Shown here in pieces: positions 1-47,908 of a stretch of DNA of 47,908 bases (positions within the stretch are counted from its first letter, which is position 1; every line of letters begins with the position of its first letter). This DNA comes from Acholeplasmataceae bacterium (lineage in GTDB: Bacteria > Bacillota_I > Bacilli_A > Acholeplasmatales > Acholeplasmataceae), in contig JAGYLU010000008.1 of NCBI GenBank assembly GCA_018400755.1, positions 1-47,908 on the forward strand, given 5' to 3'. A program made the position numbers and the translations under genes. The notes beneath the pieces were generated by a model. That model was not told the DNA's origin. It did not search any database and saw only the letters and a list, made by a program, of their open reading frames with translations.

Positions 1-1
1 A

Positions 2-958
2 GAAGGTGAGATCTGCTGTGACTGGGTCGGACAAGGTGGAGCCGGACACTTCGTCAAAATGGTGCATAATGGCATCGAATATGGTGATATCCAGATCATC
101 ACCGAATCCTATCATCTCATGAAAGATATCCTCGGACTCTCCCATGACGAGATGGCCGATGTGTTCGCAGCGTGGAACGAGGCGGAACTCGATTCCTATC
201 TGATCGACATCACCGCCGACATCCTTGGCCATAAGGACTCAGATGGTTCACCCTTGGTTGAGAAGATTTTGGATACCGCCGGTCAGAAGGGTACCGGCAA
301 ATGGACGGCTGTGACCTCACTTGATGAAGGTGTTCCCCTCACGTTGATCACGGAATCCGTCTATGCCCGTTTCCTATCAAGCATGAAGGATGAACGTGTT
401 CATGCCGCGAGCGTCTACAACAAGACCACACCCACATTCAAAGACGATCCCAAGACCTTCATCGAAGACATCAAAAAAGCGCTTTATGCCGCCAAGATCA
501 TGAGTTATGCCCAAGGCTTCGCCTTGATGAAAGCCGCCGCCAAGACCTATGATTGGTCCCTCAACTACGGCAACATCGCCATGCTTTGGCGCGAAGGCTG
601 CATCATCCGCTCCGCGTTTCTTTCAAAGATCAAGACCGCGTTTGAACTGAACCCCAATCTTGACAATCTGATCTTGGACCCTTACTTCAAAGAGACCCTT
701 GAATCACTGCTTCCAAGTTTCAGAAAGGTGATTTCCACCGCCGTGCTCCAAGGCATTCCTGTCCCTTCGATGGCAGCGGCACTCACCTATTTTGATGGTT
801 ACACAACCGACCGTCTCCCCGCCAATCTTTTACAGGCAATGAGAGACTACTTCGGTGCTCACACCTATGAGCGGACCGATCAAAGACGCGGTGAGTTCTT
901 TCACACCAATTGGACCGGTCGGGGCGGCAAGACCGCCTCAACAACCTACAACGTCTAG
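2..958 (+). CDS. gnd: 6-phosphogluconate dehydrogenase, decarboxylating (5'-truncated by window edge)
   Basis: The enzyme oxidatively decarboxylates 6-phosphogluconate to ribulose 5-phosphate in the cytosol (pentose phosphate pathway). The frame is open from base 2, upstream of the first ATG at 59, and the part before that ATG encodes the conserved substrate-binding stretch GAGHFVKMVHNGIEYGD, so the ATG at 59 is internal. The family signature DTAGQKGTGKW follows, and the C-terminus has the typical HTYER and GEFFHTNW motifs. About 318 residues are visible of the usual ~470, so the NAD(P)-binding Rossmann domain lies outside the window. The next gene starts 11 bases after the stop, with its Shine-Dalgarno sequence overlapping the stop codon, so the genes are very probably co-transcribed. 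The identification is secure; coenzyme preference cannot be judged because that domain is missing. Confidence 0.96.
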   Translation, partial: EGEICCDWVGQGGAGHFVKMVHNGIEYGDIQIITESYHLMKDILGLSHDEMADVFAAWNEAELDSYLIDITADILGHKDSDGSPLVEKILDTAGQKGTGKWTAVTSLDEGVPLTLITESVYARFLSSMKDERVHAASVYNKTTPTFKDDPKTFIEDIKKALYAAKIMSYAQGFALMKAAAKTYDWSLNYGNIAMLWREGCIIRSAFLSKIKTAFELNPNLDNLILDPYFKETLESLLPSFRKVISTAVLQGIPVPSMAAALTYFDGYTTDRLPANLLQAMRDYFGAHTYERTDQRRGEFFHTNWTGRGGKTASTTYNV

Positions 959-969
959 GAGGACATCTC

Positions 970-1818
970 ATGACCAAACATCACATCAACCTCTCTGGAA
1001 AAACCGTGGTCATCACCGGTGGTTCTGGGGTATTGGGACGCAGTATGGCGATGACCCTCGCCCACGCTGGCGCACATGTCGCCATCCTTTCAAGAACCGA
1101 ATCCTCGGTTCAAAAGATTGTCGATGAGATCAAAGACGCGGGGCTGAACGCCCTTGGTGTCTCTGCGGACGTCACCCAGAAAGCAAGCCTCGAACATGCC
1201 AAGACCGTGATCAATCAGGTCTTCGGACCTTGTGATATCCTGATCAACGCCGCTGGCGGAAACAGCCCCAAGGCAACCACCACCGATGAGATGTTCAATG
1301 CCAGTGCTGTTGATAACCCAGAGGCGACATCCTTCTTTGACCTTGATGAGACCGCAATCAACGCACTCATCAATTTGAATTACACCGGCACCCTTCTGGC
1401 CTCCCAGGTCTTCATGAAAGACATGATCGGCCGTGAAGGCACGTCCGTCATCAACATCAGTTCGATGAGTGCGTATGCGCCTTTGACCAAGATTCCCGCC
1501 TATAGCGCTGCCAAAGCAGCGGTCTCGAACCTGACAGAGTGGATGGCTGTCCACTTTGCCAAGGAAGGCATCCGTGTGAACGCCATCGCTCCTGGGTTTT
1601 TCTCCACTGAGCAAAACAGGACATTGTTATGGCACCCAGACGGCACACCAACCCCGCGTTCACATAAGATTCTCTCACAAACCCCCATGGGCCGCTTCGG
1701 AGAACCTGATGAACTCTCCGGCACCCTTCTATGGCTTGCTGATCCCAAGATGTCAGGATTTGTCACCGGTCTTGTCGTGCCTGTTGATGGTGGGTTCTCA
1801 GCGTTTTCCGGTGTCTGA
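970..1818 (+). CDS. uxuB: SDR-family D-mannonate oxidoreductase (fructuronate reductase)
   Basis: This is a 282-residue short-chain dehydrogenase. It has the nucleotide-binding TGGSGVLG loop near residue 18, the NAAGG motif, a catalytic Ser in NISSMSAY and the YSAAK active-site pair. The region after YSAAK (a long insert with a TPTPRSHKIL-type segment, then VPVDGGFSAFSGV) is characteristic of the Bacillus YjmF/UxuB-like SDR, which interconverts D-fructuronate and D-mannonate with NAD(H). The ATG at 970 is chosen because AGGAGG (957-962) sits 7 bases upstream; an earlier in-frame TTG at 910 lies inside gnd and is unlikely. The following gene begins 2 bases after the stop, implying translational coupling. 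The placement beside gnd and a LarA-type epimerase supports a hexuronate or aldonate role. Another SDR substrate of similar shape (2-keto-gluconate type) cannot be fully excluded. Confidence 0.87.
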   Translation: MTKHHINLSGKTVVITGGSGVLGRSMAMTLAHAGAHVAILSRTESSVQKIVDEIKDAGLNALGVSADVTQKASLEHAKTVINQVFGPCDILINAAGGNSPKATTTDEMFNASAVDNPEATSFFDLDETAINALINLNYTGTLLASQVFMKDMIGREGTSVINISSMSAYAPLTKIPAYSAAKAAVSNLTEWMAVHFAKEGIRVNAIAPGFFSTEQNRTLLWHPDGTPTPRSHKILSQTPMGRFGEPDELSGTLLWLADPKMSGFVTGLVVPVDGGFSAFSGV

Positions 1819-1820
1819 GG

Positions 1821-3086
1821 ATGAAGCAGTTTGTTTATGCCTCATCCGATCAAGGACTCTCTGATCAGGAGATCAGAGTCGCTTTGATCAGATCCCTTTC
1901 ATCCTTAGATCCCAAGAAAGTCCTGCTCGTGCCTCCAGACATCACCAGATACTACTCAAAAGCCGGCACCATCACAAATCTCTATTATCATATTCTGACA
2001 GACTCAGGCGTCCATGTCGATATCATGCCTGCTTTGGGGACTCATGATCCGATGACCGAAACGGAATGCCAAGACATGTATGGCGACATCCCGTTTGAAT
2101 GCTTTCTGGTCCACGACTGGCGACACGATGTGATTGATATCGGGACCGTCCCAAAAGATCATGTACGCACCTACACCGATGGGCTCTGGCAAGATGATGT
2201 TCCGATTGAAGTCAATCGGATCATCATGGATGAGTCCTATGACCTCATTCTCTCTATCGGCCAAGTCGTGCCTCACGAAGTCATCGGCATGGCCAACCAT
2301 TCAAAGAATATCCTCGTCGGACTGGGCGGATCAAAGACCATCAACCGTTCTCATATGATCGGGGCTGTCTACGGCATGGAAAAGATGATGGGCAAAGACC
2401 ACACGCCTGTCAGAAAAGTGCTTGATGAAGCCCTTGAGACGTTTTTGAAAGACCGTCCGATTGTCTTTGTCCTGACTGTGACGACCGCCCCTGAAAACAT
2501 CATCAGGACCCACGGGTTGTTCATCGGTGATGAACGCGCCGTGCTAGAGGCTGCCGTAGAACTCTCCCAAAAGAAAAACATCACCTTCTTGGAGGAAGGC
2601 ATCGACACCTGTATCGTCACCCTTGATCCCAAGGAATTCAAGTCCACGTGGCTTGGAAACAAGGCGATCTACCGGACAAGGATGGCCATCAAAGATGGCG
2701 GAAACCTCATCATACTGGCTCCTGGCATCACCAAGTTCGGAGAAGATCACCGGATCGATGAATTGATCAGAACCTATGGATACAAGGGTACCGCACAGGT
2801 CATGACGCTCTTCAAGACCGAGAAAGACCTTCAAGACAACATGGGGGTCGCGGCCCACCTAATCCACAGCTCATCAGATGGCAGGTTCTCGATCACCTAT
2901 GCCGTGAAAGCGATTGCCAAAGAAGCCATCCTTCAAGTCGGATTCATCGCTGCTGATTACGATGAGATGATGGCCACATATGATGTCAGTCACCTCAAAG
3001 AAGGCTTGAATGTCGTTTCCGGCAAGACCGTCTTCTTCATCCACAATCCCGCCCTTGGCCTTTGGATTGACAAGTCCCGGTTTTAG
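1821..3086 (+). CDS. LarA-family nickel-pincer-dependent 2-hydroxyacid racemase/epimerase (possible D-gluconate 2-epimerase)
   Basis: This 421-residue protein is a DUF2088/LarA-type enzyme. What is seen: a PPDITR loop (Arg43), ALGTH (His75), VVPHE (His152), then Lys162 and His178. The spacing His-10-Lys-16-His equals that recalled for H174, K184 and H200 of Lactobacillus plantarum LarA, where the Lys holds the nickel pincer nucleotide. All key residues therefore appear to be present. LarA relatives are known to racemise lactate, malate and other 2-hydroxyacids, and one subgroup epimerises D-gluconate at C2. Inference: lying 2 bases after a mannonate oxidoreductase and next to gnd, this member may interconvert D-mannonate and D-gluconate. 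Cofactor genes larB, larC and larE are not in the window. The family is certain; the substrate is a context-based guess. Confidence 0.85.
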   Translation: MKQFVYASSDQGLSDQEIRVALIRSLSSLDPKKVLLVPPDITRYYSKAGTITNLYYHILTDSGVHVDIMPALGTHDPMTETECQDMYGDIPFECFLVHDWRHDVIDIGTVPKDHVRTYTDGLWQDDVPIEVNRIIMDESYDLILSIGQVVPHEVIGMANHSKNILVGLGGSKTINRSHMIGAVYGMEKMMGKDHTPVRKVLDEALETFLKDRPIVFVLTVTTAPENIIRTHGLFIGDERAVLEAAVELSQKKNITFLEEGIDTCIVTLDPKEFKSTWLGNKAIYRTRMAIKDGGNLIILAPGITKFGEDHRIDELIRTYGYKGTAQVMTLFKTEKDLQDNMGVAAHLIHSSSDGRFSITYAVKAIAKEAILQVGFIAADYDEMMATYDVSHLKEGLNVVSGKTVFFIHNPALGLWIDKSRF

Positions 3087-3386
3087 CCACGGAAGACAAC
3101 ATGAACCAGCTTGAACTGGACCTGATGACAACGAGAGAGAACCATACAGACGATATCCAATCAGCCTATACCACCCATTCAAGAGAAAAAAAACAAGACA
3201 TGACAGTCGTACTCCATGTCCTTGGTTCATTTGGACAATTCGTGATCCAAAAAAAGACATCACGACCATGTGGGATGCGGCATGGTTCATGTTAGTCCTG
3301 GGAGTGCCATTCAAACCTTGTCTCCTATCATCTGGATTCAGGATACTCATACTGCGCTCATTATGTTTGCAGCTCATTGATCAAAC
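3087..3386. other. Gene-poor strip after the sugar-acid operon
   Basis: I see no supportable gene here. A 64-codon open frame (3101-3295, + strand) has no recognisable domain, no good ribosome binding site and biased composition, and the opposite-strand frames are extensions of shadows of the upstream gene. The strip is the probable 3' untranslated region leading to the terminator at 3387. Confidence 0.5.
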
Positions 3387-3430
3387 AACGAGATGAGGGC
3401 CTTGACAAAGCCATCATCTCGTTTTCATTT
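3387..3430 (+). terminator. Intrinsic terminator of the gnd-uxuB-larA-like operon
   Basis: AACGAGATGA (3387-3396) pairs perfectly with TCATCTCGTT (3414-3423), with an inner GGC/GCC extension, and is followed by a T-rich tail. It lies 300 bases after the LarA-like gene, the only + strand gene ending here. Confidence 0.75.
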
Positions 3431-3684
3431 GCCTGAAAGTGAGGTTGTCTCCCTATCCTGTTTTCAATGACTGAGTCGGCTTATACTGTCAGCATAATCA
3501 TAGGTGACACCAAGAAATCCCACTCTCCTATCGGATCTGTCAGGTGTGAACACTTGATTGAAGGGGTTACAAAAAGAATAAGCAAGCCTCCAAATCCAAA
3601 TGGACATTAGAGGTTTTGACTGTTGATCTGCGAACATCACTTGACGCTTGATCCTTAGTCCGCTCTTACATCAAGAAAACGAGC
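3431..3684. other. Non-coding spacer between convergent operons
   Basis: The spacer lies between the + strand terminator and the - strand terminator. No open frame, RNA gene or repeat that I can support is visible. Confidence 0.4.
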
Positions 3685-3719
3685 AAAAAGATGGCTGTCC
3701 TGATCGGAACGGCCATCTT
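3685..3719 (-). terminator. Intrinsic terminator at the end of the purine catabolic operon
   Basis: On the - strand, AAGATGGC and GCCATCTT (3712-3719 and 3688-3695) form an 8-bp stem followed directly by a run of T. It is about 80 bases after the ygeW stop codon and so ends the long leftward operon. Confidence 0.8.
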
Positions 3720-3799
3720 ACATGATGCAGTCATCGATTACATGCTTCTTTCATTTTGTTTCTGACATCCATGTCTCATGTACAAACTGAACCACTTGC

Positions 3800-4786
3800 C
3801 TATTTGTCTCCCATTGTCATCGCCATCACAGCCTTGGCGGTATGGAGCCTGTTCTCGGCTTCCTGATAGACGATCGAATGTGGCCCATCAATGACGGAAT
3901 CCTCGACTTCATTGCCGCGATCGGCGGGAAGGGCATGCATATACTTGACATCGGGCTTGGCAAGTCTCATCATCTCTTCAGTGCACTTCCACATCTTGTT
4001 CGATTCAAGCAGATCATCCACAACAGCTGTCGACTGATTGGTCACCCATGAACCCCAGTTCTTGGGAATCACGATGTCCGCGTTCTTGTATGCCTCTTTC
4101 ATGTCATGGGTGATTGTCAATGATCCACCATGGGCTTTGGCGTTCTTACGCGCTTTCTCGATGACCCAAGCGGGAAGGTCATAGCCAATCGGATAAGCCA
4201 GCGTGACATCCATTCCATAACGGGGGAACAACAGCACTTGCGAAACTGGCACACTGATCGGTTTCTTATGGCTTTTCGCATACGCCCAAATCACCGAGAC
4301 CTTCAGATTCTTGGTCTCACTCTTGACTTCCCTGATGGTCATCAGATCGGCCAAGGCCTGCATGGGATGATAGATGTCACACTGCAAATTCATGATCGGA
4401 ACCGTTGCGTGTTCCGCCATCTCGCGGATGAACTTGTTTCCGACACCCCAAAAACAATTCCGGCAAGCGATTCCGTGGCCATAACTTGACAAGATGACCG
4501 CCGTGTCTTTCGCACTTTCCCCATGGGAGATCTGCATGGTTGATGTGTCAAGGAAGGTGGCGTGTCCACCCAGTTGGGCAAGACCTGATTCCATGGAATT
4601 TCTGGTTCTGGTTGATTGTTCGAAGAACATCAGAAAAGCTGTTTTATAGAGCAAATACGGGGTTGGGGTATTGGCATAAAACAACGCTTTGAGTTCCGAT
4701 GACACCTTCAAAAGGGTCTCAATCTGTTCTTTTGTCCAGTCTTCTAGCGTGATGAAGTGTTTGCCTTTGAATAATTGTTCCATCAT
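3800..4786 (-). CDS. ygeW: YgeW-type carbamoyltransferase
   Basis: This member of the aspartate/ornithine carbamoyltransferase fold has 328 residues from the chosen start. Visible motifs are the carbamoyl-phosphate loop FFEQSTRTR (residues 54-62), HPMQALAD (about 140-147) and HALPADRG near the C-terminus. The length and the CDIYHPMQ and [13 protein letters not shown] patterns match the YgeW family of purine-degradation clusters, which is thought to act in phosphorolysis of a ureido or oxamate-type intermediate to give carbamoyl phosphate; the exact substrate is not settled. An upstream in-frame extension to 4849 is rejected, because AAGGAG precedes the ATGATG at 4786 and the first of these ATGs overlaps the ygeY stop (ATGA). 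It is the last gene before the terminator at 3685-3719. A standard ornithine carbamoyltransferase is less likely given the neighbours. Confidence 0.9.
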
Positions 4787-6006
4787 GTGCGCTCCTTTCG
4801 TTTCAACTGTTCTAGGTAGACAAGCGGCATCGCGGCATACATCGCACATGCGATGACAAGCTCGTCTTTGAAGGTGATCTCATTAGGGGCGTGGGCTTGG
4901 TCTTCATGACCAGGTCCGAAACCAACGGCGGGGATTCCATGGCGTCCCATGATGGAGACCGCATTGGTTGAGAATGTCCATTTGTCAATGACCGGATCAG
5001 TCTTGAAAAGCCCTTTGTAGGCGATAGCGGCCGATTGCGTCACGACATGATCCTCGCCAATGACCCAGGTCGGGAAATAGGATTCGGTGGGATAGACAAG
5101 CCCTGTGTAAGAAGGCCGTTCATAGAGATACATCTCAACAACGGCATTGGCTTTCTTGACGGAATCAAGCGCTCTGATCTCTTCCAAAGCACTTTCAAAC
5201 GTCTCACCATCGGTCAGTCTTCGATCAATCGAGATCGCACAACTGTCAGCAACCGCGCATCTGGATGGCGAGGTGAAGAAAATCTCACTCACCGTCAGTG
5301 TGCCTTTGCCCAGAAAAGCATCGTCTTTGAGGCGGTGGTTCAGTTCCTGAAGTTCAAGAAGGATGGGTGCCATCTTGAAAATGGCGTTATCACCACGTTC
5401 TGGCGCACTGCCATGACAGGAAAGGCCTTGCACGGACACCTTGATTTCCATCCGTCCCCGGTGCCCGCGGTAAATCCGGCACGAGGTCGGTTCGGTGATG
5501 ACCACGAACTCAGGACGGATCTTGTCCTGCTCGATGATGTATTGCCAACACAGTCCGTCACAGTCCTCTTCCTGGACCGTCGCGGTGATCAGAAGGGTGT
5601 AATCTCCTTCAAGATGAAGGGTCTTGATGATCTTCGCGGCATAGACCATGGAAGCCATGCCACCTTCCTGATCAGAGGTTCCCCTGCCACCAATCACTTT
5701 CTCATCCTCAAAACCTTCATATGGATCAAAGGTCCAGAGCTTGATGTCCCCGATCCCGACCGTATCGATATGGGCATCCATGGCGATCACGTGTTTGCCG
5801 TGACCAAGTCTTCCGATCAGATTGCCCATCGGATCGATCGTGATCTCATCAAAACCGACCTTTTCCATTTCTGTCTTGATCCTTTCGATCACGGCTTTTT
5901 CATTGGCGGATTCCCCAGGAATCCGCACCATGTCTCTCAAAAACGCGACAATGTCTTTCTCGTAGGCTTGTGCCGCTTTCAATATGTCTTCAAAGGGTAT
6001 ATTCAT
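4783..6006 (-). CDS. ygeY: YgeY-family M20 metallohydrolase
   Basis: This is a 407-residue zinc-dependent amidohydrolase/deacylase of the M20 peptidase family. Metal and catalytic residues are visible: DAHIDTVG (His79, Asp81), [10 protein letters not shown] (Asp112) and the Glu-Glu pair in VQEEDCDG (about 146-147), with [10 protein letters not shown] near the C-terminus. The C-terminal stretch [15 protein letters not shown] and the length match YgeY, a hydrolase regularly found with selenium/molybdenum hydroxylase and purine-degradation genes. Its start overlaps the preceding PLP enzyme's stop as ATGA, and its own stop overlaps ygeW, so translation is coupled. By context it probably cleaves an acyl or ureido amide released after ring opening; the precise substrate is inferred, not shown. 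Confidence 0.9.
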
Positions 6007-7373
6007 TTGTCATCCTTCTTTCTCATCTCTTTGATCTCTTTGTCATAGTGGAAGACTTTCTGGTATTCGTTTTCCCAGAAGGTCATGTCTTTCATGCTGT
6101 CCAGGTATGCTTTTGAATACCCGAATTTGATCCAGTCTTTTTCTTTTTGTTCAAACAAACGGTCTTTGGCGTGTCTCAGCCGGATGTCCGTGATATGATT
6201 CGCTTCGACATTCAGGAAAACATCTTTGAACCAACGTCTGAGCACATAGTCTTCGGTCTCAAGAACCCTTGTTTCGAGGTTTTCAAGAACCGAGGCGTAC
6301 CTGTCAAATCCGTCGGTCGCAACCGTCACGACGTTGTCGCCTTCGGAAAGACGCAAATGTTTGGCCATCTTGATGGCCCCTTGGATGTTGCAGATCCCAG
6401 AGACACCAAAGAGATCGACCATCGATTTGGCGACAAGAGGATCAACCCCATATTCTTCTAGGATGTGCGGCGCGTCATGAATGATTTTCATGCCGCGAAC
6501 CGCGTCCTCATCACTTACCATGACGAGAAAATCCGTTGTCAGGACGTTATGGATCAGTGTGCACATCTTGTCGCCAATACCTTCGATCCGGTGCTGTCCG
6601 CGACCGCCATCAGTCAGTGTCGAGCATTCATAGGGTTCAAGCGCGGCGATCTTCGCTTCCGGAAACACCGCCTTGATCTGATCGCCCGCGGCCAGTGTTC
6701 CGGCACTTCCCGGAGCGGATGCGAAGCAGGCAATCCGGGAATTCCCGATGCCTTTGACAGCCTCGATCGCACTGTGTCCGGTCACATACCGATGAAACCG
6801 GTAGTTTGGAAACAGTTCGAACTGGGCCAGCGAACGGTAATGGGGATTGGTCTTGACAAGCTCATAGGTTCTTTCAAGGGTCAGGATCACATCTGACTCC
6901 GTCCCCGGTGTCAGATCAAGAAGCGCGCCATATCTTGAGATCCGCTGATAGCGTTCCTTGCTCATGTTATCGGGCATGATGACGATGGCGTCATAATGCA
7001 TCAGGTTGCAGATGTAGGAGACACCGATACCAAAGTTTCCGGTCGATGGTCCCAAAATGGTATGTTCGCCAGGCACGATGGTGCCATCGACACAGCCTTC
7101 GATCAATGTCGAATAAGCAGGACCAACCTTGTGAGAACCCGAAGGAAAGGCGTTTCCAAGCAACACAATGATGTTTGCATCCACCCCGGTCAATGCTTTG
7201 GGGAGGACAATCTTTCGGACGTCGTTCGCCTCGTCTTTCCAGGTGATGTTGAAGAGATTGAGCGGATTGAGTTCGTCTTCTTTGGCAACAAGCGCATCTT
7301 TTCTTGTCTTTGGATCGATCATCGTCGGGTCAAGCATCTCGTGATAAGTCGGTCCATATGGTATCTTATGCAT
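6003..7373 (-). CDS. Fold-type II PLP-dependent enzyme, cysteine-synthase/ammonia-lyase-like
   Basis: This 456-residue PLP enzyme of the tryptophan-synthase-beta fold has a likely Schiff-base lysine, Lys82, in [11 protein letters not shown]. The phosphate-binding substrate loop GPSTGNFG follows, and the ASAPGSAGT glycine-rich phosphate loop lies further on. It is longer than typical cysteine synthases, with extra N- and C-terminal segments. It does not show the sequence pattern I recall for the diaminopropionate ammonia-lyase YgeX, yet it occupies the place such an enzyme would have beside ygeY and ygeW. Inference: it may carry out the beta-elimination or replacement step on an amino-acid fragment from purine breakdown. 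AAAGGAG lies upstream of the start, which overlaps the previous gene by 8 bases. The family is certain; the reaction is unknown. Confidence 0.8.
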
Positions 7374-8616
7374 GATGGTGGTCTCCTTTGTTTTTCAGAT
7401 ATGTTTTGAGGGCGCCAAGATCAGGTTTCATCAAGATGGGTGTCAGTAACACCTTTCTGATGTTCTCAGGGTCTTTGAGCCCACTTCCAGTCTGGAGCAA
7501 AACAACACTCGCGTCTTTTTCGATGATGCCTTCTCGAACCGCTTTTTTCAGTCCGGCATAACCGGCAGCTGAGGCCGGTTCGGCGAAGAGCCCTTCTTTT
7601 CCAAGGTCTTTGATCGCTTCCAAGATTGATCTGTCAGACACTGCGATCCACGCGCCTTTGGATGCCGAGACGGCTGAGAGCGCTTTGACTGGGTTTCTGG
7701 GTATCCCGACACTGATGCTGTCAGCGATTGTGTTCTCCTCGGCTTCTTTCAACTCACCCGTGATGGCGGCATCCACCAGGGGCTTGCAGCCCTCACTTTG
7801 GACACCTAGCAAACGGGGGAGTCTCTCAATCAGTCCGAGTTTCATGAAATCATAAAAGCCTTTGAAGAGTCCGGCGAGCGTGCATCCATCGCCGACCGAG
7901 ACAACGACCCAGTCCGGGACTTCAAAATCGAGTTGCTCGATGATCTCATAAGCGGCTGTTTTCTTCCCTTCGACCAGATTGGCATTGATGGCGGCATTGC
8001 GGTTATACCATCCAAAGGTCTTGATCGCTTCTTTGGATAACTGATAAGTGTCTTTGTAATCGCCATCGACGAGAATCACATCCGCCCCATAGACCAAGAG
8101 CTGATTGAGTTTCCCAACCGGTGCCCTTTTGGGCACGAAAATGACCGATTGAAGCCCCATCCGGGCAGCATGACACGCCAGGCTTGAAGCGGCATTGCCG
8201 GTGGAACTGCAACTGACAACCGATTTGCCTTCCTCGATGGCTTTGAGGACGGCGACCGCGCTGGCGCGGTCTTTCAAAGACCCACTCGGATTCATGCTCT
8301 CATCTTTGATATGTAGAGAGCGAAGACCCAAGGTGTCCTTCAAGACATATGATTTTACCAAAGGGGTCCACCCGACATCAAGCATCCTGGTGACATGGGG
8401 TTGTTCAAGCGGCAATAACGGCATGTAGCGAAACATCTGCCGCACCGGATTGGACTCAAGCCATGTCTTGGTGACGACGCCTCTTAGTTTCTCATAATCA
8501 TATTCGACATCAAGGATGCCTTTCTCACCACAAGAAGGGCACGCGCCCTTGGCTTCATGCGGCAGCACCGTGCGCCCACAAAGTGTGCACCGATACGTCT
8601 TGACAAATGAGATCAT
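7366..8616 (-). CDS. Threonine-synthase-like PLP enzyme with N-terminal zinc ribbon
   Basis: A 416-residue fold-type II PLP protein. Residues 10-29 hold two CxxC pairs (C10, C13, C26, C29) forming a small zinc-ribbon head. The PLP lysine is Lys115 in NPSGSLKDRAS, followed by SSTGNAASS and a C-terminal TGSGLKD loop. Threonine synthases of the short class look like this, but no hom or thrB homologues are nearby. The gene lies between adenine deaminase and another PLP enzyme with ATGA-type coupling on both sides. Inference: it works in the purine pathway, perhaps as an ammonia-lyase or beta-elimination enzyme, and the two PLP proteins may act on successive or alternative substrates. A housekeeping threonine synthase remains possible. 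Confidence 0.8.
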   Translation of the reverse strand: MISFVKTYRCTLCGRTVLPHEAKGACPSCGEKGILDVEYDYEKLRGVVTKTWLESNPVRQMFRYMPLLPLEQPHVTRMLDVGWTPLVKSYVLKDTLGLRSLHIKDESMNPSGSLKDRASAVAVLKAIEEGKSVVSCSSTGNAASSLACHAARMGLQSVIFVPKRAPVGKLNQLLVYGADVILVDGDYKDTYQLSKEAIKTFGWYNRNAAINANLVEGKKTAAYEIIEQLDFEVPDWVVVSVGDGCTLAGLFKGFYDFMKLGLIERLPRLLGVQSEGCKPLVDAAITGELKEAEENTIADSISVGIPRNPVKALSAVSASKGAWIAVSDRSILEAIKDLGKEGLFAEPASAAGYAGLKKAVREGIIEKDASVVLLQTGSGLKDPENIRKVLLTPILMKPDLGALKTYLKNKGDHHHA

Positions 8617-10340
8617 AAGGATGCCTCCTTGTCACATTCGATTGGGACATGCTCAAAGCGGTTGACATCAAAAAGTCCGGTATCGGTCAGTTTCAGTTCG
8701 GGAATGACTGGCAGACACAAAAAGGCGAGTGAGATCATGGGATCATCAACCATCGGGGAAAGTCCCATCTCAACCATGCTGTCCTTGATCTCTTTGATGG
8801 TCTTTGAGACCTCTTTGACGTCACGCTCGGTCATCAGACCGGCAATCTCAAGAGGCAGGGTCTTCAAAACCTCTCCGCCTCGGACCAGGACAATGCCGCC
8901 ATGGATAGCAAGAACTTCCTTGCAAGCGATCACCATGTCTGAATCAGAGGATCCCAAAACCACAAGGTTGTGGGAGTCATGGGAAATCGTCATGGCAATC
9001 GCCCCATCTTTGATACCGAATCCCTCTAGGAGGCCGATACCGATGTTTCCAGTCATATGATGTCTTTCGATGACCGCGATTTTCAAAAGATCAGACGCTG
9101 GGTCGTGAAGGTAGATCCCGTTCTGTCTTCTGACGCTTCGGGTGAGCGTCTTTGTGGTGATGTTGTTTCTGATGAGGCCGATGACCCGGACCTCATCACT
9201 TTTGAGTTTGAGCGTGAAATCAAGTTGGTCAGGATCAAAGCGGACGGTTTGCCTGACGCTTTGATCCGTCGATGTCGTGGCTTCAAACAAAGGTATCCCG
9301 TCTTTGGCGACAACCAGACCGTCTTTGTAAACGATCTTCGGCTCAACCTTCTCCAATGCGTCAAAGACAATCAGGTCAGCCTTCTTGCCCGGAGCGATCC
9401 CTCCGACATCTTTGAGACGGTAACAGGTGGCGGCATTCAAGGTCGCCATCCGAATGGCGTCAATGGGCGAAAGTCCGGCGTTGATGGCAAGATTGACGTT
9501 ATAGTTGATATGACCTTCCCGCATGATGTCCTCAGGATGCTTGTCGTCGGTGCAAAACAGCAACCGGTCGATGATCTCCGGGGTGACAGCCTTAAGCAAG
9601 GTTTCAGTGTTTCTGGTCGCAGAGCCTTCCCGAAGATGGACATACATCCCGCTTCTGACCCGTTCAAGAAGCGACTCCGGCTTGGTGCATTCATGGTCGG
9701 TCATGATGCCCGCCGCGACATAGGCCGAAAGCGGTTTGCCGATGATGTCAGGGGCATGCCCATCAATCATCCTCTGTCTCATCAGTTCGATTTTGTCATG
9801 GATCGCTTCATCGCCATGGATCACAGCAGGATAATCCATGACCTCACCCAAACCGAGAACACCCGGATGATCTTTGAGTGTTTCAAGATCATCAGCTTTA
9901 AGAACCGCCCCACTATGCTCGCCTTCGGTCGCGGGGACGCAGGAAGGCAGCATCATATGGACATTCAAGGGGATGTTCTCACTTTCTTTCAACATGAAGG
10001 AAATCCCATCCAGCCCTGAGACATTGGCGATCTCATGAGGGTCAGCAATGACCGTGGTCGTGCCTTTGGGCACAACCAAACGCGCAAATCCTGGAGGTGT
10101 GACCATCGAGGATTCGATATGGACATGACCGTCGATCAGACCGGGCGCGACAAAACAACCATGCATGTCGTGTTCCTCGATGCCTTGGTAGGTTCCGATA
10201 CCGACAATATGACCATCGGTGATCGCGATGTCTGCCTCCTCGATCTGTTTGTTATAGACATTCACGATCCGGCAGTGCTTCAGCACCAGTGTCGCCTTGG
10301 TTTTGCCAAGAGCGACATCCATCCATGCGCGTCTGTTCAT
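8613..10340 (-). CDS. ade: Adenine deaminase
   Basis: The protein hydrolyses adenine to hypoxanthine and ammonia, feeding purines to the molybdenum hydroxylases encoded next door. Its 575 residues match the usual AdeC/YerA length. Motifs include GLIDGHVHIESSM (His72, His74, Glu76: metal site), ADPHEIANVSG, GLGEVMDYP, FCTDDKHPEDI and the C-terminal SHDSHNLVVLG segment with the conserved His pair. The gene follows the FAD subunit of a xanthine-dehydrogenase-like enzyme by 14 bases, has GGAAGG upstream, and overlaps the following PLP gene as ATGA. All residues I know to be needed are present. Confidence 0.96.
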   Translation of the reverse strand: MNRRAWMDVALGKTKATLVLKHCRIVNVYNKQIEEADIAITDGHIVGIGTYQGIEEHDMHGCFVAPGLIDGHVHIESSMVTPPGFARLVVPKGTTTVIADPHEIANVSGLDGISFMLKESENIPLNVHMMLPSCVPATEGEHSGAVLKADDLETLKDHPGVLGLGEVMDYPAVIHGDEAIHDKIELMRQRMIDGHAPDIIGKPLSAYVAAGIMTDHECTKPESLLERVRSGMYVHLREGSATRNTETLLKAVTPEIIDRLLFCTDDKHPEDIMREGHINYNVNLAINAGLSPIDAIRMATLNAATCYRLKDVGGIAPGKKADLIVFDALEKVEPKIVYKDGLVVAKDGIPLFEATTSTDQSVRQTVRFDPDQLDFTLKLKSDEVRVIGLIRNNITTKTLTRSVRRQNGIYLHDPASDLLKIAVIERHHMTGNIGIGLLEGFGIKDGAIAMTISHDSHNLVVLGSSDSDMVIACKEVLAIHGGIVLVRGGEVLKTLPLEIAGLMTERDVKEVSKTIKEIKDSMVEMGLSPMVDDPMISLAFLCLPVIPELKLTDTGLFDVNRFEHVPIECDKEASL

Positions 10341-10354
10341 AGTCAGTCACCTTC

Positions 10355-11197
10355 CTAAAAGAGCGTTTTGATAAAATCAGTCAAAAGATTCATAGCAACC
10401 TGTTTGCGGTAAGACTGATTGGAGCGTTGGTCGTCAATCGGGTGGATCAGAAGATCATAGGCCGAAACCACCTCACCAATCACGTCACCAATGGTTTCTT
10501 TGGTTTTGCCAATCATCATTCCCTCAATCGGAAGTGACCTCACAACGGTCGGACTGACCGCGCCAAAGGCCATTCTGATGTCGGTGATGACACCATCATT
10601 GATGTCTGCCACCCCAGCAAAAGAGACTTTGGAGATGGCGTTGGCCCGCCGGCCACCCACTTTCACCCAGGTGCTTTTTTGAAATTTGTGTTTGGGGATG
10701 ATCACTTCAGTGATCATCTCGTCCTCATGCATGACCGTTTTCCTGACGCCCGTGATCATATCTGCCAAGAGCACCTCACGGTTTTTCCGTTTCGAACTGA
10801 GCACGATTCGGGCATCAAGCACATAAAGAGGCACGAGCGTATCGCCAGCCGGTGAGGCGTTACCGATGTTTCCACCGAGCGTCGCCATATGTCTGATGGC
10901 GGGCGAGGCGACATCAAGCGTGGCATCCCTTAACAGTTTGGGTACCTCTTGATCATGAAGGATCTCCTCAAGCGGACATGCGCTCCCGATTCTCACGATC
11001 TCATCCGTATGGATGATCTCCTTAAGCGCTTTGATCCGTTGGATGTAGAGGACATCTTTTGCAAACGCGGGTGCGACCCCGGCCGTCGTTCTTTTCTGGA
11101 CCATCAGATCGGTTCCTCCGGCCATGATCTGGCAGGCATGATCGCTTAGGATGTCCAGTGCTTCACCAAGCGTTTCCGGGATAAAGTGTCTTACCAT
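10355..11197 (-). CDS. Molybdenum hydroxylase FAD-binding subunit (xanthine dehydrogenase type, second set)
   Basis: This 280-residue CO-dehydrogenase-flavoprotein-like subunit (PCMH-type FAD domain) passes electrons from the Fe-S subunit to the acceptor. FAD motifs are visible: MAGGTDLMVQ near residue 27 and ATLGGNIGNASPAGD in the middle. The open frame extends upstream to 11371, but the N-terminal extra part is the shadow of the 2Fe-2S gene; the ATG at 11197 is preferred because it starts the conserved MVRHFIPETLGEAL domain and overlaps the previous gene's stop by 7 bases. The three subunits (large, 2Fe-2S, FAD) are consecutive and overlapping. The likely substrate class is a purine (hypoxanthine or xanthine) from adenine deaminase next to it. 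Confidence 0.92.
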   Translation of the reverse strand: MVRHFIPETLGEALDILSDHACQIMAGGTDLMVQKRTTAGVAPAFAKDVLYIQRIKALKEIIHTDEIVRIGSACPLEEILHDQEVPKLLRDATLDVASPAIRHMATLGGNIGNASPAGDTLVPLYVLDARIVLSSKRKNREVLLADMITGVRKTVMHEDEMITEVIIPKHKFQKSTWVKVGGRRANAISKVSFAGVADINDGVITDIRMAFGAVSPTVVRSLPIEGMMIGKTKETIGDVIGEVVSAYDLLIHPIDDQRSNQSYRKQVAMNLLTDFIKTLF

Positions 11198-11664
11198 AGC
11201 CCTTTCCCCTTCTTGGCGGCCCTGAGGACCGCTTTGACAATCATGTTGTATCCGGTACACCGACATAGGTTCCCAGACAATCCGACCCTGACGTCTTCCT
11301 CGGTCGGATGCGGATTGGTTCTGAGCAAGGATTCCGCCGCGATCATCATCCCTGGGGTACAAATCCCACACTGGGATCCGCCTTCAAACGCCATGGCCTC
11401 TTTCAAGACCTCATAGCGTCTGGTCTCACGAAATCCTTCGATGGTCACAATCTCATGACCGATGACGTTTCCAATCGGGACAAGGCAACTGTTGACAACA
11501 CGACCATCGATCAGGACAGCACATGCGCCACATTCCCCTTCGCCACATCCTTCTTTCGGTCCGGTCAGACCTAAGTCATCCCTGATGACATCTAAAAGTC
11601 TCATTCCCGGATCGGTCTCAAGCCGGACGTCTTTTCCATTGATTCTGATGTTGATCTCAGCCAT
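11191..11664 (-). CDS. Molybdenum hydroxylase 2Fe-2S subunit (second set)
   Basis: A 157-residue small subunit with two [2Fe-2S] clusters. The N-terminal plant-type ferredoxin cluster uses C40, C45, C48 and C60 (GCGEGECGAC then NSC). The C-terminal four-helix cluster uses C99, C102, C134 and C136 (QCGICTPG then LCRCTGY). Every ligand is present. It links the molybdenum site of the large subunit to the FAD subunit. The start ATG overlaps the large-subunit stop by 8 bases, with GGAG about 10 bases upstream, so it is translated as part of the operon. Confidence 0.95.
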   Translation of the reverse strand: MAEINIRINGKDVRLETDPGMRLLDVIRDDLGLTGPKEGCGEGECGACAVLIDGRVVNSCLVPIGNVIGHEIVTIEGFRETRRYEVLKEAMAFEGGSQCGICTPGMMIAAESLLRTNPHPTEEDVRVGLSGNLCRCTGYNMIVKAVLRAAKKGKGLW

Positions 11665-12664
11665 GACGTTTCATCTCCATTAACATTTCCGGGGTCACCG
11701 GTATCTTGGTGACGCCACATCCGGTGGCCGCTTTGATGGCCAGGGCGACCGCGGGTGCACCACCGACCAATGTCAGTTCGCCGAAGCCTTTGGCACCATA
11801 CGGGCCATAGGCATAGGGATTCTCATACAAAACCGTCTCCGTCCGGACCATATCAAGTGTGGTCGGGATGATGTAGTCCGTCATGGTCTTTTGCCTGAGA
11901 CGTCCATTCTCATGACGCATCACTTCCATGTAGCCATAGGCAATGCCTTGGGCAATGCCACCATCAGCCTGACCGAGGACGATCCGCTCATCAATGGCCT
12001 TTCCTAGATCATAGACACTCCAGATGCCTTTCAGGCTGACCTGGAAGGTCCGTTTGTCAACCTCGACCTCAACCACATTGACACCCCAGGCGTATGCCGG
12101 ATAGGCATCGCCTTCCATGCTCTCTTCGTTCCAAACAATCTCTTTGGGTTGTCTATAGGTCTCAAACACCGTCGCCTCAACCCCTGGCGTCCATTGTTCT
12201 TTCATTTGACGGGATGCCCTGGCGAGCAGTCCGCCAACTATCATGATGGTCCTGGACGCGACGGTCGGTCCCGAATCCGGGACGGCATCCGTGTCAGGAT
12301 CGTCAAAGAAAACGTTTGACATCGGCAGGGACAAGGTATGGGCAACAATCTTTGAGAGGGTCGTCTTCGCCCCTTGGCCCATGTCGACCGCGGCGACATA
12401 GACATGGACGTTGTCATCCTTGTCTTTGTTGAGTTTCACGGTCGCTTTGATGTGTTCGGCCTCACCGTCACCGGTGAATCCGCACCCATGAAAGAAGAAA
12501 CTCATCCCGATGCCTTTGAAGATTGAAGGGTCCTTGTAGGTTTCGACCTTTTGGTCATATCCGGAGATCTCACGGGCTTTCCTGATCATCTCTTCCATGA
12601 TGATGGGATCCCTAAACGTCCCACTCGTGGACGTTTTGTCTCCTTGCTTGGCAAGATGTCTCAT
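11657..12664 (-). CDS. Molybdenum hydroxylase large subunit, C-terminal part (downstream of a frameshift)
   Basis: This frame carries the C-terminal 335 residues of a xanthine-dehydrogenase-type molybdopterin subunit: a GMGQGAKT-like pterin loop (VDMGQGAKT), a PDSGPTVASRT segment, and the catalytic glutamate in GAKGFGELTLVGG near the C-terminus. It continues the protein whose first half is at 12661-13755. Translating a little upstream of the ATG at 12664 in this frame gives EIKEDALQFR, the expected family sequence joining the halves, so the ATG is internal and there is no separate gene. A single-base change at about 12693-12703 would restore one protein of roughly 700 residues. The following 2Fe-2S gene overlaps the stop. 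Confidence 0.85.
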   Translation of the reverse strand: MRHLAKQGDKTSTSGTFRDPIIMEEMIRKAREISGYDQKVETYKDPSIFKGIGMSFFFHGCGFTGDGEAEHIKATVKLNKDKDDNVHVYVAAVDMGQGAKTTLSKIVAHTLSLPMSNVFFDDPDTDAVPDSGPTVASRTIMIVGGLLARASRQMKEQWTPGVEATVFETYRQPKEIVWNEESMEGDAYPAYAWGVNVVEVEVDKRTFQVSLKGIWSVYDLGKAIDERIVLGQADGGIAQGIAYGYMEVMRHENGRLRQKTMTDYIIPTTLDMVRTETVLYENPYAYGPYGAKGFGELTLVGGAPAVALAIKAATGCGVTKIPVTPEMLMEMKRHG

Positions 12665-13755
12665 CCTGAACTGGAGCGCATCCTCTTTGATCTCGGGAAT
12701 GCGATGTCATGGACAAACATTTCAATCGCGAACATCATCTGCGGTGCGCCAAAGCCTCTGAATGCCCCGGTCGGAACGGTGTGTGTCATATAGACATCGC
12801 CGGTTGCCAAAATATTGGGGACGGTATACGCGCCGGTCACGGCGAGCATCGCCCTTGAGAGGACAACCCCGGAAAGGCCGGTTCTGGCCCCACCGTCCAA
12901 AGCGACATGGGCTTTGATGGCGGTCATCTGGTGGTTTTCATCCAACGCACAGCTCATCAGGATCTTGGAGGGATGACGCTTGGTGGTCACAGTCATGTCC
13001 TCTTCCCTTGAAAAGACCAATTGGACCGGTTTGCCGGTCTTCTTGACAGCGAGTGCGACCTGACAGGCAATGAGAGAAGGATACTCTTCCTTGCCGCCAA
13101 AGGCACCGCCAACGGCGGCTTGGATGATTCTCACATCAGGTCCATTTGGACCAAACATCATATCGACTGCGTTCTTGATATAGTAAGGGCACTGCATTGA
13201 GCCCTTGATGACAATCTTATGGGCGCTCTCAGGATAGCCTAGTAGCCCTTGGGGTTCGATATAGGCCTGTTCCTGATATCCGGTCTCATAGGTTTTGGTG
13301 ATGATCCGATGAGCCTTCAGAAAGGCTTTTTCCGTGTCGCCTTTGGAAAATGATCTTTGGACCACGCTGTGACTGAAATCAAAGACCGCCGGCAAGTCCT
13401 CATAGATGACTTTGGTGTTTTCGATGATCTCATGAAGGACGGCACGGTCAGGTCCGACGACCAGACACAAAGGCTCACCAACATAGGTGACTTCATTTTC
13501 CGCGAAGACCGGCCAGTCATCAAAAATCATTTTGACGACATTGATGCCTTCGATGTCCTGATGATCCACCACAACAACGCCTTCGGGAAGCGCTGGCATG
13601 ATGATCTCAAGGACTTTGGCATGGGCCTTGGATGATCTCAAGGTACGGGCATAGTGCATGTCCGGCATCCTAAGATCGGAAACGTAGAGAGCTTTGCCTG
13701 AGATCTTCTCATCGTTATCGACCTTGGGGACGGAACGGCTGATCGAGGGCTTCAT
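12661..13755 (-). CDS. Molybdenum hydroxylase large subunit, N-terminal part (ends at a frameshift)
   Basis: The first ~352 residues of the molybdopterin-binding subunit of a xanthine-dehydrogenase-like enzyme. Visible are the GKALYVSDL start of the hammerhead domain, QEQAYIEPQG, AVGGAFGGKEE and the GAFRGFGAPQ motif that contacts the cofactor. After HDIAF the reading frame goes wrong, ends in a short unrelated tail and stops, while the correct sequence resumes one frame over. The start at 13755 overlaps the stop of the flavoprotein gene before it (ATGA); the upstream extension to 13827 is a shadow. With no repeats here and all other subunits intact, a sequencing error or a very recent mutation is likely. 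If real, it would inactivate this hydroxylase. Confidence 0.87.
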   Translation of the reverse strand: MKPSISRSVPKVDNDEKISGKALYVSDLRMPDMHYARTLRSSKAHAKVLEIIMPALPEGVVVVDHQDIEGINVVKMIFDDWPVFAENEVTYVGEPLCLVVGPDRAVLHEIIENTKVIYEDLPAVFDFSHSVVQRSFSKGDTEKAFLKAHRIITKTYETGYQEQAYIEPQGLLGYPESAHKIVIKGSMQCPYYIKNAVDMMFGPNGPDVRIIQAAVGGAFGGKEEYPSLIACQVALAVKKTGKPVQLVFSREEDMTVTTKRHPSKILMSCALDENHQMTAIKAHVALDGGARTGLSGVVLSRAMLAVTGAYTVPNILATGDVYMTHTVPTGAFRGFGAPQMMFAIEMFVHDIAFPRSKRMRSSSG

Positions 13756-14843
13756 CGGTTGATCTCCGATGGCATGACAATCGCCTTGGTCGGACACTTG
13801 GTCACACAGAGTCCACACTCGAAACACTTATCGGGATCAAAGGTAATCCGGTCTTTCATCGTGATCGCGAAATACGGACAGACATTCACACAAAGGTTGC
13901 ACCTGATGCATTTGTCTTCAATCAGTTCGGGCACACTCGCCTCATAGCGGACAGTCTTGTCAAGGGTTGTCCTGATGACGTCCTGGACACTGTCAAAGCC
14001 ATATGCATGAAGCCGCTTAGGTAAATCCTTGATGATCTTGGCGTATAGGTCCTTGCCTTTCAAGAGCGCACCTGAAAGCATCTGGACGGCGTTCGCGCCG
14101 GCCAATAGAAACTCAATCACGTCATCCGCGCTTTGAATACCGCCAACCCCAATCACGGTCATCTCGGGAGCCGCTTCCCTGATTTGGTGGACGGTCGCCA
14201 ACGCGAGTGGTTTGATGGCTGGTCCAGACGTCCACACAAAGCCCTTTTCGTTAGACGATAAGACCCGTCTGCTTTGGATGTCGATGTTCATCGTCGGACC
14301 CAGTGAATTCACCGCCACCACGCCGTTTGCACCGTGGTCCAAAATCATCTTGGCAAACGCCTTGGGATCTGGCATATGGGGACTGACTTTCATATAGATG
14401 GGTTTGGTGGTATGTTTTCTGATCGTCGATACGGTCTCGCCGATCACCTCAAGATCGGTCCCGACATAGTGGGTCGACACCTCAAAGGCATCAGCGAAGG
14501 GATCAAGCCTTGGAATCAGGATGTCCATGTCTTCCTTGCTGTAACCGACACTCACGATGAGCGGGCGATCGTTGTCTTTGACATAGGCCGGCAAAAACTC
14601 ATCGGTCCAACGGTCTAGCGAGAACTCACTCCAGAGCTCACTGTTCATGATGTGGTCTTTCCCTGCAAAAATGCACGGTTTGGGGATCACGGGCAGATGG
14701 GTGGAAATCGTCTTGGTCACGACTGCGCCACATCCGGCATCCCTCATGAACAACAATTTTTCGGTATCTCCGACCAACGGTCCGGAAGCCGGCATCACAG
14801 GATTGTTCAGTGTCAAGCCATCAAAGGTTGTTGTCATGTTCAT
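13752..14843 (-). CDS. Dihydroorotate-dehydrogenase-like flavoprotein with C-terminal 2x[4Fe-4S] ferredoxin domain
   Basis: A 363-residue protein with an FMN TIM barrel (residues 1-300) resembling DHOD and the PreA subunit of dihydropyrimidine dehydrogenase, followed by a bacterial ferredoxin module with cysteines 312, 315, 318, 322 and 340, 343, 346, 350. The FMN phosphate site is visible as GVGGIQSADD and GANAVQMLSGAL. The usual DHOD N-x-S-C-P-N stretch is replaced by VSTHYVGTD, so true dihydroorotate oxidation is doubtful. Purine clusters with ssnA often encode a large Fe-S flavoprotein, YgfK; this compact protein may take that redox role. The start at 14843 has AAAGGG 8 bases upstream and overlaps the ssnA end by 23 bases; an earlier in-frame GTG at 14852 is too close to the ribosome binding site. 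Confidence 0.8.
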   Translation of the reverse strand: MNMTTTFDGLTLNNPVMPASGPLVGDTEKLLFMRDAGCGAVVTKTISTHLPVIPKPCIFAGKDHIMNSELWSEFSLDRWTDEFLPAYVKDNDRPLIVSVGYSKEDMDILIPRLDPFADAFEVSTHYVGTDLEVIGETVSTIRKHTTKPIYMKVSPHMPDPKAFAKMILDHGANGVVAVNSLGPTMNIDIQSRRVLSSNEKGFVWTSGPAIKPLALATVHQIREAAPEMTVIGVGGIQSADDVIEFLLAGANAVQMLSGALLKGKDLYAKIIKDLPKRLHAYGFDSVQDVIRTTLDKTVRYEASVPELIEDKCIRCNLCVNVCPYFAITMKDRITFDPDKCFECGLCVTKCPTKAIVMPSEINR

Positions 14844-16152
14844 GTGTCTCACCCTTTCTGATTCGATCCCAAAGGATCATCGCGCTTCTGACACTCTCTT
14901 GATACTGAATCATGAGCGTATCATCAACCGTGTAGTCTTTGACTCTGTGGACCCCTCCGGCAAACACATGTTCCGGTCTGAAGGCATGGAATAGTCCATA
15001 AAAGACATGACCGAAAGCATTCGTGCCATCGATTGGGGTCGGTGGGACATAAGGGATGACCAAGAGGTCTGCGGCATAGCCTTTCTCTAAGCGCCCCAGT
15101 TTCGTCTTGAACATCTTTGAGGCGACTTGGTAAGTCGTCTCAATCATGTCCTTGAGTGTCTCATGCTGAAAAGCAGTCGGACCTCTTAAGAGATGATGGG
15201 ACGCATATAAGACATTCAAGGCCTCCATCGCCATCGAGGGATTGAGTCCGTCGTTACCGATGATGACGGGGATCCCGTGGGCTTTGAACCTCCTGATGTC
15301 AGGGAGCCCGACCCCGTTGTTCATATTCGAGGTGACGTTGACGGCAATGATTGCCTGCCGTTTTTTGATGATCTCAAGCTCTTCGTCATCCACGTGGATG
15401 GCGTGGGCGATGATGCTTCCCGGGTTGATCAGTTTGAAACTGTCAAGACGTTTGATCACACGCATGCCTGTGCGCTTGATCGCATCTTTCTCATCCATGT
15501 CGCTTTCGGCGACGTGGATATGGATGGGTCTGCCTTTGAGCACGTTTTGGATGGCTTCAAGCGTCTGATCGGATAAAGAGATGGACGCATGCATCCCAAA
15601 GAGGCCACAAGATGTCTTGCTTTGATGGGTTTCCATGAAAGACATGTTCTCATCGATGGCCAATTGGACATCAAACCGATCACTGGTCTCAAAGCAAAAC
15701 GCCCCTCTCAGTCCAACGATCTTGGTCACGGTGTCACTCAATACGTTCAGTGTGCCCGTGATCGCTTTCCCGCTGGCGTGATGATCAATCAGGGTCGTGA
15801 CCCCGCACTTGAGATGATCGATGGCACTGACCAGCGCACACGCTTTCGTGATGTCAAGGTCAATCTCCTTATCCATCTTCCACCACAGGTCTTCTAGAAT
15901 GCCCATGAAGTCACGGGGATTGAAATTGACGGACATACCACGGGCAAGTGCCGAATAGATATGGGTATGACCAGAGACAAATGTCGGCATGACGAAACGA
16001 TCGTGTCCATCAATAATCTGATAGCCTTGGTCAACAAAGTCCGTCATCGGTCCGGTTTCGAAGATGACATCATCAAAAACGATGTACTGATCCTGACGAT
16101 AGGTGTGGTAATCATAGAGGGTCGTATGGATGATGGCTGTTTTCAAGGTCAA
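14821..16152 (-). CDS. ssnA: SsnA-like amidohydrolase (putative aminohydrolase)
   Basis: A 443-residue member of the cytosine-deaminase/chlorohydrolase group of amidohydrolases. Metal ligands: GHTHIYSALARGM (His62, His64), IHIHVAESDMDE, HAIHVDDEEL and the Asp in GNDGLN. The NFNPRDFMGILEDLWWKMD region is typical of SsnA, a gene almost always found in urate/purine and selenium-hydroxylase clusters; it probably deaminates or hydrolyses a ring-opening intermediate. The start codon is a TTG at 16152, overlapping the previous stop as TTGA with AAAGGAG just upstream; no in-frame ATG exists before the conserved start of the domain, so the unusual start is favoured. Confidence 0.87.
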   Translation of the reverse strand: MTLKTAIIHTTLYDYHTYRQDQYIVFDDVIFETGPMTDFVDQGYQIIDGHDRFVMPTFVSGHTHIYSALARGMSVNFNPRDFMGILEDLWWKMDKEIDLDITKACALVSAIDHLKCGVTTLIDHHASGKAITGTLNVLSDTVTKIVGLRGAFCFETSDRFDVQLAIDENMSFMETHQSKTSCGLFGMHASISLSDQTLEAIQNVLKGRPIHIHVAESDMDEKDAIKRTGMRVIKRLDSFKLINPGSIIAHAIHVDDEELEIIKKRQAIIAVNVTSNMNNGVGLPDIRRFKAHGIPVIIGNDGLNPSMAMEALNVLYASHHLLRGPTAFQHETLKDMIETTYQVASKMFKTKLGRLEKGYAADLLVIPYVPPTPIDGTNAFGHVFYGLFHAFRPEHVFAGGVHRVKDYTVDDTLMIQYQESVRSAMILWDRIRKGETHEHDNNL

Positions 16153-17450
16153 TCATCTCCTTTGATCAGTTGTCCCTGACTGTTCATGAGAACCCCATCT
16201 CTCATGGCAAACTGTCCTCTGACCATGGTTGAGATGACCGTGCCGGCACTCTTGAGTCCTTCATAAAGGGTATAATCACACGTGCCGTGATGGCCGTTGA
16301 TGATGGTGTTCGGATCATTTTTGAAAACAAAGAGATCGGCGTCATAACCGACGGTGATCGATCCTTTGTTCCTGAGTTTGTGCAAGCGGGCAGGATGCTT
16401 TGTCATCTTGTCGATCACGACATCGCCAAGATGACTTCTCATGACCGCGAAACTGTGTTCGATCCCACCGATCCCAAGCGGCATCTCAAAAAGCTTTCGG
16501 TTGGCTTTGTCGGCTTTCATGAACGTGCAGTGATCGGTTCCGATCACATCAATCAGTGCTTGATGGTCAAAGAGCTTTTGAACATGATCCTGGGTTCTAA
16601 GCGGTGGAGCACAAGCATAGAGATAACCGTTGGCTTTGGCAAGCGCGCTTTGATCAAAGGTGAAGTACTGTGGGCAACTTTCGATCATGAAATGCTTGCC
16701 GAGTAGTTCTGGATATTCAGCCTTCAGTCGTCTGATGGTCTCACCTGATGAGACATGCACCATATAAAGGTGACCTTTCGTCTCTTTGACGTAGGAGGCG
16801 AGCTTCAACGCTTCGGTGATCTCAGCTTCAACCGGCCGGCTTCGTGGCAGGTCTTCGTGGGTCATATCAGGATCAATATGGATCATGTCATCGTTTTCAA
16901 CGTGGGCAAGAATCATGATGTCATGGATTCTTGAGAGATTCAAAAGACGAATGATCTCCTGATCATAGGTGCGTCTCTTCGAATCGGAATAGGTCGTAAA
17001 AAGTTTAAGGGTCCGCATGTCTAGGTCCCTGACGGTCTTGACATAGGCTTCAAGGTCATTCTTGGGATCCTTGATGGTGGCGTGAAAGGCATAGTCGATA
17101 CGGGCTTTTTTTGCTTCATGAAGCCTTTCTTGATAGGACTTGAGAAGATCTTTGACGCCATCGGTCGGGGCAAGAAAATCAACAATCGAGGTGACACCGC
17201 CATAGAGTGCCGCCACTGTCCCGGAGTCAAAATCATCCACTGAGCGGATGAATCCGAGATCAAGACCAAAGTGGACATGGGGATCAATCAATCCGGGAAT
17301 GACTTCGAACCCTTCGGCATCATAGACCTCTTTGGCTTCCCTCAGCTGATTTGAGATTTCGACAAACACACCGTCTTTGATCATGATATTGGTTTTCTGA
17401 AATGATCCATTCTGATAGACCAGACCATTTTTGATGAGCATGTCAAGCAT
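16149..17450 (-). CDS. hyuA: Hydantoinase/dihydropyrimidinase-like amidohydrolase
   Basis: A 433-residue cyclic-amide hydrolase that opens hydantoin- or dihydropyrimidine-type rings. The binuclear metal site is complete: PHVHFG (His58, His60), the carbamylated lysine Lys149 in TLKLFTTYS, His183 in LAHVEN, His232 in MVHVSSG, and Asp306 in IGTDHCTF. The match to D-hydantoinase-like HyuA of purine clusters is by motifs and context; allantoinase or dihydroorotase activity is an alternative. The start at 17450 follows AAGAGGAG by 7 bases; an upstream in-frame ATG at 17468 precedes that site and overlaps the NTPase gene, so it is not chosen. The gene's end overlaps ssnA. Confidence 0.85.
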   Translation of the reverse strand: MLDMLIKNGLVYQNGSFQKTNIMIKDGVFVEISNQLREAKEVYDAEGFEVIPGLIDPHVHFGLDLGFIRSVDDFDSGTVAALYGGVTSIVDFLAPTDGVKDLLKSYQERLHEAKKARIDYAFHATIKDPKNDLEAYVKTVRDLDMRTLKLFTTYSDSKRRTYDQEIIRLLNLSRIHDIMILAHVENDDMIHIDPDMTHEDLPRSRPVEAEITEALKLASYVKETKGHLYMVHVSSGETIRRLKAEYPELLGKHFMIESCPQYFTFDQSALAKANGYLYACAPPLRTQDHVQKLFDHQALIDVIGTDHCTFMKADKANRKLFEMPLGIGGIEHSFAVMRSHLGDVVIDKMTKHPARLHKLRNKGSITVGYDADLFVFKNDPNTIINGHHGTCDYTLYEGLKSAGTVISTMVRGQFAMRDGVLMNSQGQLIKGDD

Positions 17451-17464
17451 CGTCTCACTCCTCT

Positions 17465-17938
17465 TCATAGATCGATCATAACAACCGATGACAACCCGTA
17501 GTGACCGATGACCTTGTCGACAAGGTCGGATCTCACCGTGAGGACCACATCCAAACCAGCCTTGATGACTGCTTTTAAGCTCCGGTCGAGTCCTTTGCCT
17601 GAGAGTTCTAGCATGCCAATCTCATCCAGATAGATCGGAGATGTCTTCTTGGCAATCATCTGCTCAATCGCCTCATCAATCATGTCAAGGGCATCTTGAC
17701 TGAACAGATATGGGCCAATCGTCTCTCCACCAACAAAGACCTCACCACTGTTTGGTCCGTGGACACACAGTCGGCACCGGCTAGAATCAGAGAGACGCAT
17801 GGCATCATAAGCCATGACTTTGTTGCCCGCCATGAGTTTGATGGCGGCAAAGCCATCACCCTTAAGATACCTTTGATAATGATCGATCAAACGGGTGGTT
17901 TTTCCGGTATTCATGCGTCCTCGGATCAACGTCACCAT
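17465..17938 (-). CDS. THEP1-like nucleoside-triphosphatase
   Basis: A 157-residue P-loop protein with Walker A GRMNTGKTT (residues 7-15) and a Walker B-like YLDEIGMLEL segment typical of the THEP1/nucleoside-triphosphatase group. A small cysteine pair (CRLC) sits in the middle. Such NTPases appear in clusters for molybdenum hydroxylases, but their job there is not known; maturation of the enzyme or cofactor handling is a guess. The start codon shares one base with the stop of the xdhC remnant (TGATG), showing that the two were once translationally coupled. The protein itself looks intact. Confidence 0.72.
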   Translation of the reverse strand: MVTLIRGRMNTGKTTRLIDHYQRYLKGDGFAAIKLMAGNKVMAYDAMRLSDSSRCRLCVHGPNSGEVFVGGETIGPYLFSQDALDMIDEAIEQMIAKKTSPIYLDEIGMLELSGKGLDRSLKAVIKAGLDVVLTVRSDLVDKVIGHYGLSSVVMIDL

Positions 17939-18677
17939 CAGCGCATCTCTCGCATGTGACGATGTCCGGTCTTGCCGTGATAGACCGTTAGGATCTCTGA
18001 GACAATCGAGACCGCAATCTCTTCGGGTGAGCCACCCCCGAGATCGAGTCCGACTGGGGCATAGAGATTGGAAAGATCAACATCTTTGCCAAATGTCTCA
18101 TAAGTTGTCTTCAGATAAGCCTTCAGTTTGGCTGGTGAACAAAGCATGCCGATGTAGGCTTTGTTTCAACTGATTCTTCAGGATCTTGTTGATGATGTGT
18201 AATCAGCAGGTATGGATAGTGCAGATGACGACATAACTGCCGCCCTTGATTCCGGATATCATCAATGTGGCCCTGACAAACGCATCGCGATTACCTATTC
18301 GCATCCTTGATCTGATCCAAAGATCCGCCTGTCATCAATCACAGGACATCGCCGGAAGTGGATGAAGGCTGTCACCAGCGCTTTTCCAATGTGTCTGGCA
18401 ATGAAGATGGTCATTGTGTTCAGAATCCTCTAATATAAACTCAAAGAAGAGGGTCAATAAGAACCCCGCCATACACACCGGCTTTTCCTTTTGAACACTA
18501 CTATCACTCAAGACATATGTCTCAGAACTATGCTCCCGCCTCAAGAGTTCTCATTCTGTTGATGGCGTCATGTTCGCTGCACCACCACCAATAGTACTAA
18601 TGGTGCTTTCTACAGCATAATCATTTTCTTGCCAACTCAACCACCTTCTATTTTGAAATCGCAGCATAATTCACCAT
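17938..18677 (-). pseudogene. xdhC: xdhC-family molybdenum hydroxylase maturation gene, broken by many small indels
   Basis: Only the last 69 codons (17938-18147) are open, but the whole gene can be followed through shifting frames on the - strand. In order I read: a start ATG at 18677 with AAAGGA before it and VNYAAI after it; STIGGGAAEHDAI-like residues; SETYVLSDSS; a Rossmann segment FIARHIGKALVTAFIHF with VIDDRR; IKGGSYVVICT; an ITHHQQD piece; KAYIGML; then LYAPVGLDLGGGSPEEIAV. These follow XdhC/YqeB-family order, with a deletion of about 35 residues near the N-terminus. XdhC proteins load or sulphurate the molybdenum cofactor of xanthine dehydrogenase. Either the gene is dead or this tract is badly sequenced; the region is not repetitive. 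The following NTPase gene is intact. Confidence 0.8.
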
Positions 18678-18760
18678 ATCAATCCTTTGTTGGTTGTATA
18701 TTTCCATTTATTTTAGCAGATTTTCATCATGTCTGTTATTCCCAGTCATCTTGTAAAAAC

Positions 18761-18788
18761 ACGCCAAATGATGCTGGCGGTTTTTTTT
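18761..18788. terminator. Bidirectional-looking intrinsic terminator
   Basis: CGCCA (18762-18766) pairs with TGGCG (18775-18779). A run of eight T follows on the + strand, and GTTTTTAC follows on the - strand. It lies directly after the restored stop of the membrane protein and before the xdhC remnant, splitting the leftward purine region into two transcription units. The ~80 bases between it and the xdhC start are AT-rich and contain a TAAAAT box, but no convincing -35. Confidence 0.7.
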
Positions 18789-18795
18789 AAAGCGT

Positions 18796-19453
18796 CTAGC
18801 CTTTTTTAAAGTAGAACGGTTGCCACGACAGCATAACAACCATCACAAGGCCCAGCTTCGCCGGTTTCGGTGAGATCAACAAAGTCTTTGACTTCATGAA
18901 GCCACGCCAAGAGTGATTAATGATTTCCTTCAGAAAGCATTGCACACTGGCAATGAACTGCCACCAAGGAACAAATTGTAGGATAGTAGTAATTTGAGGC
19001 CCTGATCTGGGGAAAGGGAAATCCTGTCAACGTATGGTTGATCCAGACATTCAAGGTGTGAAAAGTGAGCTTCAAGTGACACTGAGTCCAAGGCAAGTGA
19101 TCCCAACCTTTCTCAGGACGCGAGACCTGTTCCATGACTCCGACCACTAAGGCAACGACCATGGACTGCAAAACAATGGCGATCATCGGATTGTAGGTCT
19201 TCACCGCCAATAAACCAGGCATGAGGAAGTTCACGGATTTAAATGAGGCTGCCACCAATCCAATCAAGACAAGAGATGACGCACTTCTGGTCTGATTGAA
19301 TGCGACAAACAAAATCATGGCGGCAATAGGAAACATCACCGCCCCTGACACATAGGGGGGCAGAAACTGCAAGACATACCCGAGGGTCGCTTCAATGATG
19401 CCCCATAAGGCTCCGAAAAACAAAATGGTCATGATCATCTGTTTTGGCTTCAT
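18796..19453 (-). pseudogene. Integral membrane protein, frameshifted in its C-terminal part
   Basis: The first ~115 residues read well: a short basic start (AAAGGAG upstream), then GALWGIIEATLGYVLQFLPP and several hydrophobic helices, an architecture like small multi-helix permeases or ECF-type substrate-binding subunits. I do not recognise a named family. After VSRPEKG the frame loses membrane character and stops at 18917, but the neighbouring frame is open from about 19020 and reads FVPWWQFIASVQC, then KLGLVMVVMLSWQPFYFKKG, ending at a TAG at 18796, just before a terminator. So the true gene probably ends there and contains at least one indel. It follows the Mo subunit gene by 18 bases; uptake of a purine or cofactor precursor is only a guess. 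Confidence 0.62.
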
Positions 19454-19471
19454 GTTTTTTCTCCTTTGAAC

Positions 19472-21781
19472 TCAAACGTCTTTGGCCTTGATGGCCATGA
19501 GAATTTTCTCTGAGGTGATCGGTAATGACGTGATTCTGACGCCAACAGCGTTATAAACGGCGTTGGCGAGCGCGGCCGGCGGGGTATCGATGCCGATCTC
19601 GCCAACCGACTTGGCCCCAAAGGGTCCGGAGGTCTCATAGCTTGAGACGAACTCGGTCGTGAGTTTCTTGATATCTTTCACGGTTGGAATCTTGTAGTGC
19701 ATGAAAGAATTGGTCAGGAGTTTCCCGTTTTTCCGGTACTTGACATCCTCGAAGTGGGCCATTCCAAGACCTTGGACAATGGCCCCTTCGACCTGTCCTT
19801 GGGCCAGCTTCGGGTTGATCACCGTGCCACAATCCACGACACTCGCATAGTGATTGATCTTGATCTCACCGGTCTCGGTGTCAAGATCAATCTCGATGAA
19901 TCCCGCCATGAAGGGCGGTGGTGACTTCGGTCCGACATAGGAACTCGTCGCGGTCAGTTGTTTCTGGTCTTCGTTATAATATAGCCTGTTCGAAAGATCT
20001 CTCAAGGTGATCTGCCTTCCATCTTCAAGACTGAACACCTCACCATCAAATGACACCTTGTCAGGATTTGTCTTCATTGCGAGGGCAGCTTCATCTGTCA
20101 TCATCTCAATCATCTTCTTCGCCGCCTTCAAGACAGCGTTACCAGAAACATAGGTCGTGCTCGATGCATACGCACCAACATCAAAAGGTGTCAGATCCGT
20201 ATCGGATGAGTAAATGATGACCCGATCAGGAGTCGTCATCAAAGCCTCGGCGGCGATTTGGGTGAGGACTGTATCACTGCCTTGACCGATTTCGGTCGCG
20301 CCAACCATCAGATTATAGAAGCCATCATCATTTAGTTTGATGGTTGCTGCACCCATATCAATCAGAGGAATGCCACTACCTTGCATGGCGATTGCCATAC
20401 CAACTGATCTGACGACATGATCATTGACTGCTTTCTTCGGATAGAGATCCTCCCATCCGATCAATGCCATCCCCCGTTTGAGACATGTTTCAAGTTTGCA
20501 CGTCTCCATCGTCATCGCGGTCCCTTCGGTGCCTTCTCCCATGATCTCAAAGATCGGACTCGTCTCGCCCTCTTTGATCATGTTCTTCTCGCGAAGCTGA
20601 ATCGGATCAATCTTCAGTTCATGTGCGAGCATGTCGATGATCGACTCAAGGGCAAAATTGCCCTGGATGGCACCATAACCACGATACGCTCCAGCCGGGG
20701 TGTGGTTGGTATAGACCACATCGCCGGTGAATCTCACGGCTTTGACCTTGTTGTATAGGGGAAGCACCTTGGATCCTGTCACCATGAACACCGTCAAAGC
20801 ATGTTCCCCATACGCCCCGGTATCAGAAAGCACTTGGCAATCAATGGCGGTGATTGTCCCATCACGCATCGCGCCAATACGCATGTCAAGACGCATTGGG
20901 TGGCGTGTGTAGGTCGCTTCAAAGACCTCTTCACGGGTATAGACCATCTTTGATGGCCGTCCCGTTCTCATCGTGACCATCGCCACATACATCTCACCGT
21001 GAATGGCCTGTTTCCCACCAAAGCCACCACCAACCCGCGGTTTGATCACACGGATTTTGCTGATGGGAATCTCAAGTGCTTGTGAGATGATCCGCCGGAT
21101 ATGAAACGGCGTCTGGGTCGATGAGTAGATGACAAGCCGGTTTTGCACATCGATCCTGGCATTAGCGGTATGCGGCTCCATCATCGTATGTGCTTGCGCT
21201 TGGGTATAAAAACTTTCTTCAATGACAACATCCGATGCCTCTAAGACTTCACCGACATTCCCGACTTCCATATGATAAGCCGCGGCGATGTTTCGCTTTG
21301 GCTCAAAGCCAATCGGAAACATCTCTTTGATATCCTCTTCGGGATGAACGACTGACGCATGGTCTTTTGCGTTCTCAAAGTCAAGGACCGCCGGTAGGAC
21401 CTCATAGGTCACATCAATCAGACGAAGTGCTTCATTGGCAATCGCTTCATCCTCAGCGGCCACCACAGCCACCTCATCGCCGATGTATCTGACCCGATTG
21501 TCCAAAACGAATTTATCATGGGGAGACGGCTCAGGATAGCCCTGTCCAGCCCTTGTGAAGGCATTACGTTTGACATCATGATGGGTCAGGACCAACGCCA
21601 CGCCGGGAAGTGCGCGTGCTTTGTTAGTATCAATATGAGCAATGATCGCATGGGGATGAGGACTTCTGAGCACCTTCACAATGAGTGTCTGTCTGTCAGC
21701 ATAGTCATCAGTGAAGGCAGTCCTTCCCATCATGATCCCTTTGCCGTCAACAGACGACAACTTCTGATTGACCACTTTCAT
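19472..21781 (-). CDS. Molybdenum hydroxylase large subunit (first set), xanthine-dehydrogenase-like
   Basis: A 769-residue molybdopterin-binding subunit, intact. Motifs in order: the GKALYVSD-like start GRTAFTDDYADR, MMEPHTANA, VGGGFGGKQA, AGAYRGYGAIQ, GATEIGQGSDTVL and the catalytic glutamate E728 in GAKSVGEIG. It pairs with the 2Fe-2S and FAD genes just upstream to make a three-subunit enzyme like the YgfM/XdhD group found with mocA and selenium-dependent hydroxylase genes; whether it carries labile selenium cannot be read from sequence. The substrate is probably a purine or other N-heterocycle. Its start overlaps the previous stop as ATGA. Confidence 0.92.
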   Translation of the reverse strand: MKVVNQKLSSVDGKGIMMGRTAFTDDYADRQTLIVKVLRSPHPHAIIAHIDTNKARALPGVALVLTHHDVKRNAFTRAGQGYPEPSPHDKFVLDNRVRYIGDEVAVVAAEDEAIANEALRLIDVTYEVLPAVLDFENAKDHASVVHPEEDIKEMFPIGFEPKRNIAAAYHMEVGNVGEVLEASDVVIEESFYTQAQAHTMMEPHTANARIDVQNRLVIYSSTQTPFHIRRIISQALEIPISKIRVIKPRVGGGFGGKQAIHGEMYVAMVTMRTGRPSKMVYTREEVFEATYTRHPMRLDMRIGAMRDGTITAIDCQVLSDTGAYGEHALTVFMVTGSKVLPLYNKVKAVRFTGDVVYTNHTPAGAYRGYGAIQGNFALESIIDMLAHELKIDPIQLREKNMIKEGETSPIFEIMGEGTEGTAMTMETCKLETCLKRGMALIGWEDLYPKKAVNDHVVRSVGMAIAMQGSGIPLIDMGAATIKLNDDGFYNLMVGATEIGQGSDTVLTQIAAEALMTTPDRVIIYSSDTDLTPFDVGAYASSTTYVSGNAVLKAAKKMIEMMTDEAALAMKTNPDKVSFDGEVFSLEDGRQITLRDLSNRLYYNEDQKQLTATSSYVGPKSPPPFMAGFIEIDLDTETGEIKINHYASVVDCGTVINPKLAQGQVEGAIVQGLGMAHFEDVKYRKNGKLLTNSFMHYKIPTVKDIKKLTTEFVSSYETSGPFGAKSVGEIGIDTPPAALANAVYNAVGVRITSLPITSEKILMAIKAKDV

Positions 21782-22230
21782 GATGGATCACCCAGATACT
21801 TTCTGATTGCCTTGACCTGGGATTGGTATCCCGAACAACGGCACAAATGACCGGACAAGGCATCCTTGATGTCCTCATCGGTCGCATTTGGCTTTTGTGT
21901 CTTCAAGGCAAACGCGGCCAAAGCGATACCGCTATTGCAAAACCCACACTGATCAGCGCCTTCGTCACCGAAGTGATCAGCAATCTTTGAAATCTCATCA
22001 GCAACCCCTTCGACCGTGGTGATGGTCTGGCCTTCAACCCGTGCTGATAGAAGTGAACACGACAGGACCGGTGCCCCGTTCATAAGAACCGTGCAAACCC
22101 CACAAGAGGATGTCTCGCACCCTCTTCGGACACTGGTCACACCAATGGCCTTCAGGGTATCAAGAAGAAAGTCTCCAGGTGCAATCTCGATTTTTTGTGG
22201 TTTGCCGTTCAATAAGAAATTAACAATCAT
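21778..22230 (-). CDS. Molybdenum hydroxylase 2Fe-2S subunit (first set)
   Basis: A 150-residue two-cluster iron-sulphur subunit: ligands C38, C43, C46 and C58 (RRGCETSSCGVC then LSC) and C95, C98, C130 and C132 (QCGFCNSG then LCRCSGY), all present. The second ATG (22230) is preferred because GGAGG lies 9 bases before it and only 3 before the first (22236). It overlaps the end of the FAD gene by 11 bases and the start of the Mo subunit gene by 4, as expected for a tightly coupled enzyme operon. Confidence 0.93.
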   Translation of the reverse strand: MIVNFLLNGKPQKIEIAPGDFLLDTLKAIGVTSVRRGCETSSCGVCTVLMNGAPVLSCSLLSARVEGQTITTVEGVADEISKIADHFGDEGADQCGFCNSGIALAAFALKTQKPNATDEDIKDALSGHLCRCSGYQSQVKAIRKYLGDPS

Positions 22231-23020
22231 GGCCATAGACCTCCTTCAGTCCCCGCCTGACATAGGTCATGGCGAGTGATTCGCGGTATGCCTTTGATGC
22301 CTGATGATTATCAGCGAATCCAAGGGATCGAACAGCTTCTTCGGATACCTTGGTGATGGTCTCATCATCAGGGCAGGGGATGCCTTCAATCATCGCCATC
22401 GCACTCACCGCACGGGCGGCGATGGCCGGTCTTGCCCCGATGACAATGTTGGTTTTCCCCTTGGTTCTTGTGATGGCGACATTGATGGTCGAAAAGTCAT
22501 TTGATGTTTGTCCGACCTTGTAAAAAAAGCCCCTCGTCTGTTCCTTTCTGATCCGGATTTCTGTCAGAATCCCCGTGTCCTTTCGGACTGAAAGAAACGT
22601 CTCGAGCGTCATCTTTTGCTCTGGATAAAAAACAAGTGTGACATCAAAAACCAGTAACGAGGTGATGACGTCGGAAAAAGCAAACCGTCCGGCGATGCTT
22701 CCGCCAATGGTGGCGATGTTTCGAAACGCATCTCCGAGGATGGTCGAAACAGCAGCCGTTAGGATCCCATCACCGATGTCTTTGATCGCCTGGTGATTTT
22801 TGTATTGATTCAGTGTCGTCATCGCACCGATGATGATCTCCTCATCGGTCTCGGTGATCTTTTCCAAACCAAGTGCTGACAGATCAATGGCGTTTTCAAT
22901 CTGCCTTGATGTCATTTTGAGCCATGTTCCGCCGCCCAATAGGACATTGTCTTTGCTTGCTTGGAGCATGGTGTGGGCATCCTTGAGATCGGTTGCCTTG
23001 TGAAACGTCTTGATGTTCAT
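22220..23020 (-). CDS. ygfM: Molybdenum hydroxylase FAD-binding subunit (first set), YgfM-like
   Basis: A 266-residue FAD subunit, shorter than usual (~290), with LLGGGTWLK (about 27-35) and ATIGGSIAGRFAFSD as FAD-contact loops. The short length and the position between a MocA-like transferase and the Fe-S subunit resemble E. coli YgfM. The start overlaps the mocA-like stop as ATGA. Electrons from substrate oxidation would leave the enzyme here; the acceptor is unknown. Confidence 0.88.
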   Translation of the reverse strand: MNIKTFHKATDLKDAHTMLQASKDNVLLGGGTWLKMTSRQIENAIDLSALGLEKITETDEEIIIGAMTTLNQYKNHQAIKDIGDGILTAAVSTILGDAFRNIATIGGSIAGRFAFSDVITSLLVFDVTLVFYPEQKMTLETFLSVRKDTGILTEIRIRKEQTRGFFYKVGQTSNDFSTINVAITRTKGKTNIVIGARPAIAARAVSAMAMIEGIPCPDDETITKVSEEAVRSLGFADNHQASKAYRESLAMTYVRRGLKEVYGHDC

Positions 23021-23592
23021 GGTTTCAACCCCTTATGAATCGTCTTGATCACGCGCTCAAACATCTCCATGGTATCGATATCGTGCAAGATATGGGGATC
23101 ATCGACATCAATGATCTCCATCGGATATTGATCTCTGAATGTTTTGAGTGTTGATCCCTCAGGCATATCCATCGCTTTCGGGACTAGGTCTTCCCCAATG
23201 AAGAGAGGATGTCCCTTTCGTTTCTGATACGCAGGAACCCGAATCTCTTTGTTGCCTTGAAGCAACCGCTCATACGTCTCTCCTTTGACAAACGGACAAT
23301 CTCCAGGCAGGATGAACACATCCTCACTGACCATCGATAGACCTTTGATGACGGAAGAGAACATCCCTTTGTCATATGCCTCATTCTTCACACATGTGAC
23401 AAAATCGATGCCTGCAAGCGCATCGATGATTGATTGTGAATCATGTCCGGTGACAATCCATATATGGCGAACATAGGGCATCATGCCCCTGATTGCATAT
23501 AAGATGATTGGTACTCCATCAACAGACAACAGCATTTTATTGGTTTTGGCCCGACTGGAATAGCCGGCTGCCAAGATGATTCCCTGAGCCAT
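23017..23592 (-). CDS. mocA: MocA-like molybdenum cofactor nucleotidyltransferase
   Basis: A 191-residue NTP-transferase that would convert molybdopterin to the cytosine dinucleotide form used by many bacterial hydroxylases. Motifs: LAAGYSSRAKTNKML (nucleotide-binding loop) and PGDCPFV (metal aspartate), with a C-terminal KGHPLFIG segment typical of MocA/MobA relatives. The open frame extends to 23682, but the extra 30 residues are rejected: the conserved domain begins at MAQGIILAAG, AGAGG lies about 9 bases before this ATG, and a promoter candidate occupies 23651-23679. First gene of the long leftward operon. Confidence 0.85.
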   Translation of the reverse strand: MAQGIILAAGYSSRAKTNKMLLSVDGVPIILYAIRGMMPYVRHIWIVTGHDSQSIIDALAGIDFVTCVKNEAYDKGMFSSVIKGLSMVSEDVFILPGDCPFVKGETYERLLQGNKEIRVPAYQKRKGHPLFIGEDLVPKAMDMPEGSTLKTFRDQYPMEIIDVDDPHILHDIDTMEMFERVIKTIHKGLKP

Positions 23593-23650
23593 CCAGAATG
23601 CCTCTTTGGCGTGTTGTATTGTTCTCTTGACGTCCTGTTTACTTACGTAT

Positions 23651-23679
23651 AGCATAGCACGATTAGCCATAATTAACAA
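23651..23679 (-). promoter_or_regulatory. Candidate sigma-A-type promoter for the mocA-xdh operon
   Basis: On the - strand, TTGTTA (23679-23674) and TATGCT (23656-23651) are separated by exactly 17 bases, about 50 bases before the chosen start codon. Each box matches four of six consensus positions. A long inverted repeat lies just upstream. Confidence 0.45.
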
Positions 23680-23707
23680 CATTTTCCGGACGTTTCGTGG
23701 TCATTTG

Positions 23708-23747
23708 GTGTCAAATTAAGTCTTTTTTAAAGACTTTGATTTGACAC
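23708..23747. repeat. 40-bp near-perfect inverted repeat upstream of the mocA-xdh promoter
   Basis: The arms GTGTCAAAT...AAGTCTTT and AAAGACTT...ATTTGACAC match over about 17 bases each around a TTT loop, with one slip near the middle of the arms. It lies 29 bases upstream of the proposed -35 and after the terminator of the preceding gene. It could be an operator for a dimeric regulator or a second terminator-like hairpin. Confidence 0.7.
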
Positions 23748-23766
23748 GGCACGATTGATGTGATGA

Positions 23767-23792
23767 TAAAAGAGGCGCCCGAAGACGCCTCT
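23767..23792 (-). terminator. Intrinsic terminator of the giant lipoprotein gene
   Basis: On the - strand, AGAGGCG and CGCCTCT (23792-23786 with 23777-23771) form a 7-bp GC-rich stem followed by TTTT. It is about 45 bases after the stop at 23838. Confidence 0.8.
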
Positions 23793-23837
23793 TGCACATA
23801 TCTGATTAAAGGTTTTAAGTCCCTTCACACAAGATGA

Positions 23838-25886
23838 TTATCCAATCAGCATGATGTCGCTTCCGGTCCCGAGATAGAAGACAACAAACGTGTCATCAAA
23901 CTGATAAATTGTCACATCCAAGGTCACAATCGCGCCTTGATTCTGGGAAAGGAACGTACCGGCATTCCCTTGATAACGAATCGTGATTGCCTGATTCCCA
24001 TCTACAAGCTGATAGCTGTTGATGCCTGGATTGAAGACCAAACGTCCTTTTAAGGTGAGATAGCGGTAGAAGAACATCGGATCATCTGGCATGAAGACGC
24101 TTTGATATGGGACAAAGATGGGATCGGGTAAGTCGAAACCAGGGTGATCGACATAGGTCAAGACGATTGAATCCGGACCAAGTTGAATCCGTCCGTTCAC
24201 GGTTTCCCTGGTGCCAGTCACGAGGATCGTATCGCCTCTTCCAACCGTCCAGTTATAGGCATTCATGGTCAGAATGTTGGTCCCATCGGTCAGGATCAGC
24301 TCGTCATAGGTGTTTTGGACCACTGTGGCGATCATCTTATACCGGTCTCCGTCGATCCCCCAGTTCAGGAAATCCTCGATGGTTGTATCCGGAACCGGCG
24401 GTTGAAGATCAATCAGGATCTCAAATGTCTCAGTCAGAGTCATCGTCTCAAGCATCACTTCAATCCTGATGTGGACCTCATGATTGATGCTCTCAAAGGC
24501 CAGTGTGCCCAGATTGTAAAGACTCGCGAAATCCCCGATGCCATGATAACTGGCAGCGATGCCTGAAAAGACGTCATGTAACAGGGGAAACGTTGGTGAT
24601 GTGCCACCAAACCAGACACTACGATCATAGGCTTCAACGATCTCAGCCTTGAAAATATCCAGGATTTCCTGATCACTATAGTCGTCTGGAGCAAATCCAT
24701 ATGCCCAGAGTGTCCACGTTCCGTCCTGATGATCATAGAGGTAGCCTTCGATTGATAGCCGATAGTCCTCATAGTTCAATATGTCCCATATAAAGCCATA
24801 ATCACCAATCACCTTGACGGTTGTCACACCATCTGTAAGGGCTGGTAACACGCCTTCAAATTGGGATTCAATCAGTGTGACTGTTCCTGATAACAAGACT
24901 GGCAATCCATAGTTGTAGGGATCATCAAATGCCAACATGTTCAGTTCATCAAGCGTGACTTCAGGTGCTGGATCAACCGTTGGCTGTGTCCAACCAAGGG
25001 GTTCCACCTGATAACCGTCAGCAACGAAGAACCGATGGTCCTGAATTGTTCTGATACCAGTCACCAGAAGCTGATCGCCAAGTCCGAAATACATACCAGC
25101 GGCCAAATCCATGAAGATCGAACCCGTATTGTCTGAAAGCATGATGGTCCATTCGTTAAAGGCAACAACTGTGGCTTCAAAGGTCGCCCACATAGGATCT
25201 CCGGACAAAAACTCACCAAGGGTGACGCTCATTCCAGGAACGATATCAAAGGTGATGGTTGCCTGATGCGTTTGTGTCACACCATCGACGACCGATGTCA
25301 CTTCAAGAATCAGGGTGATGGTCTTTGGTTCTGTGAGATCAGGTGCGTTGATTGTTCCTGAAATCAGATCGACATATCCACTGTCATCAGGGTTCCCGTG
25401 GGTCCAGACCACATCACCGCTATAAAGCGGATGGGCAAAATCAAAGGGAATGACATCGCCTGATTCATAAGCCACATTGATGGTTGATTCAATCCAGGAC
25501 GCATAGAGCCCCGCCATCTCACTGGCATTCACGTTGGCAAGTCTGACATCGATGCCTTCTCCATAAGCCAAATAGATCATAGAAGTCTCATCGACCCAAT
25601 CCGCATAATGACCGGTGTAATAGAGGTCAATTGACACCTCAAGGCCAACCAGGTCCATGAGAATCTGTTCCCCTTCCCAGCTGGTCAGAATGGAGAGTCT
25701 CTGGTCAAGGTGTTCAAGCGTGAACCAGCGCATCATCCCTTCGGTTTCAACAACAACCGTTCCGGTCACTTCATGGGGCATGAGATAGCTTGATCCCAAT
25801 AATGGATCCAAATCAATGATGTCGCTGATCGTTCTTGGAGTGATGTCATGAAGGCGCCTGAGGGCGTCCCCATACAAGCAATGCAT
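23838..25886 (-). CDS. OB-fold-rich C-terminal segment of the giant lipoprotein
   Basis: A 682-codon open segment without a signal peptide or a convincing start, so it is the 3' part of the broken gene. It repeats an OB-fold-like pattern, each unit beginning with a TLGEFL- or TIEDFL-type phrase, then a strand with LSDNTG or LTDGTN, then a GDQLLVTGIR or GDTILVTGTR motif. At least three such units are visible, separated by cadherin-like or Ig-like beta stretches (for example DVVWTHGNPDDSGYVDLISG). Such secreted OB repeats are common in surface proteins and nucleases of this group, but no nuclease motif is seen. It ends near a good terminator. Confidence 0.72.
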   Translation of the reverse strand: MHCLYGDALRRLHDITPRTISDIIDLDPLLGSSYLMPHEVTGTVVVETEGMMRWFTLEHLDQRLSILTSWEGEQILMDLVGLEVSIDLYYTGHYADWVDETSMIYLAYGEGIDVRLANVNASEMAGLYASWIESTINVAYESGDVIPFDFAHPLYSGDVVWTHGNPDDSGYVDLISGTINAPDLTEPKTITLILEVTSVVDGVTQTHQATITFDIVPGMSVTLGEFLSGDPMWATFEATVVAFNEWTIMLSDNTGSIFMDLAAGMYFGLGDQLLVTGIRTIQDHRFFVADGYQVEPLGWTQPTVDPAPEVTLDELNMLAFDDPYNYGLPVLLSGTVTLIESQFEGVLPALTDGVTTVKVIGDYGFIWDILNYEDYRLSIEGYLYDHQDGTWTLWAYGFAPDDYSDQEILDIFKAEIVEAYDRSVWFGGTSPTFPLLHDVFSGIAASYHGIGDFASLYNLGTLAFESINHEVHIRIEVMLETMTLTETFEILIDLQPPVPDTTIEDFLNWGIDGDRYKMIATVVQNTYDELILTDGTNILTMNAYNWTVGRGDTILVTGTRETVNGRIQLGPDSIVLTYVDHPGFDLPDPIFVPYQSVFMPDDPMFFYRYLTLKGRLVFNPGINSYQLVDGNQAITIRYQGNAGTFLSQNQGAIVTLDVTIYQFDDTFVVFYLGTGSDIMLIG

Positions 25887-26117
25887 CAGGACGACAATAC
25901 AGGAAAACCGTTGACTATCTTTTGAACCTATACAACAAAGACATCCGACCCATCGAAATCGAATAAGATGATGTTGATGTAGGCGAATCCTGCGGACCTG
26001 AAAATCATGATCGTTGTTATCCGCAACAGGTAATGCCTGACAAAACCGTACCTAGTGGTGCGTCATAGAATTGTTCAACCGTAAGGACTGTCGGGGCGAG
26101 AAATCGTCGTCGTCAAA

Positions 26118-26444
26118 TTAAGGGATCCAATCCATACACCCTCGGTAACCGCCATCAAGATATCGAATCGTTTCATCGGCATCAATGACATCGGGCAATG
26201 GCGCTGGAGGAAGCGAATGCAAAGCCGTAGGATCGGATGTGACCGCATAGAGAATCGTGACACCCAAAGGTTGAAGAACTGTCGGGAATGGTGCATACGT
26301 ATTCGCTTCCAACACAACTGGTTCATGCGCGGCAACCATCTCTTCGATCCAAGTCATCAGTTCGACATCATCCATATGAGGGGTCATCAGCCTATCGGGA
26401 TTGTCAATCGGCCGGATCACAAGTTGTTCTCCGACAAACCTCAC
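26118..26444 (-). CDS. Giant lipoprotein fragment between two frameshifts
   Basis: A 108-codon piece that continues the OB-like and beta-rich domain of the segment at 26441-28432: the two overlap by four bases in different frames, so a small indel separates them. Its end at 26118 is also artificial; downstream bases in other frames give LTVEQFYDAPLGTVLSG and FAYINIILFDFDG, the start of the next OB-like domain, before the segment ending at 23838 resumes. No independent gene is supported. Confidence 0.55.
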   Translation of the reverse strand: MRFVGEQLVIRPIDNPDRLMTPHMDDVELMTWIEEMVAAHEPVVLEANTYAPFPTVLQPLGVTILYAVTSDPTALHSLPPAPLPDVIDADETIRYLDGGYRGCMDWIP

Positions 26445-28432
26445 CGGACCGGTGATTGATGTCGGTATGCCAATCCTGAGATCGTCTTACCTACAAAATG
26501 GTAGTAACCATCGGTGTCAATCGGCAGTACACCACCTTCGCCTTCAAGCATGAAAGGATATGGACGATCAGGGTCGAATGTCACAATGCCTGTCGCAAAC
26601 ATCAGATGGAGACTATATTCAAGTGACATCGGGGTAAGCGCCATAAGGTCACTCATCGACGTAGGAATACCGGTCGGGATGATGTCCAGGCCCGTCGGTG
26701 CAGTGTCTTCTCTTGTGATGTTTGCAAGCACATGACGGGTGCCATCAAACAGATAGGAGCCGCGTAGAATGACCGCATCACCACTTTCATGCGCAAGCGT
26801 ATCATCGACATAAATGTATGCATTTTGATCAGCAATCACCGCTGAGCCATCAATCACTGTCATAATCTCACCCATGATTGTGACATCCTGAAGTTGTTCG
26901 GCGATCACCATCATAATTGGCGTCACGGTGCCATCATCAACAACAATCTGGATGATGAAGATTGTTGATTCCCCACCCAAAGCAAAGGTGACTTCGACAT
27001 CGACGATGTAAGGCTCACTTCCCAAGCTTTCGTTAACCATCATGGTTGAACCACCAACGTCAAGGCCGGAAGCATAAGTGCCAACCGGGGTGTAGGTCAA
27101 GGTTCCCCCAAAGACGTCAGACGTCAAAGGGACATCCATGGTGTCACCAGGGTATAGAATCTCGGAGAAATAAACCTGCAAGGATGCTTCGACATAGTTG
27201 ACCTTTTCGGTATATGTCATCTCTTCATAAGTCAGCGAGCTCAAGTCAAACACCATGAGCGACCATACGGGTTGATCCATGAAAATCTCTCTTGTATAAA
27301 GGACACCGGATGCTATCAATGTCATACCGATATGGGCATCCAGATTATCAATGATCGCCTCAGATGTGGGGGATAACAAAACGTGATTCAGGCCATCAGA
27401 GAGATAATAATGTCCCTCATCTTGGAATAGCCCACCGGTGACTGTCAGTGGTTTGGCATTGTCCATGAAGCCCGTGAAATCAAAGGGGACCAAATCTTCA
27501 TAGATGATCTCCAAAGCTTCCGTGCCAAGAACCACCACTGAGCCACCATGCCAAGCATCGCCATAGACCGTCTCGTTCTCATGAAAGAGCATCATTTGAA
27601 CCGATACCTGATCTGCAATCGCCAGATCTCGGCCATCGCCATAAACAACGATGTGCTGAACACCATCGGTCATGGCAAACCAGTTATCACTCTTTTCAAA
27701 AACCGTTCCTTCGACTGAAACCATCATGTTCTCACTTGTCATGACCGCTTCAGAAACGCTCATCGTCTGTATATCTTGTTGCCAAATCGGGAAGAGGAAA
27801 ATGTCTCCTTCTGGCATTACCGGGGGAATCACTTCATCCCAACCGACAAAGACATAGCCTTCCATGACGGGGTCAGTCGGTGGTACATGCCCAGAAAGAT
27901 CCTCACCTGGTTCATGCCATGATTCATAGATGATTGAAAAATCATCCAAGAAATAGAGAATGGCATAATGAGCTTGCCAATCATAAAGCGCATAAAGGGT
28001 CAAATCTGCTTCTGGCATAAAGGGCGGGAGTTCTGGCGTCCATCCGATAAAAATCTCATCGTTCAAGGATGGGGTCTCAGGGAAGACGTGACCAGAAAGG
28101 TCCGTGCCTGGCGCGTAATACGTCTCTTGAAGCAATGTGCCATCCGCGTCCTCAAACGCCAGTCTGAATTCAATCAATACCCAATATGCATAAACCGTCA
28201 TGCTGGTCTCAGGCATCAGATCAAACTCAAAGAAGATGGTGTGATCAGGATCAGTAAACCATCCCACAAAGCCATATCCTTCAATCCAAGATAATGTCGG
28301 TTCACTGATTGGTGCACGGGCCGCCGTAATCGATGGGATCGGATCACCGACATTCGTAACAAACGTCAACGTGACATCATCGGGGGTGATCAACGCCCAT
28401 CCGGCATAGATGGTCGTATCTGTCTCCTGCAA
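26441..28432 (-). CDS. Giant lipoprotein segment: InlB-type repeats followed by OB-like domains
   Basis: A 663-codon open segment. Its first 190 residues are InlB/Listeria-Bacteroides repeats, with hallmark phrases such as GYGFVGWFTDPDHT, TIYAGW and MPEADLTLYALYD. These are followed by OB-fold-like units (TMSVSEAVMTSENMMVSVEG, then SDNWFAMTDG; later QDVTIMGEIMTVIDGSAVIADQNA) and a long beta-rich stretch with a YPGDTM phrase. It begins mid-repeat without a ribosome binding site, so the ATG at its 5' end is not a true start. This is the best preserved long part of the giant gene. Confidence 0.68.
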   Translation of the reverse strand: MQETDTTIYAGWALITPDDVTLTFVTNVGDPIPSITAARAPISEPTLSWIEGYGFVGWFTDPDHTIFFEFDLMPETSMTVYAYWVLIEFRLAFEDADGTLLQETYYAPGTDLSGHVFPETPSLNDEIFIGWTPELPPFMPEADLTLYALYDWQAHYAILYFLDDFSIIYESWHEPGEDLSGHVPPTDPVMEGYVFVGWDEVIPPVMPEGDIFLFPIWQQDIQTMSVSEAVMTSENMMVSVEGTVFEKSDNWFAMTDGVQHIVVYGDGRDLAIADQVSVQMMLFHENETVYGDAWHGGSVVVLGTEALEIIYEDLVPFDFTGFMDNAKPLTVTGGLFQDEGHYYLSDGLNHVLLSPTSEAIIDNLDAHIGMTLIASGVLYTREIFMDQPVWSLMVFDLSSLTYEEMTYTEKVNYVEASLQVYFSEILYPGDTMDVPLTSDVFGGTLTYTPVGTYASGLDVGGSTMMVNESLGSEPYIVDVEVTFALGGESTIFIIQIVVDDGTVTPIMMVIAEQLQDVTIMGEIMTVIDGSAVIADQNAYIYVDDTLAHESGDAVILRGSYLFDGTRHVLANITREDTAPTGLDIIPTGIPTSMSDLMALTPMSLEYSLHLMFATGIVTFDPDRPYPFMLEGEGGVLPIDTDGYYHFVGKTISGLAYRHQSPVR

Positions 28433-29210
28433 GACCTCATAGGAAAGCGGAATCGTCTGGTCTGCATCTTCAAACCAACCGATGAAGTTATAACCTTCCC
28501 TCTCAGGAACACCTTCGAAATAAATGGGTTAATACCTGGCGTGCCATTCATCCTGATGAGTTCATAGAATCCGCCGTGGCATCATAATTGACCAAACATA
28601 CGCTATCATAGATGGCGGTGATGATGACATCGGCTGATGGCATCACATCAGGAATCGGGCCTGACCAACCCCTAAATAACCTTCGATTTACGGTGGCTGT
28701 GGGTAGTTAATTCCCGAAGAGAGATCGCTACCTTCAGGATAGGTCTCGAAGCGATGGTTCCGCAAAGCCATCTTCAAAAATCAGTTGATAGCTTTCTTGT
28801 CGATTCTGGGCCGCAACCAATGTGAATTCAGCAAGCATGAACGGCGGCAAAAACGCTCCAATGACTGAAGGTGCGGCCATCTAGGGATGGTGTGTCAGGA
28901 AAAACGTGACGAGAAAAGGTCAGTCCCTGGCGCGTAATACGTCTCTTGGAGCAACGTGCCATCCGCGTCCAAAAAGGTCAAAGCATATTCAACCGAATCG
29001 CACCATCGGCATAAACCGTGGTATCCACTTCCGGCATCGGGTCAAAAGACGCAATGGTTGTCGGATAAGCTATCAGCAAACCATCCAGCAAAACCGTGTC
29101 CTTCTAGGACTGGTGGTTCACAGTTCGCTGATCGGAGTACCCGGCAAGCCGATGAGATCTTTGGAACATGAGTTCCACCGTTTTCCTCAAATGTCAACGT
29201 CACGTCATCT
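28005..29210 (-). repeat. InlB module, copy A of a ~1.2-kb duplication
   Basis: The segment matches 31010-32225 at a nearly constant offset of about 3,005-3,021 bases; for instance CATCCGCGTC occurs at 28141 and 31146, and related units lie at 28960 and 31981. Both copies carry dense small indels in the same sub-tract (about 28500-29100 and 31480-32130). The RCC1 block lies between them. Confidence 0.75.
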
Positions 29211-30565
29211 GCTGATACAGGTGTCCACATGGCATATAACTCGATGTGCTGTGGTGGCATCGTTTCCAATTCAAATGGCATGGTCCATTCCGGATCCATA
29301 TACCATCCATCAAAACGGAACCCTTCACGTGTTGGTATGAGCAAGTCAAGGACTTCATCGGTCAGATATGTTTGTTCTCCAAGGAAGGTTTCCCCACCCA
29401 GATCGAGTTCAATAAGTACGGGTACCGTTGAGGGATTCCAGTCGCCTTGTCCAAGTTGTCCACTCGCATTGTCACCCCAAGCAAAAACCTCGAAGTCCAA
29501 TGTCATGGCAATCACATGATGATGGCCAAAGGAAACAAGCATAAAGGGATCGAAACTGTTGACCTCAGTCACCGTATCAATGGTTTCAATGACTTCTGTC
29601 TGCAGCAAGTTGTATGTGTTCGCACCAAGGACAAAGACTCTTCCAAATGTGGATTGGAAGATGGCGGAATTCCAACCAACTTGCATATAGTGAATCATTT
29701 CTCCATCTTCTAGTCCAAAGAGAGATGTCATGTCATAGGGCGTATATTGGGTGCTGCTTGTCCCACCAAACTTGGCATAGGCATCAAGCCCCCATCCAAA
29801 GACACGTCCTGAGGTGGACAAAGCATAGTGTCCGCTTTGTGAACTTTCCAAAGCGATGATCATATCATCGCCCCCAAGTCCGAAATGGGTCGTCATGTCA
29901 ATTGGAGATATCTGATAAATGGGTGCTGTTCCGTTACCAGTCTGACCTTGTGCGCCAAAGCCCCATGTGAAAACTCGACCAGCAGAGGTTCTCACCATCG
30001 TCTGGGCAATCCCCGCTGATGCTTCAACCACCATTTCATCCGTGGCGAGATTGAGTCGAGGTGTGATGTCAACGGGCGAGTACCGATGGACATCAGTACC
30101 ATCGCCCAGATTGTAATAACTGTTGTATCCCCAGGCGAACAGTCTGCCCTCACTGGTGATGGCAAAAATCGAATCCTGTTCGACTTCGATATCAACAATC
30201 ACTTCACCCTCAACGAGATCCAGGAATCCTGTCATCTCAATGGGAAGCAAATTAGGCGTGTTTGTGCCATTCCCGAGAATACCATAACTGTTATGTCCCC
30301 ATCCAAAGAGACGACCATGGCTGGTCAGAACAAAGAAGGAGCCATTGGTTGCGAGTTTGTCAAACCACTCGCCTTCTTCAAGCGGAAACAGACTTGTGAT
30401 GTCATTGAATGTGTTGTATTGGGTATTGTATCCTTCGAGATTGGTGTATCCGCCAATCAGAAGATGGTTGTCAGAGGTGACAATCATCGAGGTGCCATTA
30501 CCCGCATAAACATTGATCGGGACAACAACCGCTTGGGGATCATAATAAGAAATCGTATACGTCAA
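29042..30565 (-). CDS. RCC1-repeat segment of the giant lipoprotein
   Basis: A 507-codon open segment dominated by RCC1/BLIP-II-type propeller repeats of about 50-60 residues. Successive blades carry the phrases GRLFGWGHNSYGILGNGT, GRLFAWGYNSYYNLGDGT, GRVFTWGFGAQGQTGNGT, GRVFGWGLDAYAKFG, GRVFVLGANTYN and FEVFAWGDNASGQLGQGD, giving about seven blades, the number needed to close a propeller. It is followed by an InlB repeat (GFRFDGWYMDPEWTMPF). Upstream of its first codon the other frame reads TTIYAGWEALTYTISYYD, so it continues from an InlB repeat. RCC1 propellers usually bind proteins; the partner here is unknown. Confidence 0.8.
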   Translation of the reverse strand: MTYTISYYDPQAVVVPINVYAGNGTSMIVTSDNHLLIGGYTNLEGYNTQYNTFNDITSLFPLEEGEWFDKLATNGSFFVLTSHGRLFGWGHNSYGILGNGTNTPNLLPIEMTGFLDLVEGEVIVDIEVEQDSIFAITSEGRLFAWGYNSYYNLGDGTDVHRYSPVDITPRLNLATDEMVVEASAGIAQTMVRTSAGRVFTWGFGAQGQTGNGTAPIYQISPIDMTTHFGLGGDDMIIALESSQSGHYALSTSGRVFGWGLDAYAKFGGTSSTQYTPYDMTSLFGLEDGEMIHYMQVGWNSAIFQSTFGRVFVLGANTYNLLQTEVIETIDTVTEVNSFDPFMLVSFGHHHVIAMTLDFEVFAWGDNASGQLGQGDWNPSTVPVLIELDLGGETFLGEQTYLTDEVLDLLIPTREGFRFDGWYMDPEWTMPFELETMPPQHIELYAMWTPVSADDVTLTFEENGGTHVPKISSACRVLRSANCEPPVLEGHGFAGWFADSLSDNHCVF

Positions 30566-30954
30566 CGCTTCCCATCCAGCATAGATGGTTGTATTTGTTT
30601 TCCTGTGAAGACCTCATAGGAAAGTGGGATGGGTCCTGGTCCGCATCTTCAAACCAACCCGGTAAGAAATCATACCCTTGTCGGAATGGATGCGCCCTCA
30701 AAATACAAAGGTGTTCCGGAAGCATCCCTTGCGTCGTGGTGGTTCTGGAATTCCACCATTGGCATCATAGGTTAACGTGACCAAGACTTCATAGAGTGCC
30801 GTTAGGAACACATCAATGCTGTGGCATGATGATTGGCATTAGGTAGTCCCATCCAGCTAAATCTATCCTTCCGCATTGGGAATGGTGTTTGATAATGGGT
30901 TAGGTCAACTACCATACTCAAATGAGTCTTAACGCGATGATGGTGTCATCATAG

Positions 30955-31272
30955 TCAATGAAGACAAGACGATATCTTCTGGGTGTCATAAATCGCATAA
31001 ATGGTGACATCATCTTCAGGCATGAAGGGCGGAAGTTCCTCACTCCATTCCAAGAACGTCTGTCCATTCAAAGACGGCTCTTCCGGGAAGACGTGTCCGG
31101 AAAGATCTGCGCCTGGCTCGTAATATGTCTCTTGAAGCAATGTGCCATCCGCGTCTTCAAATGCCAATCTGTATTCAATTGGGACCCAAAGGGCATAGAT
31201 CGTCATGCTGGTCTCTGGCATCAGATCAAACTCATAGAAGTCATTGTAATCAGGATCAGTAAACCATCCCAC
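30955..31272 (-). CDS. Giant lipoprotein fragment, InlB-type repeat pair
   Basis: A 105-codon open piece in the second degraded tract, with DPDYNDFYEFDLMPETSMT, then YALWVP and a second repeat ending LPPFMPEDDVTIYAIYD. It is nearly the same as the N-terminal part of the segment at 26441-28432, being the other copy of the duplicated module. A further open piece in a different frame (31221-31442) supplies the preceding repeat, so an indel lies between them. It is not a separate gene. Confidence 0.5.
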   Translation of the reverse strand: MGWFTDPDYNDFYEFDLMPETSMTIYALWVPIEYRLAFEDADGTLLQETYYEPGADLSGHVFPEEPSLNGQTFLEWSEELPPFMPEDDVTIYAIYDTQKISSCLH

Positions 31273-32225
31273 GAACCAGTACCCTTCAATCCACGATAAT
31301 GTCGGTTCACTGATTGGGGTGCCCGGTGCCCGCCGTGATCTGATGGGATCGGATCACCAACATTCGTAACAAACGTCAACGTGACATCACCAGAAGTGAC
31401 TTCTTCCCATCCGGCATAGATGGTTGTATCTACATCCTGCAAGACCTCATAGGATAGCGGATGGATACAGTCTGCGCATCTTCAAACAACCGATGAAGTT
31501 ATAACCTTTCACCTCTCAGGAACACCTTCGAAATAGATGCGGGGTGCGGCGTGCCTCCATCATGGTCAGTTCGCCAGGATTGCCACCATTGGCATCATAA
31601 AGAGCCAAGCATACATATCGTAGATGGCAGTGATGATGACATCGGCCCCAGTGGCATCACATCAGGAATCGGGCCTGACCAACCCACAAAACCATAACCT
31701 TCGATTTGCGGTGGCTGTGGGTAGTTGAGCCCCAGGAAGAGATCGCTACCTTCAGGATAGGTCTCGAAGCGATGGTTCTTAAAGCCATCTCAAAAATCAG
31801 TTGATGAACTTTCTTGTCGATTCATAGACCACCAGCCAATGTGAATTCAACCACGGCATGAACGGCGGCAAAGTGACACTCAATGACTGAAGGTGCATCC
31901 GTCTAGGGATGGTGTATCAGGGAAAACATGACCGGAAAGGTCAGTCCCTGGCGCGTAATACGTCTCTTGGAGCAATGTGCCGTCCGCGCTCCAAAAAGGT
32001 CAAAGCATATTCAACCGAATAAACCATCCGGCATAAACCGTGGTATCCACTTCCGGCATCAGGTCAAAGGCATAGAAAGTATGGGTCATATACGCAAACC
32101 ATCCTGCAAAACCGTGTCCTTCTGGGACCTGGTGGTTACAGTTCGCTGATGGGAGTGCCTGGCAAGGCGATCAGATCTGGGACATGGGTTCCCCCGTTTT
32201 CCTCAAATGTCAATGTCACGTCATC
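31010..32225 (-). repeat. InlB module, copy B of a ~1.2-kb duplication
   Basis: Partner of 28005-29210. It lies on the N-terminal side of the RCC1 block in the protein. Identity is high over long stretches, interrupted by one- and two-base differences in length that destroy the frame. Confidence 0.75.
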
Positions 32226-33362
32226 AGGAATGATTTCTTCCCATCCGGCATAGATGGTCGTATCCATCTCTTGCAAGACCTCATAAGAAAGCGGGATGGT
32301 TTGCTCTATATCCTCAAACCATCCGATAAACTGATAGCCTTCCCGTACCGGATCATCCTCAAAGTAGATGAGTGTGCCAGGCGTACCACTCATCCTGGTA
32401 ATCTCGTATGTTCCACCATTGGCGTCAAAATAAATCCAGACAACCTGGTCATAGATTGCAATGATGACAAGATCACTTGCTGGCATGGTCTCTGGCAAAT
32501 CATTTGACCATTCAGTGAACTGATAGCCTTCCTTCTCAGGAGCTTTCGGGAACACGTGATTGGTCAAACCATCGCCATAATGATAGATTGTCTCTTGGAG
32601 AACGAGCCCTTGATCATCCTCAAAAGTCAACGTGTAGTCGATTTCCTCAAGAACCACCGTGATCGTGACATCACTTGCTGGCATGGTTGCCGGAATGTCA
32701 GAAGACCAACCAGACACTTCAAATCCTGTTGGTGGCTCATATGCCGGATACGATAGACCAGCGGTTGATGCATTGTAATCAAAATCATGGGAGGAGATCA
32801 CGCTATCGTCATCCCGGAAGATGATCTGGAATGTGAGTGGCTCCCACTTCGCATAAACCGTTGTGTCTGTCTCCGGCATGACCGAGAAGACAAAAACGGT
32901 GCTCAGTCCCGCATCGGCATACCATCCGGCAAACGTGTATCCGAGTTTGGTCGGATTGGCAGGCGCGGTAATGGCCGATCCGACATCCGCCGTGATGGCT
33001 GCGACATTTGTGCCGCCATTGGCGTTAAACGTGATCGTTGATGTCTCTATCACTGCCTCCGGTTCCCACTTCGCATAAAGCGTTGTCTCATCTCCTTCGA
33101 TAAAGATATCGACGAGATTCAACACTTCAAAAGGATCGGTCATTGCTTGGTCATGATACCACCCAACAAACACAAATCCATCCCTGATGGGTGTTGGCAG
33201 ATCATGAGAGTCATTGATATTATCGAGGTTGTAGACAATCGGATCAATCGTCTCACCTCCCATGGTATTGAAGCGGATGGTCTTATCCACTTCGTCGTCT
33301 TTACCGCAGCTAGCCGCAGTCAAGACCAAAAGCAACAACAATGCATACAAGGTTTTTTTCAT
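32136..33362 (-). CDS. N-terminal lipoprotein segment with InlB-type repeats (start of the giant gene)
   Basis: The first 409 codons of the giant gene. The start at 33362 is chosen for the GAAAGGGGAG site just upstream; the six codons before it lie within that site. Residues 1-20 are a lipoprotein signal peptide (basic start, LLLLLVL core, lipobox TAASC), so the mature protein is lipid-anchored outside the cell. Six InlB/Listeria-Bacteroides repeats follow, with phrases such as GFVFVGWYHDQAMTDPF, TFNANGGTNV, GYTFAGWYADAGLST and TTVYAKWEP. The frame ends at 32136 in the middle of the sixth repeat (ENGGTHVPDL), where the degraded tract begins. These repeats are beta-grasp-like spacers common in surface proteins. 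Confidence 0.85.
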   Translation of the reverse strand: MKKTLYALLLLLVLTAASCGKDDEVDKTIRFNTMGGETIDPIVYNLDNINDSHDLPTPIRDGFVFVGWYHDQAMTDPFEVLNLVDIFIEGDETTLYAKWEPEAVIETSTITFNANGGTNVAAITADVGSAITAPANPTKLGYTFAGWYADAGLSTVFVFSVMPETDTTVYAKWEPLTFQIIFRDDDSVISSHDFDYNASTAGLSYPAYEPPTGFEVSGWSSDIPATMPASDVTITVVLEEIDYTLTFEDDQGLVLQETIYHYGDGLTNHVFPKAPEKEGYQFTEWSNDLPETMPASDLVIIAIYDQVVWIYFDANGGTYEITRMSGTPGTLIYFEDDPVREGYQFIGWFEDIEQTIPLSYEVLQEMDTTIYAGWEEIIPDDVTLTFEENGGTHVPDLIALPGTPISEL

Positions 33363-33628
33363 TTGATTCTCCCCTTTCATTCAAGACGTTCTGTCACAGC
33401 AACAAACCCTACAAAAGAAACCTCACGATGCGGATGAACAAAAAAAGCAGGCACATGGCGTGCTTGCTCAAGACTTGATGACTATGAGTAAGATAAAAAA
33501 CAAACCGGTTGTTGGTCGAAATGGGTGTTACGCCCCCACTCAAATTGGTTGTAGGAACCATTGATGTCCATTTGGACACCTCTCACTGGATTTTTAACGC
33601 TTTCATAAGTATTAAGTAAGTACTTCTT
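33363..33628 (-). promoter_or_regulatory. Structured 265-nt leader upstream of the giant lipoprotein gene
   Basis: Read on the - strand from a good promoter, the leader contains a series of hairpins: TGTCC/GGACA (33578-33565), TGGTT/AACCA (33560-33546) and TGGG/CCCA (33538-33522), then an intrinsic terminator (33468-33440), and finally the ribosome binding site and ATG. A terminator between promoter and start codon is the usual layout of attenuators and riboswitches. I do not recognise the class; it does not show the core sequences I know for SAM-I, c-di-GMP, T-box or purine riboswitches. Confidence 0.5.
33440..33468 (-). terminator. Intrinsic terminator inside the leader (attenuator candidate)
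   Basis: AGCAAGCAC (33468-33460) pairs with GTGCCTGCT (33554-46 style positions 33454-33446) over nine positions with one mismatch, loop GCCAT, followed by seven T. It lies about 80 bases before the start codon at 33362 and downstream of the promoter at 33635-33662. Confidence 0.7.
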
Positions 33629-33634
33629 AATTTT

Positions 33635-33662
33635 ATTTTAGCACATTGCGACTCATTGGCAA
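33635..33662 (-). promoter_or_regulatory. Strong sigma-A-type promoter for the giant lipoprotein gene
   Basis: On the - strand, TTGCCA (33662-33657), a 16-base spacer and TAAAAT (33640-33635), preceded by TGC (an extended -10). Five of six positions match in each box. Confidence 0.7.
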
Positions 33663-33685
33663 TATGAAAATTTGAACTACAAACC

Positions 33686-33710
33686 AAAAAAAGCACAAGT
33701 ATGCCCTTTT
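33686..33710 (-). terminator. Intrinsic terminator of the SOUL gene
   Basis: On the - strand AAAAGGGCA (33710-33702) can pair, with two G-T pairs, with TGCTTTTTT (33695-33687), loop TACTTG, ending in a run of T. It lies 44 bases after the stop of the haem-binding gene. Confidence 0.55.
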
Positions 33711-33753
33711 CACCAGCGTTATGAATATTAATTATAATGTGGTACGGTTGATG

Positions 33754-34266
33754 TCAGATTTCATCGATGACAACATGAATTTCATTACGTCTGAGCATGG
33801 GAATCGAAAACGGTGGATTGTAGCGGGCCAACCGATACTGATCCTGATGCTGATATCCTTTGATGGACAACCACTCTTCCAAATGTTGACGCGCCCGATC
33901 AATGGTCTCTTTCGTTGTCCGACCTGAAAAACGATAGACACCGGCATAATGGGCAGGGTATGTCTTGATATCAACCATCGGATTCTTGGGATCTGGAATA
34001 CCTTCCTTGCGAACAACCGAAGGAATCACAAATTCCATTGACATCTGATGACCATCGTGATGATTGATCACTGGAACTGTCATTTTCATCTTCATTTGCT
34101 TGGTATTGTTGCCACTGATATATCCAAACAAAACGCCGAAACCACTCGTTCCTCGAAGATTTTGTTCATTGACAAACGTTGTCATGAATGTTTCATATGC
34201 CCTGATCTCAAAAGGGCCTTCCTTGAAGACGATATCATAGACTGGTGATTCATAGTGTCCCATCAT
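33754..34266 (-). CDS. SOUL-family haem-binding protein
   Basis: A 170-residue protein of the SOUL/HEBP family, which binds haem or tetrapyrroles. Family features visible are the start of the fold (YESPVYDIVFKEGPFEIRAY), GYISGNNTKQMKMKMTVPV, then MSMEFVIPS, a proline-rich PDPKNP stretch, and a final beta strand NEIHVVIDEI. It has no signal peptide, so it is cytosolic. AAAGGA precedes tandem ATG codons at 34266 and 34263, and the first is given here. It stands alone between the FAS1-array terminator and its own terminator. Its role is unknown; haem handling or storage is the family norm. Confidence 0.88.
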   Translation of the reverse strand: MMGHYESPVYDIVFKEGPFEIRAYETFMTTFVNEQNLRGTSGFGVLFGYISGNNTKQMKMKMTVPVINHHDGHQMSMEFVIPSVVRKEGIPDPKNPMVDIKTYPAHYAGVYRFSGRTTKETIDRARQHLEEWLSIKGYQHQDQYRLARYNPPFSIPMLRRNEIHVVIDEI

Positions 34267-34296
34267 AAATTCCTTTCCTCAGGGTCATCTTCGAAG

Positions 34297-34330
34297 GGAA
34301 AACCCCGCATGAGGGAGATGTCATGCGGGG
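34297..34330 (-). terminator. Strong intrinsic terminator after the fasciclin lipoprotein
   Basis: CCCCGCATGA (34303-34312) pairs perfectly over 10 bp with TCATGCGGGG (34321-34330), and on the - strand the stem is followed by TTTTCC. It lies about 50 bases after the stop at 34382. Confidence 0.9.
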
Positions 34331-34381
34331 CCAAGACCTATGTCTTGTCGAAAGGAGATGAACAACCCTGAATTTGATATG

Positions 34382-34582
34382 TTACTCAGTCGGTGCTTCT
34401 TCAACAGGTGGAAGAAGGACACTGTCGATCACGTGGATAATACCGTTTGAGGCTTCAACGTCAGCCAGGATGACTTGGGCACCATTGACGAAGACGTTAC
34501 CATCAACGACAGTGAAGGATAGCGTTTGGCCACCAAGCGTCTCAACTTCAAATGGAACTCCAGCGATTACGTCCAGCGGCAC
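34382..34582 (-). CDS. C-terminal end of the last fasciclin domain (open tail)
   Basis: A 66-codon open piece giving the end of the seventh FAS1 unit, with [18 protein letters not shown], then [14 protein letters not shown] and a short acidic tail EEAPTE before the stop. It has no start of its own; it is the surviving 3' end of the array, and the natural stop codon fits the terminator 50 bases downstream. Confidence 0.6.
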   Translation of the reverse strand: MPLDVIAGVPFEVETLGGQTLSFTVVDGNVFVNGAQVILADVEASNGIIHVIDSVLLPPVEEAPTE

Positions 34583-37335
34583 TAAATGATCGCCAACACG
34601 TGGTAGAAGAATGTTTAGTTAGGGTTTGCCAAGAGATCGGCAGCAGTGATCTCCAAGTTCGGTCGAAAGAGCTGTAAACGCATCGTCATTTGGGGCGAAG
34701 ACGGTGAAGGGCCTTCCGCTTCAAGGGCGCTGACCAGTTCAGCTTCAGTCAGGGCCGCGACCAAGGTTTCAAATGAACCGTTGTCAACAGCGACATCAAC
34801 GATTGTCATAGGGTCTTCTTCAACAGGTGGAAGAAGGACACTGTCGTCGCGTGGATGATACCGTTTGAGGCTTCAACGTCAGCCAGGATGACTTGGGCAC
34901 CATTGACGAAGACGTTACCATCAACGACCTGATGAAGGACATTTGGCCACCAAGCGTCTCGGCTTCAAATGGGGCACTCAGCGATTACGTCAGCGGCACT
35001 ATTGATCACTTGCCAACGTGGTAGAAGAATGTTTGAAAGTTCCGGGTTTGCCAAGAGATCGGCAGCAGTGATCTCGTTCGGTCGGGCCATCGTCATTTGG
35101 GGCGAAGACGGTGAAGGGCCTTCCGCTTCAAGGGCGCTGACCAGTTCAGCTTCAGTCGGGGCCGCGACCAAGGTTTTCAAAATGAACCGTTGTCAACAGC
35201 GACATCAACGATTGTCATAGGGTCTTCTTCAACAGGTGGAAGAAGGACACTGTCGATCACGTGGATGATACCGTTTGAACTTCAACGTCAGCCAGGATGA
35301 CTTGGGCACCATTGACGAAGACGTTACCATCAGCGACGGTGAAGGAGGCATTTGGCGCAAGCGTCTCAGCTTCAAATGGGGCACCAGCGATTACGTCAGC
35401 GGCACTAAATGATCGCCAACACGTGGTGAGAAGAATGTTTGAAAGTTCCGGGTTTACTTCAAAGAGATCGGCAGCAGTGATCTCAAGTTCGGTCGAAGAG
35501 CCTTAACATCGTCATTTGGGGCGAAGACGGTGAAGGGCCTTCCGCTTCAAGGGCGCTGACCAGTTCAGCCAGTCGGGGCCGCGACCAAGGTTTAAATGAA
35601 CCGTTGTCAACAGCGACATCAACGTTGTCATAGGGTGGCTTCTTCAACAGGCGGAAGAAGGACCTTTGTCGAGCACGTGGATGATACAGTTTGAGGCTTC
35701 AACGTCAGCGAGGATGACTTGGGCACCATTGACGAAGACGTTACCATCAACGACGGTGAAGGAAGCATTTGGCCACCAAGCGTCTCAGCTGAAATGGGGA
35801 CACAGCGATTGTCAGGCATTCAATGATCTGCCTTTGGTAGAAGAATGTTGCGAGTTGCGGGTTTGCCAAGAGATCGGCAGCAGTGATCTCAAGTTCGATG
35901 AGAAGAGCTGTAAACGCATCATCATTTGGGGCGAAGACGGTGAAGGGCCTTCCGCTGGAAGCGCTGACTAGTTCAGCTTCGGTCGGGGCCGCGACCAAGG
36001 TTTCAAATGAACCGTTGTCAACAGCGGCGTAACGATTGTCATAGGGTCTTCTTCAACAGGTGGAAGAAGGACACTGTCGATCACGTGGATGATACCGTTT
36101 GAGGCTTCAACGTCAGCCAGGATGACTTGGGCACCATTGACGAAGACGTTACCATCAACGACGGTGAAGGAGGCATTTGGCCGCCAAGCGTCTCAGCTGG
36201 AAATGGGGGCGCCAGCGGTGCGTCAGCGGCGCTGAAATGATCGCTTAACACGTGGTGAAGAAGAATGTTTGAAAGTTCCGGGTTTGCCAAGGAGTCCTTG
36301 TAGCGGTGATGTCAAGTTCGGTGAGAAGAGGCCGTAAACGCATCATCATTGGGGCGAAGACGGTGAAGGGCCTTCCCGCTTCAAAGGGCGCTGACTAGTT
36401 CAGCTTCAGTCAGGGCAGCGACCAAGGTTTCAAATGAACCGTTATCAGCAACGCGACATCAACGATTGTCATAAAGGATTCTTCTTCAATAGTTGGAAGA
36501 AGGACAACGTCGATCGCGTGGATGATACCGTTTGAGGCTTCAACGTCAGCCAGGATGACTTGGGCACCATTGGCAGAGAACGTTACCATCAACGACGGTG
36601 AAGGAGCATTTGGCCACCAGCGTCTCAGCTTCAAATGGGAACTCCGGCGATTACGTCAGCGGCACTAATATTCCCATGCCAACACGTGGTAGAGAAGAAT
36701 GTTTGGTTCGGGTTGCCAAGAGATGCGGCAGCAGTGATACCAAGTTCGATGAAAGAGCTGTAAACGCATCGTCATTTGGGCGAAGACGGTGAAGGGGCCT
36801 TCCGCTTCAAGAGCTGACTAGTTCAGCTTCGGTCAGGGCCGCGACCAAGGTTTCAAATGAACCGTTGTCAACAGCGACATCAACGATTGTCATAGGGTCT
36901 TCTTCAACAGGTGGAAGAAGGACACTGTCGATCACGTGGATGATACCGTTTGAGGCTTCAACGTCAGCCAGGATGACTTGGGCACCATTGACGAAGACGT
37001 TACCATCGAACGGTGGTGAAGAAGAAACCTTTGGCCGCAGCGTCTCAGCTTCCAAATGGGGCACCAGCGGTGCGTCAGCGGCATAAATGATCATGGCCGT
37101 GGTAGAGAAGAATGTTTGAAAAGTTCCGGGTTTGCCAAGAGATCGGCAGCAGTGATGCCAAGTTCGGTCGGAAGAGCTGTAAACATCGTCATTTGGGGAC
37201 GAAGACGGTGAAGGGGCCTTCCGCTTCAAGAGCGCTGACTAGTTCAGCTTCGGTCGGGCAGCGACCAAGGTTTCAAATGAACCGTTGTCAACAGCGACAT
37301 CAACGATTGTCATAGGGTCTTCTACAATTGGATCG
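34422..37335 (-). repeat. Seven-copy tandem repeat, ~414-bp period
   Basis: Long identical blocks recur in every unit, for example the reverse complement of CGTGGATGATACCGTTTGAG, at spacings of 419, 409, 414, 409, 435 and 416 bases. Differences between copies are mostly small insertions and deletions rather than substitutions, an unusual pattern for coding repeats. Confidence 0.85.
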
Positions 37336-37441
37336 GTACATGCAGCAATCACAAACAACAACAAGACAACAAAAGCAAGTGATGATATTTTCTTAAGCAT
37401 GAAATCCTCCTTGATTTTCCCAGTGAGTGGGATGTGCCGTC

Positions 37442-37471
37442 AGTATAACCGCTCTTTTGGTTCGATTTCAA
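37442..37471 (-). promoter_or_regulatory. Promoter of the fasciclin lipoprotein gene
   Basis: On the - strand, TTGAAA (37471-37466), an 18-base spacer and TATACT (37447-37442), about 42 bases before the start codon. Boxes match four and five of six consensus positions. Confidence 0.6.
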
Positions 37472-37556
37472 TTCTTTTGCATATCAAACTATTTGTGGTA
37501 AAAATCACACACGAATGACGTATTTGTAACATTTTCAAGTTCGAGACCGATGACGC

Positions 37557-37608
37557 AAAAAAGCCGCCCCTCCAACTGGATAAGGCGACCATAAGTGTGA
37601 TAGGCGGC
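37557..37608 (-). terminator. Intrinsic terminator of the aldehyde dehydrogenase gene
   Basis: GCCGCC (37608-37603 read on the - strand) pairs with GGCGGC (37568-37563) around a long loop that can itself fold, followed by TTTTTT. It lies 19 bases after the stop at 37627. Confidence 0.65.
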
Positions 37609-37626
37609 ACCCTATGATGAGAACGG

Positions 37627-38982
37627 TTATCTCATCACCCGTCTGACCAACGCCTCTTTTGCTTTTGTATAAGGCGGGTAAGCAATCGGTGGATCAGCAA
37701 ACAACCGTTTCTTGACATAGCCTTTCATATGTGAGAACGTCGTAAATGAATACTTTCCATGATATGTGCCAATCCCAGATGCGCCGACACCTCCAAATGG
37801 CAGGTAAGGGTTGCTGACATGCATCAAGGTATCATTGACAGCGCCCCCTCCAAAGGATAAGGAACCAAAGACTTTCTTTTCAACCGCTTTGTCTTTGGTG
37901 AAGAGATAAAGGGCCAGTGGTTTCTCGTGCGCTTTCAGATCAGAGATCACATCATCAATTGACTGATACGTCATGACCGGAAGGATCGGACCAAAGATTT
38001 CCTCTTTCATGACGTCATCAGCCCTCGTCACATGGTCCATGACCATTGGCGGGATATGAAGGGTTTTTCTGTCGCTTTGACCGCCATAAGCAACTTTCGA
38101 TGGATCGATCATTGATGTCAACCGATCAAAGTGGCGTTCGTTGATGATTGATCCGAATGTGTGATCGTCTGGATAGAACTGATTGATGGTCTCTTTCAAT
38201 ACCTTGATGAATGCGTCTTTCACGGTTTCTTGGACATAGATATAGTCTGGGGCGATGCACGTTTGTCCGGCATTGATGAACTTGCCGAAGACGATGCGTC
38301 TGGCCGCGACCTTAAGCGGTGCGGTCTCGTCGATGATGGTCGGACTCTTGCCGCCAAGTTCAAGGGTGACCGGTGTCAGATGCTTGGCTGCTTTCTCATA
38401 AACGATCTGTCCGACCCTGGTGCTTCCAGTGAAAAAGATATGATCATATGGATGGTCCAAAAGTTTTGAGGTCACGGTGTGGTCACCGGTGATGACTTTG
38501 ATGTAGGCCGGATCAAAGGTCTCATTGATGAGTCTTTCGACGAGTGCTTCGGTTGCTTTCGGAAACTCGCTCGGTTTCAATATGGCGGTGTTTCCAGCGG
38601 CCATCGCCCCAATCAATGGTTCGATGATCAGTTGAAACGGATAGTTATAGGGGCCGATGATCAGGACCGTTCCTTTTGGTTCCGGCATCACATAGGACCT
38701 CGTAAACAGTTGATAGATTGGTGTTCTGACGCGTTTTTTTCTCATCCAACCCTTGAGGTTCCTGATCGCCATGTTCACCGAATGCAGGGTGAACCCCACT
38801 TCCGTTGTATAAGCCTCAAACGGTGATTTCCCAAGATCGATCTTTAGGGCACCTTCGATCGCCTCACTGTTGGACTCGATCATCGTCTTAAGTTTTTTAA
38901 GCATCTCAAGACGAAACGCATATGGCTTGGTCTGATCGGTCTTGAAGTATGCTTTCTGTTCTTTAAAGAGTGATTCAATCAT
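37627..38982 (-). CDS. NAD(P)-dependent aldehyde dehydrogenase, class 3 / fatty-aldehyde type
   Basis: A 451-residue cytosolic enzyme that oxidises aldehydes to acids. Motifs: IGPYNYPFQLIIEPLIGA, LKPSEFPKATEAL, FTGSTRVGQ (Rossmann), the general-base Glu in TLELGGKSP, the catalytic Cys in INAGQTCIAPDY, EEIFGPILP, and the PFGGVGASGIGTYHGK end of class 3 enzymes. The ~450-residue length also points to this short class (ALDH3-like) rather than the ~490-residue class 1/2 form. AAAGGA lies upstream of the ATG. It follows the DegV gene's terminator. Substrate unknown; long-chain or aromatic aldehydes are typical. Confidence 0.9.
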   Translation of the reverse strand: MIESLFKEQKAYFKTDQTKPYAFRLEMLKKLKTMIESNSEAIEGALKIDLGKSPFEAYTTEVGFTLHSVNMAIRNLKGWMRKKRVRTPIYQLFTRSYVMPEPKGTVLIIGPYNYPFQLIIEPLIGAMAAGNTAILKPSEFPKATEALVERLINETFDPAYIKVITGDHTVTSKLLDHPYDHIFFTGSTRVGQIVYEKAAKHLTPVTLELGGKSPTIIDETAPLKVAARRIVFGKFINAGQTCIAPDYIYVQETVKDAFIKVLKETINQFYPDDHTFGSIINERHFDRLTSMIDPSKVAYGGQSDRKTLHIPPMVMDHVTRADDVMKEEIFGPILPVMTYQSIDDVISDLKAHEKPLALYLFTKDKAVEKKVFGSLSFGGGAVNDTLMHVSNPYLPFGGVGASGIGTYHGKYSFTTFSHMKGYVKKRLFADPPIAYPPYTKAKEALVRRVMR

Positions 38983-39005
38983 GAAACATCATCCTTTCAA
39001 TTGAA

Positions 39006-39035
39006 TTGAAAAAGACAGCCCTCCGACTGTCTTTT
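39006..39035 (-). terminator. Intrinsic terminator after degV
   Basis: AAAAGACAG (39010-39018) pairs with CTGTCTTTT (39027-39035), loop CCCTCCGA; the - strand continues into a T run. It could work in both directions. Confidence 0.8.
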
Positions 39036-39039
39036 GTTG

Positions 39040-39909
39040 TTATCGGTGCTTGCCCATAAAGAAGACAGCGATGGTATCGGGTCCCGAATGGGCTCCGATG
39101 ATGGGTCCGATGGTGTTGTAAATGATGTCTTTGACACCGGTTCTTGTCTTGATCAGTTGACCGACTTCCTTGGCCTCATCCGGACAATCGCCGTGGGCGA
39201 TGATGATTGTCTGATCCGGACCATCAAACCGTTCTTCGATCAGATCAACCATTTTGTCCAAAGAACTCTTACGTCCTCTGACTTTGACCAAAGGGACAAG
39301 TTTTCCCTCATCACTCACATGAAGAATGGGTTTGACCTTGAGCAAGGTGCCAACGAAAGCGGCCGAATTGGACAGTCTTCCGCCCCGTTTGAGTGTTCCA
39401 AGCTCGGCCACTGTGAACAGTTGGGCCAAATTCAGCTTGATCGATTCGACATACGCTGCAACCTCATCGATTGTTTTCCCTTCCTGGATCTTGTGCCACG
39501 CCTTCTTGACCAGAAGGCCCAGTCCGGCAGATGCCGACAAAGAGTCAATCGTGATGATGGTTGCCTCAGGGTACTTTGAGCGCAATTCATCGGCTGCGAG
39601 CCTAGAGGACTGATAGGTGCCTGAAAGTGCTGATGAGAAGCCGATATAGAGAATATCAGCTGACTCTTTCAAAAAGGGTTCGAAGAATTCAATGAACTGA
39701 GCGGTATTGATCAGCGATGTCGTCGCAACCGCTTTTTGCCTCAAAGCATCATAGAAAGCATCAACGGCGAGTTCCCGTTCATCGGGATAATGATTGAATG
39801 TTTCCCCCCGCATCTCAAGTGACAGTGGGATCACATGAATCCCCATTGAATCAACCTGTTTTGCTGATAAGTCAGAACATGAGTCCGTACATAGAATCAA
39901 ACGTCGCAT
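39040..39909 (-). CDS. degV: DegV family fatty-acid-binding protein
   Basis: A 289-residue DegV protein, a Gram-positive family that binds a fatty acid and, in FakB members, presents it to the kinase FakA. Hallmarks: LILCTDSCSDL at the N-terminus, TTSLINTAQF, SSALSGTYQSS, ELGTLKRGGRLS and IGPIIGAHSGPDT. All conserved binding-pocket phrases are present. AAAGGAG precedes the ATG, and a perfect TATAAT lies about 30 bases upstream. No fakA lies nearby, so the FakB role is inferred only. Confidence 0.92.
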   Translation of the reverse strand: MRRLILCTDSCSDLSAKQVDSMGIHVIPLSLEMRGETFNHYPDERELAVDAFYDALRQKAVATTSLINTAQFIEFFEPFLKESADILYIGFSSALSGTYQSSRLAADELRSKYPEATIITIDSLSASAGLGLLVKKAWHKIQEGKTIDEVAAYVESIKLNLAQLFTVAELGTLKRGGRLSNSAAFVGTLLKVKPILHVSDEGKLVPLVKVRGRKSSLDKMVDLIEERFDGPDQTIIIAHGDCPDEAKEVGQLIKTRTGVKDIIYNTIGPIIGAHSGPDTIAVFFMGKHR

Positions 39910-39939
39910 AGGTATCTCCTTTTGACCGTTGTTAACATG

Positions 39940-39967
39940 ATTATATCACACTGAATTGGTGTTGCAG
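39940..39967 (-). promoter_or_regulatory. Promoter of degV
   Basis: On the - strand, CTGCAA (39967-39962), 16 bases, then TATAAT (39945-39940) preceded by TGA as an extended -10. The start codon is 31 bases downstream. Confidence 0.6.
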
Positions 39968-39999
39968 CCGATTTTGACATCCCATTGACATGAATAAGA

Positions 40000-40029
40000 G
40001 AAAACGGTGTACGCATGCGCACACCGTTT
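40000..40029 (-). terminator. Intrinsic terminator of the large InlB-repeat lipoprotein
   Basis: AAACGGTGT (40002-40010) pairs perfectly with ACACCGTTT (40021-40029), with inner GCGCATGC self-complementarity; the - strand continues TTTTCTCTT. It is 18 bases after the stop at 40047. Confidence 0.85.
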
Positions 40030-40046
40030 CCAAATCAGATCAGATG

Positions 40047-43000
40047 TTATTCTTGAGCACCGACTTCAACCACAACGATTGAATAACCGGCGGTAAAGAT
40101 GGGCACCTGGGCAAGCACTTCAAGGAAGCGCGGGGTGATGTGGTCTGCGCCCTTGACAGCGGCGACGCCATCAGGAATCGCAAGACCGGACATGAGCACC
40201 TGAGCGGTTTCCATGGCTGTCAGGTTATAGAACCCTGCGACATAGGCCGCCTCAGCGGCTTGACTCTGGGTGAATCCCAGACCCATCAGCTCACCCATCA
40301 TGCCAAGGAAGGCATTCGTATCGGAAAGCGGGCCAACCGGGAACATGAAGTTGCCGCCGGTGACTCTTGGATCGGTGGGTGCCGAAAGGAAGTTGAAGGG
40401 GCGTTCGATCGATGTCTGGGTGATCTCATCAGTCAGTCTCAATCCGACTTCCGATCCCGTTGTCGGGTTCAGTGAATTGTCAACGGCACCGTTTGAAGGT
40501 TCCGTGAGCATGATGAAGTTGATCATCTGGGTCGGCAGGCCGGAGACAGGGTTGTTGATGGTTCTGATGATGCTGCGGCCAAGAGGCGCGATACTGCTTT
40601 CGATCAGACCCTTCAGTTGGAGGGCGACAACCGACATCGAATAGGCCTTGAACCAGGCTTCCTCACCGGAAATCCAGTTGTTGACTACCGTTTCATTGTC
40701 TAGGATGAATTCAGGATTGGCAAGACCTGATCCGCTTCTGGCATCAACCATGTGGATGGCTGCGCCACCACTTTGACCGATCTCTGATCTTAAGATCTCA
40801 ATGCCTGTCCCGTTGTGCAGATAGAGGCTGTTGGCCCATGAGTCATAGATCTTGACATGATCCAAGGTCATATGAATCGGCACTTCCGTCTCATCGGTCA
40901 CTGAGCCATAGGCATTGGCTGTGAAGCCGATCAGGGAGTAACCCACCCTTAAGTTGTCAAACAAAGAGGTACCGTTTCTGACGATGATGGCATTGTATCC
41001 ACCGGAGTTCTCACTCATCAGCTGTTCCTGACTCGCGATTTCCTCGGCTGATAGGCCATAGTTGATCTGCGGAGTGGTGGTGTTACCAATGATGGTGAGG
41101 TTGTTCATCTCAAAGTTGTTGGCATTATATCCCGGTGTCGTTGCGTCATAGACGTTGTAATAGAACATCGAGATCTGGATATTGATGATTTCAAAGGATT
41201 GGGCGTAACCAAGGGTGCCAGAACCACTGTCGGCGTTGCTCTTGGGCAGATCCGATCCATCAACAGTCAGATAATGGCCATTGACGGTGAAACTGTCATC
41301 ATTGGTCGCGGCCGAAAGACGGGTGTAGACATTCCCGTTTCCAACACCGGTCACGGCATTGGCAGTGATGTTGATCGGTGATCCATCCTCGTTCATCTGG
41401 TGGGGACTCAGTTCAGCGGTGATGTTTCTCAGGATGTTGGCGGTGTTGACGGAAAGATCTGCGAATGCTGCCTTCAAATCCACATCCGAGTAAACATTGT
41501 AACCCTCATTGACGCTGACCTCAAAGGTCACGTCACTGACGGTCATCATGTTTGCCTGGTAACGCGGTCTTGCGACAACAGTGAACTGATGGCCAACCGC
41601 GAACTCTGTAAACATCAAGGCATTGTCATCGAGCAAGGTGACATATTCGTCACGTTCCGTGCCTTCAAGCGGGTTGACATCATCATCAAGATAGAGGTCA
41701 AAGACAAGCATGACATCATCAATGGATACCCGCGCGCCGCTGTTGTCGATCATTCTGAGATCAACGACGAACGGATTGGCGGTACCGACATGATAGGGAT
41801 CGAGCACGGAGGCGTCAAGATAATTGGTGCTTTCTTTTTCAGCAAGGTATGTCGCGTAAGCCTGACCATAACCGAACTGCTTGATGTTTTCAACGACGCG
41901 TCCCTCATAGACGGTTGTCGTCGTGCCGTCAACCGTCATCTCGAACCGGAAATTGCCGGCTTCAGACGTTGTCAGGATGGTGCTTTCATCTGCGGTCGCG
42001 ACATCGCCTTCGATGATCTCAAAGACATAGCGATCGGAGAAACGATAGGTCATGTCGGTATAGAACACATAGCGTTTGGTCTGTTCGGTGCCGATGGTCA
42101 CATCTTCGACGATGAAGTAGTCGTAGATGGCGACATCGGTCACTTCGCCTTCGATGTCGGTATCAACCGTCAGTTCAAATGTGGCTGAGAATGGTGAACT
42201 GAGATGATTGATCTGATCACCGACGGCTTTGACAGCAATCGTGTGAAGACCTGGTTCAAGCAGTCCTTCAAAGGCCTCATATGATGGATGATCAGAAGCA
42301 ATGATGATGGTCACCGAAGTCAGATCAAAGGATGCATCCGTACTTGGAACAACGGTTTCGGTGCCATTGATCCGAACGACGAAGGATGCCGGATGACTCC
42401 CTTCAAGCATTGCTGGATCAAGCGTGAATGTCACTGTCACAGTCCCGGAAAGATCAGTTGAAACCTCTAGATTAGACGGTGTGTCAAAGGCTTCAAGAAC
42501 TTGCCAACGGGCATAAACGGATTGTGATCCGGTAAAATTCGAGAACAGCATATCATTGATTGAAAGCAACGTGCCACCGATGGCAGATGTATACCAACCA
42601 AGGAACTTGTGACCCGGACGGACAAGATTCCAGATCAAAGCGTCTTCGGTGACGATCTGATCGGGTGCGCCGGTGGTCTTGGTGGCGATGTACTTGATCG
42701 CACCTTCATCAACGAAGGTGATGGTCTGGACACCACTGATATAGTAGACAGCACGAACGGTGAGATCGTCCTTGACACTGACAAAGATGGTCCGGTCCCA
42801 TTGGGCTTGGTACTGTGGATCGGTCACGACGATCTCAGGCAGTGCTTCTGAATACGTGTCATTGTAATAGAGTCGGATCTCGTCTTCAATGATGCCTGAG
42901 GCACCACCCGCGGATTGCGGGTTCTGGACGAATGTCAATGTGACAATGATCCGTTCATAGGTGATCTGAAGATCAAGCAGGTCAGGAAGCAACTGGATGT

Positions 43001-44468
43001 CGGCAGGATCTTCATAGGTGACGCCATCGGCTTCGAAACTCTTGAAGAGATAGCCTTCGAAGGAGACGATGGGGGAGGTCAGATCGGATTCATAGGCAAA
43101 TGGCAGCGGATCGCCATCGGTTTCAGAAAGACCGGTCTCAAGGTTTTCACGGACAAAGACATAGGTTCCGGAAACAGCGATCGACGGGGTCCACTTGGCA
43201 TAAAGGACAAGACCGCCAAGCGGCATTGTGCTTTGGGGACCAAAGACAATGGCGTCACCGGTCAGTTCAGCATCCAAATACCATCCAGCGAAGTCGAATC
43301 CATCAAGAACAGGTTCTTCTTGTGTGCCGACGACCGAAAGATATGCCGCGGTGACCGTCTTGGTTGTCAAGGTGTTATCAAAGACACCGTCGCCGGCATT
43401 GAAGACCAGGTCATAATCCATCGGTTGGACGATCGCATAGATATCAAGGTCCTCGGTCACGATATCAAAAGATGCATCCCATCCATCAAAGACATAACCG
43501 TCTTCGACATCGACCGCTGGTGCGGTCACGGTGCTGCCGTATTCGACTTCCGCCCTGAGCAAGGAGGTCCCGTTTTGGTCAAAGAACTCAACTGTGAATG
43601 TCAGGACTTGGAAGATGACTTGGATATCAAGATCCTCGGTCACAACAAATGTCTCAAAGTCTTCGGAGTAGCCAACAAACTGGTATCCTACTTTGGCCGG
43701 TTCTTCATCTGGAAGCACTGGGCTATCGCCATGGTTAACCACTTGGGTGTCATAGACCGTGCCCCAGGCATCCACAATTTGGACCTCGTAGGTCTTGATC
43801 ACATAGACCGGTTCAACTTCCAGGTCGCTCGTGATGGATGTCAGGTCGGAATTCCATGTGCCGTCATAGCCTTCAACGGCTGGGACGGTCGGGATATTGG
43901 CAACCGGATCACCGTGGGCGACCTCTCTGGTGGCGTAGACGTTTCCATCAACGACAAAGACGACCTCATAGATCTCAGGATCCCAAGAGGCATAGATGGT
44001 CAAGTCCTGATCAGGCATCGATGTCGCTTCGAAAGGCGTCTCGAATTCCGGATCAAGGAACCATCCTAGGAAGGTGTTACCATCCTTATATGGGTCTTCA
44101 GGAATATCAAGTGCCGTGCCATAATCTTCCGTCACGGCGGGAATCGTAGCCCCCCCGTTGGTCTCAAAGGTGATGGTATACTCGTTGATCTCCCATTTGG
44201 CGTAAATCACCCGGTTTCTGACGAGTGGTTCATCGGCGTCAAAAGGCACCGCGAGGGCCTCATCCTCAAACCATCCAAGGAAGGTATAGCCTGTTTTCTC
44301 TGGCTCAGGAAGCTCACCGAAGATGTGACCCTGGGTCACGGTCTCATAGGGTAGAACTGTCCCGCCGTTTGTCTCATATGTGAGCCGGACGCTAATCTCA
44401 TCGCATGCCCCCAAAAACATGATGAATGCTACAAGTAAAATGATACCTAGATAACGCTTTTTGATCAT
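40047..44468 (-). CDS. Large surface lipoprotein with InlB-type repeats and a beta-helix-like C-terminal region
   Basis: A 1,473-residue intact gene. The start at 44468 is chosen for AAAGGAAGAG upstream and the lipoprotein signal that follows (IKKRYLGIILLVAF, lipobox FLGAC); the open frame extends to 44561 but lacks a site there. Residues 25-450 carry about six InlB/Listeria-Bacteroides-type repeats (YETNGGTVLPYE, GYTFLGWFEDEALAVPF, VIYAKWE and variants). An Fn3-like stretch follows (FDTPSNLEVSTDLSGTVTVT). The C-terminal third has beta-helix-like phrases, such as NGTSLFDNLRVGYSLIGF, HVKIYDSWANSLYLHNGTG and EILRSEIGQSGGAAIHM, as in pectate-lyase-fold surface proteins. It is probably an adhesin or polysaccharide-binding protein; no catalytic residues are recognised. 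Next to an ABC exporter. Confidence 0.85.
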   Translation of the reverse strand: MIKKRYLGIILLVAFIMFLGACDEISVRLTYETNGGTVLPYETVTQGHIFGELPEPEKTGYTFLGWFEDEALAVPFDADEPLVRNRVIYAKWEINEYTITFETNGGATIPAVTEDYGTALDIPEDPYKDGNTFLGWFLDPEFETPFEATSMPDQDLTIYASWDPEIYEVVFVVDGNVYATREVAHGDPVANIPTVPAVEGYDGTWNSDLTSITSDLEVEPVYVIKTYEVQIVDAWGTVYDTQVVNHGDSPVLPDEEPAKVGYQFVGYSEDFETFVVTEDLDIQVIFQVLTFTVEFFDQNGTSLLRAEVEYGSTVTAPAVDVEDGYVFDGWDASFDIVTEDLDIYAIVQPMDYDLVFNAGDGVFDNTLTTKTVTAAYLSVVGTQEEPVLDGFDFAGWYLDAELTGDAIVFGPQSTMPLGGLVLYAKWTPSIAVSGTYVFVRENLETGLSETDGDPLPFAYESDLTSPIVSFEGYLFKSFEADGVTYEDPADIQLLPDLLDLQITYERIIVTLTFVQNPQSAGGASGIIEDEIRLYYNDTYSEALPEIVVTDPQYQAQWDRTIFVSVKDDLTVRAVYYISGVQTITFVDEGAIKYIATKTTGAPDQIVTEDALIWNLVRPGHKFLGWYTSAIGGTLLSINDMLFSNFTGSQSVYARWQVLEAFDTPSNLEVSTDLSGTVTVTFTLDPAMLEGSHPASFVVRINGTETVVPSTDASFDLTSVTIIIASDHPSYEAFEGLLEPGLHTIAVKAVGDQINHLSSPFSATFELTVDTDIEGEVTDVAIYDYFIVEDVTIGTEQTKRYVFYTDMTYRFSDRYVFEIIEGDVATADESTILTTSEAGNFRFEMTVDGTTTTVYEGRVVENIKQFGYGQAYATYLAEKESTNYLDASVLDPYHVGTANPFVVDLRMIDNSGARVSIDDVMLVFDLYLDDDVNPLEGTERDEYVTLLDDNALMFTEFAVGHQFTVVARPRYQANMMTVSDVTFEVSVNEGYNVYSDVDLKAAFADLSVNTANILRNITAELSPHQMNEDGSPINITANAVTGVGNGNVYTRLSAATNDDSFTVNGHYLTVDGSDLPKSNADSGSGTLGYAQSFEIINIQISMFYYNVYDATTPGYNANNFEMNNLTIIGNTTTPQINYGLSAEEIASQEQLMSENSGGYNAIIVRNGTSLFDNLRVGYSLIGFTANAYGSVTDETEVPIHMTLDHVKIYDSWANSLYLHNGTGIEILRSEIGQSGGAAIHMVDARSGSGLANPEFILDNETVVNNWISGEEAWFKAYSMSVVALQLKGLIESSIAPLGRSIIRTINNPVSGLPTQMINFIMLTEPSNGAVDNSLNPTTGSEVGLRLTDEITQTSIERPFNFLSAPTDPRVTGGNFMFPVGPLSDTNAFLGMMGELMGLGFTQSQAAEAAYVAGFYNLTAMETAQVLMSGLAIPDGVAAVKGADHITPRFLEVLAQVPIFTAGYSIVVVEVGAQE

Positions 44469-44481
44469 ACTCTCTTCCTTT

Positions 44482-44925
44482 CTAGTCGAGATCTGGGACG
44501 ATGACATCATCGGGTGATTTGAACCAGAGCGTGAGCTCGTCGGATGCCTGTGTATCAGCATCCATCACAGTAATGGTGACCGTTGTTCCGATTTCCTGAC
44601 TGTCAAAATATACATAGACCTTATGGTCGATGGTATCAATTTGAACTTCGATGTTGCCGTTGTTTGAAAACGCCTGAATATTGGATGATGCGTTTTCCGG
44701 TTCGAAGCGGTACCGGATGACATAGACGTTGTTGGCAAAATCAACAAGGTTCTTGACATCCTTGAATTTGTCACCATCCGCGTTGGTCTCATCGAAATCA
44801 TCGATGATCAGGGATTCAATCCTGATGCGGTTGGTGTTTTCCGGCAATGTGCCGAAGACCGCGATTGCCATGATGGAGAGGGTGCTGATGGCAAGCACGG
44901 CAAACAAGATGATTTTTTTGCTCAT
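44482..44925 (-). CDS. Small secreted or membrane-anchored protein of unknown function
   Basis: A 147-residue protein with an N-terminal signal or anchor segment (SKKIILFAVLAISTLSIMAIAVFG), no lipobox, and a beta-rich acidic outer part (residues 28-147) that reads like an immunoglobulin-like bacterial domain (VYVIRYRFEPENASSNIQAF, TTVTITVMDADTQASDELTLWF). It ends 14 bases before the large lipoprotein start and begins 10 bases after the ABC permease, with AGGAGG upstream, so all are one operon. I do not recognise a family. A partner of the surface lipoprotein is a reasonable guess. Confidence 0.65.
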   Translation of the reverse strand: MSKKIILFAVLAISTLSIMAIAVFGTLPENTNRIRIESLIIDDFDETNADGDKFKDVKNLVDFANNVYVIRYRFEPENASSNIQAFSNNGNIEVQIDTIDHKVYVYFDSQEIGTTVTITVMDADTQASDELTLWFKSPDDVIVPDLD

Positions 44926-44934
44926 GACTGCCTC

Positions 44935-46545
44935 CTAAAGTTCAATATCACGGAAATAAGCGTTCAGGAAACTTCTGAAGAGAAAGAACCTGAACACGAG
45001 AAATAAAACGGCTGCGCTGATCATCAATAACCAGGCGATCTGTTCAAGATAGACAAACGAGAGGGCTGAAAACGCTGAGAACAACAAGGCGATCACAAAT
45101 CCGATCCTGACCGATGCGGAGACGTTCTTGTTGCCGGAAAGGGAGCCGGTCGAGGCATATTCCCGGATTTTTGGATGCATCACATCAATCTGGAATGACC
45201 AAAGGATATGGCCACTGTTGACAAGGATGACAAACAGGAACAAACGCCATGTGTCTGCGGCGGAGAAGAAAGGCATCACCATCCTGAACAAGATGAAACT
45301 GATCATGATGACAAGGATTGAAAAAGCGAGATTGAAGGTGATTTTCGCCCACGCCATCCGGGCGGTATCCGATGGTGCGGTCTTGAGTAACGCGAATTCC
45401 CCACCTTCGGTTGAGATGGCGGTCGCCGATGCCGTATTGGCGGCCATGACAAGGAGCAGGACAATCATGACATTGAAGACCAAGACGAGCTGATTGCCAA
45501 AGGTGCTTCGGTTCATACCCATGTAGATGTGATTCAAGATCACCATGAAAAAGGGGAGAGACAGCAGGATCGCATAATTGTCCAAGAGTTCGTTCATGCT
45601 TCTCAAGTTCACCGTCAGTTCCTTGCGTAAGAAGGTGACAAAGACATGCTTCGATGCCTTGTTCTCGTGTTTGTGAGGCTTGATTCTTGCTTGCTCGCTG
45701 CTTGAACTGGTCAACTTGAAGAAGAGTGGTCTTGAGATCAACACCGTCATGAGTGACAACCCACCAATCACGAGTAACAGAATCAGATAATTCAAGAACG
45801 GCTTTATGCCGTAAAGCAGTTCACCAACCACGGTATAGATCAGACCATATCTGGCGGATGCTTGCATGAACATGGTGATTGAGATCATGAAGCGATTATA
45901 AAGCTGGACAATTCTGATCGGATAGGGAATATAAGCCAAGACCATGTTGACCCCATAGAAGAGCACACCGATGAACACAAGGAGAAAGATTAACGACAAC
46001 AGCCGTCTGTTCTTCAAGAAATTCCGGAGGTAAACCGCTGGCATTGATAACAATGAGGCGATCAGGACCACCAACAGCGGCAGCAACAACAACATCGGAA
46101 CAATATTGATGTAATAGAGAAACATGATGTCGTTCTCAATCCCGAAGGCGATCAGGATCGGGGCCAGCACATAGAGGTTTTTTAAAAACTCATTGATGTA
46201 GAAGACCATGAGTTTGCTGATGTAGATCTCGTTATTGTTGGCTGGCAAGGACAACAAGATCTGATTGTCCTTGCTGTGATATAAATCATTCATCAGCCCG
46301 CTGGTCGCGGAGATAATGCCCATGCCTTGGGTCAGGATCAGGACAAAGATGATGAAGTGATGATTGACAGGGATGTAGAGAAAGTTACTGATGAAATAGA
46401 GTGCGAAAGTCATGACGATGCTCATCAGGACGACGACGAGGACCCTGAGTGCCACCTGACCGTAAAAACGGCCCTTCTGGTCGATCCTGAGTTTGATGAT
46501 ATTCGATAGTTGGAGTTTGGTTAGGATCAACAGGCGTTCAAACAT
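44935..46545 (-). CDS. ABC transporter permease (ABC-2-like, putative exporter)
   Basis: A 536-residue integral membrane protein with about a dozen hydrophobic helices in two blocks, separated by a charged linker (LTSSSSEQARIKPHKHENK, about residues 285-305). It resembles large ABC-2-type permeases of Bacillota, with a first helix after RIDQKGRFYG and a HSKDNQILLSLPANNNEIY segment typical of export permeases, where the LSLP phrase precedes a membrane helix. The ATPase gene ends 14 bases before it, so the two make one transporter. Substrate unknown; the surface proteins downstream could depend on it, or it may be an antibiotic or peptide exporter. Confidence 0.8.
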   Translation of the reverse strand: MFERLLILTKLQLSNIIKLRIDQKGRFYGQVALRVLVVVLMSIVMTFALYFISNFLYIPVNHHFIIFVLILTQGMGIISATSGLMNDLYHSKDNQILLSLPANNNEIYISKLMVFYINEFLKNLYVLAPILIAFGIENDIMFLYYINIVPMLLLLPLLVVLIASLLSMPAVYLRNFLKNRRLLSLIFLLVFIGVLFYGVNMVLAYIPYPIRIVQLYNRFMISITMFMQASARYGLIYTVVGELLYGIKPFLNYLILLLVIGGLSLMTVLISRPLFFKLTSSSSEQARIKPHKHENKASKHVFVTFLRKELTVNLRSMNELLDNYAILLSLPFFMVILNHIYMGMNRSTFGNQLVLVFNVMIVLLLVMAANTASATAISTEGGEFALLKTAPSDTARMAWAKITFNLAFSILVIMISFILFRMVMPFFSAADTWRLFLFVILVNSGHILWSFQIDVMHPKIREYASTGSLSGNKNVSASVRIGFVIALLFSAFSALSFVYLEQIAWLLMISAAVLFLVFRFFLFRSFLNAYFRDIEL

Positions 46546-46559
46546 AAAGGCTCCTTATC

Positions 46560-47908
46560 TTATTCGAGCGGCTCATCTGACACATGTTTCATATAGAGGT
46601 CTTCTAGAGAGACGTTGTTCTTCTTCAGTTCCGCCATGTCATAGATCCCTTGCAGTTTTCCTTTGGAAATGATGGCAATCCGGTGACAGATCTTCTCAAC
46701 CACTTCGATGACATGGCTTGAGAAAAAGACGATGTTGCCTTTTTCGGCGTGTTCCCGCATCGATTCCTTGATCTGATACGCCGATGTCGGATCAAGTCCG
46801 GTCAATGGCTCATCCAAGATCCAGACCGGTGGTTCATGCACCAAAGCGGCGATGACCACGAGTTTTTGTTTCATTCCATGCGAATAACTCTTGATCTCGC
46901 GGTCAATGGCATGGGCGAGATTGAACTGATTGACGTATTTGCCTAGACGTTCATCCCTGACCTCGGCCGCGACGTGATAGAGGTCGGCCACATAATTGAT
47001 GTATTCACGACCGGTCAGTTTCTCATAAACCGCGTGATTGTCAGAGACATAGCCGATATGCATCTTGGCTTCAAGAGGTTGGGTGCTGATGTCATATCCG
47101 CAAATCTCCATGGTGCCTTCGGTAATCGATTGGATTCCGACAAGACTCTTGATGGTCGTGGACTTTCCAGCACCATTATGACCTAGGAAACCAAAGACTT
47201 CGCCTTTATGGATCTCTAGCGAAAAGTCATCGACTGCTTTGTCGGATTGGGAACCATACCGTTTGGAAAAATGGGATATCTTGATCATGTCTTGACCTCC
47301 GGGATTGATGGGCTCAGATGCGGGTCTTCCACCGAGCATCTCAAGCAGTCTTTGTTCGCTCAGCCTGATTGTCTTTTGCTTCTTTCTGAGTTCGGCATGG
47401 GTATCGAATGTCTGAAAGAGCGCATCATAGACATACCAGTTCATGAACATGAGGAAGACAAACGAGATATAGAAGATGATGTGATAAGCATAATGGAAGA
47501 CGAACGTGAGTCCGTTGACGTTGATCTCAAAGATGTTGTTATATTGGATTTTCCTGGCATCGAAGAGATCGGTGATATGATCGGAATACGTGAAGAAGTA
47601 ATCGGTTGGGGCATAGTTGTTGAACCATGCATTCAAAAAGACCATCAGGATGAAGTAGATCGTGAAGACCACGAGGGCCTCAACCATGTTGGAAAGCTTC
47701 GGTCTTGGAAAGGTCTTCAAGGCGACCGCCAGGATGGGAATGATCAGCGCGTACATATGATTGAAACCAAAGTGAAGGACGTTGATGTGAAAGAAATCCT
47801 GGGAGTAGTTTGGAATCATGATTGCCGCAATCGCGCCAATCACGTTGGCAAAATAGGTGAAATAGAACATCTTCTTGAACTTGAAGACCACCGCAACCAC
47901 AAGGACCA
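46560..47908 (-). CDS. YwaF-like membrane domain fused to an ABC transporter ATPase (5'-truncated by window edge)
   Basis: The open frame runs off the end of the window; the GTG at 47900 is internal. The first ~180 visible residues form about five hydrophobic helices, with FHINVLHFGFNHMYALIIP resembling the YwaF/TMEM164-like membrane family. After a linker the ATPase follows: Walker A LGHNGAGKSTT, signature SYSHGMKQ (a variant of LSGGQ), Walker B PPVWILDEP, and the D- and H-loops GLDPTS and FFSSHV. The ATPase domain is complete. Within the frame, GGAGGT followed 6 bases later by ATG at 47288 offers an internal start for a free ATPase. The permease gene follows by 14 bases. Fusion of these domains could place the ATPase at the membrane. 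Confidence 0.85.
   Translation of the reverse strand, partial: VLVVAVVFKFKKMFYFTYFANVIGAIAAIMIPNYSQDFFHINVLHFGFNHMYALIIPILAVALKTFPRPKLSNMVEALVVFTIYFILMVFLNAWFNNYAPTDYFFTYSDHITDLFDARKIQYNNIFEINVNGLTFVFHYAYHIIFYISFVFLMFMNWYVYDALFQTFDTHAELRKKQKTIRLSEQRLLEMLGGRPASEPINPGGQDMIKISHFSKRYGSQSDKAVDDFSLEIHKGEVFGFLGHNGAGKSTTIKSLVGIQSITEGTMEICGYDISTQPLEAKMHIGYVSDNHAVYEKLTGREYINYVADLYHVAAEVRDERLGKYVNQFNLAHAIDREIKSYSHGMKQKLVVIAALVHEPPVWILDEPLTGLDPTSAYQIKESMREHAEKGNIVFFSSHVIEVVEKICHRIAIISKGKLQGIYDMAELKKNNVSLEDLYMKHVSDEPLE
47286..47300 (-). promoter_or_regulatory. Internal Shine-Dalgarno and ATG inside the membrane-ATPase fusion
   Basis: On the - strand GGAGGT (47300-47295) is followed by six bases and an in-frame ATG (47288) that begins the ATPase domain (MIKISHFSKRYG). 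The codons are part of the linker PGGQD, so the site may be chance, but its quality is that of a genuine start. Confidence 0.5.

Follow-up and report, generated by a model that had tools for sequence, protein, structure and literature searches.

A candidate transcription attenuator with a short upstream open reading frame in the leader of an InlB-repeat lipoprotein gene from an Acholeplasmataceae bacterium

In the 47,908-nt stretch of Acholeplasmataceae DNA analyzed here (the window), a lipoprotein gene with InlB-type repeats follows a SOUL-family gene on the minus strand, where all features of the locus described below also lie. The SOUL-family gene spans 34266-33754, with its stop at 33754, and is followed by a separate intrinsic terminator at 33711-33684, in which a hairpin with an 11-bp stem runs into a T tract. 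Next comes a candidate promoter at 33662-33635, with 10 of 12 consensus matches (TTGCCA, a spacing of 16 and TAAAAT, with TG before the -10 element), which would place the transcription start near 33628. A leader of about 160 nt separates this promoter from a second intrinsic terminator, a hairpin plus U tract at 33469-33440, and the ATG of the lipoprotein gene is found only 3' of that terminator, at 33362, behind the Shine-Dalgarno (SD) sequence AAGGGGAG. The promoter, the terminator and the start codon that follows it are thus all present as described in the initial annotation of this DNA, and the sequence bears out the attenuator layout it recognized (promoter, structured leader, terminator, start). 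The promoter at 33662-33635 is the single promoter-like match on the minus strand from the stop of the SOUL gene to the start of the lipoprotein gene, which is weak evidence because the scanned 4-kb region has about twice as many such sites as expected by chance (10, versus 4.8 ± 2.1 in shuffles). The initial annotation had named transcription starting downstream of the terminator as an outcome that would speak against it; a search of the interval from terminator to start codon returned no promoter-like match on the same strand. At the inferred transcription start, AAGTACTTACTTAATACTTA (33634-33600) contains repeats of an ACTT unit and may serve as an operator.

The leader terminator is distinct from that of the upstream gene. 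It reads GAGCA A GCAC-GCCAU-GUGC C UGCUU followed by UUUUU, with a stability of -11.2 kcal/mol that was equalled in 7 of 200 shuffles, while the SOUL gene's own terminator reaches -9.1 kcal/mol (equalled in 2 of 200). When both strands of the window were scanned more strictly, the leader terminator came out among 42 sites with a hairpin and T tract at -7 or better. Elsewhere on the minus strand, three terminators of -9 kcal/mol or better each separate two genes of that strand (at 23773, 37563 and 40004); by our reading of the open reading frame (ORF) list, the distance from the upstream stop is about 40-65 nt for these three and about 310 nt for the leader terminator. The locus thus has what is expected of an attenuator, an intrinsic terminator that lies between the promoter and the start of the gene.

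Attenuators of the leader-peptide type also carry a short, SD-led ORF upstream of the terminator, and here the sequence contains a predicted one that the initial annotation, though accurate on promoter, terminator and start codon, had overlooked. This leader ORF occupies 33571-33482, has 29 codons (MDINGSYNQFEWGRNTHFDQQPVCFLSYS) and a TAG stop, and ends about 12 nt ahead of the terminator stem. Its SD, GAGGTG at 33582-33577, stands 5 nt ahead of the ATG and is predicted to form a duplex of -9.6 kcal/mol with the anti-SD, a strength that 0.5% of 1190 sampled positions match and that exceeds the value for 19 of the 21 window genes tested. Among 5000 dinucleotide shuffles, only three contained an ATG-initiated ORF that had an equally strong SD and reached 29 codons, and seven contained one that reached 15 codons.

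The composition of the leader ORF is less gene-like. Its codon log-odds of -0.08 compares with a mean of -0.03 for out-of-frame sequence and 0.33 for real 29-codon chunks, only 1% of which score as low; the ORF lacks the codon signature of the window genes, and its usage resembles out-of-frame sequence. Of the 20 amino acids, 18 occur in the predicted peptide, a diversity reached by 1.0% of 1532 windows of 29 residues taken from the window's proteins and by 2.6% of 3000 random frames matched in composition. Read directly, it contains neither a run of a single amino acid nor an RLR motif, and the sequence therefore places the ORF outside the classical biosynthetic and macrolide attenuator subtypes. 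No convincing homologue of the peptide was found in 198 other genomes, 10 of which gave matches at E values of 0.07-4.1 with 32-60% identity (six of these 10 loci were read), and a plasmid collection gave no match.

Folding predicts a multibranch domain at 33587-33487, closed by a helix between 33587-33581 and 33493-33487 and enclosing hairpins at 33580-33563, 33560-33546 and 33541-33519, along with a weak fourth at 33517-33503. The three hairpins of the initial annotation are thus all predicted, together with this fourth and the closing helix, but the stability of the whole leader does not rise above that of shuffles: the full leader is predicted to fold no better than they do (z -0.07, with 84 of 200 shuffles as stable). 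The subdomain 33590-33482 has a minimum free energy of -31.2 kcal/mol (z -2.55, equalled in 2 of 200 shuffles), values that apply to a region picked for this test after its fold had been seen. Both the SD and the AUG of the leader ORF sit inside the first predicted hairpin, of 7 bp.

A candidate antiterminator would pair 33492-33485 (CUUACUCA) with 33470-33463 (UGAGCAAG) in a weak hairpin of -4.5 kcal/mol. The first strand consists of the last codons of the leader ORF and its partner of the terminator's 5' arm, and the end of the ORF is also predicted to be able to pair with the SD region at 33587-33581. These alternative pairings would correspond to the 1:2, 2:3 and 3:4 layout of a leader-peptide attenuator, with weak statistical support: the 1:2 helix was equalled in 283 of 3000 shuffles, and the best duplex with the terminator arm in 563 of 3000, or in 63 of 3000 if limited to the last 43 nt. 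For the stage at which the 3' arm of the terminator has yet to be transcribed, the computed sequestration of its 5' arm amounts to -6.0 kcal/mol with no ribosome or with a ribosome near codon 8, and to -1.3 kcal/mol with a ribosome at the ORF stop, which is the direction that an attenuation model needs. The value of -6.0 was equalled in 41 of 400 shuffles, and by these calculations the antiterminator pairing is not better than chance. With a ribosome over the SD the computed sequestration is -4.5, which has the wrong sign for a classical early-stall model and was at least equalled in 349 of 400 shuffles. The equilibrium probability of the terminator was 0.86-0.98 in all three cases tried, the value of 0.86 applying with the start region blocked.

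The gene downstream is less intact than the "giant lipoprotein" of the initial annotation would suggest. Its first open part (MKKTLYALLLLLVLTAASC..., 33362-32136, minus strand) carries InlB/Listeria-Bacteroides repeats, and repeat homology does continue to about 26441, with the InlB/RCC1 remainder at 26441-32138, but it does so through several frame changes, and a single frame stays open for only 414 codons. Unpolished assembly of repeats and true gene decay would both explain these breaks, and under either cause they lower the weight of any claim on how a "giant" protein is regulated. Elsewhere in the window, several long genes have open frames. The neighboring fasciclin gene (34396-37327) consists of seven tandem repeats of 418 bp with 85% matches and 7% indels; the reading frame of this array is broken many times, and a lipoprotein-like start lies at 37400.

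InlB-repeat genes are numerous in this genome, with 61 matched stretches. From 32 stretches of InlB-repeat homologues, we scanned 12 upstream regions (L033, L034, L035, L037, L038, L039, L040, L050 and L058-L061) and found no convincing terminator between promoter and start in any of them, terminators either preceding the promoter or being absent; one weak hairpin follows the promoter in L061 (stem 157-140, tail CTAGTTTTAA). L036, L062-L065 and positions 44440-44960 of the window were read by eye only. The closest N-terminal homologue, L016, comes from the same genus and is 47% identical. At 2020-2090, in its short 5' UTR just ahead of the SD, a GC-rich hairpin (AGCGACGG...CCGUCGC) is followed by UUUUCGUUU. 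This hairpin differs from the leader terminator, the L016 promoter was recognized by eye only, and a pattern scan of L016 reported neither the GC-rich hairpin nor a promoter just before it; resting on a fold and on inspection by eye, the terminator-like hairpin of L016 is only a hint of a parallel. In L060 and L061, which belong to two homologous lipoprotein genes of related genomes, the same promoter (TTGACA-17-TATACT) is present, and between it and the SD stands a palindrome, ATCGAAACGTTTCGAT (105-232 in each), a putative repressor operator with a LacI-type resemblance.

The search of related genomes that the initial annotation had proposed was run with a covariance model of the leader built from one sequence, given twice. 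Against 297 other genomes it gave three weak matches, all overlapping protein genes and none a true relative, and against 87 other genomes of the family (largely the same set) none at E ≤ 0.1; with such a model and strict filters, a strongly diverged relative could escape. In up to 297 other genomes, this single-sequence model thus found no conserved structure, the lack of which the initial annotation had itself named as speaking against its riboswitch reading; as far as the model tells, the outcome counts against that reading. At the level of DNA, the leader is single-copy in its own genome, and no convincing homologue was found among 60 relatives, where two AT-rich matches of 44-48 bases (E 5e-4 and 9e-4) sit in coding-like sequence when read. 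In 159 other genomes of the order, only the AT-rich beginning of the leader found counterparts, in three matches 40-48 bases long with E values from 1.5e-4 to 9.5e-4; of these three, L003 alone was read. Plasmids gave matches of only 28-37 bases in five records (E 0.3-0.9), and phages gave no match. The genome sets used in the DNA, peptide and structure-model searches overlap. A known RNA family for the leader was also considered and rejected: the whole window had no Rfam 15 match at the gathering score, and a relaxed search of 501 bases (to E 10) returned only sub-threshold matches at chance level, the best being Ref84 with 27.6 versus 52 bits and E 0.19.

The initial annotation had proposed a ligand-sensing RNA of an unclassified type. 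What the locus offers instead of an Rfam threshold match or a structural relative is a short, SD-led ORF, which points to a ribosome-coupled switch and not to a ligand-binding riboswitch. We tentatively favor the reading of a transcription attenuator that is off by default and is governed by translation of this ORF, a plausible best explanation that may well prove wrong and whose switching is inferred. RNA polymerase would start near 33628 and would usually stop near 33440. A ribosome that reaches the stop of the ORF would cover 33492-33485 and leave the terminator's 5' arm free, and transcription would end; if a ribosome inhibitor or the lack of some charged tRNA stalled the ribosome earlier in the ORF, the antiterminator strand would stay free and partly sequester the terminator's 5' arm, and more polymerases would continue into the lipoprotein gene. 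A peptide with 18 of the 20 amino acids would suit a general sensor and not one of a single amino acid. Several observations count against attenuation: the chance-level antiterminator pairing, the wrong sign of the computed early-stall effect, the out-of-frame-like codon usage of the ORF, a whole leader that folds like shuffles, the SD and AUG of the ORF in a predicted stem, the broken frame of the gene, the lack of a homologous leader in relatives, and a downstream gene that is neither a ribosome-protection nor an amino-acid gene. That the element acts as a general sensor of translation stress, switching on a large surface lipoprotein for adhesion or scavenging when ribosomes slow, is a good deal more speculative, and we consider it improbable.

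An alternative is a fixed, unregulated premature terminator, or a backup for the SOUL transcript, in which case the leader would be an ordinary 5' UTR with constant low readthrough and a chance ORF. A whole leader that folds no better than shuffles, an antiterminator pairing at chance level, noncoding-like codon usage and no leader conservation in the genomes searched all agree with this explanation, but shuffles seldom yield so long an ORF behind an SD (the 3 of 5000 given above), and as a backup the terminator would serve a SOUL gene that already has a strong one, with a promoter-like site standing between the two. We regard this explanation as somewhat unlikely. The completeness of the tiny unit formed by promoter, SD, ORF and terminator instead suggests a stand-alone small gene, encoding a 29-aa peptide or an sRNA, with the lipoprotein gene dependent on readthrough alone or on a promoter that escaped the scan; codon usage that is not gene-like and the lack of a convincing peptide homologue in 198 other genomes and the plasmid collection make this unlikely.

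Fainter prospects attach to the two explanations in which a ligand or a protein, and not the ribosome, would act on the leader. Antitermination by an RNA-binding protein of the LicT, PyrR or TRAP kind would account for a terminator in the leader, and AAUCCAGUGAGAGG loosely resembles a PyrR site, but no protein-binding leader family of Rfam matched even when the search was relaxed to E 10, and the gene is not a sugar, pyrimidine or trp gene; we think this quite unlikely. For a riboswitch of a new class, 33587-33487 would be the aptamer and its closing helix the switch strand, and both the stability of the subdomain, equalled in only 2 of 200 shuffles, and the overlap of the closing helix with the candidate antiterminator strand speak for it. 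Aptamers are normally conserved, however, and here no Rfam family reached threshold, the structure model gave only three weak matches, each overlapping a protein gene, in 297 other genomes and none at E ≤ 0.1 in the 87 of the family, and the folded region was picked after its fold had been seen, all of which leaves a new riboswitch class very improbable.

The attenuator that we tentatively favor would have precedents of a well-known general type. The vmlR leader of Bacillus subtilis, as described in PMC9226507, is promoter-driven and structured, with an SD-led upstream ORF (uORF) near its 5' end and a terminator before the gene, all of which our leader has in common with it. Its uORF has three codons and lies within an anti-antiterminator structure, its antiterminator, pausing and induction have been shown experimentally, and its gene protects ribosomes (PMC9226507); our leader, by comparison, has an ORF of 29 codons, a chance-level antiterminator and an InlB-repeat lipoprotein gene. 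For rli80/hflXr of Listeria, PMC6310831 describes a short leader RNA with a 14-aa ORF that ends at an intrinsic terminator, an RLR stall motif in that ORF, and a switch proven by mutants; a short ORF and an intrinsic terminator are shared, while the RLR motif is absent from our leader. The mef(E)/mel leader (PMC4335068) has a 327-nt 5' region with inverted repeats, a terminator and a leader peptide with its own ribosome-binding site (RBS), and this peptide of eight codons, MTASMRLR, contains the site of macrolide stalling; we find a predicted leader peptide with an RBS and a terminator in common, and the macrolide stall motif absent here. With the riboswitches and protein-binding leaders of Rfam 15, the locus shares a terminator 3' of a folded leader, at no threshold match.

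In conclusion, the leader is a candidate attenuator of this well-known general type, with a proposed mechanism. A search of the openly licensed literature with a few terms returned no report that places an InlB-repeat lipoprotein under uORF attenuation, from which we claim no absence. If attenuation proves untrue, what is left is an ordinary leader with a terminator. Our analysis corrects the first reading of this locus in that the point of interest becomes translation of the leader ORF and not a small-molecule ligand, and, if it exists, the proposed switch would carry uORF-coupled attenuation beyond resistance and biosynthesis genes, to a surface lipoprotein.
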